The notes under the pieces are model-generated. The model was not told the DNA's origin. It ran no database searches and saw only the letters and a list, made by a program, of their open reading frames with translations. Below, in pieces: positions 1 through 64,000 of a stretch of DNA of 64,000 nucleotides. This stretch comes from Solibacillus silvestris (lineage in GTDB: Bacteria > Bacillota > Bacilli > Bacillales_A > Planococcaceae). The position numbers and the translations under genes are program-made. The DNA lies in NCBI GenBank assembly GCA_001586195.1, contig CP014609.1, positions 3,318,501 through 3,382,500 on the forward strand, given 5' to 3'. The stretch's first letter is position 1; each line of letters starts with the position of its first letter.

Positions 1-837
1 ACCACATGGGTTCATGTGCTTTACGGCAACCGCTGCAGGCATTTCAAATTCTTTTACGATTTGCAATGCTGCATTTGCATCCTGAATATTGTTGTACGAT
101 AACTCTTTACCGTGTAATTGTGTTGCGTAGGCAATCGAGAAATCCGAACCTAAACGTTTTGCATAGAAAGCCGCTTTTTGGTGAGGGTTTTCACCATAGC
201 GTAATGTTTGCTTCAACTCATATGTTAGCGTCATGTTTTCAGGGAACTCTTCGCCAATTGCATTTGATAAATGATTGGAAATATACGAATCATAAGCAGC
301 CGTATGACGGAATACTTTTGCTGCTAAACGACGACGTGTTGCTAATGTTGTTTTTCCATCTGCCTTCAACTCTTCCAATACGGCAGAATAGTCATTTGCA
401 TCAACAATTACCGTTACATAATCATGGTTTTTTGCAGCTGAACGTAACATTGTCGGACCACCAATATCGATATTTTCAATTGCATCATCCCAAGATACAT
501 CCGGCTTGGAAATCGTTTCGACGAACGGATATAAGTTGACACATACAATTTCGATTGGGCGGATGCCATGTTCACTCATCTGTGCAACATGGCTTGGCTC
601 ATCAAACTTACCTAATAGACCGCCATGAATCATTGGATTTAATGTTTTTACACGGCCATCCAAAATTTCCGGGAAGTTTGTTACTTCATCCACTGCTGTT
701 ACCGGAACATTGTTTTGTTGTAGTAAACTTTTTGTTCCCCCAGTAGAAAGTACTTCATAGCCAAGAGCTACTAATTCTTTTGCAAATTCTAAAATACCAT
801 TTTTATCTGAAACACTAATAAGTGCACGTTTCGTCAC
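1..837 (-). CDS. purH: PurH, bifunctional AICAR transformylase / IMP cyclohydrolase (3' end outside window)
   Basis: PurH catalyses the last two steps of IMP synthesis: formyl transfer from 10-formyl-THF to AICAR, then ring closure. Only the first 279 codons are present and the gene runs off the left edge. The N-terminal cyclohydrolase fold (about residues 1-145) is seen in SVSDKNG and LSTGGT near the start. The transformylase domain has begun and includes the K-H pair of VKHMNPCG at about 273-274, which is catalytic in the family. The start is a GTG at 837, chosen because GGAGGA lies 7 bases upstream and the reading begins [13 protein letters not shown]. It follows purN by 63 bases as the last visible gene of the pur operon; purD would be expected next. 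Confidence 0.95.
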
Positions 838-900
838 GATTAGGTCCTCCAATTCATTTTTTCGGTGAGCAATGCCCTCACTGGAGCGGCTCATGCGAAT

Positions 901-1473
901 TTACTTTTTTGCGTTAAATAATTGCTGTAATGTTTTCGTGTATAGCGCATGTTCTAATTTATGTATACGCTCTTCTGTTGCTTCACGGTCTCCATCGATA
1001 ACGTCAACTGCCCCTTGCGAGATAATCTTTCCCGTATCCATTCCCGCATCTACATAATGCACTGTCACACCGGTAACTTTTACGCCATGAGCCATTGCCT
1101 GACCAATAGCATCTTTTCCGGGAAATGACGGCAGCAACGACGGATGAATATTGATAATCCGATGCTCGTAAGCCGATAAAAGCGTTTCCCCAACAAGGCG
1201 CATATAACCTGCTAAGATGATCCATTCAATCTCTCGTTCTTTTAACAGTTTAACTAGTTTCGCTTCGTAGGCGGCCTTATCGGCAAAAGTTTTCGGTGCA
1301 AGCTCCACAACAGGAATACCATAATTTTGTGCACGTGTCACAACATAGGCACCCAGCTTATCCGTAATTACAAGCTCAATTGTCGCGTTAAGCTCACCGC
1401 GGCTAATCGCTTCTTGAATTGCCTGAAAGTTACTACCGCTTCCGGAAGCGAATACGGCAATTTTCGTACTCAT
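901..1473 (-). CDS. purN: PurN, phosphoribosylglycinamide formyltransferase
   Basis: PurN transfers the formyl group of 10-formyl-THF to GAR in the third step of IMP synthesis, in the cytosol. The 190 residues are the usual length. The phosphate loop FASGSGSNFQAI is at 8-19. The catalytic Asn108 and His110 lie in NIHPSLLPSFPGK, and the catalytic Asp is about residue 146 in VDAGMDTGK. Its ATG overlaps the purM stop (TAATG), so the two are translationally coupled. No purT-type formate-dependent enzyme is seen nearby. Confidence 0.97.
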   Translation of the reverse strand: MSTKIAVFASGSGSNFQAIQEAISRGELNATIELVITDKLGAYVVTRAQNYGIPVVELAPKTFADKAAYEAKLVKLLKEREIEWIILAGYMRLVGETLLSAYEHRIINIHPSLLPSFPGKDAIGQAMAHGVKVTGVTVHYVDAGMDTGKIISQGAVDVIDGDREATEERIHKLEHALYTKTLQQLFNAKK

Positions 1474-2528
1474 TACACTAAGCTCCCGTCATGTTCGCCA
1501 TTAAAGATGACACCTTCACCGTTGACAACGCGACCAATTGTATAAGCTTTTTCACCTTCCGCTTCTACTGCAGCGACCACTTTTTCCGCTTCACTCGCAG
1601 GTACCGCAATAACAAAACCGATTCCCATGTTGAATACGTTATATAAATCCTTGTCCGCTAATGCACCTTTTTCTTTTAAAAACTCAAAGATGCGCAGCAC
1701 TGGCCAAGTTCCTAAATCAATTTCAGTTGCCAAACCTTGTGGCATCATACGTGGCAAGTTTTCATAGAAGCCGCCACCTGTTACGTGTGCACAACCATGT
1801 ACGTCTGCTGCTTTAAGGGCTGCTAAAACAGGCTTTGCATAAAGTTTTGTAGGAACTAGAAGCGCTTCTCCGATTGGACCAAGGTCTTCATAGCCTTCTA
1901 CTACTGCATTAACTGCAATTTCATTGTCTGCGAATACAATTTTTCGAACTAATGAATAGCCATTTGAATGGACTCCGCTTGAAGCAAGGCCAATTAGAAC
2001 ATCGCCTTCCACTATTTTCTCGCCTGTAATAATATCCGCTTTTTCACAAGCACCTACAGCAAAGCCAGCTAAGTCGTACTCGTCTTCTTCGTAAAGACCC
2101 GGCATTTCTGCTGTTTCTCCACCGATTAATGCTGCTCCTGACTGCACACAGCCGTCTGCAACACCTTTAACGATTTGTTCTATTTTTGCCGGCTCTGCCT
2201 TTCCTACTGCTACATAGTCAAGGAAGTAAAGCGGTTCAGCACCTTGTGCAACGATATCATTTACACACATCGCAACACAGTCCACGCCGATTGTATCGTG
2301 TTTATCAACCATAAATGCAAGCTTTAGTTTCGTCCCAACACCGTCCGTACCTGAAATAAGAACTGGTTCCTTTAAGTTCAGTGCAGACAAATCAAACATG
2401 CCTCCAAAGCCGCCAAACGTTCCCATCACACCTAAACGGTTCGTACGCTCGACATGTGATTTCATCCGTTTTACTGCTTCATAACCTGCCTCAATATTTA
2501 CGCCTGCCTGTTCATATGCTTTTGACAT
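1473..2528 (-). CDS. purM: PurM, phosphoribosylformylglycinamidine cyclo-ligase (AIR synthetase)
   Basis: PurM closes the imidazole ring by ATP-dependent conversion of FGAM to AIR. The 351-residue protein has the AIRS fold shared with PurL. The conserved substrate and ATP-binding segment [14 protein letters not shown] lies near residues 58-71, the glycine-rich GGFGGMFDL precedes it, and GGETAEMPG lies in the middle. It starts 24 bases after the purF stop and ends overlapping the purN start by one base. Nothing looks altered. Confidence 0.97.
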
Positions 2529-2552
2529 AATGTACTTGCTCCTCCTTAATTT

Positions 2553-3971
2553 CTAACAGTCTTTTTCATGTGGTAAAACTGTGTCCGGGAATATTTCTGT
2601 CGGGTATTTTCCTGTAAAGCATGCGACGCAAAGTCCGCCATTTTCATCTTCAAACGGGCGGTTCGTTGCACGGACCATACCTTCCAAAGATAAAAATGTT
2701 AATGTGTCCGCTTCAATTGCAACTCGTATATCTTCCACACTGTGGCTTGATGCTATCAGCTCTTCATGTGTCGATGTATCGATTCCGTAATAACAAGGAT
2801 CCGTCATTGGAGGGGAAGAAATCACAACATGTACTTCTGCCGCCCCTGCTTCTTTCAGCATGCGTACAATGCGTCTCGATGTTGTACCGCGTACAATTGA
2901 ATCATCTACCATTACGACACGTTTTCCTTTAACAACTTGAACTACCGGTGATAGCTTCATTTTAACACCACGTTCGCGAAGTTCCTGTGTCGGCTGGATA
3001 AAAGTACGACCAACATAGCGGTTTTTAATTAAGCCAAGCTCGTATGGAATTCCGCTCGCTTCAGAAAATCCAATTGCTGCAGAAATGGACGAATCAGGAA
3101 CTCCTGTAACGACATCCGCTTCAATATGGGCACATTCTTTTGCGAGTTCTTTCCCCATGCGTTTACGTGCCATATGGATATTCACTTCATCAATATTTGA
3201 ATCAGGGCGTGCAAGATACACATATTCCATCGCACACATTGTTCGCTTGTCCTTTTCAACATAGCTGTCGACTTCAAGACCATTATTTGAAATGATCAAT
3301 AACTCACCCGGTTCCACTTCACGTACGTATTCCGCCCCGATTAAATCAAATGCACATGTTTCAGAAGCAACAACATAAGAATCACCCAGTTTTCCAAGTG
3401 AAAGGGGACGTAAGCCGTTTCGGTCGCGCGCTACAATCATTTGATCATTCGTCAATAGAATAATAGAGAATGCGCCTTTTAATAGCGACAATGCTTCTTT
3501 CACTTTTGAACGAAATGGAGAGTGTTTTGATTTTTTAATTAAATGTACAACAACCTCTGTATCGGAAGTCGAGTTGAAAATGCTGCCAGAGCGCTCTAAA
3601 AACTGTTTTAAATGTGTGGCATTCACTAAGTTCCCATTATGGGCAATTGCCAGTGAGCCAGTTGAAGAACGGAATAACAATGGCTGGACATTTTCCAGTC
3701 CTTTGCCGCCTGCTGTTGCGTATCGTACATGCGCGATTGCCGCGTGCCCTACTACTTTACGTAATTTATTTTCATTGAACACGTCATTTACAAGACCTTC
3801 ACCACGTACAGCCTGAAGCTGATTACCGTCAGTTGTGACGATACCAGCTCCTTCCTGTCCACGATGCTGTAATGCGTGTAAACCGTAATAACTTAAGTGC
3901 GCCGCATCCTGGTTACCCCAAATGCCAAATACACCACATTCCTCATTTAAGCCTCTGATTTCAGCAAGCAT
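2553..3971 (-). CDS. purF: PurF, amidophosphoribosyltransferase
   Basis: PurF makes phosphoribosylamine from PRPP and glutamine, the committed step of purine synthesis. The 472-residue sequence begins with an 11-residue propeptide ([11 protein letters not shown]) before Cys12, the expected N-terminal nucleophile after self-cleavage. The Ntn glutaminase domain is about 12-230. The PRPP-binding signature [14 protein letters not shown] lies in the C-terminal half. Cysteines in [15 protein letters not shown] and [10 protein letters not shown] fit the [4Fe-4S]-binding Bacillus-type enzyme. Its start lies inside the end of purL (25-base overlap), implying translational coupling. Confidence 0.97.
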
Positions 3972-6178
3972 GGAATTGCTCCTTTCCAGGCAGAACGGAA
4001 TTCCTCCACAGTACCTTCAACAAGTACACCAGCTTCACTGCTAATTTTTATGTTCGCGTCGTCTGTTACTGTACCAATTTTTTGTGCATCTTTTACGATT
4101 GTTTCAAAGCCTTCTGCATGTTCAGCTTTCACTGTTAATACAAAGCGTGATTGTGATTCAGCAAATAGAGCCGTTGTTGCAGAACCTGTTAATGCTACGT
4201 CTAAGCCTAAACCTTTTGCTGCGAAAGTTTTCTCTGCTAATGCAACCGCAACTCCACCTTCAGAAACATCATGCGCTGATTGAACAAGTCCCGCTTGAAT
4301 CGCTTCTAAAATAGATTGTTGACGTGCCGCTTCTACTGTCAAGTCGATTGAAGGTGCTTTGCCAGAAATGCCGCCTTCCACTAACTTTTGTAATTCAGAT
4401 CCACCGAATTCTGTTTTCGTGTCGCCGACTATATACACAACGTCACCAGCAGCTTTTACTTCCTGAGTTGTAACATGTGCTAAATCTTTTACTAATCCAA
4501 CCATACCGATTGTTGGTGTTGGATAAACTGCTTCACCTGAACGCTCATTGTACATTGACACGTTACCGCCAATTACCGGTGCATCTAATGCTAAACAAGC
4601 TTCCGCAATACCGTCAGCCGATTTTTGAATTTGCCAGAAGATTTCAGGTTTTTCCGGATTACCGAAGTTTAGGCAGTCTGTAATCGCAAGTGGTTGTCCG
4701 CCTGAACATACGATGTTACGCGCTGCTTCAGCAACAGCAATTTTCCCGCCCGTTGTAGGGTCTAGGTAGATATAGCGAGCATTACAGTCTGTCGTCATCG
4801 CCAACCCTTTATTTGTACCGCGTACACGTAATACTGCAGCATCCGAACCTGGTGCTACAACCGTATTTGTACGTACTTGATAGTCATATTGATCGTAAAC
4901 CCACTCTTTTGAAGCGATTGTCGGCGCTTTTAAAAGTGCTGTTAACGTTTCTTTATAATCTGTTACGTTTGGTTCTGTATTTTCCATTGCCTGATATTCT
5001 GCGAAGTAAGCTGGTTCAGCATCCGGCATATTGTAAACCGGTGCGTCTTCAGCAAGCGCGTCTGCAGGCACTTCTGCTACCACTTCACCTTTGTGCAGTA
5101 AACGAAGCATTTTGTCTTCTGTAACTCTTCCTACTGCTACCGCATCAAGATCATATTTATCGAAAATCGCTTTAATTTCATCTTCACGACCTGCTTTTAC
5201 AACGATCAGCATGCGCTCTTGAGACTCTGATAACATCATTTCATACGCTGACATATTTGTTTCACGTTGAGGAACTAAGTCCAAGTTCATTTCTACACCA
5301 GTACCGGCTTTAGAGGCCATTTCTGCTGAAGACGAAGTAAGACCTGCTGCACCCATATCTTGAATACCAACTAATGCATCTGATTTTACAACTTCCAGAC
5401 AAGCTTCAAGAAGTAATTTTTCCATGAACGGATCCCCAACTTGTACTGCCGAACGACTTTCTTCAGTATCTTCTGTCAATTCTTCAGAAGAGAATGTTGC
5501 ACCGTGAATACCGTCACGACCTGTTTTCGCACCAACGTACATTACAGTATTTCCTACTCCTGCAGCAATACCTTTTTGGATATCCTTATGATCGATTAAT
5601 CCGACACACATTGCATTTACAAGCGGATTTCCTTCGTAGCACGGATCAAAACCAATTTCACCGCCTACTGTCGGAATACCGATACAGTTTCCGTAACCTG
5701 CAATACCAGCAACAACTTCTTCAAATAAATATTTACCGCGCGCTGATTTCAACTCACCAAAACGTAAGGAGTTCAGCATCGCAATTGGACGTGCACCCAT
5801 TGAGAAAACGTCACGGATAATTCCGCCTACCCCTGTTGCGGCACCTTGGTATGGTTCAATCGCAGATGGATGGTTATGTGATTCCATTTTGAAAACAACC
5901 GCTTGCTCATCACCGATGTCAACAATACCGGCACCTTCACCAGGACCTTGCAGTACTTGAGGACCTTTTGTCGGGAACTTGCGAAGTACCGGCTTCGATT
6001 TTTTATAAGAACAGTGCTCAGACCACATTACCGAGAAAAGACCTGTTTCTGTCCAGTTTGGAATACGACCTAACTTTTCAATTGCTAAGTCAAATTCCGC
6101 ATCTGACATCCCCATGTCTGCATAGAGACGTTTTTCTTTAATTTGCTCTGGTGTTGGTTCGAAATTAGTTGTTAACAT
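3947..6178 (-). CDS. purL: PurL, phosphoribosylformylglycinamidine synthase large subunit
   Basis: PurL is the synthetase subunit of FGAM synthase, which converts FGAR to FGAM with ATP and ammonia delivered by PurQ. At 743 residues it is the small Gram-positive type, which needs separate PurS and PurQ subunits; both are encoded directly upstream. The conserved [10 protein letters not shown] is near residue 54 and [18 protein letters not shown] near 99, and a second AIRS-like repeat begins after about residue 400. Overlaps with purQ upstream (14 bases) and purF downstream (25 bases) suggest coupled translation. Confidence 0.97.
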
Positions 6179-6848
6179 GCTGTTCCCTCCACTGCTTCAC
6201 AATTGATTTAAATAGTTTAAGACCATCTGCGCCACCAACGATTTCATTTGCAGCACGCTCTGGATGTGGCATCATGCCGAGTACATTGCCTTCTTTATTG
6301 ATAATTCCTGCGATATCCGCTAAAGAACCGTTCGGATTTTCACCCTCATATGTAAAGACAATCTGGTTATTGGCTTGTAAAGAGGCTAATGTTTCGTCAT
6401 CACAGTAGTAGTTTCCTTCACCGTGCGCGATCGGAATATTGATTACTTCTCCCTCTTCATATCCGTTTGTAAATAAAGTGTTGTTGTTCTCAACTTTTAG
6501 CTGTACTGTACGACACATGAATTTAAGATTTTTATTGCGGATTAGAGCACCAGGTAACAGCCCTGCTTCCGTTAAAATCTGGAATCCGTTACAAACACCT
6601 AGCACTGGTTTGCCTTGTGCAGCAAATTCTTTTAGAGCCGACATAATGTTTGATTGGTTTGCCATTGCGCCACAACGTAAATAATCTCCATATGAGAAAC
6701 CGCCAGGCACTAATGCCCCGTCAAATCCGTCTAGACTTGTAGCTGTATGCCAAACATATTCTACTTTTTCACCTAGCTCGTCCTTAATCGCATGAAACAT
6801 GTCGATATCACAGTTAGACCCCGGGAAAACGAGTACTGCAAATTTCAT
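6165..6848 (-). CDS. purQ: PurQ, FGAM synthase glutaminase subunit
   Basis: PurQ is the class I glutamine amidotransferase that feeds ammonia to PurL. The protein is 227 residues from the ATG at 6848. I preferred this over an upstream in-frame ATG at 6872 because GAGGAGG lies 9 bases before 6848 and the family starts [14 protein letters not shown]. The nucleophile Cys is in GVCNGFQIL and the His/Glu pair in MMPHPERA near the C-terminus. It sits between purS and purL, overlapping purL by 14 bases. Confidence 0.96.
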
Positions 6849-6852
6849 CGTA

Positions 6853-7098
6853 TTATGCCTCCTCAACTTCATAACGGTACTTTTCGATTACCGTATTTGT
6901 TAACACTTTTTCGCACATTTCTTTTACGATTGTATCTATATCGCGGTCAGTGTCTTGAATTGTAACTTCTAAATATTTACCGATACGTACGTCAGATACT
7001 TCGCCATAACCGATTTTTTGCAATGAGCCTTGAACTGCAGAACCTTGTGGATCCAGGATGCTTTCTTTTAATGTTACATATATTTTAACTTTCTTCAT
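6853..7098 (-). CDS. purS: PurS, FGAM synthase small subunit
   Basis: PurS is the small structural subunit that bridges PurL and PurQ in the Gram-positive FGAM synthase complex. The 81-residue sequence begins [19 protein letters not shown], the typical PurS N-terminus, followed by the family's alpha/beta pattern. It is 4 bases from the purQ start and 3 bases after the purC stop, so it lies deep in the operon. Identification rests on N-terminal similarity, length and position. Confidence 0.96.
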
Positions 7099-7101
7099 GA
7101 G

Positions 7102-7812
7102 TTAGTTGCCTCCAAGTTTTTGTAATATAATTTCATATACTTCCGTTAGATTGCCTAAATCACGGCGGAATACGTCTTTATCAAGCTTTTGTTTTGTATT
7201 AGAGTCCCACAAACGACAAGTATCAGGAGAAATTTCATCGGCAAGTAAAATATTGCCGTCTTTATCACGACCAAATTCCAGTTTGAAGTCGACTAATGTT
7301 ACACCAACCGCAGTAAAAATCGGACGCAGCACTTCATTCACATGCAGTGCCGCATTATACAGCTGTTCTACTTCGATCGGTGTTGCGATATTCAGCACGT
7401 CAATATGCTCCGTTGTAATGATTGGATCACCTAATGCATCATCTTTATAGTAAAATTCGACGATTGGACGCTTAAGCGGTGTGCCCTCATCCAAGCCTAG
7501 ACGTTTTGCCAGGCTGCCTGCAGCAATATTGCGTGTAACAACTTCGATTGGAATAATTTCGACTTTACGTACAAGCTGTTCGTTCGCTGAAAGCCTTTTT
7601 ACGAAATGTGACTCAATTCCGTTTGCTTGTAACTTTTCGAAAAGTAACGTCGTAATTTGGTTGTTTAAATTTCCCTTTCCAGCAATCTCGGCTTTTTTCT
7701 CACCATTAAATGCTGTCGCACTATCTTTGTATTCAACAAAAAGTATTTCAGTATCTTCTGTTGTATATAATCGTTTTGCTTTCCCTTCATATAAAAGCTG
7801 GCCTTTATTCAT
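7102..7812 (-). CDS. purC: PurC, SAICAR synthase
   Basis: PurC joins aspartate to CAIR with ATP to form SAICAR. The 236 residues are the usual bacterial length. The N-terminal YEGKAKRLY (8-16) is the phosphate-binding lysine motif, EVVTRNIAAGSLAKRLG is the central family signature, and DEISPDTCRLWD is the C-terminal one. It lies between purB (28-base gap) and purS (3-base gap). Confidence 0.97.
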   Translation of the reverse strand: MNKGQLLYEGKAKRLYTTEDTEILFVEYKDSATAFNGEKKAEIAGKGNLNNQITTLLFEKLQANGIESHFVKRLSANEQLVRKVEIIPIEVVTRNIAAGSLAKRLGLDEGTPLKRPIVEFYYKDDALGDPIITTEHIDVLNIATPIEVEQLYNAALHVNEVLRPIFTAVGVTLVDFKLEFGRDKDGNILLADEISPDTCRLWDSNTKQKLDKDVFRRDLGNLTEVYEIILQKLGGN

Positions 7813-7840
7813 GACGTATTCCTCCTGATTAATTGATTAG

Positions 7841-9142
7841 TTAGTTAAGACCTAAACGTTCGAAAATCAAATCAACATTCTGAATATGGTAGTTATAGTC
7901 AAAGCAGTCTGCAATTTCTTCCGGTGATAGATGCGTTGTGATTTCTTCACTCGCTTCTACAAGCGGACGGAATTGTGTTTGCTCATCCCAAGCTCGCGCT
8001 GTTAATGGCTGAACCGTATCGTACGCTTCCTCACGTGATAATCCTTTGTCGATTAACGCAAGTAAAATACGCTGAGAGTAGATCAGACCAAATGTACGCT
8101 CCATATTGCGTTTCATATTGTCAGGGAATACAGTTAAGTTTTTCAAAATATTACCGAAACGATTTAACATATAATTTAATGTAATTGTGGCATCCGGAAT
8201 AATGACACGTTCAGCTGAAGAATGTGAAATATCACGTTCATGCCATAAAGCTACATTCTCATAAGCTGTCAGCATGTAACCGCGCATCAATCGTGCCATA
8301 CCTGTCATATTTTCAGAGCCGATTGGGTTTCGCTTATGCGGCATAGCAGAAGAACCTTTTTGCCCTTTCGCAAACCCTTCTTCCACTTCACGTGTTTCAG
8401 ATTTTTGCAGTCCGCGGATTTCTGTCGCAAATTTTTCAATTGATGTAGCGATTAATGCCAATGTAGAAAAGTATTGTGCATGACGGTCACGCTGTAATGT
8501 TTGTGTAGAAATTGGTGCAGCTGCTAATCCAAGATGTTCACATACATAGCTTTCCACACGTGGATTAATATTGGCATATGTTCCTACAGCACCGCTCATT
8601 TTACCTGTTTCAATTACTTTTGCGGCTTCTTCAAAACGTACTAAGTTACGGCGCATTTCTTCAAGCCATAATGCCAGCTTTAAACCAAATGTTGTCGGTT
8701 CTGCATGCACACCGTGTGTACGCCCCATCATTACTGTAAATTTATGCTCTTTTGCTTTTTCTGTCAGAATGGCGATGAATTGGTGTAAATCTTTGCGTAA
8801 AATTTCATTCGCCTGTTTGATTAAGTATGATAGTGCTGTATCTACAACGTCCGTTGAAGTTAAACCGTAGTGCACCCATTTTTTTTCTTCGCCAAGTGCT
8901 GGTGTTTCCGAAACAGCTCGTGTAAATGCTACTACATCATGACGTGTTTCCTGTTCAATTTCATAGATGCGATCGATATCAAATGATGCGTTAGCACGTA
9001 ATTTTGCTACATCTTCTTTAGGAATTTCACCGATTTCAGCCCATGCTTCACAAGCTAAAATCTCTACTTCAAGCCATGCTTTAAATTTGTTCTCTTCAGT
9101 CCAAATAGCACCCATTTCTGGACGTGTATAGCGTTCTATCAT
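7841..9142 (-). CDS. purB: PurB, adenylosuccinate lyase
   Basis: PurB cleaves fumarate from SAICAR and from adenylosuccinate, so it serves both IMP and AMP synthesis. The 433-residue protein starts [19 protein letters not shown] as in Bacillus PurB. The fumarase/aspartase superfamily signature [16 protein letters not shown] lies near residues 262-277, with the flexible-loop catalytic serine at its start. TGRTHG-like [13 protein letters not shown] carries the conserved histidine. It follows purK by 13 bases. Confidence 0.97.
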
Positions 9143-9155
9143 AAATCTTCTCCTT

Positions 9156-10280
9156 TTACTCCGGCCAAATACCAGAGTCTGTTATTTGTTGTAATGCTGT
9201 ATTTATATCATCTGTCATGATTGTAACATGACCCATTTTCCGGTTTACCTTTGCTTCTGATTTCCCGTACAAATGTACTGACCAGTCAGGAAATTTTGAA
9301 ATTGAATTTGTTAGTGGAACGACATGCTGACCAAGTACATTCACCATAATTGATGGTGCCCACAGTTTTGGTTTACGTAGCGGCCATCCGCATACTGCAC
9401 GAATATGCTGTGTAAACTGGGAAATATTGCATGCCTCAATCGAATAATGGCCTGAGTTATGCGGACGTGGCGCACATTCATTTATTACGATGCTGCCATC
9501 TTCAAGGACGAACATTTCCACTCCCAATGTTCCGATCAGTTTCAGTGAATCAGCAATTTTAAGTGCAGCTTCTTCAGCTAATTGTGCTGTTGACAGTTCG
9601 ATACGGGCCGGGACAATCGTTTCATGTAAAATGTGGTTTATATGAATGTTTTCTCCGACAGGTAAGCAGTATGTTTCACCATCACCATTGCGCTGAACGA
9701 TGACCGAAATCTCTTTCGTAAATGGAACAAAACCCTCTGCAATACATTGTGAATGTGTAAATAAATCTTTTGCCAGTTGTAAGTCCTCATCTGATTTCAA
9801 TAACTGCTGGCCTTTCCCGTCATAACCGCCCCGTGCTGTTTTAACGATACATGGGAAGCCGATTTCTCCAATGTTTTCTAGCAGCTCTTCATATGTAGAT
9901 GCGACAATATACGGTGCAACCGGACAGCCTGCCTCAACAATCATTTGCTTTTCTGTGACACGATTTTGTGTAATGCGTACAAGCTCTGCGCCTTGGGGAA
10001 CATAGGCCATTTGTGTTAAACGTTTCAAACCATCGTAATCGATATTCTCAAACTCATATGTTATGACATCACTAACTTCCGCCAGCTCTTCCAATGCTGC
10101 TTCATCATCGTAAGCTGCGACAATTCGTATGTCTGCCACTTGCCCACAAGGCGAATCCATTGTTGGCTCCAGTACTGCGATTTTATAGCCAGCTTCTTTT
10201 GCGGCAACTGCCATCATACGACCAAGCTGACCACCGCCTATGATGCCGATTGTTTGTCCAGGGTAAATCATTTTCGTCAC
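9156..10280 (-). CDS. purK: PurK, N5-carboxyaminoimidazole ribonucleotide synthase
   Basis: PurK uses ATP and bicarbonate to carboxylate AIR at N5, giving the substrate for PurE. It is an ATP-grasp protein of 374 residues. The N-terminal [13 protein letters not shown] lies near 12-24, [12 protein letters not shown] is the ATP-binding loop, and [14 protein letters not shown] is the C-terminal signature. The reading starts at a GTG (10280) with AGGTGA 6 bases upstream; an ATG three codons in is an alternative. The GTG overlaps the purE stop (GTGA). Confidence 0.96.
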
Positions 10281-10765
10281 GTTAAGTCACCTGTGCTTTC
10301 CAAAACTTGCGCTTTTGTCGCTTCACGTCGTGCCTCAAGCTTTGCAGCAAGTTCCTGATCAAACGCTCCTAAAATTTGCGCTGCAAGCAGACCTGCATTT
10401 GTTGCTCCTGCCTTGCCAATTGCTACAGTTGCGACAGGTACACCACCTGGCATTTGGACAATCGATAATAGTGAATCGAGTCCGTTTAGCGCACGTGACT
10501 GTACAGGTACCCCAATTACAGGTAACGTCGTTTTTGCTGCTACCATACCTGGTAAATGAGCTGCTCCACCAGCCCCTGCAATAATTACTTGAATACCGCG
10601 TCCACGTGCAGCTTCCGCATATTCAAACATTAAATCTGGTGTGCGATGTGCTGAAACGACTTGCTTTTCATAAGGCACTGTCAGCTCGTCCAAAATGTCA
10701 CAAGCATGCTTCATCGTTTCCCAATCACTTGAACTTCCCATAATAACGCCAATTTTCGGATTCAT
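10277..10765 (-). CDS. purE: PurE, N5-CAIR mutase
   Basis: PurE moves the carboxylate of N5-CAIR to carbon 4, giving CAIR. It is the class I type that works with PurK. The protein is 162 residues from the ATG at 10765, which has AAAGGAG 8 bases upstream; an in-frame ATG at 10795 lacks such a site. The N-terminal [23 protein letters not shown] and [11 protein letters not shown] are family signatures. It is the first gene of the pur operon, downstream of the riboswitch and PurR boxes. Confidence 0.96.
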
Positions 10766-10810
10766 GAGTTTCGCTCCTTTAAACATCTTCGCCATTTGTG
10801 TAATAAATGT

Positions 10811-10872
10811 AAAAAAATCCTCAAATAAATTGCTCTCTACGCTCTACGCATGAGAAAGCAATCTACTTGAGG
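10811..10872 (-). terminator. Riboswitch-controlled terminator before purE
   Basis: On the minus strand, CCTCAAGTAGATTGCT pairs with AGCAATTTATTTGAGG and is followed by seven T residues. It lies 77 bases after the guanine aptamer and 45 bases before the purE start. This is the expected expression platform: guanine binding should favour this terminator. Confidence 0.85.
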
Positions 10873-10948
10873 ACTGAGCATTAAAAGTATATGTAGATAA
10901 TTGCATTGAGATCCACATCCTTTATTTCATCATACCTGAAGTTGCTTT

Positions 10949-11017
10949 CCCACATAGTCCGGTATTTACGGTGCCGGGTAGAGACACTAGAGCCATATTC
11001 TCTAGCATATATGAGGG
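10949..11017 (-). promoter_or_regulatory. Purine (guanine-class) riboswitch aptamer of the pur operon
   Basis: The minus strand shows the purine aptamer core: AATATGG in loop 2, GTCTCTACC in junction 2/3, CCGTAAA in loop 3 and GACTATG after P3. P1 pairs CCCTCATA with TATGTGGG, with one mismatch. The pyrimidine that sets specificity (position 74 of the B. subtilis xpt aptamer) is C, so guanine or hypoxanthine is the expected ligand. Confidence 0.93.
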
Positions 11018-11039
11018 ATTAAATGTTTTTCCTGTTCAC

Positions 11040-11068
11040 ATTTTAACAAGGGTTACGCATAAAATCAA
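11040..11068 (-). promoter_or_regulatory. Sigma-A type promoter of the pur operon
   Basis: On the minus strand TTGATT (11068-11063) and TAAAAT (11045-11040) are separated by 17 bases. Transcription would start about 15-20 bases before the aptamer. The same hexamer pair and spacing recur upstream of guaA. Confidence 0.75.
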
Positions 11069-11072
11069 TGCA

Positions 11073-11118
11073 AAAATGCGAACAATATTTTTAAAGCAAA
11101 AGATATTGTTCGGTTTTT
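11073..11118. promoter_or_regulatory. Pair of inverted PurR boxes upstream of the purE promoter
   Basis: The distal box (11118-11103, minus strand) contains AAAACCGAACAAT, a full match to the PurBox pattern AWWWCCGAACWWT. The proximal box (11073-11088, plus strand) contains AAATGCGAACAAT, with one mismatch. They face each other with 14 bases between and lie just upstream of the -35 hexamer, as at B. subtilis purE. PurR would repress initiation here, with PRPP lifting repression. purR itself is not in the window. Confidence 0.82.
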
Positions 11119-11132
11119 AATCGAGTAGTACG

Positions 11133-11330
11133 TTATTCTTCTATTAATACACCTTTAAATTGTATTTTTTGTCGCAAATAGATAGGCTCGCCATTTACTT
11201 CTTCGAACACCGGCTCTTCTCTGCGCCCAAACGGCATATAGCCATCTTTCTTCATTCTTTCAAGGCATTGCTCGATTGTTTCATTTTCTTCTACTTCATA
11301 CCATACTTGCTTTTTAGCCAAAAAGGTCAT
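11133..11330 (-). CDS. yebG: YebG-like NETI-motif protein
   Basis: A short protein (65 residues from the ATG at 11330) containing VEENETIEQCLERMKKDGYMP, the segment that names the NETI-motif family. The function is unknown. The gene lies immediately before the pur operon, as yebG does in B. subtilis, and this conserved position is the strongest support for the name. GGAAGG abuts the ATG, which is too close, so a TTG three codons in (11321) may be the real start. No signal peptide or membrane segment is seen. It is distinct from the E. coli SOS gene of the same name. Confidence 0.8.
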   Translation of the reverse strand: MTFLAKKQVWYEVEENETIEQCLERMKKDGYMPFGRREEPVFEEVNGEPIYLRQKIQFKGVLIEE

Positions 11331-11425
11331 CCTTCCACATGTAAAATATCGCTCTAACTATACCACGATACTTTTAGTACTTTCTAATAGAATGGTTTTA
11401 TTTTGTGAACGATTTGTCACAAGTA

Positions 11426-11467
11426 AAATTAAAACGGAGCAATCACAAATTTCCTGTAATTGCTCCG
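11426..11467 (-). terminator. Terminator of the lipoprotein gene
   Basis: On the minus strand CGGAGCAATTACA pairs with TGTGATTGCTCCG around a 7-base loop, followed by TTTTAATTTT. It begins 6 bases beyond the stop of the lipoprotein gene. Confidence 0.85.
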
Positions 11468-11473
11468 AATTGT

Positions 11474-12511
11474 TTATTTTATAATCTCCATTTGCTCTGT
11501 TAACTGCAGTATTTCCTCAAATGTTAAGTCCGGATTTTCTAAAATCACATTATATCGTAAACCTTCTTCATCCCATTGGATTGTTTTGAAAGTACCCAAC
11601 TCGATTTTAGAACCCTTTTGTCCGCGCACTTCAATCAGTTCTTCTTCCTCTCCAATTGACTGCATTGGCTTAAAGATTGAAAGCGAGAATTGCTTATCAC
11701 CGTTTTTGGAATATGTTAAGGCAATCTCTCCCGTATCAGTAACCCCCATGTCTTCAATTCCTTCCAATGTGTAACCAAGGGATTCCGGGAATATTAAAAA
11801 TGGTCCAATCTTCTCGACAGCCTGCTCTACTGTCAATTGTTCTAATGGCTTGAAAGATTCGACCTTAACAACGGCATCTTCGGGTATATCTACACTAAAT
11901 TTAGCTTCGTCAATTTTACTGTTTGGCTCAAATTTCGTAAATTCAGAAGTTATTTTCATATCGCCACTTGCCGAAATCGTTTTTAATGTCATCCATGTTT
12001 TTTTATCTACCCAAATTTCCATATCCCCAATAAGCGTATTTTGCTTTTTGGCCTTTGCAATTAAATGGTACGTTTCATGCCCAGCAATCTTTTCTTCTTC
12101 ACCAATTGTAATATCGTGGGAATTTTTTATTTGTTCCAACGTATGCAATGCCTGCTCTTTTAACGTTGGACGAACTAAACTTTCTACTTCTGGCCCTAGC
12201 TCAAAAATCATTGCTTCATTCGTTGTTTTCGAATAGGAAGTTAATGTTTTGCCATCATTAACCGCAATCGATTCTTCTCCTGTGGAATCAACCATTTCTA
12301 CACGTGTCTTTCCTTTTTTCTCCCATTGCTTCGAAAGAATCTCGGTCCCGTCGTCCATTGTTGTCTTATATTCTCCATAATAAGAATCAAGTTCAGATGT
12401 TTCCTGCATCGCCTGATTCAATATTTCTTGGGGTGAGTAATTTTCCTCATTGCTGCATGCCGCTAAAGACAGCGTTAAAATTAATGTTGCTGAATATATC
12501 ATTTTTTTCAT
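11474..12511 (-). CDS. Secreted lipoprotein with LolA/MucB-like and DUF4367-like parts
   Basis: The protein has 345 residues from the ATG at 12511, which has GAGGGG 10 bases upstream. A lipoprotein signal peptide ends in SLAAC, with the lipidated Cys at about residue 19. The central region (about 30-210) resembles lipoprotein-sorting (LolA/MucB-like) proteins of Firmicutes: a beta-rich pattern of repeated 'KTW..LKTISASGDMK' type strands. The C-terminal part (about 230-345, FPESLGYTLEGIED to IILENPDLTFEEI) resembles DUF4367. It starts one base after the kinase stop, so it is the third gene of a regulator-kinase-lipoprotein operon. It could serve as an envelope-stress sensor or as output of that system; both are inferences. 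A longer in-frame start at 12556 lies inside the kinase gene. Confidence 0.8.
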   Translation of the reverse strand: MKKMIYSATLILTLSLAACSNEENYSPQEILNQAMQETSELDSYYGEYKTTMDDGTEILSKQWEKKGKTRVEMVDSTGEESIAVNDGKTLTSYSKTTNEAMIFELGPEVESLVRPTLKEQALHTLEQIKNSHDITIGEEEKIAGHETYHLIAKAKKQNTLIGDMEIWVDKKTWMTLKTISASGDMKITSEFTKFEPNSKIDEAKFSVDIPEDAVVKVESFKPLEQLTVEQAVEKIGPFLIFPESLGYTLEGIEDMGVTDTGEIALTYSKNGDKQFSLSIFKPMQSIGEEEELIEVRGQKGSKIELGTFKTIQWDEEGLRYNVILENPDLTFEEILQLTEQMEIIK

Positions 12512-12512
12512 T

Positions 12513-13961
12513 TTATCCATTCCCCTCTTCTTCAATTGGTGGTAGCCAGATGACAATTGCTAATTGATCTTGCTGTGTTTTAGCTTTAATTGTCCCATTA
12601 TGCTTAGCGATAATTTGCTTTGCAATACTCAAACCGAGACCAGCCCCTCGCTCACCTATATGGCTTCGAGAAACATCAAACTGATACAGCGGCTCAAACA
12701 TTTGCTCACACTGCTGTTCCGATATGGTCACCCCGCTATTTTGGACGACAATATATACGCCCTTTTCCGTAAAGTTATCTGCAACCCTTTTTGTACTCCA
12801 TGCGGGAATATTCAGCGTTTCAAATGCGGATATATAAATCGCTCCTCCCGGATTTGTGTACGTCCAGGCATTCGCGACAACATTATCGACAACGCGCATC
12901 AATTGCTTCGGATTTACAAGATAACTCCCTTCCACATTGGCTGTCGTCTTTGCTTCAAATCCCTTTTCTTTGCTGATTTGTTCATAGTCGCCCAAAAGCA
13001 TATCGAAAAACTCTTCGCCTTCAACTTTTACAAGTTCCAGTTCATATGTCGGTGACTGCAATAATGTTAGCATCATTAAATCATCAAGCAACTGCTTCAT
13101 ATAATCTGATTTGGACTGAATGATTTGCAAATACTCCTGATGATCTTTTTCAGTATGGTTCCCATGCCGTAAACTTTCTGCATATGCTTGAATTGATGTT
13201 AGAGGCGTTTTCAAGTCATGTGACAGACTGGCAATCATAAATTCCTTTTGCTGCTGCTCTAATGCAAGCTTTTTTCGAGTTGCTGTAATTTCCTGCTGCA
13301 TTAATTGAAAGCTCTCGGTTAGTTCTCCGATTTCATCCTTTTTTACCGGTAGCGGACTTGTTGCTTCATCCTTGGCGAAAGCGCGCATTTGTTCCATTAG
13401 TCTTTTTACCGGCTTATTGAGGCGCCTATTCAGCATATAGACAACCGCCCCATATAACAACAGCATTACTACAATTAAACTCGTTACGACAATAAGTGAT
13501 TTTGTGTTTACTTGTTCCAGCCATTCTGAACGAACGAGCGTAATCTTGTATACACCCTTAATTTTCCCATCTTCATAAACAGGTTCTTTATAAACGAATG
13601 TTTCATAGTTTTGTTTAAATTCAAACAGACTTTTATAAACAGCACTTTTTGATTCAAAACCGTTTAAAGAGTTGATTAAATTCGAGGAATAATAAATCTT
13701 GCCATTCGGACTGTACAGCGTAATCATCAACTGATCGGATGTCAGTTTCTCGATTTCCTTATAATTAGCATTAATCGTGTAAAGCGACGGATTATCCAAA
13801 TAATCTTTTATATCTGATACAACTGTCCACTTCTCAAAATACTCATCAAGACTTTTATCCTCGTAGTAATCGTTAATGGATACATATAGCCCATACAGTG
13901 CAAGTAACGGTAATATCATGACAAGCAAATACGTAAGGAGAAGCCATGATTTAATTTTCAT
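12513..13961 (-). CDS. Two-component sensor histidine kinase
   Basis: A membrane histidine kinase of 482 residues. TM1 spans about 7-27, an extracellular sensor region of about 125 residues follows, and TM2 spans about 156-178. HAMP is about 179-230. The phosphoacceptor His lies in SLSHDLKTPLTS, about residue 245. An N-box-like VVANAWTYTNPGG and the ATP lid GERGAGLGLSIAKQI mark the ATPase domain; the G1 box is the variant NSGVTI rather than DxGxG. Its ATG overlaps the response regulator stop by 4 bases. The extracellular ligand is unknown. It is presumably the cognate partner of the upstream regulator. Confidence 0.92.
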   Translation of the reverse strand: MKIKSWLLLTYLLVMILPLLALYGLYVSINDYYEDKSLDEYFEKWTVVSDIKDYLDNPSLYTINANYKEIEKLTSDQLMITLYSPNGKIYYSSNLINSLNGFESKSAVYKSLFEFKQNYETFVYKEPVYEDGKIKGVYKITLVRSEWLEQVNTKSLIVVTSLIVVMLLLYGAVVYMLNRRLNKPVKRLMEQMRAFAKDEATSPLPVKKDEIGELTESFQLMQQEITATRKKLALEQQQKEFMIASLSHDLKTPLTSIQAYAESLRHGNHTEKDHQEYLQIIQSKSDYMKQLLDDLMMLTLLQSPTYELELVKVEGEEFFDMLLGDYEQISKEKGFEAKTTANVEGSYLVNPKQLMRVVDNVVANAWTYTNPGGAIYISAFETLNIPAWSTKRVADNFTEKGVYIVVQNSGVTISEQQCEQMFEPLYQFDVSRSHIGERGAGLGLSIAKQIIAKHNGTIKAKTQQDQLAIVIWLPPIEEEGNG

Positions 13962-14656
13962 ACTTGTTCACCTATAAAGCGGTAGCCCTTTCCCCATACA
14001 GTTTGTATATAGTTAGGTGATTTTACAGGATCCTGCAGCTTCTCACGCAATGCTTTAATATGCACCGTTACCGTATGTGTTTGATCCAGCTCAACTTGGT
14101 GCCAAACATGTGTATACAACGCTTCCTTTGTAAATAGCTCGAAAGGATTTTGTGCCAATACTTTCAGTAACGCAAACTCTTTTTGCGTCAAGCTAACTTC
14201 AACCTCTTCGATATAAACACATTCTTTTACCCAATCAATTTTTAATCCATGTACATATGAAACCATATCTTCTGCTGTGAAAACTCTATTATATCTCTGC
14301 CATCGTCGTATTTGAGAACGAACACGCGCTTTTAACTCTTCTAAAGAAAACGGCTTTGCCAAATAATCATCGGCATCTTGTAACCCTGTGACTTTATCCG
14401 ATTCATTACTTTTTGCACTGATCATAATAATTGGAACATCACTTTGCAGTCGAATATGTTCAATCATTGATAGCCCATCCATTTCAGGCATCATCCAATC
14501 AACAAGTATTAAATCATAGCTACCGGCAGAAAAATCTTCTAATCCTTCAATCCCAGTCGTTGCCCATGTCACTGCATAGCCTTCCTTTATTAAGGTGTCT
14601 TTAATAATGCGCGCAATTTCACGGTCATCTTCCACTAAAAGAATTTGTTGTTCCAT
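13958..14656 (-). CDS. OmpR/PhoB-family response regulator
   Basis: A receiver domain (about 1-120) is followed by a winged-helix DNA-binding domain (about 135-232). The acidic pocket is LLVEDDREI, the phosphoacceptor Asp lies in LILVDWMMPEMDG at about residue 53, and the conserved Lys in DDYLAKPF. The C-terminal signature HTVTVHIKALREKLQ and VWGKGYRF are typical of OmpR/PhoB regulators. Two adjacent ATGs are possible; the second (14656) is 8 bases from AGGAGG and is preferred over 14659. It is the first gene of the trio. Its target genes cannot be read from this window. Confidence 0.93.
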   Translation of the reverse strand: MEQQILLVEDDREIARIIKDTLIKEGYAVTWATTGIEGLEDFSAGSYDLILVDWMMPEMDGLSMIEHIRLQSDVPIIMISAKSNESDKVTGLQDADDYLAKPFSLEELKARVRSQIRRWQRYNRVFTAEDMVSYVHGLKIDWVKECVYIEEVEVSLTQKEFALLKVLAQNPFELFTKEALYTHVWHQVELDQTHTVTVHIKALREKLQDPVKSPNYIQTVWGKGYRFIGEQV

Positions 14657-14855
14657 CATGTACGCCTCCTACCATCACTATAACAAGTAATTTTATCGAT
14701 AATTGTGACTTTATAAATCCTTTATATTTTATCTTACTTTGTTATGTCTGTTTAAAGATAGCCAAAGTTACCTTTCACAGTAAAGATGGTCGTTTTAAAA
14801 TGGAAATTTTATGTTACTATCAATTGTGTAAATAAATAAAAGAGGTGTCACAATA

Positions 14856-15326
14856 ATGGAATTCTTTATCGAAAAGATGAACAGTAAGATGGCCACTACC
14901 ATTCTCGGATGGAAATATGAACAGCCTTACGATTTTTATAATAATGAACAAAGTGATGAGGCTTTGGAAGAATTAATGGATGGATTGTACTATGCCATTG
15001 CTGATAAAAATAAAGAGGTAATTGGATTTTTCTGTATCGGAGAGAGTGCTCAAGTACCTAGAGGAACCCATTTCGGTGTTTATAAAGCAGATTTAATAGA
15101 TATGGGAGTCGGAATGCACCCAAATCTTGTTGGAAAAGGCAATGGGTTCGAGTTTTGTACAGGCATTATGAAATTTATTGAGGAGAAGTATCCAAGTAAA
15201 TCACTAAGATTAACCGTAGCGATGTTTAATCAGAGAGCCATTCATTTATATAAAAAGCTTGGTTTTGTCAAAGAAGATGAATTTAGTAATGACGTTACAG
15301 AATTTATGACAATGGTGAGAATATAA
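14856..15326 (+). CDS. GNAT-family N-acetyltransferase
   Basis: A 156-residue acetyltransferase-fold protein. The acetyl-CoA binding region is seen in MGVGMHPNLVGKGNGFEFC (about 88-106), the Q/RxxGxG/A-type loop, and the C-terminal motif AMFNQRAIHLYKKLGF is characteristic of RimJ/RimL-like GNATs. The substrate is unknown. It is monocistronic, with GAGGTG upstream of the ATG and a strong terminator 25 bases after the stop. It lies divergently from the two-component trio and converges on the rRNA operon. Confidence 0.85.
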   Translation: MEFFIEKMNSKMATTILGWKYEQPYDFYNNEQSDEALEELMDGLYYAIADKNKEVIGFFCIGESAQVPRGTHFGVYKADLIDMGVGMHPNLVGKGNGFEFCTGIMKFIEEKYPSKSLRLTVAMFNQRAIHLYKKLGFVKEDEFSNDVTEFMTMVRI

Positions 15327-15350
15327 AAAATGAAACTATTTATAACAACA

Positions 15351-15378
15351 AAAAAACCACTGATTCCTCAGTGGTTTT
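15351..15378. terminator. Bidirectional terminator between the acetyltransferase gene and the rRNA operon
   Basis: ACCACTGA and TCAGTGGT form a stem with a TTCC loop, flanked by A and T tracts on both sides. It can end both the plus-strand acetyltransferase transcript and the minus-strand rRNA transcript. Confidence 0.88.
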
Positions 15379-15384
15379 GCGTGT

Positions 15385-15501
15385 GCGAAGCGACGTCCTA
15401 CTCTCACAGGGGGAAGCCCCCAACTACCATCGGCGCTAAAGAGCTTAACTTCCGTGTTCGGTATGGGAACGGGTGTGACCTCTTTGCCATCATCACTTCA
15501 C
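15385..15501 (-). rRNA. rrf: 5S ribosomal RNA
   Basis: The minus strand matches Bacillus 5S rRNA, including CACACCCGTTCCCATACCGA and the GTGAGAGTAGGACG 3' region. Ends were set by pairing TGAAGTGATG with CGTCGCTTCG to form helix I, giving about 116 bases. The exact ends are uncertain by one or two bases. Confidence 0.95.
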
Positions 15502-15540
15502 TATAGTGGGCTTTAAATAAGCCTATGTAAAAGAATTTCA

Positions 15541-15562
15541 TTCTTTCAAAACTGGATAAACG
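15541..15562 (-). other. 23S rRNA processing stem, 3' arm
   Basis: This stretch is a near-perfect inverted copy of 18622-18644 on the other side of 23S rRNA. Paired, they form the long stem that brackets the 23S precursor and is normally cut by RNase III-type enzymes. Confidence 0.7.
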
Positions 15563-15585
15563 TTTCATTGAATTGAGCAATAAAA

Positions 15586-20390
<4,805 letters not shown>

Positions 20391-20477
20391 GTAGTTTGAA
20401 AGCTCATTTGCTTTGCTAGCGATCCAACTTCGTTAGAAGTTGAAATCTATTGTTTGCTTCATTTAAGAAGCTTGTTT

Positions 20478-20509
20478 CATTAACGTTGCTTGTTCAGTTT
20501 TCAAGGTTC
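20478..20509 (-). other. 16S rRNA processing stem, 5' arm, with boxA-like sequence
   Basis: The reverse complement of this stretch is almost identical to 18765-18796 downstream of 16S. The two flanks can pair to form the 16S precursor stem. Confidence 0.7.
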
Positions 20510-20540
20510 ATTGTGCTCGTCGTTTGTGCGACTGTTTTAA

Positions 20541-20569
20541 ATTTTAGCAGTGTTGTTTATGTTTGTCAA
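20541..20569 (-). promoter_or_regulatory. rRNA promoter P2 (16S-proximal)
   Basis: TTGACA (20569-20564) and TAAAAT (20546-20541) on the minus strand are separated by 17 bases. This lies about 150 bases upstream of 16S rRNA. Confidence 0.85.
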
Positions 20570-20633
20570 CAACTTTATTAAAATTTATTTTTTCGTTTGT
20601 GTTGTTTGCGTTTGTTTCGCAGCAACGTGATTA

Positions 20634-20663
20634 ACTATACACCCGTTACAAAGGTTTATGCAA
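20634..20663 (-). promoter_or_regulatory. rRNA promoter P1 (distal)
   Basis: TTGCAT (20663-20658) and TATAGT (20639-20634) on the minus strand are separated by 18 bases. It lies about 95 bases upstream of the proximal promoter. Tandem promoters are usual for Bacillus rRNA operons. The rest of 20391-20792 is AT-rich leader with no gene seen. Confidence 0.6.
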
Positions 20664-20792
20664 CCCTTTATTTAAAGAAAAAATTTTCAGATTTTTGCAA
20701 TCCGACTTATATTGAGTTTCTTCCTATTATATATAGAGTAAAGTTAATTTACTTGTCACCCAACAATAAGTTGTTTCTCCCTAAGGAAATAA

Positions 20793-21269
20793 CTATTGAA
20801 TAGCCATTCTCATTTTTCTGCTGACTGTTTTCATGTTTTGTTTTTTATAAAATGCAATGGCCTCTTCATTGAATTCCCATACATTTAACTCCACTTCATC
20901 AACATGCATCCCCTTTGCCCACTTCAGACAAGCTTCAAATAACAGCGATCCGATTCCTTTTCGTTTTTCTGACTGGTCTACACCAAAGTCATGAATGTAT
21001 GCAAATCTTCTATGAACTAATGAAGGGAATTTTGGAGAATCTTCTATACTCATGACCGCAAAGCCTATCACTTTATTTTCTTCCCGTGCAATTAATACTG
21101 TACTTTGCTCTTGTTCAAGCAATTCCATATAATATTCTTCTGGCATAACACTCTCTACTTGGCGAAATACCGTACCATCCCCTTTAACATGATCATCATG
21201 TCCTTGCCTTACTAAACGATTTACTTCTATATAGTGTTGTTCCGTTGCCTCTTCAATTTTAATACCCAT
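20793..21269 (-). CDS. GNAT-family N-acetyltransferase
   Basis: A 158-residue GNAT protein. The acetyl-CoA binding motif is DFGVDQSEKRKGIGSLLFEA (the RKGIGS loop, near residues 99-106), and the C-terminal VELNVWEFNEEAIAFYKKQ is a standard motif B. The substrate is unknown. AGGAGG lies 8 bases before the ATG. It lies between the rRNA promoters and the pbuG terminator as an apparently single gene. Confidence 0.87.
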   Translation of the reverse strand: MGIKIEEATEQHYIEVNRLVRQGHDDHVKGDGTVFRQVESVMPEEYYMELLEQEQSTVLIAREENKVIGFAVMSIEDSPKFPSLVHRRFAYIHDFGVDQSEKRKGIGSLLFEACLKWAKGMHVDEVELNVWEFNEEAIAFYKKQNMKTVSRKMRMAIQ

Positions 21270-21328
21270 TAAACTCTCCTCCTTTACTTAATTCAGTTCG
21301 ATCCAAAAATATATTTTCCTGCAAAAAT

Positions 21329-21358
21329 AAAAAAACCAGTCAACAATAGTTGACTGGT
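21329..21358 (-). terminator. Terminator of pbuG
   Basis: CCAGTCAACTATTGTTGACTGG on the minus strand folds into a tight stem followed by seven T residues, just after the pbuG stop. Confidence 0.9.
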
Positions 21359-21366
21359 GAATGATT

Positions 21367-22701
21367 TTACATTGAACCGACCGTACCTAAATAAATCAGG
21401 AAGAGTACTGCGAAAATATACATAATCGGGTTTACTTCTTTCGCTTTACCTTTTAACACCATTGTTAATGGGTAGAATACGAAACCTACTGCAAGACCCG
21501 TTGCGATTGATGATGTTAATGGCATCATTAACATTGTGAAGAATGCTGGTACAGCTACTTCGAATTTATTCCACTCAATTTGTCCAAGCGAAGATACCAT
21601 TAAAATTCCTACAACGATTAATGCCGGTGCAGTAACTGCGTTTGTTACAACACTTAATACTGGTGATAAGAATAGTGCCAACAAGAAACAGATCCCTGTA
21701 ACGATTGAAGCGAACCCTGTACGTGCGCCTGCTCCAACCCCTGCTGAAGATTCTACATAAGATGTTACTGTTGAAGTCCCAAAGATCGAGCCTGAAATAG
21801 AAGCGATTGAATCTGAAATTAACGCTTTACCTGCACGAGGTAATTTATTATTTTTTACAAATCCCGCTTGGTTGGCAACAGCCATTAAAGTACCCGCGTT
21901 ATCAAAGAAGTCTACGAATAGGAATGATAGAATAACTGATACCATTGTTAGCGTATAGAATTCAGGATCAGTGAATGCTGAGAATAATTTACCGAAAGTT
22001 GGTTCAACACTTGGAGGTGCCGAAACAATCTGAGATGGTAAATCAACTAAACCAAAAATCATACCGGCTATTGCTGTAATGGCCATTGCGATAAATACGC
22101 CAGCTTTCATTCCACGAACTAAGAAAATGACTGTAAGCAGAATACCAAAAATAGCTAACAATACTTCAGCATCGTGCAAGTTACCTAAACCGACAACTGT
22201 TGCCTCACTTGCAACGATAATACCCGCGTTTTTTAAACCGATGAATGAAACAAATAATCCGATTCCCGCTCCAACAGCAATTTTAAGCTCCATTGGTATG
22301 GCATTGATTAATTTTTCACGTAATCCTGTAACTGTTAATAGTAAGAAGAATACGCCTGATACAAATACTGCAGCCAAAGCATGTTGCCAAGGGCTTCCGT
22401 TTGTTAATACAACCGTATAAGCAAAAAATGCGTTTAAGCCTAGACCCGGTGCTAAAGCTAAAGGATACCTTGCAATAATCCCCATAACGAAACATCCAAT
22501 TGCTGCCGAAACAGCTGTTGCCACAAATACCGCACCGTAATCCATGCGTAGTGCATCTGGTAAACCTTCAATATCAGATAGCGTTAAAATGCTAGGGTTT
22601 ACTACTAAAATGTAAGCCATTGCCAAGAATGTTGTAAAGCCGCCTAAAATTTCTCGGCGATAATTAGTTCCAAGTTTATCGAACTCGAAATACTTTTTCA
22701 T
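21367..22701 (-). CDS. pbuG: PbuG-like hypoxanthine/guanine permease (NCS2, AzgA-like)
   Basis: A purine nucleobase:cation symporter of 444 residues with 12-14 predicted membrane segments. The N-terminal ILGGFTTFLAMAYILVVNPS, FFDNAGTLMAVANQAG and GTSTVTSYVESSAGVGAGAR are signatures of the AzgA/PbuG branch; the ESSAGVGAGARTG segment forms part of the substrate site. It is monocistronic, with a guanine riboswitch and PurR-type boxes upstream, which fits guanine/hypoxanthine uptake. In B. subtilis pbuG also lies next to guaA and the pur operon. An adenine-preferring relative (PbuO) cannot be excluded by sequence alone. Confidence 0.93.
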   Translation of the reverse strand: MKKYFEFDKLGTNYRREILGGFTTFLAMAYILVVNPSILTLSDIEGLPDALRMDYGAVFVATAVSAAIGCFVMGIIARYPLALAPGLGLNAFFAYTVVLTNGSPWQHALAAVFVSGVFFLLLTVTGLREKLINAIPMELKIAVGAGIGLFVSFIGLKNAGIIVASEATVVGLGNLHDAEVLLAIFGILLTVIFLVRGMKAGVFIAMAITAIAGMIFGLVDLPSQIVSAPPSVEPTFGKLFSAFTDPEFYTLTMVSVILSFLFVDFFDNAGTLMAVANQAGFVKNNKLPRAGKALISDSIASISGSIFGTSTVTSYVESSAGVGAGARTGFASIVTGICFLLALFLSPVLSVVTNAVTAPALIVVGILMVSSLGQIEWNKFEVAVPAFFTMLMMPLTSSIATGLAVGFVFYPLTMVLKGKAKEVNPIMYIFAVLFLIYLGTVGSM

Positions 22702-22760
22702 AAGAAACTTTCCTCCGTGTTGTCGTCTTCAACATCTAAAGAACACTTAACCTTAAAAAC

Positions 22761-22795
22761 AAAAAAGACACGCAAAGCATAAATGCCGCATGTCC
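22761..22795 (-). terminator. Riboswitch-controlled terminator before pbuG
   Basis: On the minus strand GACATGCGG pairs, partly by G-U pairs, with TTGCGTGTC and is followed by six T residues. It lies between the aptamer and the pbuG start. Confidence 0.75.
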
Positions 22796-22859
22796 ACGAT
22801 TTAAGGAAAATAAGTATATTACACTCTCATTACAGTAGTGTTGTAACAACTTATTTATA

Positions 22860-22928
22860 AATCGTAGTCGAATCATTTACGGTGATTCGGTAGAAACTCA
22901 CGGGCCATATTCCCGACATTATACGACG
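22860..22928 (-). promoter_or_regulatory. Purine (guanine-class) riboswitch aptamer of pbuG
   Basis: The minus strand shows AATATGG, GTTTCTACC, CCGTAAA and GACTACG in the right order. The P3 stem CGAATCA/TGATTCG is perfect and P1 pairs TCGTA with TACGA. The specificity pyrimidine is C, so guanine or hypoxanthine is expected. Confidence 0.93.
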
Positions 22929-22949
22929 ACGTATTTAATTTACGTTAGT

Positions 22950-22978
22950 AATATATCATTTCAATTTTTAAATTACAA
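22950..22978 (-). promoter_or_regulatory. Promoter of pbuG
   Basis: TTGTAA (22978-22973) and TATATT (22955-22950) on the minus strand with a 17-base spacer. It lies directly upstream of the aptamer. Confidence 0.65.
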
Positions 22979-22981
22979 GCT

Positions 22982-23025
22982 ATTTCCGAACGTTTTTTAT
23001 ATATTTTAGATCATAGTTCGTAAAA
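22982..23025. promoter_or_regulatory. Inverted PurR boxes upstream of pbuG
   Basis: ATTTCCGAACGTT (22982-22994, plus strand) matches the PurBox AWWWCCGAACWWT with one mismatch. A weaker, inverted copy, TTTTACGAACTAT, is on the minus strand at 23025-23013. The facing arrangement copies that at purE. The rest of 23026-23147 shows no clear feature. Confidence 0.65.
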
Positions 23026-23147
23026 ACATCCGTAAATTAGCCATTTTCTTCTATTGATGTGTATTTATTTGTTATTAATAAACTTGGCATAATCAAAGAT
23101 TCAATCTAAAATTCTAGTATATTCATACAAAATAGGGGGACTTTAAC

Positions 23148-23555
23148 TTGAATGAAATTAAGGTTGTTGTAAAGGGTGTTCTTATTAAAAATAATAGATT
23201 ACTCATCGTGCAGCGTTCTCAAATTGAAACTGTCGGTGCCGGCACATGGGAGACTGTCGGTGGGAATCTTCATTTCGGCGAGTCATTTGAAACTGCACTA
23301 AAAAGGGAATTTTCAGAAGAAGTAGGACTGAATATTACTGTTAAAAATCAATTATTTTCAACAACATTCCATACGAGCAAAACACGCCAAATTGTACTAC
23401 TCACTTTTTTATGTGATACAAAAGAAGAGCAAATTACGGTTTCCGATGAACACGAACAATATTTATGGGCGACAAAGGATGATCTGCTCACTTTATTGCC
23501 GCAAGAGATTATCGAAGACTTCTCCCAGCATAATGTATTAGATTTATTAAACTAA
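23148..23555 (+). CDS. NUDIX hydrolase
   Basis: A 135-residue NUDIX-fold protein that would hydrolyse a nucleoside diphosphate linked to another group, using divalent metal. The NUDIX box is complete: G-x5-E-x7-REFSEEVGL at about residues 42-64, with the metal-binding REFSEE. The start is a TTG at 23148 preceded by AGGGGG at 8 bases; an ATG one base further on is out of frame. The substrate is unknown. It is followed 82 bases later by a small membrane protein gene, with a possible terminator between them. Confidence 0.9.
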   Translation: MNEIKVVVKGVLIKNNRLLIVQRSQIETVGAGTWETVGGNLHFGESFETALKREFSEEVGLNITVKNQLFSTTFHTSKTRQIVLLTFLCDTKEEQITVSDEHEQYLWATKDDLLTLLPQEIIEDFSQHNVLDLLN

Positions 23556-23595
23556 TAAAATAATTTTATAAAAAGTTTATAGAAATGTTATATAA

Positions 23596-23637
23596 CTCCT
23601 CTATAGTAAAGTTTGAACAAATAGAGGGGGGATTTTT
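23596..23637 (+). promoter_or_regulatory. Hairpin that contains the ribosome binding site of the next gene, with terminator-like T run
   Basis: CTCCTCTAT (23596-23604) can pair with ATAGAGGGG (23621-23629). The 3' arm contains the Shine-Dalgarno of the TTG-started gene at 23638, and seven T residues follow directly. It may end the NUDIX transcript, hide the ribosome binding site, or both. The pairing is seen; the role is inferred. Confidence 0.45.
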
Positions 23638-24039
23638 TTGCACCAGCAACGAAAATGGGCAATGCATTTAATTCGCTTTGCAGCTGTTTCCGGTTTTATC
23701 GGTGTATTAATCGGATCAATTATGAGCGGTAACATGAACTTCGCTTTACGGCCAGTCCACGCACATATTGTATTAGTAGGTTGGTTATCAGTCTTTGCTT
23801 GGGGGATTTTCTATTATTCAGTACCTGTCCGCAAGCTAATCTTAGTTAAAATCCAAAGTATTTTAGGCATGATCGGAGCTTTTGGTTTATGTGTAGGAAT
23901 GTGGTTACATTATTTAAACCCGCTGGACACAAATGAAACATTGAACATGGTGTTCTTCATCGTAGGCGGTACTCTTTTACTAATCGCATTTTTCCTATTT
24001 ATAATTGTGACATTTTTTGTCGAAAAGAAAGAAAATTAA
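23638..24039 (+). CDS. Small four-helix membrane protein resembling a haem-copper oxidase subunit I fragment
   Basis: A 133-residue protein with about four membrane segments (about 11-31, 40-62, 70-92 and 102-128). The segment RPVHAHIVLVGWLS resembles the His-containing helices of cbb3-type oxidase subunit I and of related small membrane proteins that databases label cytochrome-c-oxidase-like. It lacks most of that fold, so it is not an oxidase by itself. The start is a TTG with a strong GAGGGGGG site. A 37-codon membrane gene follows 89 bases downstream. The function is unknown; haem or copper binding is only a guess from the His residues. Confidence 0.7.
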   Translation: MHQQRKWAMHLIRFAAVSGFIGVLIGSIMSGNMNFALRPVHAHIVLVGWLSVFAWGIFYYSVPVRKLILVKIQSILGMIGAFGLCVGMWLHYLNPLDTNETLNMVFFIVGGTLLLIAFFLFIIVTFFVEKKEN

Positions 24040-24128
24040 TTATATCTAGCTCTATTAATTAAGTGCATTTTCCTTTAATATGTTAAAATAATAAAAGTAA
24101 CATCGAAAATGTTAAAGGAGGTTTTTAA

Positions 24129-24242
24129 ATGCCATATTGGTTACATAACACATTATTTGTACTTTTAATAATCGTTACTTTTGGATGTGTTACTAGTGGA
24201 ATTGAGTGGAAATCTCGCGAAAAAGCCACAGTTGAAGAATAA
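24129..24242 (+). CDS. Very small single-pass membrane protein
   Basis: A 37-codon reading frame that begins MPYWLHNTLFVLLIIVTFGC and ends in a charged tail rich in Lys and Glu. One hydrophobic helix covers about residues 7-24. AAAGGAGG lies 7 bases before the ATG, an excellent ribosome binding site, and a strong terminator follows the stop. It may be a small subunit or partner of the oxidase-like protein upstream, much as CcoQ-type peptides accompany oxidases. This is inferred from position and shape; I do not recognise the family. Confidence 0.65.
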   Translation: MPYWLHNTLFVLLIIVTFGCVTSGIEWKSREKATVEE

Positions 24243-24281
24243 TTTAAGCTTAAACGACTTACTATAATGTAACTAACATAC

Positions 24282-24317
24282 AAAAAAGGAAGCCTACGCT
24301 AAATAGGCTTCCTTTTT
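24282..24317. terminator. Bidirectional terminator between the small membrane gene and the YsnF-like gene
   Basis: GGAAGCCTA and TAGGCTTCC form a stem around a short loop, with A and T tracts on both sides. It can serve the convergent genes on both strands. Confidence 0.9.
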
Positions 24318-24326
24318 ATGGTTATC

Positions 24327-25214
24327 TTATAATCCGCGGTTAGTACGTTTTAACGGATCATCATCCAAATGGTCCACATCATTTAAATGATTCGTAGTAT
24401 TAGTCGTATCTTTAACATCCGCTTCTTCACGACGAACCGTATCTGATACAGTTTCCGTATCTGTTACTTTTCGTTTGCCGACAACAATTTCTTCTGTCAC
24501 GACATCTTTTTTCGTAACCTCTACCTGTTCTTCAGTTACAGGGATATGGATTTTCCCCTGCTCTTCATAAGCATGAGTGATTCCGTCACGCAGCTGACCA
24601 TTTGCATTAAGTGTTGTGTCCTCATTAACAGGACGTCTTTCCACATAAACTTCTTCATGTTCTACCGGCACCTCAATCGTTTGCTGCTCTTCGACTACAT
24701 GTTTATCGACCTGCACCTCACCCGTTTGCACGCGTTTTTTATCTACTTGCAAGCGTTCTTCATGAAGCGCTAAACGTTCTTCATCCGTTTTCTCATAATC
24801 ACGCTCATAATGATCATTCAAGCCATAATTTTTAGTACCTTCATCAAAATAAGTACCATAATCTTTATCTACATACAATAAGTATTTCCCAGCCTGTAAT
24901 TCATCATAGTAACGATTTCGTTCGTCCTCAGAGATACCCATTTGCGTAAAGTGCTGATCGCGTACTAAGTCTTCACCCATCATGAATGCTTTAAAGCGAT
25001 CCCACCAAGAACCTTCTTTGTAATCAGTGCCATAGCCATCCGTGTTAGTGCTGTAACCTTTTGAGTTTCGGTACATCGATAGTTGATCATTGCGATTAGA
25101 TACAATATACATATCCTCTTCACCATAACCTTGTGCACGAAGGCGATCCATTTCTGCCTGTAATTCTGCTTCATTATCATAAATACCATATAATTTGTTA
25201 TCACGTGTTTCCAT
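24327..25214 (-). CDS. YsnF/AvaK-type stress protein (DUF2382) with a GSP17M-like N-terminus
   Basis: A soluble, very charged 295-residue protein. The N-terminal 110 residues (KLYGIYDNEAELQAEMDRL, then MYIVSNRND) resemble the general stress protein 17M domain. The C-terminal part (about 150-265) is the YsnF/DUF2382 domain with repeated LQVDKKRVQTGEVQVDK and VPVEHEEVYVERRPV segments. Similar Bacillus proteins belong to the general stress response, but the molecular role is unknown. GGAGGA lies 7 bases before the ATG. I looked for a sigma-B promoter upstream and found no convincing one. It appears monocistronic, sharing a terminator with the gene on the other strand. Confidence 0.88.
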   Translation of the reverse strand: METRDNKLYGIYDNEAELQAEMDRLRAQGYGEEDMYIVSNRNDQLSMYRNSKGYSTNTDGYGTDYKEGSWWDRFKAFMMGEDLVRDQHFTQMGISEDERNRYYDELQAGKYLLYVDKDYGTYFDEGTKNYGLNDHYERDYEKTDEERLALHEERLQVDKKRVQTGEVQVDKHVVEEQQTIEVPVEHEEVYVERRPVNEDTTLNANGQLRDGITHAYEEQGKIHIPVTEEQVEVTKKDVVTEEIVVGKRKVTDTETVSDTVRREEADVKDTTNTTNHLNDVDHLDDDPLKRTNRGL

Positions 25215-25458
25215 GTTTCATTCCTCCAGTTTCATTAATTTAATTTTGTATACCTACTGTCTATACTTGTTTGGCATACTATACAATACCTTTCCTCCTA
25301 AATAATAAACGTGAGGATAGTAAATTTAACATTCTGTAATAAAAATGAAAGAAAAAGATACACTGCTATGACAATAATTTATTATTAATAAGGGTAAGGC
25401 GAAATCAGAGCACAAAAAAACATAGAAAGATGTTACTCTTCCTATGTTGCCATTCAAC

Positions 25459-25608
25459 CTATTCATCGTTTTGCTTTTGTTTCTTTTCCAAATACTGTGC
25501 ACGCAATTTTTCAAGTTGCTGCTTTTTATCGAATTGGGCAGGCTTGTTTTTTTCATGATACTTCGCAACAGCTGCCTTACCTTTACTATCCAATTGATAT
25601 TTCCCCAT
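25459..25608 (-). CDS. 49-residue charged protein overlapping the end of the MHYT-EAL gene
   Basis: A reading frame that begins MGKYQLDSKGKAAVAKYHEK and ends LEKKQKQNDE. It is lysine- and glutamine-rich, soluble and probably helical. Its ATG lies 23 bases inside the 3' end of the MHYT-EAL gene, with AGGTG 6 bases upstream, so translation is likely coupled. I do not know the family. The overlap suggests that it is made together with the cyclic-di-GMP protein, and it might be a small partner or simply a conserved neighbour. Rival frames in this region on the same strand lack a comparable ribosome binding site. Confidence 0.65.
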   Translation of the reverse strand: MGKYQLDSKGKAAVAKYHEKNKPAQFDKKQQLEKLRAQYLEKKQKQNDE

Positions 25609-27646
25609 TTTGTTCACCTACTTCTTTTCGCTTTTTCCACCATTGTTCGTACTCTTCAACTGTCAATGGCTTTGAATAATAGTAGCCTTGGACGATCGGC
25701 ACTTTCTCCAAGCCCATAATAAACTGAACTTGCTCCTTCGTTTCGACACCTTCTACCAGAACATTTAAATCAAGTGAATAGCACAAGTGAATAATCGATT
25801 TTAGGATTGAGGCATCTTTTGCGGAATTGGGCACACCATCTATAAATGATTTATCAATCTTAATAGTGGATATCGGTATTTCTTTCAAATAAGATAGAGA
25901 CGATAAACCTGTTCCAAAATCATCCAGTGCTACAGACAAGCCCTTTTCCCTGAAAGTTCTTACTGCTGATATAGCATTATGAATATCATGAATGACACTT
26001 GTTTCAGTAATTTCCAATTCAATTTTAGATGCTTGAATTTTATACTTAAGCAAACTCCTATTGATTACTTTATTTAAACGCGGTGATGTCAAATACATAC
26101 CCGGAATATTAATCGATATTTGTGGCAGCTCTATCCCTATATTAGTCCATGCGGCTAATTGTTGGCAAACTCTCTCGATTAGCCAATCTGTCACATCTGA
26201 AATACGATTAGCATTTTCTAATATCGGTATAAATACCGCCGGAGATATTATTCCGTACACCGGATGCTTCCAACGCATAAGTGCCTCTATTCCTACTACA
26301 CTATTTTGCTCCGGATGCACTTTCGGCTGATATACAATGAACAATTCATTTTCATTCATCGCCCGTTGAATATCAAGGCTTAATTGACGTTCAAAATTAA
26401 ACGTATGAATTTTTGGATCGTACTTAATTATTCCATGCCTGGATTGTGTCGACGGAGCATGTAATACCGCAATTGCATTGGTAAAATGTTCATGAACCGC
26501 CTTTTTTTCATCTGACTGCGAAACAGCAAAAACTGCTTCTATCGAAACCATTCGTTCATCAATATTTAACGGACGCTCTAACAAAAGACATATACTCCGC
26601 AATCCATTGATTGTATTTTGCACACTTTCAGCAGGTGCATGTATCACCGTAAAGCGATTAGCTTCCGTGCGATACAATTTCGTCTCCTTTGGCAGACTGG
26701 TTTGCATTATTTCCATTACACTTTTTACAATTGCATCCCCAAAAGAATAGCCATAAGCTAATATATACTTCTCTACGTTGTTTAAATGGACAATGGCCAC
26801 CATTTTCGTATTCTTTTTAATACGCTGGTCTTCTGTAAATTGATTATGGTTGGGCAATTGTGTCAACGCATCAAAATATTTCATACGGAAGTCAACATAT
26901 CTATCTAGGCGACTGGCTAAAATTGCAAGTCCAAATAAACTGCCAATTCCAATTGTCACAAACAACACGACTTCAATCATATTGGAATCATGCGTATGTA
27001 CACGGATCGGCCCCTCCACATAAAAACTCATCGCTAACATACCTGTATAGTGCATGCTTGTTACAGCGATAGCCATTAAAAAAGCGGCGATACTTTTCAC
27101 CAAAACCTTTTCCATTTTAGTATCAGTAATCGAAAAGATGTACAAAGAGGCAAACGATGCCACAATTGCTATCAAGATCGATAAGCCAAACAGGACCGGA
27201 TTATAAACAACCTTCGCATCCATTTCCATAGCAGCCATACCTATATAATGCATAAGTGCTATACCGCATCCCATAAAAAAACCAGCTGCGATAAATGTTT
27301 GAATCTTTTTATAGTCGCGATTGGTTAAATAAAATGCCATATACGATGCAACAATAGCCGGGATGACAGATATAAGCGTCAGTACCAGATTATGCTTCAT
27401 AGGTATGGATATGACGAGCGCACTCATTCCAACATAGTGCATCGACCAAATTCCAAGCCCCATTGCCAGTGAAGCCAACACTAACCATATATTTTTATGA
27501 AAAAAACCCTTTCCATTGATGCGCCGATTAATATAAATCGCTGTATAGGATGCACCAAAAGCGATAATGAAAGACAATAGTATTACTAAGGGATCATATG
27601 TTCCTTCAATAATATGCATGCTTTCCAAGTCAGGTTTTGTAAACAA
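25586..27646 (-). CDS. MHYT-domain membrane sensor with degenerate GGDEF and intact EAL domain (c-di-GMP phosphodiesterase)
   Basis: A 686-residue signalling protein. Seven membrane segments in residues 20-245 carry three MHY(V/I/T)GM motifs (69-74, 132-137 and 198-203), the MHYT domain proposed to sense oxygen, CO or NO through bound metal. Residues 255-415 are a GGDEF fold whose active-site motif is replaced by EANRF (328-332), so cyclase activity is unlikely. The EAL domain (420-670) keeps EAL (454-456), the ITE metal ligand region (546-548), DDFG (575-578) and EGVE (632-635), so it should cleave c-di-GMP. The start is a TTG at 27646 behind GGGGAG. A 49-codon gene overlaps its end. Confidence 0.92.
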   Translation of the reverse strand: MFTKPDLESMHIIEGTYDPLVILLSFIIAFGASYTAIYINRRINGKGFFHKNIWLVLASLAMGLGIWSMHYVGMSALVISIPMKHNLVLTLISVIPAIVASYMAFYLTNRDYKKIQTFIAAGFFMGCGIALMHYIGMAAMEMDAKVVYNPVLFGLSILIAIVASFASLYIFSITDTKMEKVLVKSIAAFLMAIAVTSMHYTGMLAMSFYVEGPIRVHTHDSNMIEVVLFVTIGIGSLFGLAILASRLDRYVDFRMKYFDALTQLPNHNQFTEDQRIKKNTKMVAIVHLNNVEKYILAYGYSFGDAIVKSVMEIMQTSLPKETKLYRTEANRFTVIHAPAESVQNTINGLRSICLLLERPLNIDERMVSIEAVFAVSQSDEKKAVHEHFTNAIAVLHAPSTQSRHGIIKYDPKIHTFNFERQLSLDIQRAMNENELFIVYQPKVHPEQNSVVGIEALMRWKHPVYGIISPAVFIPILENANRISDVTDWLIERVCQQLAAWTNIGIELPQISINIPGMYLTSPRLNKVINRSLLKYKIQASKIELEITETSVIHDIHNAISAVRTFREKGLSVALDDFGTGLSSLSYLKEIPISTIKIDKSFIDGVPNSAKDASILKSIIHLCYSLDLNVLVEGVETKEQVQFIMGLEKVPIVQGYYYSKPLTVEEYEQWWKKRKEVGEQNGEISIG

Positions 27647-27895
27647 AGAAATTCGCTCCCCTTATCTGATTGGTGATTAATGTTCCAATTATTCATGTTG
27701 ACCTCAATTGCTGCATCTTGATAAGAAGTACATGTTGGCTTCATAAAGTTTAATACATCCAATTTAAATTGAACAGAATAAAAATAATTCTTTTTTTAAA
27801 AGATAATCTTTGCGAACAAATTCTTTTCTTTCACATCCGATATACACTAGCACAATTGAAGTATGTCTCCGTGTTCTTTCACATTTCCGAGACAT
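27647..27895. other. AT-rich intergenic stretch upstream of the MHYT-EAL gene
   Basis: I see no gene, convincing promoter or structured element here apart from the ribosome binding site at its left end and the guaA terminator that begins at its right end. Confidence 0.5.
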
Positions 27896-27936
27896 AAAAA
27901 CCCCTGGAGGTTAGATTTTTTCTAACTTCCAAGGGC
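27896..27936 (-). terminator. Terminator of guaA
   Basis: On the minus strand CCCTTGGAAGTTAGA pairs with TCTAACCTCCAGGGG, followed by five T residues, about 70 bases after the guaA stop. Confidence 0.9.
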
Positions 27937-28007
27937 ATTATCATTATAAGAATGGAGTTTTTGTAAATGTAATAGGACTAGAATTATGAGACATTAGACA
28001 ACTAATC

Positions 28008-29558
28008 CTATTCCCACTCAATCGTTGCTGGTGGCTTAGAAGTAATGTCATACAGCACGCGGTTTACGTGCTTCACTTCGTTGACGATACGTACAGAAAT
28101 CTTCTCTAGTACATCGTAAGGGATACGTGCCCAGTCTGATGTCATGCCGTCGATTGATGTTACACCGCGGATACCGATTGCGTAGTCGTACGTACGGCCA
28201 TCGCCCATTACACCTACTGAACGGATGTCAGGTAATACAGCGAAGTATTGCCAAATGTCGCGCTCCAGGCCAGCATTTTTAATTTCTTCGCGCAGGATGT
28301 AGTCTGCTTCACGAACGATTTCCAGTTTTTCTTCTGTTACTTCACCAAGTACACGAATACCTAAACCAGGACCTGGGAAAGGCTGACGCCATACAACTTC
28401 TTCAGGTAGACCTAATTCAAGGCCTAAAGCGCGTACTTCGTCTTTAAATAGTGTATTTAATGGTTCGATTAATTTGAACTTCATATCTTCCGGTAAACCA
28501 CCAACATTATGGTGTGATTTAATTGTTTGGGCAGTTGCTGTACCTGATTCAATAATATCTGTGTAAAGGGTACCTTGCGCTAAGAAGTCCATATCTTTTA
28601 GCTTTGATGACTCTTCATCAAATACGTAAATGAACTCATTACCGATAATTTTACGTTTTTGCTCTGGGTCAGAAACACCGGCAAGTTTATTCATGAAACG
28701 TTCACGAGCATCGATTTTGATCAGTTTCATATCGAAGTCTTCTGTGAAAGTTTTCATTACCTGTTCAACTTCACCTTTACGGTTTAAGTTGTGGTCCACG
28801 AACATACAAGTTAATTGGTCACCGATTGCTTTGTGGATTAACACTGCTACTACAGATGAATCAACTCCGCCTGATAATGCACAAAGTACTTGCTTATCTC
28901 CAACTTGCTCACGGATTTTCGCAATCTCGATTTCAATGAAGTTCGCCATCGACCAGTCGCCTTTTGCTTCACAAACATTGAATACGAAGTTTTTCAGTAA
29001 ATCATTTCCGTATACAGAGTGGCGTACTTCCGGATGGAATTGTACTGCATAAAATTTACGAGAAGCATCAGCCATTGCCGCGATCGGGCATGCCGGGCTT
29101 GTCGCAATTACTTCAAAACCTTCTGGCACTGCTGTTACATGGTCACCGTGGCTCATCCATACAACTTGATTTTTTGGTAATTCCGCAAATAATTTATTAT
29201 CTGAAGTAATGTTAATTTCAGCTTTCCCGTACTCACGAGTTGCTGCGCCTTCCACTTTACCGCCATGTGTTTGGGCCATTAACTGCATGCCATAGCAAAT
29301 ACCTAAAATCGGTAAACCTAATTCAAAAATCGCCGGATCTACATGGAATGCTGATTCATCATATACAGAGTTTGGACCACCTGAAAATACAATACCTACA
29401 GCATTCATTTCTTTAATTTCTTCAGCAGTAATCGTATGTGGATGTAATTCAGAGAATACACCGAATTCACGAATACGACGAGTGATTAATTGGTTGAACT
29501 GACTACCGAAATCAAGAACGACAATCTTTTCTTGTTCTTTTAACAAAGGAGTTGACAC
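28008..29558 (-). CDS. guaA: GuaA, glutamine-hydrolysing GMP synthase
   Basis: GuaA aminates XMP to GMP with ATP and glutamine. The protein is 516 residues from the GTG at 29558, close to the usual 513-525. The glutaminase domain has the nucleophile Cys at about 88 in GICYGMQ and the His/Glu pair in QFHPEV. The ATP pyrophosphatase domain starts with SGGVDSS near residue 232, and the dimerisation domain ends PPATIEWE. The GTG has GAGGTGG 5 bases upstream. The open frame extends to 29642, but that extension would be read from inside the riboswitch terminator, so it is rejected. It is controlled by its own guanine riboswitch. Confidence 0.96.
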
Positions 29559-29596
29559 TATTTCCACCTCTTCTAATTTTTTGCGGCCTATATTAA

Positions 29597-29632
29597 GAAA
29601 AAAAACGCGTAAGAAAATAATTTCTACGCGTT
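29597..29632 (-). terminator. Riboswitch-controlled terminator before guaA
   Basis: ACGCGTAGAAA pairs with TTTCTTACGCGT on the minus strand and is followed by eight T residues, 39 bases before the guaA GTG. It is a textbook expression platform for the aptamer upstream. Confidence 0.92.
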
Positions 29633-29691
29633 CATATTTCATCTCTTCTTCAAGTGGGTAAACCTATCCCTTATAAGGATATAGTGGGACC

Positions 29692-29766
29692 CACCGTCAT
29701 AGATAAGTTATTTAGGGTAACTTAGTAGAAACATCTGGACCATATTACCAGACTTATATGAAGGCA
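29692..29766 (-). promoter_or_regulatory. Purine (guanine-class) riboswitch aptamer of guaA, variant J3/1
   Basis: The minus strand shows AATATGG, GTTTCTAC, CCCTAAA and TCTATG in order. P3 is a perfect TAAGTTA/TAACTTA stem and P1 pairs GCCTTCATA with TATGACGGT, with one mismatch. The specificity position is C. The base before it, A in the other two aptamers of this window, is U here. Confidence 0.88.
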
Positions 29767-29787
29767 CAATACTATTTATTTTTCTAA

Positions 29788-29816
29788 ATTTTACTCTTTC
29801 GTCGAGTTAAAATCAA
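29788..29816 (-). promoter_or_regulatory. Promoter of guaA
   Basis: TTGATT (29816-29811) and TAAAAT (29793-29788) on the minus strand are 17 bases apart. The -35 hexamer overlaps the stop codon of the transglutaminase gene. No PurR box is visible upstream. Confidence 0.7.
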
Positions 29817-31963
29817 CCACTCGTACGATTGATTAAATATTCCCAAATTTCTTTCATTTCAGTCGTGTTCATTTGGTCGGTCTGTTTTGCATAAATAAGT
29901 CGCTCATAAAATGCCGTCAACTCACTCATTTTAGTGGTATCCAGCTGTCGATCAACACGCATTGCAAACTGTTGCAATGTTTCGTCTTGTCCTCGTTTCA
30001 AATGAACCCGCTCCAACTGTTTTAATAACACAAAATATGCTTCTTCAAAAGTTGCTGCTTTATCTAATTTCGATTTGTTCATTTGAACTGCAAGTTTTGG
30101 TTGCCATTTTCCGCGTTTTTTCCAAGCAACAATTAACCCAATCACAACAAGAGCCAGTAATCCGTACAGCACCCATTTAAATATTGACCAGTCCATTCTA
30201 CTTGTCCCATTAGTTGATTGCTTAGTTGTATCTTGTTCTTCCAACTCCGGCTTTGGTGCTTCCGGTTCTTCCATATCAGGTAGCTGCTCTTCTTCGGGAG
30301 CTTCGAAATCTACATCATAATTAATATTCATCGGATTACTAAAGCCAATTGTCGGCTCAAACGGCATCCATCCAATACCGTCAATATACGCTTCCACCCA
30401 TGAATGGGCATCATTATTCGTCACCTGGTACGTAAACGTACCGTCTTGTGCACCGATCCGTTCTCCGCTCGAAAAACCTTTTACCCAACGCGCCTGAATT
30501 CCTATAGAGCGTAGCATGACAACCATTGAAGTAGAGAAGTTATCACAATATCCAAGCCTTGTTTCAAACAAAAACTGATCTACATAGTCTTGATCTGCTG
30601 ATGGAACTTGTACATTTGTCGTTTCATATTGAAAGCCACTACGCGCAAAGTAACCTTCAATTGCACGAGCCTTGTCATATACACTGTCATACATGTCGGT
30701 AATTTCAAGAGCTAAATCAGTTACACGCTGCGGCAAATTATCCGGAAGCTGTAAATAGCGCGAATCATTTTCAGTTGAGGATAATGATTCTTTCAAAGCA
30801 ACGTAACTATATTCCGGCTGTTGAAATGTCATCTCGTATGATGCAGGAGCTACAACATCGCTGTTTATAAGAGGCAGAATTTTTTCATTGCCTGTATTAA
30901 ATCTCAATCCAGTTTGTGTACCGTCTAGATTATAAGAAGTAATGCCATATGCCTGCAATAAAAACAAGTATTCTTCATTTATAGCCTGCACTTCCACCGA
31001 CTGAGGCTCTTCACTTCCAGGCTTGATTGAAAGCGGGAGAGGATCTGCAAACTGAAGCGTTTGTTGCAATGACTCATCATCTGATTGCTCCCAACCTTTA
31101 GACGTATAAAAATCTTTCGTCTCAACACGCCAATATTGACGGATCGGTGTTTTTATTTCATAGACAATCGTATTATCCCCCGCAAACGGTCCACCCAGTC
31201 GCTCATCATTTTCCCCGTAACCAACTGTTGCAACCGATTGACTGGCATTACCCCCAATACCTGCAATATTTTTTACATATGGAACCGGGTCCGACCATTG
31301 AGGCTCTGCTTTCGGCATGACTGTTGCAACAATTCCTGCAATCATAACAAAAATGATAATCGGAGTCGCATATTTCAAGTAGTTCATCCAATCTTTTTGC
31401 ATTTCCGCGGCCTGCATAAGTCGTTTTATAAACAGCAACGATGTAAGCACAAGACCTAGTAACATTACTTTAACAATCGCCGCTGTGCCATCGTATTCTG
31501 TAAAAGTATCGAGTGTCCCGATGAAAAATACTGTAAGCAGCAGGAAATAGTAAATGCTATAGCGCACACTTACCCAATGCTGAATTAAATAAATAAGCAT
31601 CCAGATCAATATAAAAAACAAACTTGTCCGAAATGGATCACTCACATAAATCCACTCACCTGCAAGCAATATATCCAAATTGTATTTCAGTTCTTCCGAT
31701 AAAAATTGCGTCGTCGTCAATGCTTCATCTTTATACACACTGACAACAAACCATGTAATGTATGCTAACTTAATAAACCAATTAACAATAAACGGCAGCG
31801 AAAAAATCCCCAGTACTAAACATATCCCTATGAATAATACAAACTGCGTAAAGTAGCCTGTGTTCGTTAACTCCATTACCGGTATTAACCATTCTCGTAA
31901 AATCAGAAAAACAATAAAATAAAAAAAAGCGAGTTCTATTTTTTCGGCTGTGCTGCGTCTCAT
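29813..31963 (-). CDS. yebA: YebA, TgpA-like membrane transglutaminase-domain protein
   Basis: A 716-residue membrane protein. About six N-terminal helices occupy residues 10-215. An extracellular region contains a transglutaminase-like core with Cys in RLGYCDNFSTSMV, His in NDAHSWVEAY and a following acidic region; these form the expected triad. One more helix (about residues 595-615) precedes a cytoplasmic DUF4129-like tail. The organisation is that of TgpA/DUF3488 proteins. The substrate is unknown, probably a cell-surface protein or peptide. Its start overlaps the DUF58 gene stop by 4 bases. The MoxR-DUF58-transglutaminase order is conserved with B. subtilis yeaC-yeaD-yebA, also next to guaA. 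Confidence 0.92.
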   Translation of the reverse strand: MRRSTAEKIELAFFYFIVFLILREWLIPVMELTNTGYFTQFVLFIGICLVLGIFSLPFIVNWFIKLAYITWFVVSVYKDEALTTTQFLSEELKYNLDILLAGEWIYVSDPFRTSLFFILIWMLIYLIQHWVSVRYSIYYFLLLTVFFIGTLDTFTEYDGTAAIVKVMLLGLVLTSLLFIKRLMQAAEMQKDWMNYLKYATPIIIFVMIAGIVATVMPKAEPQWSDPVPYVKNIAGIGGNASQSVATVGYGENDERLGGPFAGDNTIVYEIKTPIRQYWRVETKDFYTSKGWEQSDDESLQQTLQFADPLPLSIKPGSEEPQSVEVQAINEEYLFLLQAYGITSYNLDGTQTGLRFNTGNEKILPLINSDVVAPASYEMTFQQPEYSYVALKESLSSTENDSRYLQLPDNLPQRVTDLALEITDMYDSVYDKARAIEGYFARSGFQYETTNVQVPSADQDYVDQFLFETRLGYCDNFSTSMVVMLRSIGIQARWVKGFSSGERIGAQDGTFTYQVTNNDAHSWVEAYIDGIGWMPFEPTIGFSNPMNINYDVDFEAPEEEQLPDMEEPEAPKPELEEQDTTKQSTNGTSRMDWSIFKWVLYGLLALVVIGLIVAWKKRGKWQPKLAVQMNKSKLDKAATFEEAYFVLLKQLERVHLKRGQDETLQQFAMRVDRQLDTTKMSELTAFYERLIYAKQTDQMNTTEMKEIWEYLINRTSG

Positions 31964-33147
31964 GCGTGCTTCACCTCCGAATACGTTCGCTGTAAGTCGT
32001 CCATACCGACATAATGCACTTCATTATTTTGGCTTATATGCTGCACCGGATCTTTTTGGTCACTTACGACAAAACATATAATTTTGCGAGCATATTTCGT
32101 TCCGGCATTTAATACTTCCTGAAGTTCAGGAGTCATCTCCCCAGTAATGATAACAACAACAGAGCGGCTCATCATTTTCTGTTCTTCAAACAATAAACGT
32201 TCTACACCAAACTGCGCATCCGGTACGACCGTTGCTAAATGCTGCAGGACCGTTTCATACTGTTTACCTGTTTTAATCACCGGCGTAAAATAACGGTCGA
32301 CCCCGACACTTAAAAATGAAACATCGCCCTGTTTCTTTACAATTTTATTAATATAGGATGCCGTGTAATCGACAACATCATCGAAGTTCTTCTGCACTGC
32401 GCGATCAATTAGCACAAATGTATTTTGTGATTTTTGATCTTCAAATTCCTTTGTACGCAGTTCCCCATTTTTTGCAAAGGATTTCCAGTGAATCCAAGAA
32501 AAGCGGTCACCCGGTACATATTCGCGGACACCAGTCGCAACCGTCGTATCCTTAATTAAAGAATAGCGCGATTGACTTGTACCTTGGTCATATTGCATTC
32601 CAATCGGCAATAATTTGACATCGGATACTTTTGGATATACTAAAAACAGCTGCGGGTGATTCATTACAACATTCCGTATTGTCCATCCAAAAAAGTCCGT
32701 ACATGTAAACAGCAATCCTCTAAAATGATGCTCTCCTCGTTTTAACTCCTTCAATTCATAAGTCCACTTAAACTCGCGCTTCCACCCAACCAAAAATAGT
32801 TTCGTTACATTTCCGTTCGGTTTTTCAAAATGTTCCTCCCTCATAGGTAATTCTCGGACCATCATAAAAACAAACGGAAACCAGCTCGTATTGCGGAATG
32901 TTACGGTAACTTGAACATTGCCCCCACGTTCAACTCGTTCTTTCGATAAAGTACGGGATATTTCTTTAAAACGAATCGGAATAATTGCCAGTAAAATCGA
33001 ATAGACCAAAAACGGTAAAATCGTGAAGAAAACAAACCAGCTAACAAAGCCCCCTTGGAACATTGCATAGCAATACGTAATTATAAACAACGAAACAACG
33101 GTAATTAAACGCCCGCCATGCTTTAGAAACTGCTTGATTCCCTTCAT
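31960..33147 (-). CDS. yeaD: YeaD, DUF58-domain membrane protein
   Basis: A 395-residue protein with two N-terminal membrane helices (about 12-55), then a beta-rich region, then the DUF58 signature. GVREYVPGDRFSWIHWKSFA (about residues 206-225) and the following LRTKEFEDQ are hallmarks. The C-terminal part has a von Willebrand A-like fold without a complete metal-binding motif that I can see. The family works with MoxR ATPases, possibly in assembling or maturing membrane complexes. Its ATG is joined directly to the MoxR gene stop (one-base overlap). Confidence 0.92.
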   Translation of the reverse strand: MKGIKQFLKHGGRLITVVSLFIITYCYAMFQGGFVSWFVFFTILPFLVYSILLAIIPIRFKEISRTLSKERVERGGNVQVTVTFRNTSWFPFVFMMVRELPMREEHFEKPNGNVTKLFLVGWKREFKWTYELKELKRGEHHFRGLLFTCTDFFGWTIRNVVMNHPQLFLVYPKVSDVKLLPIGMQYDQGTSQSRYSLIKDTTVATGVREYVPGDRFSWIHWKSFAKNGELRTKEFEDQKSQNTFVLIDRAVQKNFDDVVDYTASYINKIVKKQGDVSFLSVGVDRYFTPVIKTGKQYETVLQHLATVVPDAQFGVERLLFEEQKMMSRSVVVIITGEMTPELQEVLNAGTKYARKIICFVVSDQKDPVQHISQNNEVHYVGMDDLQRTYSEVKHA

Positions 33148-34088
33148 TACGGCACGTACCTTTTTACTGGAACATGGACATAACGAAGAACACTTTCAAT
33201 CACTTGTTCTTCCGTAATTCCTTCATAGCGTGTTTCTGGTTTTAAAATAATTCGGTGGCCGAAAACGAATTTCACTAAATATTGAACATCATCCGGAATA
33301 ACGTAATCTCTCCCTTTCATAAAGGCATAGCTTTGCGCAGCACGCATTAATGCGATGGAAGCACGAGGACTTACACCTAAATACACATTTTCATGATGAC
33401 GTGTATGTTGTGCGATGGACACAATATACTCTTTAATATTATTTTCTACATGTACTTGTTTTGCTTGTTCTCTTAAATCGTTCAACTGCTCGATTGTTAA
33501 TACCGGGAAAAGATCATCTATCGGAACCGATTTTTCGGCACGATTCAGCACTTCAATTTCCTCTTCTTTCGTAGGATAGCCCATCTTTATTTTCAGTAAA
33601 AAGCGGTCTAGTTGCGCTTCCGGAAGCGGATATGTCCCCTCATATTCAATCGGGTTTTGTGTTGCCATTACAAAAAAAGGCTTTGGCAGCTGAATCGTTT
33701 CACCGTCCACCGTAATTGACCCCTCTTCCATACTTTCCAACAGAGCGGCCTGTGTTTTTGGTGATGTACGGTTAATTTCATCCGCTAACACAATATTGCC
33801 GACAATCGGCCCCGGACGGAACTCAAACTGTAATGTTTTCGGATTATATATAGAAACGCCAATTACATCAGATGGCAGTAAATCCGGTGTAAATTGAATA
33901 CGTTTAAAGCTTGCACCCAGTGACTTTGAAAGCGCACGTACCATCATTGTTTTCCCAACGCCCGGCACGTCTTCCAGTAATACATGCCCTCCTGCTAATA
34001 ACGAAACAATACTTAGCTCGGCAATCTCTCTTTTTCCTATCATTACTTTTTCGATATTTTTAATTATTCCCTCGATCTGCTCATTCAT
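33147..34088 (-). CDS. yeaC: YeaC, MoxR-family AAA+ ATPase
   Basis: A 313-residue AAA+ ATPase from the ATG at 34088, which has a GGGGGG site 7 bases upstream; the frame opens earlier but without a site. Walker A is DVPGVGKTMMV near residue 40, Walker B is IVLADEINR near 107, sensor 1 lies in FFVMATQNPIEYEG, and the arginine-finger region is QLDRFLLK. MoxR proteins act as chaperone-like ATPases that insert cofactors or remodel partners. It is the first gene of the three-gene operon; no membrane segment is present. Confidence 0.94.
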   Translation of the reverse strand: MNEQIEGIIKNIEKVMIGKREIAELSIVSLLAGGHVLLEDVPGVGKTMMVRALSKSLGASFKRIQFTPDLLPSDVIGVSIYNPKTLQFEFRPGPIVGNIVLADEINRTSPKTQAALLESMEEGSITVDGETIQLPKPFFVMATQNPIEYEGTYPLPEAQLDRFLLKIKMGYPTKEEEIEVLNRAEKSVPIDDLFPVLTIEQLNDLREQAKQVHVENNIKEYIVSIAQHTRHHENVYLGVSPRASIALMRAAQSYAFMKGRDYVIPDDVQYLVKFVFGHRIILKPETRYEGITEEQVIESVLRYVHVPVKRYVP

Positions 34089-34185
34089 GAATAGTCCCCC
34101 CACCTGAAATCGTTGCATCTTTGGCATATAGTTTAAGCATAACGAAAACAAAATGCGAGCACAACTAGTTTACCCGGAAATTGGA

Positions 34186-34224
34186 AAATCACCTTACTTT
34201 TCCAGAGAGAAGTAAGGTGATTTA
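34186..34224 (-). terminator. Terminator of nadE
   Basis: AAATCACCTTACTT and its inverted copy AAGTAAGGTGATTT form a 14-bp stem around a short loop just after the nadE stop. The T run is short, so strength is uncertain. Confidence 0.7.
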
Positions 34225-34241
34225 TCAGATTTTATCGAATA

Positions 34242-35066
34242 CTATTGTTTCCAGAAATCATCGAAAACTGTAATCGGCATATTGCGTTTATGCATGGAGC
34301 GCAAGTAATGTCCTTCAAGCTTTTCACGGGCCGGATCCGGAATTTCCTTACCTTCCAAATAATCATCAATTTGTTCGTACGTTACACCAAGCGCCGCTTC
34401 ATCCGGCAATGCAGGGCGGTTTTCCTCTAAATCTGCCGTCGGGACTTTTTCATATAAATGTACTGGACAGTTTAAATGTTTTAAAATCGCACGACCTTGG
34501 CGTTTATTTAAACGGAAAATCGGCATTAAATCTGCACCACCGTCGCCATACTTTGTATAAAAGCCTGTTACTGCTTCTGCAGCATGATCTGTACCAAGTA
34601 CGACACCATCATTCGATGCTGCAATCGAATATTGTACTTTCATTCGTTCACGCGCTTTTTCATTTCCTTTGGCGAAATCACTCAACGTAATTCCTGCTTC
34701 CAAAAGTGCATTTACACTTGCATCTACAGCATTTTTGATATTAACCGTATACACTTTTGTCGGCTGAATGAAATCGAGTGCATCTTGGCAATCCTTTTCA
34801 TCAAATTGTTTGCCATAAGGTAATCTTACCGCCCAAAACGAGTAAGCGGATGCTCCCGCTTCTTCGTTCAGCTCATCGATAGCCATTTGCGCAAGCTTAC
34901 CCGTTAACGTAGAGTCTTGCCCACCGCTAATTCCAAGCACAAATCCTTTTAAGAAAGGATGATATTTTGCATATTCCTTTAAAAAATCAATGGACTTACG
35001 GATTTCCTGTTCTACATCGATTGTCGGCTGTACTTTTAACTCTTCAATAATTTGTTGTTGCAACAT
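34242..35066 (-). CDS. nadE: NadE, ammonia-dependent NAD+ synthetase
   Basis: NadE amidates nicotinate adenine dinucleotide to NAD+ using ATP and ammonia. The protein is 274 residues from the ATG at 35066 (GAGGA 8 bases upstream), matching the B. subtilis enzyme; an upstream GTG at 35081 abuts its own ribosome site and is less likely. The PP-loop [11 protein letters not shown] lies near residues 43-53, [20 protein letters not shown] holds the second nucleotide-binding region, and [17 protein letters not shown] the third. No glutaminase domain is present. It follows pncB by 18 bases, so salvage and final amidation are in one operon. Confidence 0.96.
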
Positions 35067-35084
35067 AGCCAATGTCCTCACTCC

Positions 35085-36554
35085 TTATCGTTCTTCGAGT
35101 TCTGTTACCATATCGCGCACTTCCTGGATATTTCGCATTTTATTATCCCAGCATTTTTGGCTTAAATCGACCGGATATTCCTCAGGATTTAATGAACGTT
35201 TATACTCATCCCAAAGTAAATCTAAGTTATTGGACGCATATTGACGTATCTCCATTAAGGTTGGATTTTCATAAACAATTTCACCCTTGTCAATCACTTT
35301 CCGATGCAATTCCTTCGCTTCAAAGTTTGTTACGAATTTCGAGACAAATGTATGCACCGGATGGAACATTTTAATTCGTTCTTCAGCAGCAGGATTTTCA
35401 TCAGCCATTGCGATATAGTCCCCTTCTGATTTCCCGCTTTTCTTATTAATAATCCGGTAAACTCTTTTTAAACCAGGTGTCGTTACTTTTTCAGCATTGG
35501 CTGAAATTTTGATCGTATCTTCCATTTCACCATGATCATTTTCAATTGAAACCATTTTATAGACAGCACCTAAAGCAGGCTGGTCATATGCAGTGATGAG
35601 TTTTGTACCAATTCCCCACATATCCACTCGGGCACCCTGCGCTTTTAGGTTTAAAATTGTATATTCATCCAAGTCATTTGAAACGATAATTTTTGCATCC
35701 GGGAACCCTGCTTCATCAAGCATTCGGCGTGACTCTTTTGAAAGGAAGGCAATATCCCCGCTATCTAAACGAATTCCGATAAAGTTAATCTTATCACCAA
35801 GTTCTTTAGCTACCTGTATCGCCGTCGGGACACCTGACTTTAATGTATTGTACGTATCCACCAAAAACACACAGTCTTTATGACGCTTCGCATAAGAATG
35901 AAATGCATCATAATCGTTTTTATACGCTTGAACCAATGCATGTGCATGTGTACCTGATACAGGAATATTAAACAGCTTCCCAGCGCGAACATTTGAAGTC
36001 GATTCAAAACCGCCGATCACTGCTGCACGTGCTCCCCAAACAGCTGCATCCATCTCTTGCGCACGACGTGTACCGAATTCCATCGCAATTTCCTTTTGGA
36101 CAACTTGCTTGATACGGCTTGCTTTTGTCGCAATCAGTGTTTGGTAGTTTACAATGTTCAATAGAGCTGTTTCAATCAGTTGGGCTTCCACTAGCGGTGC
36201 TTCGATTCGTACAATTGGTTCATTCGCAAAAACAAGTTCTCCTTCTTCCATCGAATACATAGAACCCGTAAAACGAATTGTTTTTAAGTATTCAATAAAA
36301 TCCTCTTTATAATGGAGTTCATCACGTAAATAAGCGATATCTGTTTCACTGAAACGAAAGTCTTTTAAATAATTCAGCATGCGCTCCAAACCCGCAAAAA
36401 TTGCATAGCCATTCCCAAACGGTAATTGTCTGAAATACAACTCAAATACAGCTTTACGGTTATGCATCCCGTCTGCCCAATAGCTTTCTGCCATATTGAT
36501 TTGATATAAATCGGTATGCAAAGCAAAACTGTCATCTACATACTTTTCGTTCAT
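35085..36554 (-). CDS. pncB: PncB, nicotinate phosphoribosyltransferase
   Basis: PncB converts nicotinate and PRPP, with ATP, to nicotinate mononucleotide, the salvage entry to NAD. The protein is 489 residues from the ATG at 36554, which has AAGGGA 7 bases upstream; the frame opens earlier at 36602 without a site. FALHTDLYQINMAESYW near the N-terminus and the FGTRRAQ segment with its conserved arginines are family signatures. GIRLDSGDIAFLSKE is the phosphoribosyl-binding region. It is the first gene of the pncB-nadE operon. Confidence 0.95.
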   Translation of the reverse strand: MNEKYVDDSFALHTDLYQINMAESYWADGMHNRKAVFELYFRQLPFGNGYAIFAGLERMLNYLKDFRFSETDIAYLRDELHYKEDFIEYLKTIRFTGSMYSMEEGELVFANEPIVRIEAPLVEAQLIETALLNIVNYQTLIATKASRIKQVVQKEIAMEFGTRRAQEMDAAVWGARAAVIGGFESTSNVRAGKLFNIPVSGTHAHALVQAYKNDYDAFHSYAKRHKDCVFLVDTYNTLKSGVPTAIQVAKELGDKINFIGIRLDSGDIAFLSKESRRMLDEAGFPDAKIIVSNDLDEYTILNLKAQGARVDMWGIGTKLITAYDQPALGAVYKMVSIENDHGEMEDTIKISANAEKVTTPGLKRVYRIINKKSGKSEGDYIAMADENPAAEERIKMFHPVHTFVSKFVTNFEAKELHRKVIDKGEIVYENPTLMEIRQYASNNLDLLWDEYKRSLNPEEYPVDLSQKCWDNKMRNIQEVRDMVTELEER

Positions 36555-36829
36555 CGTAAGTTCCCTTCTTCCAAAACATAATTTAGTCATAGTATACACC
36601 ATCTTGAATTAATTCGAAGTATGAAGATTCTTTCTTCCATGTTATCTACTTTTACATGGCAGTTAATTTTGCTGTGCTGGTTATATAGTTTTCCCCAATT
36701 GACTAAATAAAAAACGTTTCGGAATTTTGCCGGGCAGCCTACTACCGGATTTTACCTGCTTAAAAGCCCTATTCACACTTCCTTTTTTTGACATCATCTC
36801 ACAATGCGATAAAACCAATCGAAAATACA
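36555..36829. other. Left part of the pncB-glnK intergenic region
   Basis: About 275 bases between the divergent genes. Other than the pncB ribosome binding site, I see only AT-rich sequence with no clear gene or terminator. Confidence 0.4.
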
Positions 36830-36846
36830 TGTTAATTTTCCTAACA
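36830..36846 (+). promoter_or_regulatory. GlnR/TnrA-type box 1 upstream of glnK
   Basis: TGTTA-N7-TAACA fits the TGTNA-N7-TNACA pattern bound by TnrA and GlnR. Its centre is about 51 bases before the expected transcription start, the position of the activating TnrA site at B. subtilis nrgAB. Confidence 0.75.
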
Positions 36847-36853
36847 TTAGTTA

Positions 36854-36882
36854 TTGATTTATCCTAAAATTCAATTTATCAT
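36854..36882 (+). promoter_or_regulatory. Promoter of glnK-amtB
   Basis: TTGATT (36854-36859) and TATCAT (36877-36882) are separated by 17 bases. The start of transcription is expected near 36889. Confidence 0.65.
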
Positions 36883-36898
36883 GTTAGATAACATAACA
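36882..36898 (+). promoter_or_regulatory. GlnR/TnrA-type box 2 at the start of transcription
   Basis: TGTTA-N7-TAACA, a second full match to TGTNA-N7-TNACA, overlaps the end of the -10 hexamer and the expected start site. A regulator bound here should repress. Confidence 0.65.
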
Positions 36899-36914
36899 CA
36901 AGGAGTTGTTGAGC

Positions 36915-37256
36915 ATGAAAAAGATTGAAGCGATTATTCGACCTGAGGTGTTTCCACAAGTTCGAGAAGGGTTGGCTCTTGAAGGAATTGATGGTTTAAG
37001 TATTTCTGAGATTGCTGGAGCTGGGCGACAGGAAGGTAAAATCGGATTGTTTCGCGGAAATTCTTTCTCAATGGAATTTTCGCAAAAGCTCAAACTCGAA
37101 ATGGTTGTTGACAATGCCAAAGTTCAACCGATTATTGATGTATTATTGCGCGAAGCTTCTACAGGGGAAGTTGGTGACGGTAAGATTTTTATATACCCTG
37201 TAGAACAGGCGATACGTATCCGCACTAAAGAACTTGGTTCTATTGCAATTGACTAA
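36915..37256 (+). CDS. glnK: P-II nitrogen regulatory protein (GlnK/NrgB type)
   Basis: A 113-residue P-II signal protein that senses ATP/ADP and 2-oxoglutarate and controls the ammonium transporter next to it. The N-terminus MKKIEAIIRP, the T-loop GRQEGKIGLFRGNSF (38-52) and GDGKIFIYPVEQAIRIRT near the C-terminus are family signatures. Tyr51, the uridylylated residue of proteobacterial P-II, is Phe here, as is Tyr46, so this protein is not controlled by uridylylation. This agrees with the usual Bacilli pattern. The ATG at 36915 has AAGGAG 9 bases upstream; TTG codons slightly earlier are rejected. It is co-transcribed with amtB 27 bases downstream. Confidence 0.94.
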   Translation: MKKIEAIIRPEVFPQVREGLALEGIDGLSISEIAGAGRQEGKIGLFRGNSFSMEFSQKLKLEMVVDNAKVQPIIDVLLREASTGEVGDGKIFIYPVEQAIRIRTKELGSIAID

Positions 37257-37283
37257 AAATGTTCCTAAAAGGAGGAGTTTTTA

Positions 37284-38642
37284 ATGACGAATGAAGCATT
37301 GGAATTATCGATTAACCTAGTTTGGGTAATGCTCGGGGCGTTTTTCGTATTCTTCATGCATGCGGGATTCGCGATGGTAGAGGCAGGGTTTACACGCTCA
37401 AAAAATGCAGTCAATATTTTAATGAAAAATATTTTAACGATTTCAATCGGAGGCCTTGTCTACTTTGCAGTCGGATATGCCATTATGTTCGGTGAAAGTT
37501 CAGGCGGATTGATTGGTTCTTCCGGTTTTGCTTTAAACGGTGTAGATGATATCGCATTTTTCGTTTTCCAGGCAATGTTTGCTGCGACATGTGCAACAAT
37601 CATCTCAGGTGCTGTTGCTGAACGTACAAATATTACGGCGTATATCGCATTGGTCGTTATCATGACAGCTATTATTTATCCTGTTGTCGGCCATTGGGTA
37701 TGGCAAGGTGATGGATGGTTAACTTCTTTAGGCTTCGTCGATTTTGCCGGATCAACAGTAGTACATTTAACCGGCGCTGTTGGTGCTCTAGTAGTCGCAG
37801 CAATCGTTGGTCCTCGTATCGGGAAATATGCTAAAGGTGTCGTAAACGTTATTCCAGGTCACTCCATTCCACTTGGCGCATTAGGTGTTTTCATCCTTTG
37901 GTTAGGTTGGTACGGCTTTAATGGTGCATCAACATTGGCAGCAGATCCGGCATTAGTTCCAGGCGTTATTGCAAATACTTTCTTATCCGCATCTGCCGGT
38001 GTAATTGCTACTGCCCTTTATACACGACTTCGTTACGGCTTTATCGATGGTTCTTTAACATTAAACGGTGCCCTAGCCGGTTTAGTAAGTATTACCGCCG
38101 GCGCTGCTAACTTAAGCATAGTCGGATCTATTATCGCAGGTGCTGTAGGTGGTGCTGTGTTAGTAGAAGCCGTCCGCTTTATTGAACACAAACTAAAAGT
38201 GGATGATCCGGTTGGTGCTGTTGCTGTACATGGTGTTGCTGGTATTTGGGGTACATTAGCAGTCGGATTATTCGATACTGCTGGCGGTGGTCTATTTTAC
38301 GGCGGCGGTGCTGAATTACTAGGCGTGCAGGCATTAGGTGTAGTCGCAGTAATCGCATGGACTGCAAGTACTGTTGCCATTGCAACGTACATTATTAAAG
38401 CATTTATTCCTCTACGTGTTACACACGAAGAAGAAGTCCAAGGTTTGGATATTTCCGAACATGGCGCATACGCTTATGAAATGCAGGAAACTTTTAAAGG
38501 TCTTTCAAAAACAAATGACAGTTTTGCCCAACGTCTAACGAACCTAGGAAAAGTATCATCTACTTCCAATGTACAGGATAGCGGGACTAAAACTAAAGCT
38601 AAAACTGGGTTCCCGAATTCTTTAAGCTCAACTAAGAGCTAA
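37284..38642 (+). CDS. amtB: AmtB/NrgA ammonium transporter
   Basis: A 452-residue Amt-family channel with about 11 membrane helices. The signature FVFFMHAGFAMVEAGFTRSK is near residues 22-41. The paired pore histidines lie in VVHLTGAVGAL and VAVHGVAGIWGT. After the last helix (about residue 372) a cytoplasmic tail of about 80 residues contains a charged region and ends in a Ser/Thr/Lys-rich stretch. It imports ammonium when nitrogen is short. The gene follows glnK, and P-II is expected to block the channel when nitrogen is plentiful. It ends before a strong terminator. Confidence 0.96.
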   Translation: MTNEALELSINLVWVMLGAFFVFFMHAGFAMVEAGFTRSKNAVNILMKNILTISIGGLVYFAVGYAIMFGESSGGLIGSSGFALNGVDDIAFFVFQAMFAATCATIISGAVAERTNITAYIALVVIMTAIIYPVVGHWVWQGDGWLTSLGFVDFAGSTVVHLTGAVGALVVAAIVGPRIGKYAKGVVNVIPGHSIPLGALGVFILWLGWYGFNGASTLAADPALVPGVIANTFLSASAGVIATALYTRLRYGFIDGSLTLNGALAGLVSITAGAANLSIVGSIIAGAVGGAVLVEAVRFIEHKLKVDDPVGAVAVHGVAGIWGTLAVGLFDTAGGGLFYGGGAELLGVQALGVVAVIAWTASTVAIATYIIKAFIPLRVTHEEEVQGLDISEHGAYAYEMQETFKGLSKTNDSFAQRLTNLGKVSSTSNVQDSGTKTKAKTGFPNSLSSTKS

Positions 38643-38706
38643 AAGCGAAATGTGTGCCCCTTCCCCCACATATTTTCGAACCATTCTTTCAATAGATTAT
38701 CAGCTG

Positions 38707-38757
38707 AACAAGGAGCTGTTCTGAAAGTTTTTTTCAGGCAGCTCCTTGTTATTTTGC
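38707..38757 (+). terminator. Terminator of glnK-amtB
   Basis: AACAAGGAGCTG pairs with CAGCTCCTTGTT, with an inner CTGAAA/TTTCAG pairing, followed by a T-rich tract. It lies about 65 bases after the amtB stop. Confidence 0.85.
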
Positions 38758-38957
38758 TTTCTACACTTAATAAATATATAGAAATTGACAGTGAAGGAGC
38801 AACATATAATTGAACAAGCTATTCACTTTAACAATGTATCGTTTGAAGTGAATCAATCAAAAACTATTCATCCTAATTATTTAATAATCGCATGCAGAAA
38901 ATCAAAGTGGGTATAGACTAAGACCACTTCGAGTAATTTACGAGAATAACACTATGG
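38758..38957 (+). pseudogene. Possible gene remnant between amtB and the proline dehydrogenase gene
   Basis: A short open frame from about 38788 to 38919 reads ...IEQAIHFNNVSFEVNQSKT... before stopping. The IHFNNVSFEV part looks like the start of an ABC transporter ATPase, but no Walker A follows and there is no good ribosome site. It could equally be chance sequence. Nothing else is seen in this stretch. Confidence 0.2.
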
Positions 38958-38963
38958 TATAAT
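38958..38963 (+). promoter_or_regulatory. Extended -10 of the proline dehydrogenase gene
   Basis: TGGTATAAT (TGn-TATAAT) is an extended -10 element; the -35 region is poor. It lies about 37 bases before the ATG. Confidence 0.5.
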
Positions 38964-38999
38964 TTTAAGAAAATGACGAATTTTAAGGAGATGTTTTTT

Positions 39000-39971
39000 A
39001 TGGCATTACGTGACTTTTTCATTTCATTATCTGAAAACCAAACTCTTAGCAATGCAGCAGGGCAATACGGTTTAAAATTAGGCGCACAAAGCGTTGTTGC
39101 AGGGACAACAATTGAAGAAGTAATCGAAAGCATTCGAAAATTAAACGAGCAAGGAATTTCTTGCACCGTCGATAATTTAGGCGAATATGTTACTGATGAA
39201 TCAGAGGCAACACAAGCAAAAGAAGAAATTTTAGCTATGATCGAAGCCATTCAGGTTGAAGAATTGGATGCACATATTTCCTTGAAACCTTCACAGCTAG
39301 GGTTGGATATCGATATCGATTTCTGCTACGACAACTTGTATGAAATTGTAGAACGCGCCCATGAATATGGAATCTTCGTCAATTTTGATATGGAAGATTA
39401 TAAGCGACTTCAGCCATCCTTCGATATACTGGAGGAACTTGCAAAGTCATTCGATAATGTCGGAACAGTTATTCAAGCATACTTCCACCGTGCAAAGGAC
39501 GATATAGAAAACTTTAAGGATTACCGCCTTCGAGTTGTAAAGGGTGCCTATAAAGAATCGGAAGAAGTAGCGTACCAGGATAAGCTTGATATTGATATTA
39601 ACTTTATTGAGCTGATTGAATACCATTTGGCACACGGACACTTTACATCGATTGCCACACATGACCACAATATTATTAAGCATGTGAAGTATTACGTCGA
39701 GCAATATGATATTCCGAAAGAAAAATTCGAATTTCAGATGCTTTACGGGTTCCGTAAAGACTTGCAGCTGGAACTTGCACGTGAAGGCTATCAAGTATGT
39801 GTGTATGTACCCTACGGTAAAGACTGGTACGGCTATTTCATGCGTCGCTTAGCTGAACGTCCACAAAATATTAGCCTAGTGACAAAACAAGTATTCAATA
39901 AAAAGACAAACACTTTACTGGCAGTAGCAGCTGGAGCATACCTCCTTGGACGATTAACGAAAAAGAAATAA
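39000..39971 (+). CDS. Proline dehydrogenase (PRODH)
   Basis: A 323-residue FAD-linked proline dehydrogenase that oxidises proline to pyrroline-5-carboxylate. The start is the ATG at 39000, with AAGGAG 9 bases upstream; an earlier ATG at 38973 lacks a site. The barrel carries family segments HISLKPSQLGLDIDIDFC, RVVKGAYKESEEVAY, FTSIATHDHNII, EFQMLYGFRKDLQ and VYVPYGKDWYGYFMRRLAERP. The RRLAER motif binds substrate carboxylate. The pyrroline-5-carboxylate dehydrogenase gene is not adjacent. It stands alone between terminators. It is closest to the Bacillus PutB/FadM/YcgM type, so I leave the symbol blank. Confidence 0.92.
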   Translation: MALRDFFISLSENQTLSNAAGQYGLKLGAQSVVAGTTIEEVIESIRKLNEQGISCTVDNLGEYVTDESEATQAKEEILAMIEAIQVEELDAHISLKPSQLGLDIDIDFCYDNLYEIVERAHEYGIFVNFDMEDYKRLQPSFDILEELAKSFDNVGTVIQAYFHRAKDDIENFKDYRLRVVKGAYKESEEVAYQDKLDIDINFIELIEYHLAHGHFTSIATHDHNIIKHVKYYVEQYDIPKEKFEFQMLYGFRKDLQLELAREGYQVCVYVPYGKDWYGYFMRRLAERPQNISLVTKQVFNKKTNTLLAVAAGAYLLGRLTKKK

Positions 39972-39994
39972 CTGCCTTGACTCAATTTAAAAAG

Positions 39995-40028
39995 ACCCCT
40001 CATTTTGTTCAGAGACAAAACGAGGGGT
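39995..40028. terminator. Bidirectional terminator between the proline dehydrogenase gene and desR
   Basis: CCCCTCATTTTGT pairs with ACAAAACGAGGGG around a 6-base loop, with A and T tracts on both sides. It serves the two convergent genes. Confidence 0.88.
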
Positions 40029-40064
40029 TATTTAGTAGTGATTAATTTCATGCGCTTACAACAA

Positions 40065-40679
40065 TCACATTTTCTTTTTATTCCAGCCTTTTTCTTTGAA
40101 ACGGGCGATTGCTTCGATTCGGTTGCCGACACCAAGCTTATCAAGTATGACGGAAATATAGTTTCGCACAGTACCTGCAGATAAATAGAGCTCTGCCGCA
40201 ATTTCCTTTGTTGTCTTCCCTTCCGCAACAAGTTCCAGCACTTGGCTTTCTCGTTCCGTCAGCGGATTTTCACTGTCGTCTTCATAAACAAAATCCACTA
40301 GCTCCGGCGCGTAAATGCGACGTCCATCCATAATGATCCGAATGGAATTGACAAGTTCCTCAATCGGACTGTCCTTCAATAAATAACCGCGCACTCCCGC
40401 TTTTCTTGCACGTTCAAAATAACCTGGTCGCGCAAACGTCGTTAAAATAATTATTTTACATTCGCTTCCTCTTAACGCTTCGGCAGCATCCAACCCAGTT
40501 TTGATCGGCATTTCTATATCCATAATACAAATGTCCGGATTCAGTTCTGTCACCATCTCGATGGCTTCTTCCCCATTTTTGGCAAGGCCGACTACTTCAA
40601 TATCCTCTTCCATGCTAAGCAGTGACTTCATTGCCCCAAGCAGCATCCCTTGATCTTCTGCAATTACAATTCGAATCAT
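40065..40679 (-). CDS. desR: DesR-like NarL-family response regulator
   Basis: A 204-residue regulator with a receiver domain (1-120) and a LuxR/NarL-type helix-turn-helix (about 140-200). The acidic pocket is IVIAEDQGMLL, the phosphoacceptor Asp is in DICIMDIEMPIKTG at about residue 54, and the Lys is in GYLLKDSP. The HTH reads LTERESQVLELVAEGKTTKE. Its ATG overlaps the desK stop by 4 bases. DesR, once phosphorylated by DesK in the cold, activates the desaturase gene. The name rests on the conserved des-desK-desR arrangement and overall similarity. Confidence 0.9.
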   Translation of the reverse strand: MIRIVIAEDQGMLLGAMKSLLSMEEDIEVVGLAKNGEEAIEMVTELNPDICIMDIEMPIKTGLDAAEALRGSECKIIILTTFARPGYFERARKAGVRGYLLKDSPIEELVNSIRIIMDGRRIYAPELVDFVYEDDSENPLTERESQVLELVAEGKTTKEIAAELYLSAGTVRNYISVILDKLGVGNRIEAIARFKEKGWNKKKM

Positions 40680-41812
40680 TTCACGTTCTCTCCCTTTTGA
40701 TGCGTGATCGCCAACGGTATTTTCAGCACAACCGTCGTCCCTTCATCACTCTCTATTTCAAGTGAACCATTGATAAATTCAACACGCTCCTGCATCCCTT
40801 TTAAACCATTTCCGCTGATTAATGTATTGAAGCGTTCAAAGCCAACCCCATTATCTTGAATCGTCATTTTGAATTCATCATCACTTTGATAAAAGCTAAT
40901 ACGGCAAATCGTCGCTTTACTATGTTTGACGATATTTGTAACTGCTTCCTTCAAGCACATACTAATAACATTTTCTGCTAAAATCGGCATTTGAATTTCA
41001 CTTTTATCGCCATTTAACCGCAGTTTAATCTGTGCAGCTTTTAAAATTTGTTCTACACGGTAAAGCTCTTCCTCAATCCTTACAGTCCGCATATCGGCTA
41101 CAAGCTCACGTACTTCTTTTAGCGCGACACTCGCGGTTTGACGAATATCCTTTATTTCCAAAATGGCTTGTTCTGGATTTTTTTCAATTAATCGTGCAGC
41201 TAAATCACTTTTCAATCCAATCATTGAAAGTTTTTGACCAAGTGTATCGTGTAAATCACGTGCAATACGCTGGCGTTCTTCAAACACCGTCAATTCAGAA
41301 ATGCGTTCCCGCGCCGTTTCCAGCTCACCTTCCAAATTTTCCCTTTTCGTTCTTGAATAGAGTGTAAACGGTAATAGCACAACACCTAGCATATTAATAA
41401 TAATAAACGGTGTTTGCGATAAAAATAAGTCAAGGAAAATGAAATACCCCCCGACAATAGAAAGAACGGTAAAGCCTATATGTAAGCCATACATAATATA
41501 AAATCCAACTGGCTGTTTAATATTACCGATGAAAAACGCGGTAAACAATGCCAAATATACGTAGCCAAATACAAGTGTCATTGCGATATTCAGCAACATT
41601 TGAAAGCTGATCCACATATATTTCAGCCCAGGTCTAGCACTGAATGAAAAATAATGACATAAGAAATAACTTAAAATTAAAGTGATCCCTAAAATAATCT
41701 GCCATAATGTGAACGATTGTATAATGAAGAAAAATGGCATAATACAAAATATTATCCATATATAAATACTCAACATCGGACTTTTCGGGATGATACTATA
41801 CCATGTTTGCAT
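40676..41812 (-). CDS. desK: DesK-like thermosensor histidine kinase
   Basis: A 378-residue kinase of the HisKA_3 type. About five membrane helices fill residues 15-150, with no extracellular sensor domain, as in DesK where bilayer thickness is read by the helices. A helical linker (about 155-180) leads to the phosphoacceptor His in ERQRIARDLHDTLGQKLSM near 190. The ATPase domain has CLKEAVTNIVKHS (N box), IQDNGVGFE (G1) and GLKGMQERV (G2). It is coupled to desR. The desaturase gene lies upstream, separated by a terminator-like hairpin. Confidence 0.9.
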   Translation of the reverse strand: MQTWYSIIPKSPMLSIYIWIIFCIMPFFFIIQSFTLWQIILGITLILSYFLCHYFSFSARPGLKYMWISFQMLLNIAMTLVFGYVYLALFTAFFIGNIKQPVGFYIMYGLHIGFTVLSIVGGYFIFLDLFLSQTPFIIINMLGVVLLPFTLYSRTKRENLEGELETARERISELTVFEERQRIARDLHDTLGQKLSMIGLKSDLAARLIEKNPEQAILEIKDIRQTASVALKEVRELVADMRTVRIEEELYRVEQILKAAQIKLRLNGDKSEIQMPILAENVISMCLKEAVTNIVKHSKATICRISFYQSDDEFKMTIQDNGVGFERFNTLISGNGLKGMQERVEFINGSLEIESDEGTTVVLKIPLAITHQKGENVK

Positions 41813-41855
41813 AATTGCCTCGATTCTCTTTTTACCTATATTCTATAATAAAACA

Positions 41856-41883
41856 GGTACCTCAAGCTATAAATTGAGGTACC
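41856..41883. terminator. Hairpin between the desaturase gene and desK
   Basis: GGTACCTCAA and TTGAGGTACC pair around an 8-base loop, followed on the minus strand by TGTTTTATT. It probably ends or weakens the desaturase transcript, so desKR may have its own promoter or receive read-through. Confidence 0.75.
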
Positions 41884-41900
41884 TTAATTTTTGTATAAAG

Positions 41901-42932
41901 TTAGTTTGTAACAGTTCGGTCACGCGTTGCCTCAAGTTCTGCCGCTTCTTTAAATGTAATAAAGCGGTAATTTTCGGCATCGTATAATTTGTAGCGAATT
42001 GATTCTAAGCTTGTCTTTATTGTAATCGTCGTTGCCTGTTGAAGCGGCTTGATCGACTCATGTGCATCTTCCAGCTTATAGTTCGGTACACGCGGTGACA
42101 AATGGTGTACGTGGTGGAATCCGATATTTCCTGTAATCCATTGTAGTACTTTCGGTAATTTGTAGTATGAACTTCCTTCTACTGCAGCTTTTACATAATC
42201 CCACTCCGAATCAACTTCAAAGTATGAATCTTCGTAAGTATGCTGAATATAGAACAGCCAGATCCCTAATGAACCTGCAATAAACAATGTTAAACCATGT
42301 ACTAATAAGAATGTTGACCAACCAAATATTAAAATAAGGGTTGTACAAATAACTAATAATGCGATGTTATTGAAATACGTGTTTAAGCGCTCTTTACGCT
42401 TTGCATCTTTACGATTAAAACGATTCAGTATAAGTACCATAAATAGTGGTCCTAAACCGAACAGGACAATCGGGTTACGATATAAACGATAACCTAAACG
42501 ACCTAATTTTGACTTTTCAAGGTATTCATCAACTGTCAGCATATCGATATCGCCAATCCCGCGCTTATCCAAATTTGAACTTGTTGCGTGGTGAATCGTA
42601 TGCTCACGTTTCCACTTTTCGTAAGGGAAAGATGTCACAATACCTGTAATATTACCGATAATGGCATTCGCCTTTTTGCTTTTGAAGAATGAACCGTGTG
42701 TACAGTCATGGAAAATAATAAATGCACGAATAACAAATCCTGAAGCAAGGATACTACATAACGCCGTATACCATGGAGAGTACTGCAGTAATACATAACC
42801 TGCTCCCCAAATTAATAAAAGTGGTACAAGCGTATTTAATATTTGTTGAATACTAAGTCGCGTTTCTGACTTTGCGAACGGTGCAACATCTTTTCTCAGC
42901 TGCTTTGTTTTATCTGCATGTGTGCTTACCAT
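41901..42932 (-). CDS. des: Membrane fatty-acid desaturase (Des type)
   Basis: A 343-residue membrane desaturase that introduces a double bond into phospholipid acyl chains to keep the membrane fluid in the cold. The three histidine boxes that hold the di-iron centre are HDCTHGSF (75-82), HTIHHATS (111-118) and a third, HHVHHLSPRVPNYKL, near residue 275. Four to six hydrophobic helices separate them. Bacillus Des is a delta-5 enzyme; regiospecificity here is inferred. The DesK/DesR pair is encoded directly downstream and a DesR-like palindrome lies upstream. Confidence 0.93.
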   Translation of the reverse strand: MVSTHADKTKQLRKDVAPFAKSETRLSIQQILNTLVPLLLIWGAGYVLLQYSPWYTALCSILASGFVIRAFIIFHDCTHGSFFKSKKANAIIGNITGIVTSFPYEKWKREHTIHHATSSNLDKRGIGDIDMLTVDEYLEKSKLGRLGYRLYRNPIVLFGLGPLFMVLILNRFNRKDAKRKERLNTYFNNIALLVICTTLILIFGWSTFLLVHGLTLFIAGSLGIWLFYIQHTYEDSYFEVDSEWDYVKAAVEGSSYYKLPKVLQWITGNIGFHHVHHLSPRVPNYKLEDAHESIKPLQQATTITIKTSLESIRYKLYDAENYRFITFKEAAELEATRDRTVTN

Positions 42933-43019
42933 GTGTCGATCCCTCTTTCCACAAAAATTATTAACCTAATCATATAAAAAGGAGAATCATGATAAAATGC
43001 TCAAACATCATATATTTTT

Positions 43020-43038
43020 TATGACAGTTGTCATATGA
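43020..43038 (-). promoter_or_regulatory. Candidate DesR operator upstream of des
   Basis: On the minus strand TCATATGACAACTGTCATA holds two inverted TCATA/TGTCAT-type half-sites. This resembles the DesR-bound region of B. subtilis des and lies about 90 bases before the start codon. No good -35 hexamer is visible nearby, which fits an activator-dependent promoter. Confidence 0.5.
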
Positions 43039-43061
43039 CCTGGTAACAACAAGTATTCCTT

Positions 43062-43574
43062 CTAATTTTCCTGTGGAATTTTTGGTCCATCCAAATCTAA
43101 CTGGTAAAACACCAGATCCAGCCATTTCCCGAATTTATAACCCGCATTGCGGATTGTTCCGCTATATAAAAATCCGAATTTCTCATGTATTTTAATACTG
43201 GCGATATTTTCTTTATCAATACAGCCAACCATTGTCTTTACACCTTTTACTTTTGCTTCTTCAATAATTGCATTCATTAGTTTACTCGCAATCCCTTTTT
43301 TATAATGATTTTTATGAACGTATACTGAATGCTCTACTGTATATTGGTTGGCTGGATAGGCACGGAAACTGCCGTATGTCGCATAGCCCGCAACCTCTCC
43401 GTCTTCTTCAAATACGAATAGCGGATAATCTGAAGCCTGCTTTTCTTCAAACCATTGCAAACGGTCTTCCAATGTCTGTTCCTTGTACATGTAAATCGCT
43501 GTGGAATTAAGAATATTATCGTTAAATATTTCCAAAATAGTCGGTATGTCTTCTTTTGTTGCACGTCGAATCAT
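43062..43574 (-). CDS. GNAT acetyltransferase of the phosphinothricin/methionine sulfoximine acetyltransferase type
   Basis: A 170-residue GNAT protein. It starts MIRRATKEDIPTILEIFND and has the Pat/YncA-like segments YATYGSFRAYPANQYTVEHS, VYVHKNHYKKGIASKLM (acetyl-CoA loop) and SIKIHEKFGFLYSGTIRNAGYKFGKW. Such enzymes acetylate phosphinothricin, methionine sulfoximine or methionine sulfone; the natural substrate here is unknown. Two ATGs are adjacent; the second (43574) is 8 bases from AGGAGG. It lies downstream of metH on the same strand, after a terminator. Confidence 0.88.
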   Translation of the reverse strand: MIRRATKEDIPTILEIFNDNILNSTAIYMYKEQTLEDRLQWFEEKQASDYPLFVFEEDGEVAGYATYGSFRAYPANQYTVEHSVYVHKNHYKKGIASKLMNAIIEEAKVKGVKTMVGCIDKENIASIKIHEKFGFLYSGTIRNAGYKFGKWLDLVFYQLDLDGPKIPQEN

Positions 43575-43600
43575 CATTTCTTCCTCCTAAAGGTCGCAAA

Positions 43601-43632
43601 ACCGCCTTACCTCTAAATAAGGTAAAGCGGTA
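43601..43632 (-). terminator. Terminator of yitJ-metH
   Basis: ACCGCTTTACCT pairs with AGGTAAGGCGGT on the minus strand, followed by TTTTG. It lies 13 bases after the metH stop. Confidence 0.8.
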
Positions 43633-43644
43633 TTTTTAAATCAA

Positions 43645-46600
43645 TTATACATTAAAATAACGAGCATCCGGGTGGGCAAATACAATAGCTGATACACTTG
43701 CTTCCGGCTCCATCATAAAGCCTTCTGTTAAATGTACGCCAATCTTTTCCGGTTTTAATAAAGAGAACAGCTTCTCCTGATCTTCCAGGTTCGGACACGC
43801 CGGATAGCCAAAGCTGAATCGCTGCCCTTGGTATTTTGCCGCAAATCGATCACGCATCGTAAAGTCTGTTGCATCCGGGAAGCCCCACTGGTCACGGATT
43901 TCCTGGTGAATACGCTCCGCAAATCCTTCCGCAAGTTCAAGTGCAGTCGCTTGTAATGCATGGCTTTCCAAGAACTTCCCTGCTTGTTTCAGTTCATTTG
44001 CTTTTTCGCTTACCCCTTTACCTGCTGTAACGACCATTAACGCAATATAGTCCATTTCACCGCTGTCTACCGGCTTTAAATAATCCGACAAACATAAAAA
44101 TGGGGCTGCTTGCTGGCGAGGGAATGTAAAGCGTTTGATTTCAGTTTTTGCATCGTCCGGGCTGTATACGACAACATCATCGCCATCGGATTGCGCCGGG
44201 AAAAATTGATACATTCCAGAAGCACTTAATCCGCCGTTTGTTAAATAACCATTTACTAAATCCGTTAATAAAATCGCGCGTTCATCTTGGTCTGCAAGCA
44301 ATTGTTCCAAGTTCCCTTTAAGCCCTAAATGGTGTCCGATTAATGTACGCATATTCACATACGGATGTAAATGGGCTACCGAATAATCCGGTTTAATATG
44401 CGGTACTAAATCTTTTGGCTTCCATACCGCCGCATCCCCAACTGTTCGTACCGGCTTTTCGAGAACCGCCACCGCTGGACGTGCCGCACGTTTCGCATCT
44501 GATTCCAGACGCTTTTCTCGTGCATCGCGCAGTTCTTCTATGAATACATGACGCTCGTTAGTATTCATTAAGCGATTCGCCTGTTCTAAACCTTGCATTG
44601 CATCTTTTGAATAGATTACCGGTCCATCATACTGATCGGCAATTTTCGTCTCAGTAAAGCGACGTGACAATGCCGCGCCTCCTACTAATATCGGAATATC
44701 AATACCGGCTTCTTTAAAGTCTTGTGCCGTAATGACCATTTGCTGAGCCGATTTTACAAGTAAACCTGACAATCCAATAAAGTCGGGTTTTTCTCTTCGA
44801 ATTGTTTCAATCAGCTGTGCAGGTGTTACTTTAATCCCTAAATCTACAACACGATAGCCGTTATTGCTTAAAATAATGTCGACCAGGTTTTTCCCGATAT
44901 CATGAACATCGCCTTTTACTGTCGCCAAAACCATTGTCCCTTTATTGGCACTCGTATCGCCCTTCTCCATAAACTGCTCTAGATGAGCGACCGCTGCTTT
45001 CATGACACCGGCACTTTGTAGCACTTCCGCTACAATCAACTGGTTTTCGTTAAACAGCTTGCCGACTTCCGCCATCCCTGCCATTAATGGTCCATTAATA
45101 ATATCAAGCGGTGTATCGAACTTTTCGAGTGCTGCATTTAAATCTTCAATTAACCCTTCCTTCGTACCTTCCAATATGTAATACGCAAGACGTTCTTCCA
45201 CTGTCGCCGGTAATTCTTTTACGACTGCATCTTTCTTTTTATCACGGTAAAAGTCAGTAAATACAGCGAGTGTTTCATCATTTGTATTGAAGATTAAATC
45301 GTTCGCCAGCTTGATTTCTTCTTCAGGAATCGATGCATAGCGCTCCAGTTTTTCAGTATTTACAATCGCATAGTCCAGGCCTGCTTGTGTACAGTGATAT
45401 AAATACACCGCATTTAATACTTCACGCCCAACTGGCGGTAAGCCGAACGAAACATTACTTACACCGAGCACTGTTAAGCAGCCAGGTAAATGTTCTTTAA
45501 TGAGGCGAATTCCTTCGATTGTTTCCTCAGCGGCACCAATATATTGCTCGTCACCTGTACCTACCGGGAACATTAACGGGTCAAAGATAATGTCTTCTGC
45601 TGACATGCCCCATTTTTCTGTTAACAGCTTATAAGAACGCTTCGCTACTTCAAGCTTTTGCTCACGTGTAATAGCCATTCCAGTTTCATCAATCGTACCG
45701 ACAACAAGTGAAGCCCCATATTTTTTCACTAGTGGCATAACAGCATCGAAACGCTCTTCTCCATCTTCCAAGTTAATCGAGTTAATAATGGCCTTCCCTT
45801 GCGAAAACTTCAGTGCGACTTCCATTACTTTTTCATCTGTAGAGTCAATCACGAGCGGCACTTTAACTTTTTTCACAACTTCCTGCATGAAGTTTTTCAT
45901 ATCTTCTACTTCATCACGGTCAGGGTTTGCTAAACAAATATCGATGACATGCGCCCCGTTTTTCACTTGTGCACGCGCAATTTCCGCTGCTTCTTCAAAT
46001 TTCCCGTCAACAATCAGGTTTTTGAATTTACGAGAGCCGATTACATTCGTACGCTCCCCGATAAATAACGGACGCATCGATTCATCATATTGCAATGGTT
46101 CGATACCTGATACGACATGTCCGTGTGTTACATCTTTCGGCTCACGCGGTTTATAGCCATCTACAGCTTCACGGATCGCCGCGATATGTGCTGGCGTTGT
46201 ACCACAGCAGCCGCCGACGATGTTCAACCAGCCTTTTTCTGCGAAGCCTTGCAGTTTTTTCGATAATGAATCCGGCGTTTCATGGTAGCAGCCTTCTTCG
46301 TCCGGTAAACCTGCATTCGGATAACAGCTAATATAGCCATTCGAAAGTTCCGCCAATGAACGGATATGATCGGTCATAAATTCCGGACCTGTTGCACAGT
46401 TTAATCCGACAGACAACGGCTTAATATGCTCAATAGAAATATAAAATGCTTCGATTGATTGCCCGGCAAGCGTTGTTCCCATTGGCTCAATTGTTCCTGA
46501 AATCATGACAGGCAGCTCTTTGCCAAGTTCCTCAAATGCACGGTGAATGGCAATCGTTCCCGCTTTAACATTGAGCATATCCTGGGAAGTCTCCATTAAG

Positions 46601-47076
46601 AGCAGATCCGCCCCAGCTTCGATTAGCGCTTTTGCCTGTATATAAAAGTTTTCTTCCAACTCTTCAAATGTAATACCGCCTGTTACCGACAATGTTTTTG
46701 TAGTAGGTCCGATTGCACCTGCGACAAAGCGCGGCCATTCTGGTGTCGAAAACTCTTTTGCTGCCTCTAGTGCAATTTCAACCGCTCGCTTATTTATTTC
46801 GACTGCCTTGTCCCCTAAGTCATACTCATCCAGTACGAGTGGTGTACCGCCAAACGTATTTGTACAAATAATATCAGCGCCAGCAGCTAAATATTCACGG
46901 TGGATTTTACCCAATACATCAGGTCTTGTAAGTACCAGGTTTTCATTACAACCGTCTAAGTCTTCTCCGCCAAAATCTTCATATGTTAGGTTTTCTGCCT
47001 GAAGCATTGTCCCCATGGCACCATCGATGATAAGTATTCTTTTTTGTAATTGCTCATGAATCGGGTGATTATACAT
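43645..47076 (-). CDS. metH: MetH, cobalamin-dependent methionine synthase
   Basis: MetH methylates homocysteine with methyl-THF through cobalamin. The protein is 1143 residues from the ATG at 47076 (AAAGGAG 9 bases upstream). The homocysteine domain (1-320) has zinc ligands Cys227, Cys290 and Cys291. The pterin domain spans about 335-605. The cobalamin module (about 625-870) has DVHDIGKN at 723-730 with the ligand His725, and the C-terminal activation domain (about 890-1143) binds SAM for reactivation. It is somewhat shorter than E. coli MetH, as usual in Firmicutes. Its start overlaps the end of yitJ by 8 bases. Confidence 0.96.
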   Translation of the reverse strand: MYNHPIHEQLQKRILIIDGAMGTMLQAENLTYEDFGGEDLDGCNENLVLTRPDVLGKIHREYLAAGADIICTNTFGGTPLVLDEYDLGDKAVEINKRAVEIALEAAKEFSTPEWPRFVAGAIGPTTKTLSVTGGITFEELEENFYIQAKALIEAGADLLLMETSQDMLNVKAGTIAIHRAFEELGKELPVMISGTIEPMGTTLAGQSIEAFYISIEHIKPLSVGLNCATGPEFMTDHIRSLAELSNGYISCYPNAGLPDEEGCYHETPDSLSKKLQGFAEKGWLNIVGGCCGTTPAHIAAIREAVDGYKPREPKDVTHGHVVSGIEPLQYDESMRPLFIGERTNVIGSRKFKNLIVDGKFEEAAEIARAQVKNGAHVIDICLANPDRDEVEDMKNFMQEVVKKVKVPLVIDSTDEKVMEVALKFSQGKAIINSINLEDGEERFDAVMPLVKKYGASLVVGTIDETGMAITREQKLEVAKRSYKLLTEKWGMSAEDIIFDPLMFPVGTGDEQYIGAAEETIEGIRLIKEHLPGCLTVLGVSNVSFGLPPVGREVLNAVYLYHCTQAGLDYAIVNTEKLERYASIPEEEIKLANDLIFNTNDETLAVFTDFYRDKKKDAVVKELPATVEERLAYYILEGTKEGLIEDLNAALEKFDTPLDIINGPLMAGMAEVGKLFNENQLIVAEVLQSAGVMKAAVAHLEQFMEKGDTSANKGTMVLATVKGDVHDIGKNLVDIILSNNGYRVVDLGIKVTPAQLIETIRREKPDFIGLSGLLVKSAQQMVITAQDFKEAGIDIPILVGGAALSRRFTETKIADQYDGPVIYSKDAMQGLEQANRLMNTNERHVFIEELRDAREKRLESDAKRAARPAVAVLEKPVRTVGDAAVWKPKDLVPHIKPDYSVAHLHPYVNMRTLIGHHLGLKGNLEQLLADQDERAILLTDLVNGYLTNGGLSASGMYQFFPAQSDGDDVVVYSPDDAKTEIKRFTFPRQQAAPFLCLSDYLKPVDSGEMDYIALMVVTAGKGVSEKANELKQAGKFLESHALQATALELAEGFAERIHQEIRDQWGFPDATDFTMRDRFAAKYQGQRFSFGYPACPNLEDQEKLFSLLKPEKIGVHLTEGFMMEPEASVSAIVFAHPDARYFNV

Positions 47077-48913
47077 TCGACTGAACTCCTTTACTTTCCA
47101 CATCATATTGTTTTACATAGTCCATTAATTCCAGCGTCATATCATAGCGTAAAAACGGTGTAATTAAATAAATACCGTTAAAGTATTCACACGCTGTATC
47201 GAGCAGCTCTTTAGCAATCGCGATTCCTTCTGCTGTCGATGCTTCCTTGTCATCCCCACAGGCAGCCATGCGCGCAAGTACTTCATCGGACAGTTTAATG
47301 CCCGGTACTTCATGATGTAAAAATTCCGCGCTGCGTGAAGATGTTAGTGGCATAATCCCGATATAAATCGGTGTTTCCAAATGCTTCGTTGCCTCATAGA
47401 TTTCGATAATCTTTTCTTTCGTATAAACCGGCTGTGAAATAAAGTAATCTGCTCCATGCTCGATTTTCTTTTCTAAACGGGCTACAGCACGGTCCAGTAC
47501 ACGAACATTCGGATTAAAGGCAGCGGCTACCGAGAAATTTGCCTGTTTACGCAGCGATTTTCCAGTAAAAGAACCACCTTTATTTAACTGCTTAATTAGA
47601 GAAATCAGTTCCATTGATGAAACATCATATACGCTCGTCGCCCCCGGGAAATCCCCTACTTTTGTCGGGTCTCCTGTCACGACAAGAATATCATGAAGTT
47701 CCAGTGCATCAAGTCCCATTAAATGTGACTGAAGCCCAATTAAATTTCGGTCACGGCATGTCAAATGCGGCAATGAACGAATTCCTTGCTCTTTTAAAAT
47801 CGCAGCCATCGCAATATTACTGATGCGAGGTGAAGCAAGTGAGTTATCAGCCATCATAATGACATCGGCTCCTGCTTTAGATAACTGTTTTGCCCCTTCT
47901 ACAAATCCGTCAATTTCCAGATGACGTGGCGTATCCAGTTCCACTATAACTGAACGTTCACGTTTTGCTTTTTCGTGGAGCGGCTCCTGTTTACGTGGCT
48001 CCGGAATTCGGACAAATTGTGTAGACCTGTGTTTTTCTTCTTTTGTTTCAATTGGCTGCATATTCGCCAAACGTTTTTTTACGGCTGCAATATGCTTCGG
48101 TGTCGTCCCGCAGCATCCGCCAATTAAACGGACACCTTGGTTTACGAGTTCAACTGCTGCACGTGCGAAATAATCGGTTTCCGACTCATAAACTACTCGA
48201 CCATCTTCAATGTCTAATAATGATGCATTCGGATAAGCTGATAAAAAAGCTTTATTCGGTAAATTAACCCCTTCAAATGCCTGAATTGTATGGAAAGGAC
48301 CTAATCGGCAGTTACTCCCAACAATATCTGCACCTAACCTTTCCAAGTCTTGAAACGCTTCATTTAACGTCATTAAATTTTGAAGGACACCCGGTTCCTG
48401 CATCGTCACTTGAGCAATGATCGGCAAATCGGTCATCGAACGTAATAGATGGACACAATGCGATAATTCTTCAAAATCGTAATACGTTTCCAATAAAAAT
48501 CCATCCGGTTCACCTGCTAGTAATACTTCCGCCTGTTCTTGGAACGCAGCTAAAATTTCATCTAATGTTGCATCACTTTTTCGAATTCCCCGAATACCAC
48601 CGATCGTTGCCAGAACATATTGCCCATCCAGGGAAGCTGCCCGCTTTGCGATCTTTAACGCTGCTTCATTAAACTCCTTCACACGATTTTCATAACCATA
48701 ACGTGCAAGCTTAATGCGGTTAGCTCCATATGTATTGGTCTGAATAATATCTGCACCTGCCGCAATATATTCACTATGAATTTTCTCTATAATATCAGGA
48801 CGGGCAATATTCATTTCTTCATGGCAATAATCCAACCCATATGAATAAAGAAGTGTCCCGATTGCTCCGTCGGCTGTTAAAACCCGTGTTTGTAATTCTT
48901 CAAGTAAACCCAT
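47069..48913 (-). CDS. yitJ: YitJ, bifunctional homocysteine S-methyltransferase / methylene-THF reductase
   Basis: A 614-residue fusion. The N-terminal homocysteine methyltransferase-like domain (about 1-290) carries zinc Cys in GSNCRLG and GGCCGTTPKH. The C-terminal domain (about 315-610) is a methylenetetrahydrofolate reductase that makes methyl-THF with reduced flavin. MTHFR thus supplies the methyl donor that MetH, encoded next, consumes. The start is the ATG at 48913, with GGAG 8 bases upstream; a GTG three codons earlier is possible. It is the first gene after the SAM riboswitch. Confidence 0.94.
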   Translation of the reverse strand: MGLLEELQTRVLTADGAIGTLLYSYGLDYCHEEMNIARPDIIEKIHSEYIAAGADIIQTNTYGANRIKLARYGYENRVKEFNEAALKIAKRAASLDGQYVLATIGGIRGIRKSDATLDEILAAFQEQAEVLLAGEPDGFLLETYYDFEELSHCVHLLRSMTDLPIIAQVTMQEPGVLQNLMTLNEAFQDLERLGADIVGSNCRLGPFHTIQAFEGVNLPNKAFLSAYPNASLLDIEDGRVVYESETDYFARAAVELVNQGVRLIGGCCGTTPKHIAAVKKRLANMQPIETKEEKHRSTQFVRIPEPRKQEPLHEKAKRERSVIVELDTPRHLEIDGFVEGAKQLSKAGADVIMMADNSLASPRISNIAMAAILKEQGIRSLPHLTCRDRNLIGLQSHLMGLDALELHDILVVTGDPTKVGDFPGATSVYDVSSMELISLIKQLNKGGSFTGKSLRKQANFSVAAAFNPNVRVLDRAVARLEKKIEHGADYFISQPVYTKEKIIEIYEATKHLETPIYIGIMPLTSSRSAEFLHHEVPGIKLSDEVLARMAACGDDKEASTAEGIAIAKELLDTACEYFNGIYLITPFLRYDMTLELMDYVKQYDVESKGVQSNV

Positions 48914-48960
48914 TGCCTTCACTCCATCATTTACAGTATTTTCAGTATTTTAACGATACA

Positions 48961-48993
48961 AAAAAGCCTTCTTTCATTAAAGAAAAGAAGGCA
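48961..48993 (-). terminator. SAM-riboswitch-controlled terminator
   Basis: GCCTTCTTT and AAAGAAGGC pair on the minus strand, with a longer TTCTTT-rich stem inside, followed by six T residues. It lies between the S-box aptamer and yitJ. Confidence 0.9.
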
Positions 48994-49017
48994 TAGTAGT
49001 TATCGACTTAATCCCTT

Positions 49018-49113
49018 CTCATCTTCTGGCATTCGCCACTGGATTTAGCACCTGACTTAATGTTGGTTGCTGAAGTTTCATCGGGCCAGTCCCTCGACTT
49101 CTCTTGATAAGAA
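49018..49113 (-). promoter_or_regulatory. SAM-I (S-box) riboswitch of yitJ-metH
   Basis: The minus strand has the S-box core: TTATCAAGAGAAG, GAGGGACTGGCCC, GATGAAACTTCAGCAACC, CAGGTGCTAAATCC and the closing GATGAGAA. P1 pairs TTCTTATC with GATGAGAA. SAM binding should favour the terminator and switch the operon off when methionine is plentiful. Confidence 0.95.
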
Positions 49114-49143
49114 ATAATATGAATTTTTGAAATATTTAAATGA

Positions 49144-49172
49144 ATCATAACGTTATCTAATACGTCCGTCAA
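49144..49172 (-). promoter_or_regulatory. Promoter of yitJ-metH
   Basis: TTGACG (49172-49167) and TATGAT (49149-49144) on the minus strand, 17 bases apart. It is about 30 bases upstream of the S-box. Confidence 0.78.
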
Positions 49173-49199
49173 TACCCTTTAGCTGAATGAAGTATTTCT

Positions 49200-50585
49200 T
49201 TACATAATTCGACTAATAATGTGTTCAGCTGTTTTTTTGCCGTTTTGAATACAAGCACCGATTCCTACTCCGAAATAGGCACATCCCGCTAATAGTACAT
49301 TCGGGTAATCCGTTGCCAGTTGCTGTATAACTTTTGATAAGGCTTCATTATGCGCCAAATCATAGCGCGGCATTTGGTCAATCCACTTTGTTACATTAAT
49401 GACAGTTGGATCCGCTTCAACACCTAAGCTGAGACGAATGTCTTCCAATGCAACTTTTGTCAGTTCTTCATCTGACATGGCTGCCAACTCTTCATAGCGC
49501 GGATTAATATCTTTATAAAACAAGCGAACGAGTAAATTGCCTTCTGCTGACGTATGCTTCCATTTACGGCTCGTCCATGTCGATGCATTACAAATTAAAT
49601 CACTATTATGCGAAACGATAAAGCCGGTACCATCAGCCGGTAATATATCGTCCGGTACATCAAAGCCAACATACATCGTTAAAGTAGATGCCGTCGTGAA
49701 CTTTTTCAGCTGTTCCTCTAATGAATCATCCTGTATTACATGACGTACCGTCTCATTTGGAACGGCCAGTACAACAATATCTGCCAATATTGTTTCATCT
49801 TCCAGCACGACTTCATATTGCTCACCTTTTTTTAGAATTTGCTTTGTTACTGTCTTTCTCATGAATTCAACTTCCGGCAGCTGTTCTTCTAAACGATTGA
49901 TTAATGCTGATAAACCCGGACGGAAAGAAATAAACTTCTTATTCGCAGCTTTTTCGAATTGCTCGCGATGTGCCTCGAAGCCTTTAATAATCGATCCGTA
50001 GTTGTTTTTATAATCCACTAAATACGGCAATGTAGATGCCAGGCTTAATTGATATAAATCGCCTGAATAAACTCCTGCCAATACTGGGGCAATTTGCTTT
50101 CGAACAATTTCTTCACCTAAAAAATATTCTAAAAACGTACCGATAGAGCTTTCTTTAGTAAATTTAGTATTCGGGATTTCTAAATCTTGAAGGGCCCTCT
50201 TCTTTCCTTCTTCTGAAATTAACGTACTCGACATGAGCGATTCTACACTCATCGGAATACCGAATGTCGAACCTGCCGGAATAGCATGCAGCTCGTTATT
50301 CGTATGAATGTAGGAAATACCTGTTTCGTTATAGACAAGCTCTGATTCAAAATTAAGCTCCTTAACAAGCTCCAATACCCCTGGATGGCGTGCTACAATT
50401 GAATCAGCCCCTGTTTCCATAATAAATGCTTTATCGTATTCGGAATGAATTTTCCCGCCTAAATATGCGTTCTTTTCAATCAGTATTAACCGCGCTTCCA
50501 CGTTTTGCTCATGCATTTTATTTTTCAGATAATGCATCGTACATAGCCCGGTAATCCCTCCACCTACAACTACTACTGTTTTCAT
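49200..50585 (-). CDS. hemY: HemY/CgoX, coproporphyrinogen III (protoporphyrinogen) oxidase
   Basis: An FAD-dependent oxidase of about 461 residues that, in Gram-positive bacteria, oxidises coproporphyrinogen III to coproporphyrin III in haem synthesis. The dinucleotide-binding motif VVVVGGGITGLCTM is at the N-terminus, followed by YLGGKI. The middle AGVYSGDLYQLSLASTLPYL and the C-terminal CAYFGVGIGACIQNGKKTAE are family signatures. The second in-frame ATG (50585) is 8 bases from AGGAGA and is preferred over 50591. Other haem genes are not adjacent, unlike hemEHY in B. subtilis, so this copy is either relocated or a second paralogue. Confidence 0.92.
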   Translation of the reverse strand: MKTVVVVGGGITGLCTMHYLKNKMHEQNVEARLILIEKNAYLGGKIHSEYDKAFIMETGADSIVARHPGVLELVKELNFESELVYNETGISYIHTNNELHAIPAGSTFGIPMSVESLMSSTLISEEGKKRALQDLEIPNTKFTKESSIGTFLEYFLGEEIVRKQIAPVLAGVYSGDLYQLSLASTLPYLVDYKNNYGSIIKGFEAHREQFEKAANKKFISFRPGLSALINRLEEQLPEVEFMRKTVTKQILKKGEQYEVVLEDETILADIVVLAVPNETVRHVIQDDSLEEQLKKFTTASTLTMYVGFDVPDDILPADGTGFIVSHNSDLICNASTWTSRKWKHTSAEGNLLVRLFYKDINPRYEELAAMSDEELTKVALEDIRLSLGVEADPTVINVTKWIDQMPRYDLAHNEALSKVIQQLATDYPNVLLAGCAYFGVGIGACIQNGKKTAEHIISRIM

Positions 50586-50684
50586 ATCCATTCTCTCCTA
50601 TTTCGTTCGCTTCTCTTCTTATAGTATAAACTTTTTCATACGAAATATGGTCAGCTGGGTATTACAATTTTCAGAACCTCATAA

Positions 50685-50726
50685 GAAAAGCCACCCTCCC
50701 TCGACATATTCCCAGGTAGGATGGCC
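50685..50726 (-). terminator. Terminator of the coiled-coil protein gene
   Basis: GCCATCCTACC pairs with GGAGGGTGGC on the minus strand around a 15-base loop, followed by TTTTCTT. It lies just after the stop at 50733. Confidence 0.75.
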
Positions 50727-50732
50727 TCTATT

Positions 50733-51224
50733 TTACTTATAAGAAAGTTGCTTTGTCAGGGAAATTATTTCTGCTTCCAAAGATGTAGAACGTTTATCAA
50801 AATAGCGTATACGTTCACTGCTGCGGTTTTCTAAATGTTTGTTAAGATCTAGCATATTTACAGCGTCGCTGGCAAATAGCTTTAAAGTACGAACACCAGA
50901 TTCAATTTTCCGAACTTCTTTTCCATATACAAGTGCGGAATTGTCTGTTGTTTTACCTTTTTTCAATTCCAAAATATTCGTATTAATAAGCTCATCAATT
51001 TGATCGTAACGTTTGTTTTGTTTATCAGTCATCATTTGAATTTTTTGTTTGTATTTAATAACATCTTTATGGTCTAATCCAGTTTGGACATAGCTTTTTA
51101 AATATTCGACAATTGTACATAGCGTCGTCAGATTCTCTCGCTGTTCTAATAGCATTTGTTGTAGTTTTTGAATACTATCCTCATTATGATCAGAAGAGAA
51201 TTGTTGGACTGCAAACATATACAT
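50733..51224 (-). CDS. Hypothetical coiled-coil protein
   Basis: A 163-residue soluble, almost entirely helical protein that I do not recognise. The repeated charged/hydrophobic spacing in SIQKLQQMLLEQRENL, YKQKIQMMTDKQNKRYDQID and SSERIRYFDKRSTSLEAEI suggests coiled coils at about 17-45, 58-95 and 130-160. There are no catalytic motifs, signal peptide or membrane segment. GGGGGA lies 7 bases before the ATG and a terminator follows, so it is an independent gene. It may be a structural or adaptor protein; nothing in the neighbourhood fixes its role. Confidence 0.75.
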   Translation of the reverse strand: MYMFAVQQFSSDHNEDSIQKLQQMLLEQRENLTTLCTIVEYLKSYVQTGLDHKDVIKYKQKIQMMTDKQNKRYDQIDELINTNILELKKGKTTDNSALVYGKEVRKIESGVRTLKLFASDAVNMLDLNKHLENRSSERIRYFDKRSTSLEAEIISLTKQLSYK

Positions 51225-51366
51225 AAAAATTCCCCCTTCTTAATACTTTCCCCTTATAATATATTTCCTATTTTCCATTAAAATTAAACCTATATTTATC
51301 AATGAAATAGGTCTAATTTATGACAAGGAAAAAGAAAATCAAAACTTTTTAGTATCTATTACATTA

Positions 51367-52209
51367 TTATTCATATATATCGTTATTTAGAACTTTTAGC
51401 TTTTCTTTCCACTTGGCAGCTTCTGCTATATCCCTCTGTTCGTAGTAGCTTACTACTTTTTTTGTTGCTTCCATGTCTCCCAGCAAGCTTGCTTTTTTAT
51501 AGTAATGGATTGCTTTTTCATTATTTCGTGCTACCCCATGACCATTTTCATAGCAGTAGCCGATATTAAATGTTGCATCAACATGAAACTGTCCGCTCGC
51601 TTTTAAAAACCATTCCAACGCTTTTTCATTATCTTGCTGTTGACCGAGCTCTCCTGAAAAATAAATCATACCCATTCGGTACATTGCTTCTTCATCTTGC
51701 TTTTCTGCACTGCGGGAATAGTAAGCAAAGGCTTGTGATTCATCACATTCGGTACCCAATCCTTGTTCATACATGATCCCGAGTGTAAACATTGCTTCAG
51801 CAATACCGAATTGCGCAGCCATCTTAAACCAGCTGAGCGCTTGTTGCTCGTCGACTGCTGTTCCCTCACCGTTCAAATACATATCTGCTAAATTATTCAT
51901 TGCATCAGGGTGGCCTAAATGTGCAGCACTTTTATAAAGTAAAAATGCCTGCTGCTCACTCCCTTTTTCACCAAGCTCCTCAAAATAGCAGTTTCCCAGT
52001 TCATACATAGCTTCTCTGTTCTGCTGCTCACTCGCCTTACACAGCAATCCGTACATTTCGTCATATTGCCCATACTCTTTATATAATAAGGCAGTATTAA
52101 CCATCGCCTGTTCGTCTCCATTACATGCTGAGATAAACTGCTCAAGCCACTTTTCCTCATGCTCTATTTCATGTTGTTTAAGCCATATTCTAAATTGACT
52201 TTGCTCCAT
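51367..52209 (-). CDS. Sel1-repeat (TPR-like) protein
   Basis: About 280 residues made mainly of Sel1-like repeats from about residue 70 to 265. Recurrent elements such as AMNNLADMYLNGEGTAVDEQ, AMFTLGIMYEQGLGTECDES and ATFNIGYCYENGHGVARNNE mark six or so repeat units, each a helix pair used for protein binding. No signal peptide is present, so it is probably cytoplasmic. The gene overlaps or abuts the LysR gene stop (GTG at 52218 overlaps TGA; ATG at 52209 is 3 bases downstream and is the better start), so the two are coupled. Sel1 proteins often act as scaffolds; the partner is unknown. Confidence 0.85.
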   Translation of the reverse strand: MEQSQFRIWLKQHEIEHEEKWLEQFISACNGDEQAMVNTALLYKEYGQYDEMYGLLCKASEQQNREAMYELGNCYFEELGEKGSEQQAFLLYKSAAHLGHPDAMNNLADMYLNGEGTAVDEQQALSWFKMAAQFGIAEAMFTLGIMYEQGLGTECDESQAFAYYSRSAEKQDEEAMYRMGMIYFSGELGQQQDNEKALEWFLKASGQFHVDATFNIGYCYENGHGVARNNEKAIHYYKKASLLGDMEATKKVVSYYEQRDIAEAAKWKEKLKVLNNDIYE

Positions 52210-52214
52210 ATTGT

Positions 52215-53102
52215 TCACTCTTCTCTTTGCTGAAAATACTGCAGTAAATATTGTTTAAACTCAGATGCTGCTGGAGGCAAATAACGATTTTTTGCCCATG
52301 AAACACAAACGGAGCGGTAGCAAGGCGGATCTAACTTCAAACGTTTTACTTTATAGTGATCTAGCCCTTTAATATTCGGAATTACGGATATGCCCATTCC
52401 GGCACCAACAAATCCTGCTACTGTATGCATTTCTTCAGCAGCAAATGTTGTATTTAACACGATGCCCTGCTCTAAAAACAGCTCATCCACTAATTGACGG
52501 AGCGAATTTCCCTTTTTAATCGCAATAAACGGTTCATTCTTCACTTCATCATATTTAACAGCATCTTGCTGTGCTAACGGATGTGTTGTCGGGACAATGA
52601 CAAAAAGCTCTTCCACAAATAATTCTTCCGTCTCTATTTCAATTACCCTTGATTCTATTTTTTGTGAAAGACATAAATCGATGGCCCCCTCTTCAAGCCG
52701 CTTTAATAAGCTTAACGAAGTCGCCTGCGTTAAAGAAAACTGCATGTTCGGAAACGCCTCGCTCGTTGAAGCAATCAGTTCTGGCACTATTTCCATACCT
52801 AGTGTATGAATAAAGCCAAATGACACTTCTCCAGAACCCGGTTTGATAATATCTTCAAATTCTTCTTTAATCCGATCGTATTCATCCAAAATGACATTGA
52901 CACTTTGCAGAAAAAGCTCGCCAAAACGGTTGAGATAAATCGATCTTCCTTCACGGTTAAAAAGCGGTACACCTAAATGTTGTTCGATGTTCGCAATCGA
53001 TTTACTTAACGCCGGTTGGGAAATGGCTAAAACCTCTGCCGCACGTGTCATATGTTGCATTGTAGCAACGGTTTTGAAATATTGAAGCTGTTCAATCTCC
53101 AT
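52215..53102 (-). CDS. LysR-family transcriptional regulator
   Basis: A 295-residue LysR regulator. The helix-turn-helix is at 1-60 (MEIEQLQYFKTVATMQHMTR, then ISQPALSKSIANIEQHLG). The effector-binding domain (about 90-290) has the two-lobed periplasmic-binding fold, with LLKRLEEGAIDLCLSQKI and FVGAGMGISVIPN near the hinge. The effector and targets are unknown. It is transcribed with the Sel1-repeat gene and is divergent from the esterase gene 180 bases away, the usual layout when a LysR protein controls its neighbour. That link is an inference. Confidence 0.9.
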   Translation of the reverse strand: MEIEQLQYFKTVATMQHMTRAAEVLAISQPALSKSIANIEQHLGVPLFNREGRSIYLNRFGELFLQSVNVILDEYDRIKEEFEDIIKPGSGEVSFGFIHTLGMEIVPELIASTSEAFPNMQFSLTQATSLSLLKRLEEGAIDLCLSQKIESRVIEIETEELFVEELFVIVPTTHPLAQQDAVKYDEVKNEPFIAIKKGNSLRQLVDELFLEQGIVLNTTFAAEEMHTVAGFVGAGMGISVIPNIKGLDHYKVKRLKLDPPCYRSVCVSWAKNRYLPPAASEFKQYLLQYFQQREE

Positions 53103-53283
53103 TTTACATACCTCACATCATTCATAACTTTTTTGCATCAATATAATAAAAATAATAAATTGTACTTATATGTTTATACTCTTTATAATAGTCGATAACA
53201 ACAGGTTTTCATATCAAAATTATTTTTAAATTTCAAGTGTTTTTTTAAAGTTTTGTAAAATTGACATAAAAAAAGGAGTCTAA

Positions 53284-54036
53284 TTGACAATGAAACTCAT
53301 CGCGCCGAAACCTTTTACAATTGAATCCGGAAAACGTGCCGTATTATTGCTGCATGGCTTTACCGGCAATACAAATGATGTAAAACGTTTAGGAAAATAT
53401 TTAGCGGATCGTAACTATACAGTACATGCACCATTATATAAAGGCCATGGTGGTGGCCCTGACTTATTAATTCAATCTCAACCCGCTGAATGGTGGGACA
53501 GTGTTATAGAAGGCTATGATGAATTGCGTAATCGTGGCTATGAAGAAATTGCAGTAGCAGGTGTTTCTCTAGGCGGCATCTTCTCTTTAAAGCTTGGCGA
53601 AGAACGTCCGACTAAAGCGATTGTTACAATGTCTGCTCCAGCAACAGCCAAATCAACAGATAGTTTACAAAATCGGATTATTGACTATGCTATTAACTAT
53701 AAAAAGTTATCGGGCACTTATGATGAATCAGTTGATAGCCGTAATAAAATTGCGGAACTTGTGAAAATGCCTTCATTAAACTATTTACAAAATATGATTA
53801 ATGAAACAAGTGAAAAACTAAATGTTATCAACACTCCGGTCCACATTTTACGTGGCTTGGAAGATGATGAATATTATTGTGAAAGTGCAGATCTAATTTA
53901 TAGTTCAGTAAATTCACGAATTAAATCAGTTAAAACTTTCATTAATTCCGGACATATATTAACATTAGGTAAAGAACGTGAATTAGTGTTTGAAGAAATT
54001 TACCGTTTCTTTGAAGGGTTAAAGTGGAAAGAATAA
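53284..54036 (+). CDS. Carboxylesterase (Est30-like alpha/beta hydrolase)
   Basis: A cytoplasmic esterase of about 250 residues closely resembling Geobacillus Est30. The oxyanion loop LLLHGFTGNT is at 21-30, the nucleophile Ser95 lies in GVSLGG, the acid is Asp194 or Asp195 in GLEDDEYY, and His224 in NSGHILTLG. The segment APLYKGHGGGPDLLIQ and the Trp pair in PAEWWDSVIEGYDEL are typical of the family. It cleaves short-chain esters; the natural substrate is unknown. The start may be TTG (53284, AAGGAG 5 bases upstream) or the ATG two codons on. It is followed by a terminator. Confidence 0.92.
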   Translation: MTMKLIAPKPFTIESGKRAVLLLHGFTGNTNDVKRLGKYLADRNYTVHAPLYKGHGGGPDLLIQSQPAEWWDSVIEGYDELRNRGYEEIAVAGVSLGGIFSLKLGEERPTKAIVTMSAPATAKSTDSLQNRIIDYAINYKKLSGTYDESVDSRNKIAELVKMPSLNYLQNMINETSEKLNVINTPVHILRGLEDDEYYCESADLIYSSVNSRIKSVKTFINSGHILTLGKERELVFEEIYRFFEGLKWKE

Positions 54037-54139
54037 TTATCACCACTTTAGCTGATAATTGACATTGTGTCCCCTTGCAAAAATCCCCGTTTTTGCAATG
54101 ATATAGACGAGTTTGCTTTTGTTTACTCGTCAGCAAAAA

Positions 54140-54183
54140 ACGAGCGTTAAATGGATCCCCGTCCATTTAACGCTTGTTTTTTA
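54140..54183 (+). terminator. Terminator of the esterase gene
   Basis: GCGTTAAATGGA and TCCATTTAACGC form a 12-bp stem with a 6-base loop, followed by TTGTTTTTT. It overlaps the stop codon of the convergent SLH gene. Confidence 0.85.
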
Positions 54184-55554
54184 TTGTTTATTTATTGCCA
54201 GCACTAAAATTTTCGCTATTTGAGCACGTGTGACATTGCCTTTAGGTGAAAATGTTGTAGCACTTGTTCCCTGCACTACGCCCGTATCATATAAAAAAGT
54301 AATCGCTAACTGTGCTTCACGATCATAGTTCGCTATATCTTGGAAAGGCGCCAGTTTTGCCGGTTCGTATTGCTGCCCAGCTTGAACAGTTGAAAAACGC
54401 ATTAAAATTAATGCTAACTGTGAACGTGTAATTTTGCCCTGCGGATTAAAATTTCCGTTGTTTTCTTTAATTAGCCCCGCTTCATATGCAGCGGCAATCC
54501 CATTTTGAGTTTGCTGTGCATAATGACTAATATCATTAAAAGGTGCTTTATTTTTTGCAGTTAATCCAAAGGCCTGTGAAATGACAGATATTACTTGAGC
54601 ACGCGTCATATTGGCATTCGGCTTAAATGTACCATCCTCATACCCATTCATAATACCCTTTGCATAGACAACATCAATATAATCTTTGCCCCAATGGTTT
54701 TGAATATCAGTAAATGGCGCTTTTACAATCTCGCTATCTGTTGTATCTTCTTCTGTTTCTTTAAACAAGGCATTCAAATAATCCTTCATCATCGCTTCCG
54801 CAACGACTTGATAACCTGCTTCACTTAAATGAATATTTTTAGGGTTCGGTAAATACGTTTTTGCGTCCGTTGCAATCTGTGCTGCCACTTCAGTAAATAT
54901 ACCACCATTATCTTCTACAATACGCTTCATTGAATTATTCAAATTCGTTACTAGCATGTTTAGCTGTTTCTGAATTGCCGGATCTTCAATATAAGGAAAC
55001 GGATTGTAAAGTCCCATGACGATCATATCAACTTCAGGATTAATTTTATAAATGTTGTCGAAAATCTTTTTATAGTTTACCGCAACATCCTGAATGCTCT
55101 TAATAACACCTGCTGTATCAAAACTAAACTCACCCGTTTCAGAGCGATTTACATTCTTTAAAATATCATTTGCTCCAACACTTAATGTAATCAGGTCTGC
55201 CTGATGAATCGCTTCCTGGATTGCTACTGATTTTTCCGAAACACCATTTAAATCGTAAATAGGTTTAGTGACATTTTCTTCAATACCCTTTAAAACGTCG
55301 ACTGTTGTATAGCCTGGATAAGAAAAACCTTTATTGAATACAATCTGGCTTTTCTGATCTTGGTACTGTTTAGCAAGTAAGTCGGCATAACCAAAACCAA
55401 TTTCACCGTTTTCATTCATTCCCGCTGCCAGTGAGTCACCAAGCGCTACATAATGAAACGACTTACTTTCATCTTCTGCCTCCACTATATTTGTGAATGG
55501 TAAAACGAGTTGTAAAACGAGCACAAGTGCCAGTAAAACCGAAAACTTTTTCAT
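54181..55554 (-). CDS. Secreted GDSL/SGNH hydrolase with three SLH domains
   Basis: A 457-residue exported protein with a signal peptide (1-26). An SGNH hydrolase domain (about 32-265) carries the nucleophile Ser41 in ALGDSLAAG, Asn129 in SVGANDIL and His242 in NIHLSEAGY. Three S-layer homology domains follow (about 280-321, 340-385 and 400-455), including FTDIQNHWGKDYIDVVYAKG, PFNDISHYAQQTQN and PFQDIANYDREAQ. SLH domains bind pyruvylated cell-wall polymer, so the enzyme is displayed on the wall. It probably de-esterifies lipids, wall polymers or peptidoglycan acetyl groups; the substrate is unknown. Confidence 0.93.
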   Translation of the reverse strand: MKKFSVLLALVLVLQLVLPFTNIVEAEDESKSFHYVALGDSLAAGMNENGEIGFGYADLLAKQYQDQKSQIVFNKGFSYPGYTTVDVLKGIEENVTKPIYDLNGVSEKSVAIQEAIHQADLITLSVGANDILKNVNRSETGEFSFDTAGVIKSIQDVAVNYKKIFDNIYKINPEVDMIVMGLYNPFPYIEDPAIQKQLNMLVTNLNNSMKRIVEDNGGIFTEVAAQIATDAKTYLPNPKNIHLSEAGYQVVAEAMMKDYLNALFKETEEDTTDSEIVKAPFTDIQNHWGKDYIDVVYAKGIMNGYEDGTFKPNANMTRAQVISVISQAFGLTAKNKAPFNDISHYAQQTQNGIAAAYEAGLIKENNGNFNPQGKITRSQLALILMRFSTVQAGQQYEPAKLAPFQDIANYDREAQLAITFLYDTGVVQGTSATTFSPKGNVTRAQIAKILVLAINKQ

Positions 55555-55620
55555 CCAATTCCCCCTTATTTTGGAACATTTCTATATTATAATTTATCGA
55601 TTATTAAAATACAAAACAAT

Positions 55621-55663
55621 AAAAAATCGATTGCTTTGCAAAGAACAAAACAATCGATTTTTA
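55621..55663. terminator. Terminator downstream of groEL
   Basis: AAAATCGATTG and CAATCGATTTT pair around a 19-base loop, flanked by A and T runs. It can end the groESL transcript on the minus strand. Confidence 0.8.
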
Positions 55664-55687
55664 TAAATAAGTCGGATACTTATCGGA

Positions 55688-57322
<1,635 letters not shown>

Positions 57323-57377
57323 TCATTTTCCTCCTAAATTTTACGATCTATTTTTTGATTTATTGTTTATGAAGATG

Positions 57378-57414
57378 TGCAGCTAGCAAAGCTTAGTATG
57401 TATAACTAGCTGCA
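57378..57414 (-). other. Inverted repeat between groES and groEL
   Basis: On the minus strand TGCAGCTAG and CTAGCTGCA form a 9-bp perfect stem around a 19-base loop. No T run follows, so it is not a standard terminator. It may be an RNA-processing or stability element separating groES and groEL. Confidence 0.5.
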
Positions 57415-57434
57415 ATTTTCTTTTGATTTTGTAA

Positions 57435-57719
57435 TTATCCGACAATTGCAAGTACATCGCTCTCACGCAGGATTAAATATTCTACGCCGTCGTACTTCAC
57501 TTCCGTACCAGAGAATTTAGAGAAGATAATTTCGTCGCCTTCTTTTACGTCAAGCTCAAGACGAGTGCCGTTGTCAAGAACACGACCTGTACCTACTGCC
57601 ACTACTTTACCAGTTTGTGGTTTTTCTTTTGCTGAGTCGGGTAAAACAATACCAAATGCAGTTTTTTCCTCTACCTCAACAAGTTCGATAATGATGCGAT
57701 CTCCTAATGGTCTTAACAA
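57435..57719 (-). CDS. groES: GroES, 10-kDa co-chaperonin
   Basis: The co-chaperonin, 94 residues from a TTG at 57719. The TTG is preferred because AGGAGG lies 9 bases upstream and the protein then starts [13 protein letters not shown], like other Bacillales GroES. An earlier in-frame TTG at 57728 would leave no spacer. The mobile loop that contacts GroEL is about 17-33, including [17 protein letters not shown]. It starts the groESL operon, directly after the CIRCE operator. Confidence 0.96.
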
Positions 57720-57750
57720 TTGAAACAACCTCCTAAGAAATTTTCTATTT

Positions 57751-57777
57751 TTAGCACTCTCGTTTGTCGAGTGCTAA
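57751..57777. promoter_or_regulatory. CIRCE operator of groESL
   Basis: TTAGCACTC-N9-GAGTGCTAA is an exact CIRCE element, the binding site of the heat-shock repressor HrcA. It lies between the promoter and the groES ribosome site, where it also acts in the 5' untranslated RNA. hrcA is not in this window. Confidence 0.98.
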
Positions 57778-57787
57778 CACATTTATT

Positions 57788-57816
57788 AGTTTAATGAATT
57801 CCATATTTTTTTGCAA
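57788..57816 (-). promoter_or_regulatory. Promoter of groESL
   Basis: TTGCAA (57816-57811) and TAAACT (57793-57788) on the minus strand are 17 bases apart, placing the transcription start just before the CIRCE element. Confidence 0.75.
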
Positions 57817-57835
57817 GTATGTGCACTAAAAAATT

Positions 57836-57863
57836 TTGATTTATTGGCAAATTCCTCTACAAT
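57836..57863 (+). promoter_or_regulatory. Candidate promoter of the CPBP protease gene
   Basis: TTGATT and TACAAT are 16 bases apart on the plus strand, about 130 bases before the start codon. A second TATAAT at 57913 has no clear -35. Confidence 0.5.
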
Positions 57864-57995
57864 AATGTTAAATGTATAACAGTGGGCTATCATAATAGCC
57901 CATATTAAACTCTATAATAGAAGGTACAGCATTCCACATACTTTTTTGGGATGTGTAATTCTACTAGTCAGTAAGAGAAAGAAGGTTTTTCATCA

Positions 57996-58724
57996 GTGAC
58001 TTCCCGTTCATCAGATAAGTTCAAAACGCAGAAGACCGCATTCTATGTGTTAATAACTTATATCATCTGTCAGTTATCAGTCTTATTACTTATATTCATC
58101 CCAGGCTTAAAAGATTCCCTTTTACAACTATTTTCTGGTATGTCTGAGCAGGATCAACTTATAAAATTATCTGCTTGGTGGTCAACTATTTCATTTGCGG
58201 TTGCCTTTATTGTGAGTTTTATATTAATCTCCCGCAATAAGCAATTTTGGGATGTATTTAAAGGGGAAAAGGCATCAATTGGTGCTTCTATTGGTTGGGG
58301 TATCATCGGTTTCTTCCTTGTCTTTTTAGGGCAGACAATCGGCGCATACATTGAGCTTGCTTTAGGAATTGATATGGGCTCGGAAAATACCGAAGCCATT
58401 ATGAGTGTCACAAAGGTAGCGCCGATTATGATTATTGCGACTGTCTTATTAGGACCAATCTTGGAAGAGCTTGTATTCCGTCGTGTAATTTTCGGTTCAA
58501 TTATACAAAACTATAATTTCTGGATTGCGAGCATTATTAGTGCAATTGTATTTGCTGCGATTCATATGGATTTTACACATATTTTACTGTATACAATTTG
58601 CGGTATGATCTTCGCATTTTTATATCATAAAACAAAGCGCCTTCTCACACCGATTATCGCGCATATTCTATTAAATGGTTTCGTCACATTTATCCAAATG
58701 AATGCCGATAAGTTTCAAATATAA
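57996..58724 (+). CDS. ydiL: CPBP-family intramembrane metalloprotease (YdiL-like)
   Basis: A 242-residue membrane protein with about six or seven helices (abortive-infection/CAAX-protease family). The motifs PILEELVFRRVIFG with the EExxxR pair at about residues 155-159, FAAIHMDFTH with the active His near 190, and a last helix with HILLN are characteristic. Such proteins cleave or process membrane proteins; the target is unknown. The GTG start has AAGAAGG about 10 bases upstream. The position next to groESL, tatAC and rex is the same as ydiL in B. subtilis. Confidence 0.87.
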   Translation: MTSRSSDKFKTQKTAFYVLITYIICQLSVLLLIFIPGLKDSLLQLFSGMSEQDQLIKLSAWWSTISFAVAFIVSFILISRNKQFWDVFKGEKASIGASIGWGIIGFFLVFLGQTIGAYIELALGIDMGSENTEAIMSVTKVAPIMIIATVLLGPILEELVFRRVIFGSIIQNYNFWIASIISAIVFAAIHMDFTHILLYTICGMIFAFLYHKTKRLLTPIIAHILLNGFVTFIQMNADKFQI

Positions 58725-58727
58725 CTT

Positions 58728-58757
58728 TTACCCGCTATTTTACATAGCGGGTTTTTT
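58728..58757 (+). terminator. Terminator of the CPBP protease gene
   Basis: ACCCGCTAT and ATAGCGGGT pair around a short loop, with TTTTTT after, on the plus strand. Confidence 0.9.
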
Positions 58758-58783
58758 AGATAACCTTCTTTAAAAGGAAACTA

Positions 58784-58813
58784 AAAAAACGCTACCAAAT
58801 TCGATAGCGTTAC
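58784..58813 (-). terminator. Terminator of tatAC
   Basis: AACGCTATCGAATTTGGTAGCGTT forms a stem on the minus strand followed by seven T residues, just after the tatC stop. Confidence 0.9.
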
Positions 58814-58815
58814 CA

Positions 58816-59640
58816 TTAACTGTTATTCATCTGCTCCATTTGCCGACGCTGCATTTCGAGTAGCTCTTCTACCTGCAGCTCACGCTCTCGTTCCTCTTCT
58901 GCTAAAATTCGCTCTTTTTCTGCCACTTCATATTTTCGATAACCAAGATGTGCAATGACAATACTTACTTCATATAAAATAAATAGTGGTATTGCAATAA
59001 TGATATTCGATACTAAATCAGGCGGCGCGAGCAATACCGAAATCACGATTAATACAAAATACGCATATTTTCGGAATTTCACCATGAGTTTCGGATTAAT
59101 AATTCCGAGACGTGAAAGAAACAGCGTTACAACAGGCAATTGAAACAGCACCGCAAAAGGCACTATTAACTTAATTAAAAATGAGAAGAATTCATTAATA
59201 CCGATTGTTTGCGTAATATTCAAATCATTGGATAAATCCGTCATAAAGCGCATAATAAATGGAAATAACACAAAATAAGCAAAGGCTATTCCCCCTATAC
59301 ACAGTGCAAAAGCATACGGAATATATTTCAATGTTGCCTTACGTTCAGCCTCATGCAAACCAGGTGTTATAAAAGCCCATAGCTGGTATAGCAGTATTGG
59401 CGATACAATAACGGCAGCTACAATAAATGTAACTTGTAAATACACGGTTAAAGGATCTGCCGGACTAAATGCATTCATCGAAAAACTGGCAGCTAAATCG
59501 CTGCGTTGAATGTATCGAATAAGTGGTTTCGCCGTATAGAATCCGACGAAAAGAGCCATCACGAAGAAAATCGCCACGAAAAATAAGCGCTTTCTAAGCT
59601 CTTCCATATGTTCAACTACGGTTAATTCTCTTGAATTCAT
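58816..59640 (-). CDS. tatC: TatC, twin-arginine translocase subunit
   Basis: The core receptor of the Tat pathway, which exports folded proteins with twin-arginine signals. The 274 residues hold six predicted membrane helices (first at about 18-38, last at about 210-235). The N-terminus has HMEELRKRLFF, the signal-peptide-recognising motif, and PILLYQLWAFITPGLHEAERK follows helix 2. The C-terminal tail is charged. It follows tatA by 17 bases, giving the minimal TatA-TatC system used in Bacilli; no tatB is present, as expected. Confidence 0.96.
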   Translation of the reverse strand: MNSRELTVVEHMEELRKRLFFVAIFFVMALFVGFYTAKPLIRYIQRSDLAASFSMNAFSPADPLTVYLQVTFIVAAVIVSPILLYQLWAFITPGLHEAERKATLKYIPYAFALCIGGIAFAYFVLFPFIMRFMTDLSNDLNITQTIGINEFFSFLIKLIVPFAVLFQLPVVTLFLSRLGIINPKLMVKFRKYAYFVLIVISVLLAPPDLVSNIIIAIPLFILYEVSIVIAHLGYRKYEVAEKERILAEEERERELQVEELLEMQRRQMEQMNNS

Positions 59641-59657
59641 AGCAATACATCCTTATT

Positions 59658-59885
59658 TTACTTAACTTCGTTTTTTTCGTTCTCTTTATGTTCAATCACT
59701 TTTTTCTTTGTATCAAAATCGTCGTCGTCGTCCGTCAAGCCTTTCGTAGCGCTACGGAATTCACGTAAAGTTGTCCCCATTGCACGACCTAATGATGGCA
59801 ATTTTTTGGGACCGAATATTAGCAAAGCAATCAGTCCAATGATTATTAGGCTCACAGGTGTAATCGCATTTAAATGTACAATCAC
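59658..59885 (-). CDS. tatA: TatA, twin-arginine translocase pore subunit
   Basis: A short protein of about 75 residues with one N-terminal helix ([18 protein letters not shown]), an amphipathic helix after the FGP hinge and a charged tail with an aspartate run. It forms the translocation pore. The start is the GTG at 59885, with AGGAGG 8 bases upstream; an earlier GTG at 59894 abuts the ribosome site. Co-transcribed with tatC. Confidence 0.93.
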
Positions 59886-59963
59886 TATAGCCACCTCCTC
59901 TATTATTATGTATATTTTACATTAATTAACTAGAATTTGCTATTTATAGTAATGAACATTTTG

Positions 59964-60599
59964 TTACTTACCTGAGTTTCGTACTAAATACGTAAGTGCC
60001 TGTAATTCTACCGATAGATCTATGTTCATCACTTTAATCGTGTCAGGAACAGATAATCGTACTGGTGTGAAATTTAATATACCTTTTGCATTTATTTTAA
60101 CGAGTCGGTCTGTCATCATTTGTGCTGAGCGGGAAGAAACCGTTAATATTGCTAACTCCGCGCCAAATTCCTCATACATTTCCTCCAAACGATCTGGATG
60201 GAATACTGGAATATCACTTATCGTCGTTCCTTCCATCGGTGCTTTCGAATCAAATGCAACAACGATACGCGTGTTGTGATTTTTTTGGAAGTTATACTTT
60301 AGTAAGCCATTCCCCAGATTCCCGACTCCTATTAATGCAACATTCATTACCTCGTCCTGGTCTAAAGTTTGTCGGAAAAACTCCAGTAAGTACTGGACAT
60401 CATATCCATACCCCTTTTTACCGAGTGCCCCAAAGTAAGAAAAGTCACGTCGAATCGTAGCAGAATCTATTTTCATCGCATCACTTAATTCCTGTGAAGA
60501 AATACGCTTTTTACCTTCAGTTGCGAAGTTTTTCAAAAATCGATAATAAAGAGGAAGTCTTTTTGTTGTTGCTTGTGGAATTTTTACTTCTTGTTTCAC
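59964..60599 (-). CDS. rex: Rex, redox-sensing transcriptional repressor
   Basis: A 211-residue repressor that senses the NADH/NAD+ ratio and controls respiratory and fermentative genes. The N-terminal winged helix (about 1-80) includes [20 protein letters not shown] and [16 protein letters not shown]. The Rossmann domain starts with [14 protein letters not shown] near 80-95. The C-terminus ends with a domain-swapped helix. The start is the GTG at 60599, 7 bases after AGGAGG. It lies upstream of tatA as in B. subtilis (ydiH). The moaC gene that sits beside it in B. subtilis is missing here. Confidence 0.95.
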
Positions 60600-60844
60600 A
60601 CATTCTCCTCCTATGTACATTTGGAAATCTTTTTCAAATAATGCCTCTGTATAACGTGTCGAGATGACCTGCTCGATTTGATCAAGTAGTTGTCGCCAAG
60701 CGATATGGCCCGCTTAACATAAACTCCACTCTTTGTGCAGAAGCAAGTTAATCTTACTAAACAAGGAGCGACAAGTAAAGTATCCATCGTTGCGTACAAT
60801 GTTCCCATCCATTAAACTAAATAGGAGAAACTGAGGTGTAAACA

Positions 60845-62785
60845 ATGATTGTCTTACAAGTAAATCAATTATATAAATCCTTTATTACAGATGAAATATT
60901 AAGCGGTGTAAAATTAGAAGTTCAGCACCGTGATCGTGTGGCATTAGTAGGGCGAAACGGTGCCGGCAAGTCCACATTATTAAAAATAATTGCCGGACAA
61001 ATGAGCTACGACTCTGGTGAAATTATTATTCCAAAAGATATTCAAGTCGGCTATTTGGAGCAGCATGCAGGTATCGACTCTGAACTTTCAATTTGGGACG
61101 AAATGATGACAATTTTCGCAAACTTGCAAAACCAGGAACAAACGCTGCGTCAACTTGAACAGCAAATGGCCGATCCTGCCATTTATGAAGATAGCGAACA
61201 ATATGCACGTATCATGGCAGAGTATGACCAGTTGCAGCATGATTTCAAAGATGCAGGCGGTTATCAGTATGAAGCCGATACCCGTTCTGTTTTGCATGGT
61301 ATGCAATTTTTCCCTGAAGATTATCAAAAGCCGATTCGTTCTCTATCCGGGGGACAACGGACACGACTGGCCCTCGCAAAGCTTCTTTTGTCAAAGCCCG
61401 ACCTCCTTATTTTAGATGAGCCGACCAACCATCTTGATATTGAAACACTGTCATGGCTGGAAGGCTATTTAAAAGGTTATGATGGAGCTATTTTAATCGT
61501 CTCACATGACCGTTATTTCCTAGATCAGGTCGTGTCGATCGTTTATGAAGTATCCAGAACAAAAGTGTCGAAATATGCAGGGAACTACAGTGCTTATCTA
61601 GATGAAAAGGCGAAGAACTATGAACGTGATTTAAAAATGTATGAACGTCAAATGGATGAAAAAGCCAAGCTCGAAACTTTTATTCAAAAAAACCTTGCCC
61701 GGGCTTCAACTACAAAGATGGCACAGTCACGTCGCAAAGTGTTGGAAAAGACTAGTTGGATGGAATCTCCTGATGGCGATGAAAAAAGTGCCAACTTCGG
61801 CTTTACAATTGAGCGCCAAAGCGGAAATGATGTACTGTCGGTGGATGATTTAACAATTGGGTTCACGAACAAGGCGATTTCCGAAAATATTGGAATGCGT
61901 GTCTTTAGAGAAGACCGTATTGCACTTGTCGGTCCAAACGGTGTTGGGAAATCTACTTTATTGAAAACAATCGTTCAAGATATCGAGGCACTTGCCGGAG
62001 ATATCCGTTACGGTACGAATGTGCAAATTGGCTACTATGACCAGGAACAGGCGAAACTTCATTCAAATAAACCTGTTCTTAATGAACTTTGGGATGAATG
62101 GCCGTTATTAAATGAAAAGGATATCCGCAACATCTTAGGCCGCTTCCTTTTTAGCGGGGATGATGTGTCAAAAACAGTGAGCTCCCTATCTGGTGGAGAA
62201 AAAGCACGTCTTGCACTTGCAAAATTAATGATGCAAAAATCAAATTTCCTAGTACTTGATGAGCCGACGAACCATTTAGACTTGGATAGTAAAGAAATAT
62301 TGGAAAATGCTTTAATTGATTATCCTGGAACGTTGCTATTCGTTTCACATGACCGTTATTTCATTAATCGTATTGCCACTAAAGTTGTTGAACTATCAAG
62401 CACGGGTTCGTTCGAATATTTAGGTGACTATGATTATTATGTTGAAAAGAAAGAGGAACTTGAAGAATTAGCTGCAATGAAAGCAGCAGCCATTGAAAAA
62501 AATACGACTGAATCGACCGTTCAATCAAAGTCTACATCGATGATTGATAAGGACGCGAAAAAAAGAGAACGTCAAATTCGTCGTGCTATTGAAGATATTG
62601 AAAAGCAGATGGGGGCTTTAGATGAAAAAATCGCCGTCTTTGAAGAACAACTTTGTGATCCTGCCATTTTTTCAGATCATGAAAAGACATTATCGATTCA
62701 ATCTGAGCTGAATGATTTGAAAGAACAGCATGAAACATTTGAAATGGAATGGCTTGAACTAAACGAAGAGCTCGAACAGCTATAA
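60845..62785 (+). CDS. ydiF: YdiF, ABC-F family ATPase
   Basis: A 646-residue soluble protein with two ABC domains and no membrane part. Walker A1 is GRNGAGKSTLLK and signature 1 is LSGGQRTRLALAKLLL followed by LILDEPTNHLDIE. Walker A2 is GPNGVGKSTLLK and signature 2 is LSGGEKARLALAKLMM followed by LVLDEPTNHLDLD. The linker between them is about residues 240-330. A C-terminal coiled coil (about 570-645) is KRERQIRRAIEDIEK onwards. ABC-F proteins bind the ribosome and help translation or protect it from antibiotics. Position and features match B. subtilis ydiF. Confidence 0.95.
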   Translation: MIVLQVNQLYKSFITDEILSGVKLEVQHRDRVALVGRNGAGKSTLLKIIAGQMSYDSGEIIIPKDIQVGYLEQHAGIDSELSIWDEMMTIFANLQNQEQTLRQLEQQMADPAIYEDSEQYARIMAEYDQLQHDFKDAGGYQYEADTRSVLHGMQFFPEDYQKPIRSLSGGQRTRLALAKLLLSKPDLLILDEPTNHLDIETLSWLEGYLKGYDGAILIVSHDRYFLDQVVSIVYEVSRTKVSKYAGNYSAYLDEKAKNYERDLKMYERQMDEKAKLETFIQKNLARASTTKMAQSRRKVLEKTSWMESPDGDEKSANFGFTIERQSGNDVLSVDDLTIGFTNKAISENIGMRVFREDRIALVGPNGVGKSTLLKTIVQDIEALAGDIRYGTNVQIGYYDQEQAKLHSNKPVLNELWDEWPLLNEKDIRNILGRFLFSGDDVSKTVSSLSGGEKARLALAKLMMQKSNFLVLDEPTNHLDLDSKEILENALIDYPGTLLFVSHDRYFINRIATKVVELSSTGSFEYLGDYDYYVEKKEELEELAAMKAAAIEKNTTESTVQSKSTSMIDKDAKKRERQIRRAIEDIEKQMGALDEKIAVFEEQLCDPAIFSDHEKTLSIQSELNDLKEQHETFEMEWLELNEELEQL

Positions 62786-62789
62786 TTTT

Positions 62790-62825
62790 GGAGTGTCCAT
62801 CAACATATGGGCACTCTTTTTTTAA
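62790..62825 (+). terminator. Terminator of ydiF
   Basis: GAGTGTCCAT and ATGGGCACTC pair around a short loop, followed by T residues. It lies just after the stop. Confidence 0.88.
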
Positions 62826-62954
62826 AGGCAGACGAAAAGCTTGTTTCTCCAAAAACTTATGTTTTGTATTGCTATTGTATAATATTAACCCTTTCTATCA
62901 TCCAATCTACATAATAATCATATATATAGGTCAATACGCCAAATTTCAACAAAT

Positions 62955-63177
62955 TTCTCCACAATTTTATTCACAATATAAATCTAGTAATATCAACATA
63001 TCAACATAGTTTTCCACATTATCCACATTTAAAATCAAAGTTATGCACATTGCTGTGTGAAAAAGACACTACTATATATAGATAAGTCACATGTTACCCA
63101 CAAGTTATTCACACTTTGTGTATAAGTACGCATGTTCGCAAGTTTTTTTGTGGGTATTTAACTTTATCTGTGGATAA
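62955..63177. other. DnaA-box cluster between ydiF and tsaD
   Basis: About ten TTATCCACA-like 9-mers lie within 223 bases. Exact boxes are at 63019-63027 (plus) and 63169-63177 (minus). One-mismatch boxes are at 62955, 62967, 63010, 63041, 63094 and 63105 (plus) and 63117-63125 (minus), and a two-mismatch box is at 63149-63157 (minus). No gene lies here. In B. subtilis a DnaA-bound cluster sits beside gcp (tsaD), so this is probably a regulatory DnaA sink rather than an origin. Confidence 0.8.
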
Positions 63178-63304
63178 TTTTCAGAAAAGTTGAACAGTCA
63201 ATAAAAACTTGTTATAAATGAGATTTATCCATCATAAATTACTAGATTCGACTTTTTTATATTATTGAAAGAAAACAAATTAAATAATTTTTTATTTTCT
63301 CTAT

Positions 63305-63348
63305 AAAAAAAGCATGGTGAAAGGATATACTCATCCTTTCACCATGCT
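63305..63348 (-). terminator. Terminator of tsaD
   Basis: GCATGGTGAAAGGAT and ATCCTTTCACCATGC form a 15-bp stem on the minus strand with a short loop, followed by seven T residues, just after the tsaD stop. Confidence 0.93.
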
Positions 63349-63356
63349 TCTATACC

Positions 63357-64000
63357 CTATTTCCAGCTCATGAGCTCCATCCCAGGTCGCCCATTCATTG
63401 CTAAATTCCCACGAATCCCTGCTTCATACATTTCATACGCAGCTGCACCAATCATTGCAGCATTATCTGTACATAATTTTAAAGGTGGCACATAAAATGG
63501 AATACCTTCTTCTTTAAAGGCTTTTTCCAATGCTGTCCGTAATCCTTTATTCGCTGATACACCGCCAGCTGCAATTACTTGTTTTACCTGAAACTCACGT
63601 GCTGCTCGTACTGTTTTACCCGTCAATACTTCCACTACACTGTCTTGGAAGCCTTTTGCAACATGCTCGGCAATAATCTCTTCACCGCGCTGATCCATAT
63701 TGTGTTTATAGTTAATCACTGCAGATTTTAAGCCACTGAAGCTAAAGTCGTATGAATCCTCCTCCAACCATACACGAGGGAAAGGCACGGCTTCTGTTGC
63801 TTCATGGGCAAGACGATCAATATGAGGACCACCTGGATATGGCATATTCAAGACACGGGCTACTTTGTCATATGCTTCACCTGCCGCATCATCACGTGTT
63901 TCACCAATAACTTCAAAAGAACCATGTTCACACATTAGGACAAGCTCTGTATGTCCACCTGATACAACGAGTGCCAACAGCGGAAATTCCATTGGCTGTA
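63357..64000 (-). CDS. tsaD: TsaD, tRNA N6-adenosine threonylcarbamoyltransferase (5' end outside window)
   Basis: TsaD transfers threonylcarbamoyl to adenosine 37 of ANN-decoding tRNAs together with TsaB and TsaE. The last 214 or so codons are present; the N-terminal third lies beyond the right edge. The visible part starts in [20 protein letters not shown], which includes the ASKHA nucleotide-binding loop. Residues [20 protein letters not shown] and [15 protein letters not shown] are family signatures, and the C-terminus [14 protein letters not shown] carries the metal and nucleotide region. No frameshift is seen. It follows the DnaA-box cluster, as in B. subtilis gcp. Confidence 0.96.

Follow-up and report, generated by a model that had tools for sequence, protein, structure and literature searches.

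The window, a 64,000-nucleotide stretch of the Solibacillus silvestris chromosome, contains two convergent genes, ydiF and tsaD. The ydiF gene (60845–62785, plus strand) encodes an ABC-F family protein of 646 aa that scored above the cut-off of NF000355. The tsaD gene (also named gcp) is on the minus strand and continues beyond the window; its 3' part (63357–63998) scored above the cut-off of TIGR03723. Each gene is followed by a terminator-like hairpin with a T-run. The hairpin of ydiF (62790–62817, plus) has an 11-bp stem and that of tsaD (63310–63349, minus) has perfect 17-bp arms. Both folded far better than shuffled sequences, with z values of −4.56 and −7.64, respectively. The stop-to-stop gap from ydiF to tsaD is 571 bp.

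A group of DnaA boxes lies in this gap at 62955–63177, 3' of both genes and between their hairpins. It contains nine 9-mers with at most one mismatch to TTATCCACA. Two of them are exact (63019 on the plus strand and 63169 on the minus strand) and seven have one mismatch. The boxes on the plus strand are a0 (TTCTCCACA, 62955–62963), a (TTATTCACA, 62967–62975), b (TTTTCCACA, 63010–63018), c (the exact TTATCCACA, 63019–63027, abutting b), d (TTATGCACA, 63041–63049), e (TTACCCACA, 63094–63102), and f (TTATTCACA, 63105–63113). Boxes g (TTATACACA, 63117–63125) and h (exact, 63169–63177) are on the minus strand. A tenth box, d' (TTTTTCACA, 63056–63064, minus), has two mismatches, and the ten boxes are split into seven plus and three minus. 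A weak box b' (ATATCAACA, 62998–63006, plus, two mismatches) starts 12 bp before b. Two other motifs adjoin the boxes. A conserved non-DnaA site, GTACGCATGTTC (63126–63137, plus), abuts box g; it is LexA-operator-like and deviates from the LexA consensus. A CodY-like sequence, AATTTTCAGAAAAGT (63176–63190, no strand assigned), overlaps box h by 2 bp.

The preliminary description had proposed a dense DnaA-box cluster of ten boxes (two exact, seven with one mismatch, and one with two), and the scan and the shuffles bore this out. Box calling was done by mismatch counts, which stood in for a DnaA matrix. The 64-kb window contained 26 matches to TTATCCACA with at most one mismatch, versus a shuffle mean of 19.7. 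Outside the cluster there were 17 such 9-mers, at most two per 223 bp. Twenty 20-kb stretches sampled elsewhere in this genome (400 kb in all, about 10% of its length, three of them picked for dense places already seen) reached a maximum of five per 223 bp. Equal density in many AT-rich gaps, which would have spoken against the proposal, was thus found neither in the window nor in the 10% sample. With the looser consensus TTATNCACA (at most one mismatch), the gap contained 10 boxes, versus a mean of 1.5 and a largest value of 6 in 60 shuffles. That AT-rich DNA produced the cluster by chance is suggested by the nature of the gap, which is intergenic and 28% GC. However, the maximum in 2000 dinucleotide shuffles of the gap was three boxes per 223 bp, none exceeding it, and different families share one ordered layout. 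We consider a chance origin hardly credible.

Conservation of the array among relatives

All 61 genomes searched of the host family (Planococcaceae) contained tsaD, and 58 of them had ydiF convergent with it within 2.5 kb. The threshold for the family count was at least five boxes (at most one mismatch to TTATNCACA) per 250 bp. The cluster was present in 53 of the 61 loci. Of the eight misses (L013, L016, L019, L025, L031, L047, L055, and L060), five had two to four boxes and three had none. L031 (genome G046) had an intact array after all, on the ydiF side of an insert. In genome G291, a seven-box array (L329:4716–4886) was located 4.2 kb past the tsaD segment, displaced by inserted DNA. Scoring the cluster as absent from G046 and G291 was therefore wrong, as an insert had displaced the array.

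We then considered 214 loci, made up of 61 family loci, 73 class-search loci (72 of them from other families by label; one repeated family set was left out), and 80 named loci. Gaps shorter than 80 bp and gaps sharing at least 30% of their 8-mers with an earlier gap were dropped, leaving 175 non-redundant loci. The cluster was found downstream of tsaD in 138 of them, versus 1 of 1750 shuffles; related genomes are not independent in these counts. The other 37 loci had no cluster as defined. By family label and among the matches listed, 26 of the 33 families examined carried the cluster at least once, f1 included; the count of 33 leaves out eleven further family labels of the class search. In the remaining seven (f4, f10, f16, f31, f32, f34, and f36), no locus read had the cluster. 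The named Listeria, Exiguobacterium, Atopococcus, Mammaliicoccus, and Gracilibacillus loci had no cluster within the 900 bp or less that were read, a range that a more distant array, like that of family f9, would escape.

Arrays were also present in f9, a Staphylococcaceae-like family. Its TsaD was closest to that of a named Mammaliicoccus locus (72% by BLAST; two proteins compared, L387 and L395). At least six boxes per 250 bp were found in 12 of 13 f9 stretches. The f9 array follows ydiF, and an ORF of about 500–570 aa lies between array and tsaD in 8 of the 13 stretches. The one such ORF tested, that of G193 (L387:658–2301, minus), encodes a 547-aa protein with MutS domain V. In G207 (L393 and L394), about 49 kb separate ydiF from tsaD. 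Each of the two genes has a composite site (described below) beside it; the array accompanies ydiF, and the site at tsaD has few boxes, as if the element had been split or copied at a rearrangement.

The array was intact where an insert parted it from tsaD or from ydiF (G046, G014, and G291), and for 44 of the 138 clusters ydiF was not detected in the 1.3 kb next to tsaD. These results indicated that the cluster is not tied to the ydiF/tsaD pair as such.

Ordered layout and helical phasing

Toward tsaD, the start distances between successive boxes are 12 bp (a0 to a), 43 (a to b), 9 (b to c), 22 (c to d), 53 (d to e), 11 (e to f), 12 (f to the inverted g), and 52 (g to the inverted h). An abutting pair, with the 9-bp same-strand distance of b and c, was present in 116 of the 138 clusters. 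The 22-bp and 12-bp distances were present in 84 and 79 of them, respectively. The b-c-d core together with box a, with up to four mismatches allowed in total, was found in 86 of 175 gaps, versus 1 of 170 on the reverse strand; flanking segments (1287 kb of strand) contained none. The a-to-b distance was 42 in 35 loci, 43 in 31, and 54 in 13, accounting for 79 of 85 loci, and was never between 45 and 53. This spacing varies by roughly one turn of the helix at a time. The distance from d to the next box was looser. Among the 86 core loci, the e-f-g module was found in 37 and the weak box at the b' position (at most two mismatches) in 54, and box d' was found in only 9.

The b-c-d signature had one match in the 3.99-Mb host genome at up to three mismatches. 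At up to two, it matched 37 places in 34 of 200 genomes of the host class, and 26 of the 37 were within about 500 bp of tsaD. This strict signature had no match in the other 166 class genomes, and the reversed pattern had none in the 200. In the 86 core loci, the mean per column was 0.34 bits in the spacers and 1.61 in boxes b, c, and d. As these loci were chosen on boxes, only the low spacer value and the 0.71 bits of b', which played no part in the selection, are informative.

For 2073 same-strand distances, the best period was 10.6 bp with a vector length of 0.61. Random placement, a null that ignores shared ancestry, gave at most 0.09. With one locus per family (26 families), the vector length was 0.57. 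Clusters at ywlC and the dnaA loci were used as controls. The ywlC clusters had the same period (0.66 plus, 0.59 minus); the dnaA loci had it on the plus strand only (0.34). Phasing as a feature special to the tsaD array was rejected, as the ywlC clusters were phased too. Helical phasing is common to clusters of this kind.

Because the row layout is kept across many related bacteria, the array probably serves replication as a brake or a gauge and is not a chance cluster. The earlier suggestion of a selected element was supported.

Motifs joined to boxes g and h

Anchoring on box e exposed a conserved motif directly after box g, consisting of GTAC, four bases, and GTTC. In a scan that allowed one mismatch, 42 copies abutted an inverted DnaA box; all 42 were exact and had the left half GTAC. 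They were in 32 of 44 non-redundant host-family loci and in ten others. The composite pattern TGTGNATAAGTACNNNNGTTC had one perfect match in the host genome, and the next best place had two mismatches. With at most one mismatch, it was found at 39 places in 37 of the 200 class genomes, versus 11 places for the reversed control. All 21 perfect matches were located downstream of tsaD, at most 2.8 kb away (family genomes, 16 of 17; f9 genomes, five). The 18 one-mismatch places were divided equally: nine belonged to an array of this kind next to tsaD or ydiF, and nine were elsewhere. The composite site was present in all 12 f9 genomes of the set. Outside the 61-genome family set, G[AT]AC-RNRY-GTTC was rare, being present in 10 of 101 clusters, versus 2 of 1010 shuffles. 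Seven of these ten were from named members of the host family or of f9-like genera, by title. The spacer fitted RNRY in 61 of 63 unique sites.

The site has the same GTTC right half and RNRY spacer as the Gram-positive LexA operator, whose consensus is given as CGAACRNRYGTTYC in an excerpt of PMC2248561. Differences are that its left half is GTAC instead of GAAC and that it is not upstream of a gene here. Compared with CGAAC-N4-GTTCG, AGTACGCATGTTCG has two mismatches, and the site was not assigned to the LexA operators. It also agrees with RGTACnnnDGTWCB, listed for cyanobacterial LexA in that excerpt (PMC2248561). A second protein may bind at the site abutting box g, where it would help or hinder DnaA loading.

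The CodY box has the consensus AATTTTCWGAAAATT. In 12 host-family loci, including that of the window, an inverted DnaA box and a TTTTCWGAAAA palindrome overlap. 15-mers with at most two mismatches to the CodY consensus were present in 18 of 175 gaps, versus 11 of 875 shuffles. The window's site has one mismatch, and the sites in the 12 family loci, which overlap a DnaA box, have at most two. Unlike a CodY box, this site is not in a promoter, and it is confined to part of one family.

A TTGACA-like hexamer followed the composite site in 49 of the 63 unique sites. No enrichment of a −10 element was detected 16–18 nt past it in these sites, and an Rfam search gave no match; the reading of the hexamer as part of a promoter or an antisense RNA was dropped on these grounds. 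A small ORF across the composite site was also rejected, as inspection by eye placed the variable bases at codon positions 1–2 and not 3.

The hexamers are one of three points in favor of the array as a transcription control region, at which DnaA would regulate ydiF, tsaD, or a small transcript inside the array. The other two are that the ORF of about 500–570 aa in eight f9 stretches begins downstream of the array and that, at several clusters of B. subtilis, DnaA acts as a transcription factor (PMC4447404, in excerpt). Besides the lack of −10 enrichment and of an Rfam match, the window's own array has no TTGACA after the composite site, and promoter-like matches in the gap were not in excess (4 versus a shuffle mean of 5.5). 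The array is also flanked by terminators. Promoter control of ydiF or tsaD via the array is unlikely because the genes converge and both end in terminators, and transcription control as a whole appears improbable. The idea that the array ties ydiF and tsaD expression to replication was not upheld, given convergent genes, an array 3' of both, and a hairpin ending each.

Chromosome position and putative function

The host genome is a single contig of 3,991,226 bases, with dnaA at 3,707,893 and the array at 3,381,455–3,381,677. They are 326 kb apart, or 0.16 of the replichore. In 26 host-family chromosomes, the locus was at 0.15–0.49 of the replichore (median 0.23; array verified in 22). In 11 chromosomes of eight other families, it was at 0.15–0.33 (array verified in 10). 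Some chromosome lengths were rounded in this survey. The tsaD gene was co-directional with the fork in 37 of 37 cases, its strand being inferred from ydiF in 17. Five f9 chromosomes with the array had it at 0.50–0.69, so proximity to oriC is common and not required. Its use as a mark of array-bearing genomes was weakened, as these five had served for comparison and turned out to carry the array.

Other box groups were observed in the same genome. Seven boxes in 300 bp (308044–308200, L067:45–201) are at the 5' end of the tsaC-type gene ywlC, a position where B. subtilis is known to have a cluster. At least five boxes per 250 bp, in mixed orientation, were found in 17 of 30 ywlC (TIGR00057) loci. 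The ywlC cluster was unseen at five of seven loci from the tsaD-array families f14, f22, f28, f29, and f41, a comparison too small to rank the clusters. Both tsaC and tsaD act in t6A synthesis and both are beside clusters, which may be coincidence; a literature search for a link between clusters and t6A synthesis found nothing relevant. Six boxes per 300 bp (3670559–3670984, L064:560–985) are between rlmH (yydA) and an HtrA-like gene, where B. subtilis is also known to have a cluster. At 3872887–3873007 (L066:888–1008), six boxes, five of them exact TTATNCACA copies that share a strand, are at the start of a putative GntR-like gene, with a putative ABC transporter after it; we know of no B. 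subtilis cluster at such a gene. Two exact TTATCCACA boxes at 3704820–3704837 (L065:821–838), back to back and inverted, are beyond a putative Jag-like gene, a placement like that near trmE in B. subtilis.

A box number like that of oriC regions might point to a second or former replication origin at the tsaD array. We regard this as very improbable. The array is not adjacent to dnaA, which has two box clusters of its own 326 kb away. Little outside the boxes and the composite site is conserved, and no conserved unwinding element was seen in those columns. For B. subtilis, an excerpt of PMC11019786 reports no sign of alternative origin use.

The gcp/ydiF cluster of B. subtilis is described in excerpts of published work. 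It is among the eight strongest DnaA-binding regions and is bound in vivo (PMC4447404, Table 1, region 4). In vitro, it has 10 DnaA sites, with Kd values of 0.15 µM (ATP) and 0.33 µM (ADP), and 16-fold more gcp/ydiF DNA was recovered with ATP-DnaA at 55 nM (PMC4447404). B. subtilis lacking six clusters initiates early. According to the same review excerpts, the effect is strong only with all six gone, no single cluster has a known significant role, and DnaA overproduction causes no over-initiation (PMC5295017, PMC13220808). The clusters are described as sequestering DnaA (PMC11019786). A 2026 review, in the part available, calls DnaA-ADP/ATP balancing in B. subtilis unknown (PMC13220808).

The array of the window has the same place, as the preliminary description had stated: both lie where tsaD and ydiF converge, between the two 3' ends, have about ten DnaA boxes, and are in the oriC half of the chromosome arm. 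A difference is that the host is of another family. The GTAC-RNRY-GTTC and CodY-like sites are described for the host family; the comparison with B. subtilis covers gene setting, box number, and chromosome arm, as published. The gcp/ydiF cluster of B. subtilis was already known; family-wide presence, the ordered layout, the composite site, and the CodY-like overlap were found here. Okumura et al. 2012 reportedly studied clusters outside oriC, gcp/ydiF among them. We recognized no earlier description of the layout or the composite site in a literature search that did not cover that paper, the likeliest place for one, and priority is not claimed.

We estimate a probability of about 0.7 that the array corresponds to the gcp/ydiF cluster of B. 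subtilis and is a site of cooperative DnaA loading that keeps DnaA away from oriC. It would be a DNA element outside transcribed genes, not a promoter, and DnaA, probably ATP-DnaA, would assemble on it cooperatively, lined up on a single side of the double helix. The 11- and 12-bp start distances in the array match the preference of E. coli DnaA for box pairs 2–3 bp apart, as excerpted from PMC11317965. DnaA held about 326 kb from oriC would leave less free DnaA at oriC, and initiation would be restrained. The dose of the array would double as the fork passes. The proposal that such sites titrate DnaA or restrain initiation is plausible as a putative function. Accessory regulators may gate the loading site.

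Box spacing need not be conserved in a passive sink, which counts against simple withholding. With its ordered boxes and the second motif next to them, the array could instead be a regulated DnaA switch like E. coli datA and DARS, at which accessory proteins on the sites joined to g and h would shape the complex, change the nucleotide state of DnaA, or gate the amount held. Phase-keeping spacing changes (42, 43, or 54 from a to b in 79 of 85), the confinement of the 21 perfect composite matches among 200 class genomes to the region downstream of tsaD, and the CodY-like palindrome over a DnaA box in 12 family loci fit such a switch. datA and DARS1/2 are likewise non-coding DnaA-box groups outside oriC with a conserved layout and adjoining accessory-protein sites, and datA function depends on the spacing between the boxes and the IHF site (PMC4585315, in excerpt). 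However, this likeness is one of organization, and B. subtilis is described as lacking IHF, datA, and DARS (PMC13220808, in the part available). The composite site was also missing from 91 of 101 non-family clusters, with GAAC or GTAC allowed as the left half. We consider the switch an unlikely reading.

Also unlikely is a gated DnaA store in the host family and the Staphylococcaceae-like one. A LexA-family or similar repressor on GTAC-RNRY-GTTC would compete or cooperate with DnaA at box g, and CodY would do so at box h in some genera, so that DNA damage and nutrient state would set the amount of DnaA withheld from oriC. If true, this store would be a Gram-positive analogue of datA and DARS built from different cofactors.

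A passive sink and an ordered complex can be told apart, as the former should tolerate spacer changes and the latter should not. The ordered layout, the phasing, and the joined motif give exact bases to mutate and a bait for a putative cofactor. The array touches the question of whether Gram-positive bacteria control DnaA by protein inhibitors only or, as in E. coli, by dedicated chromosomal sites too.
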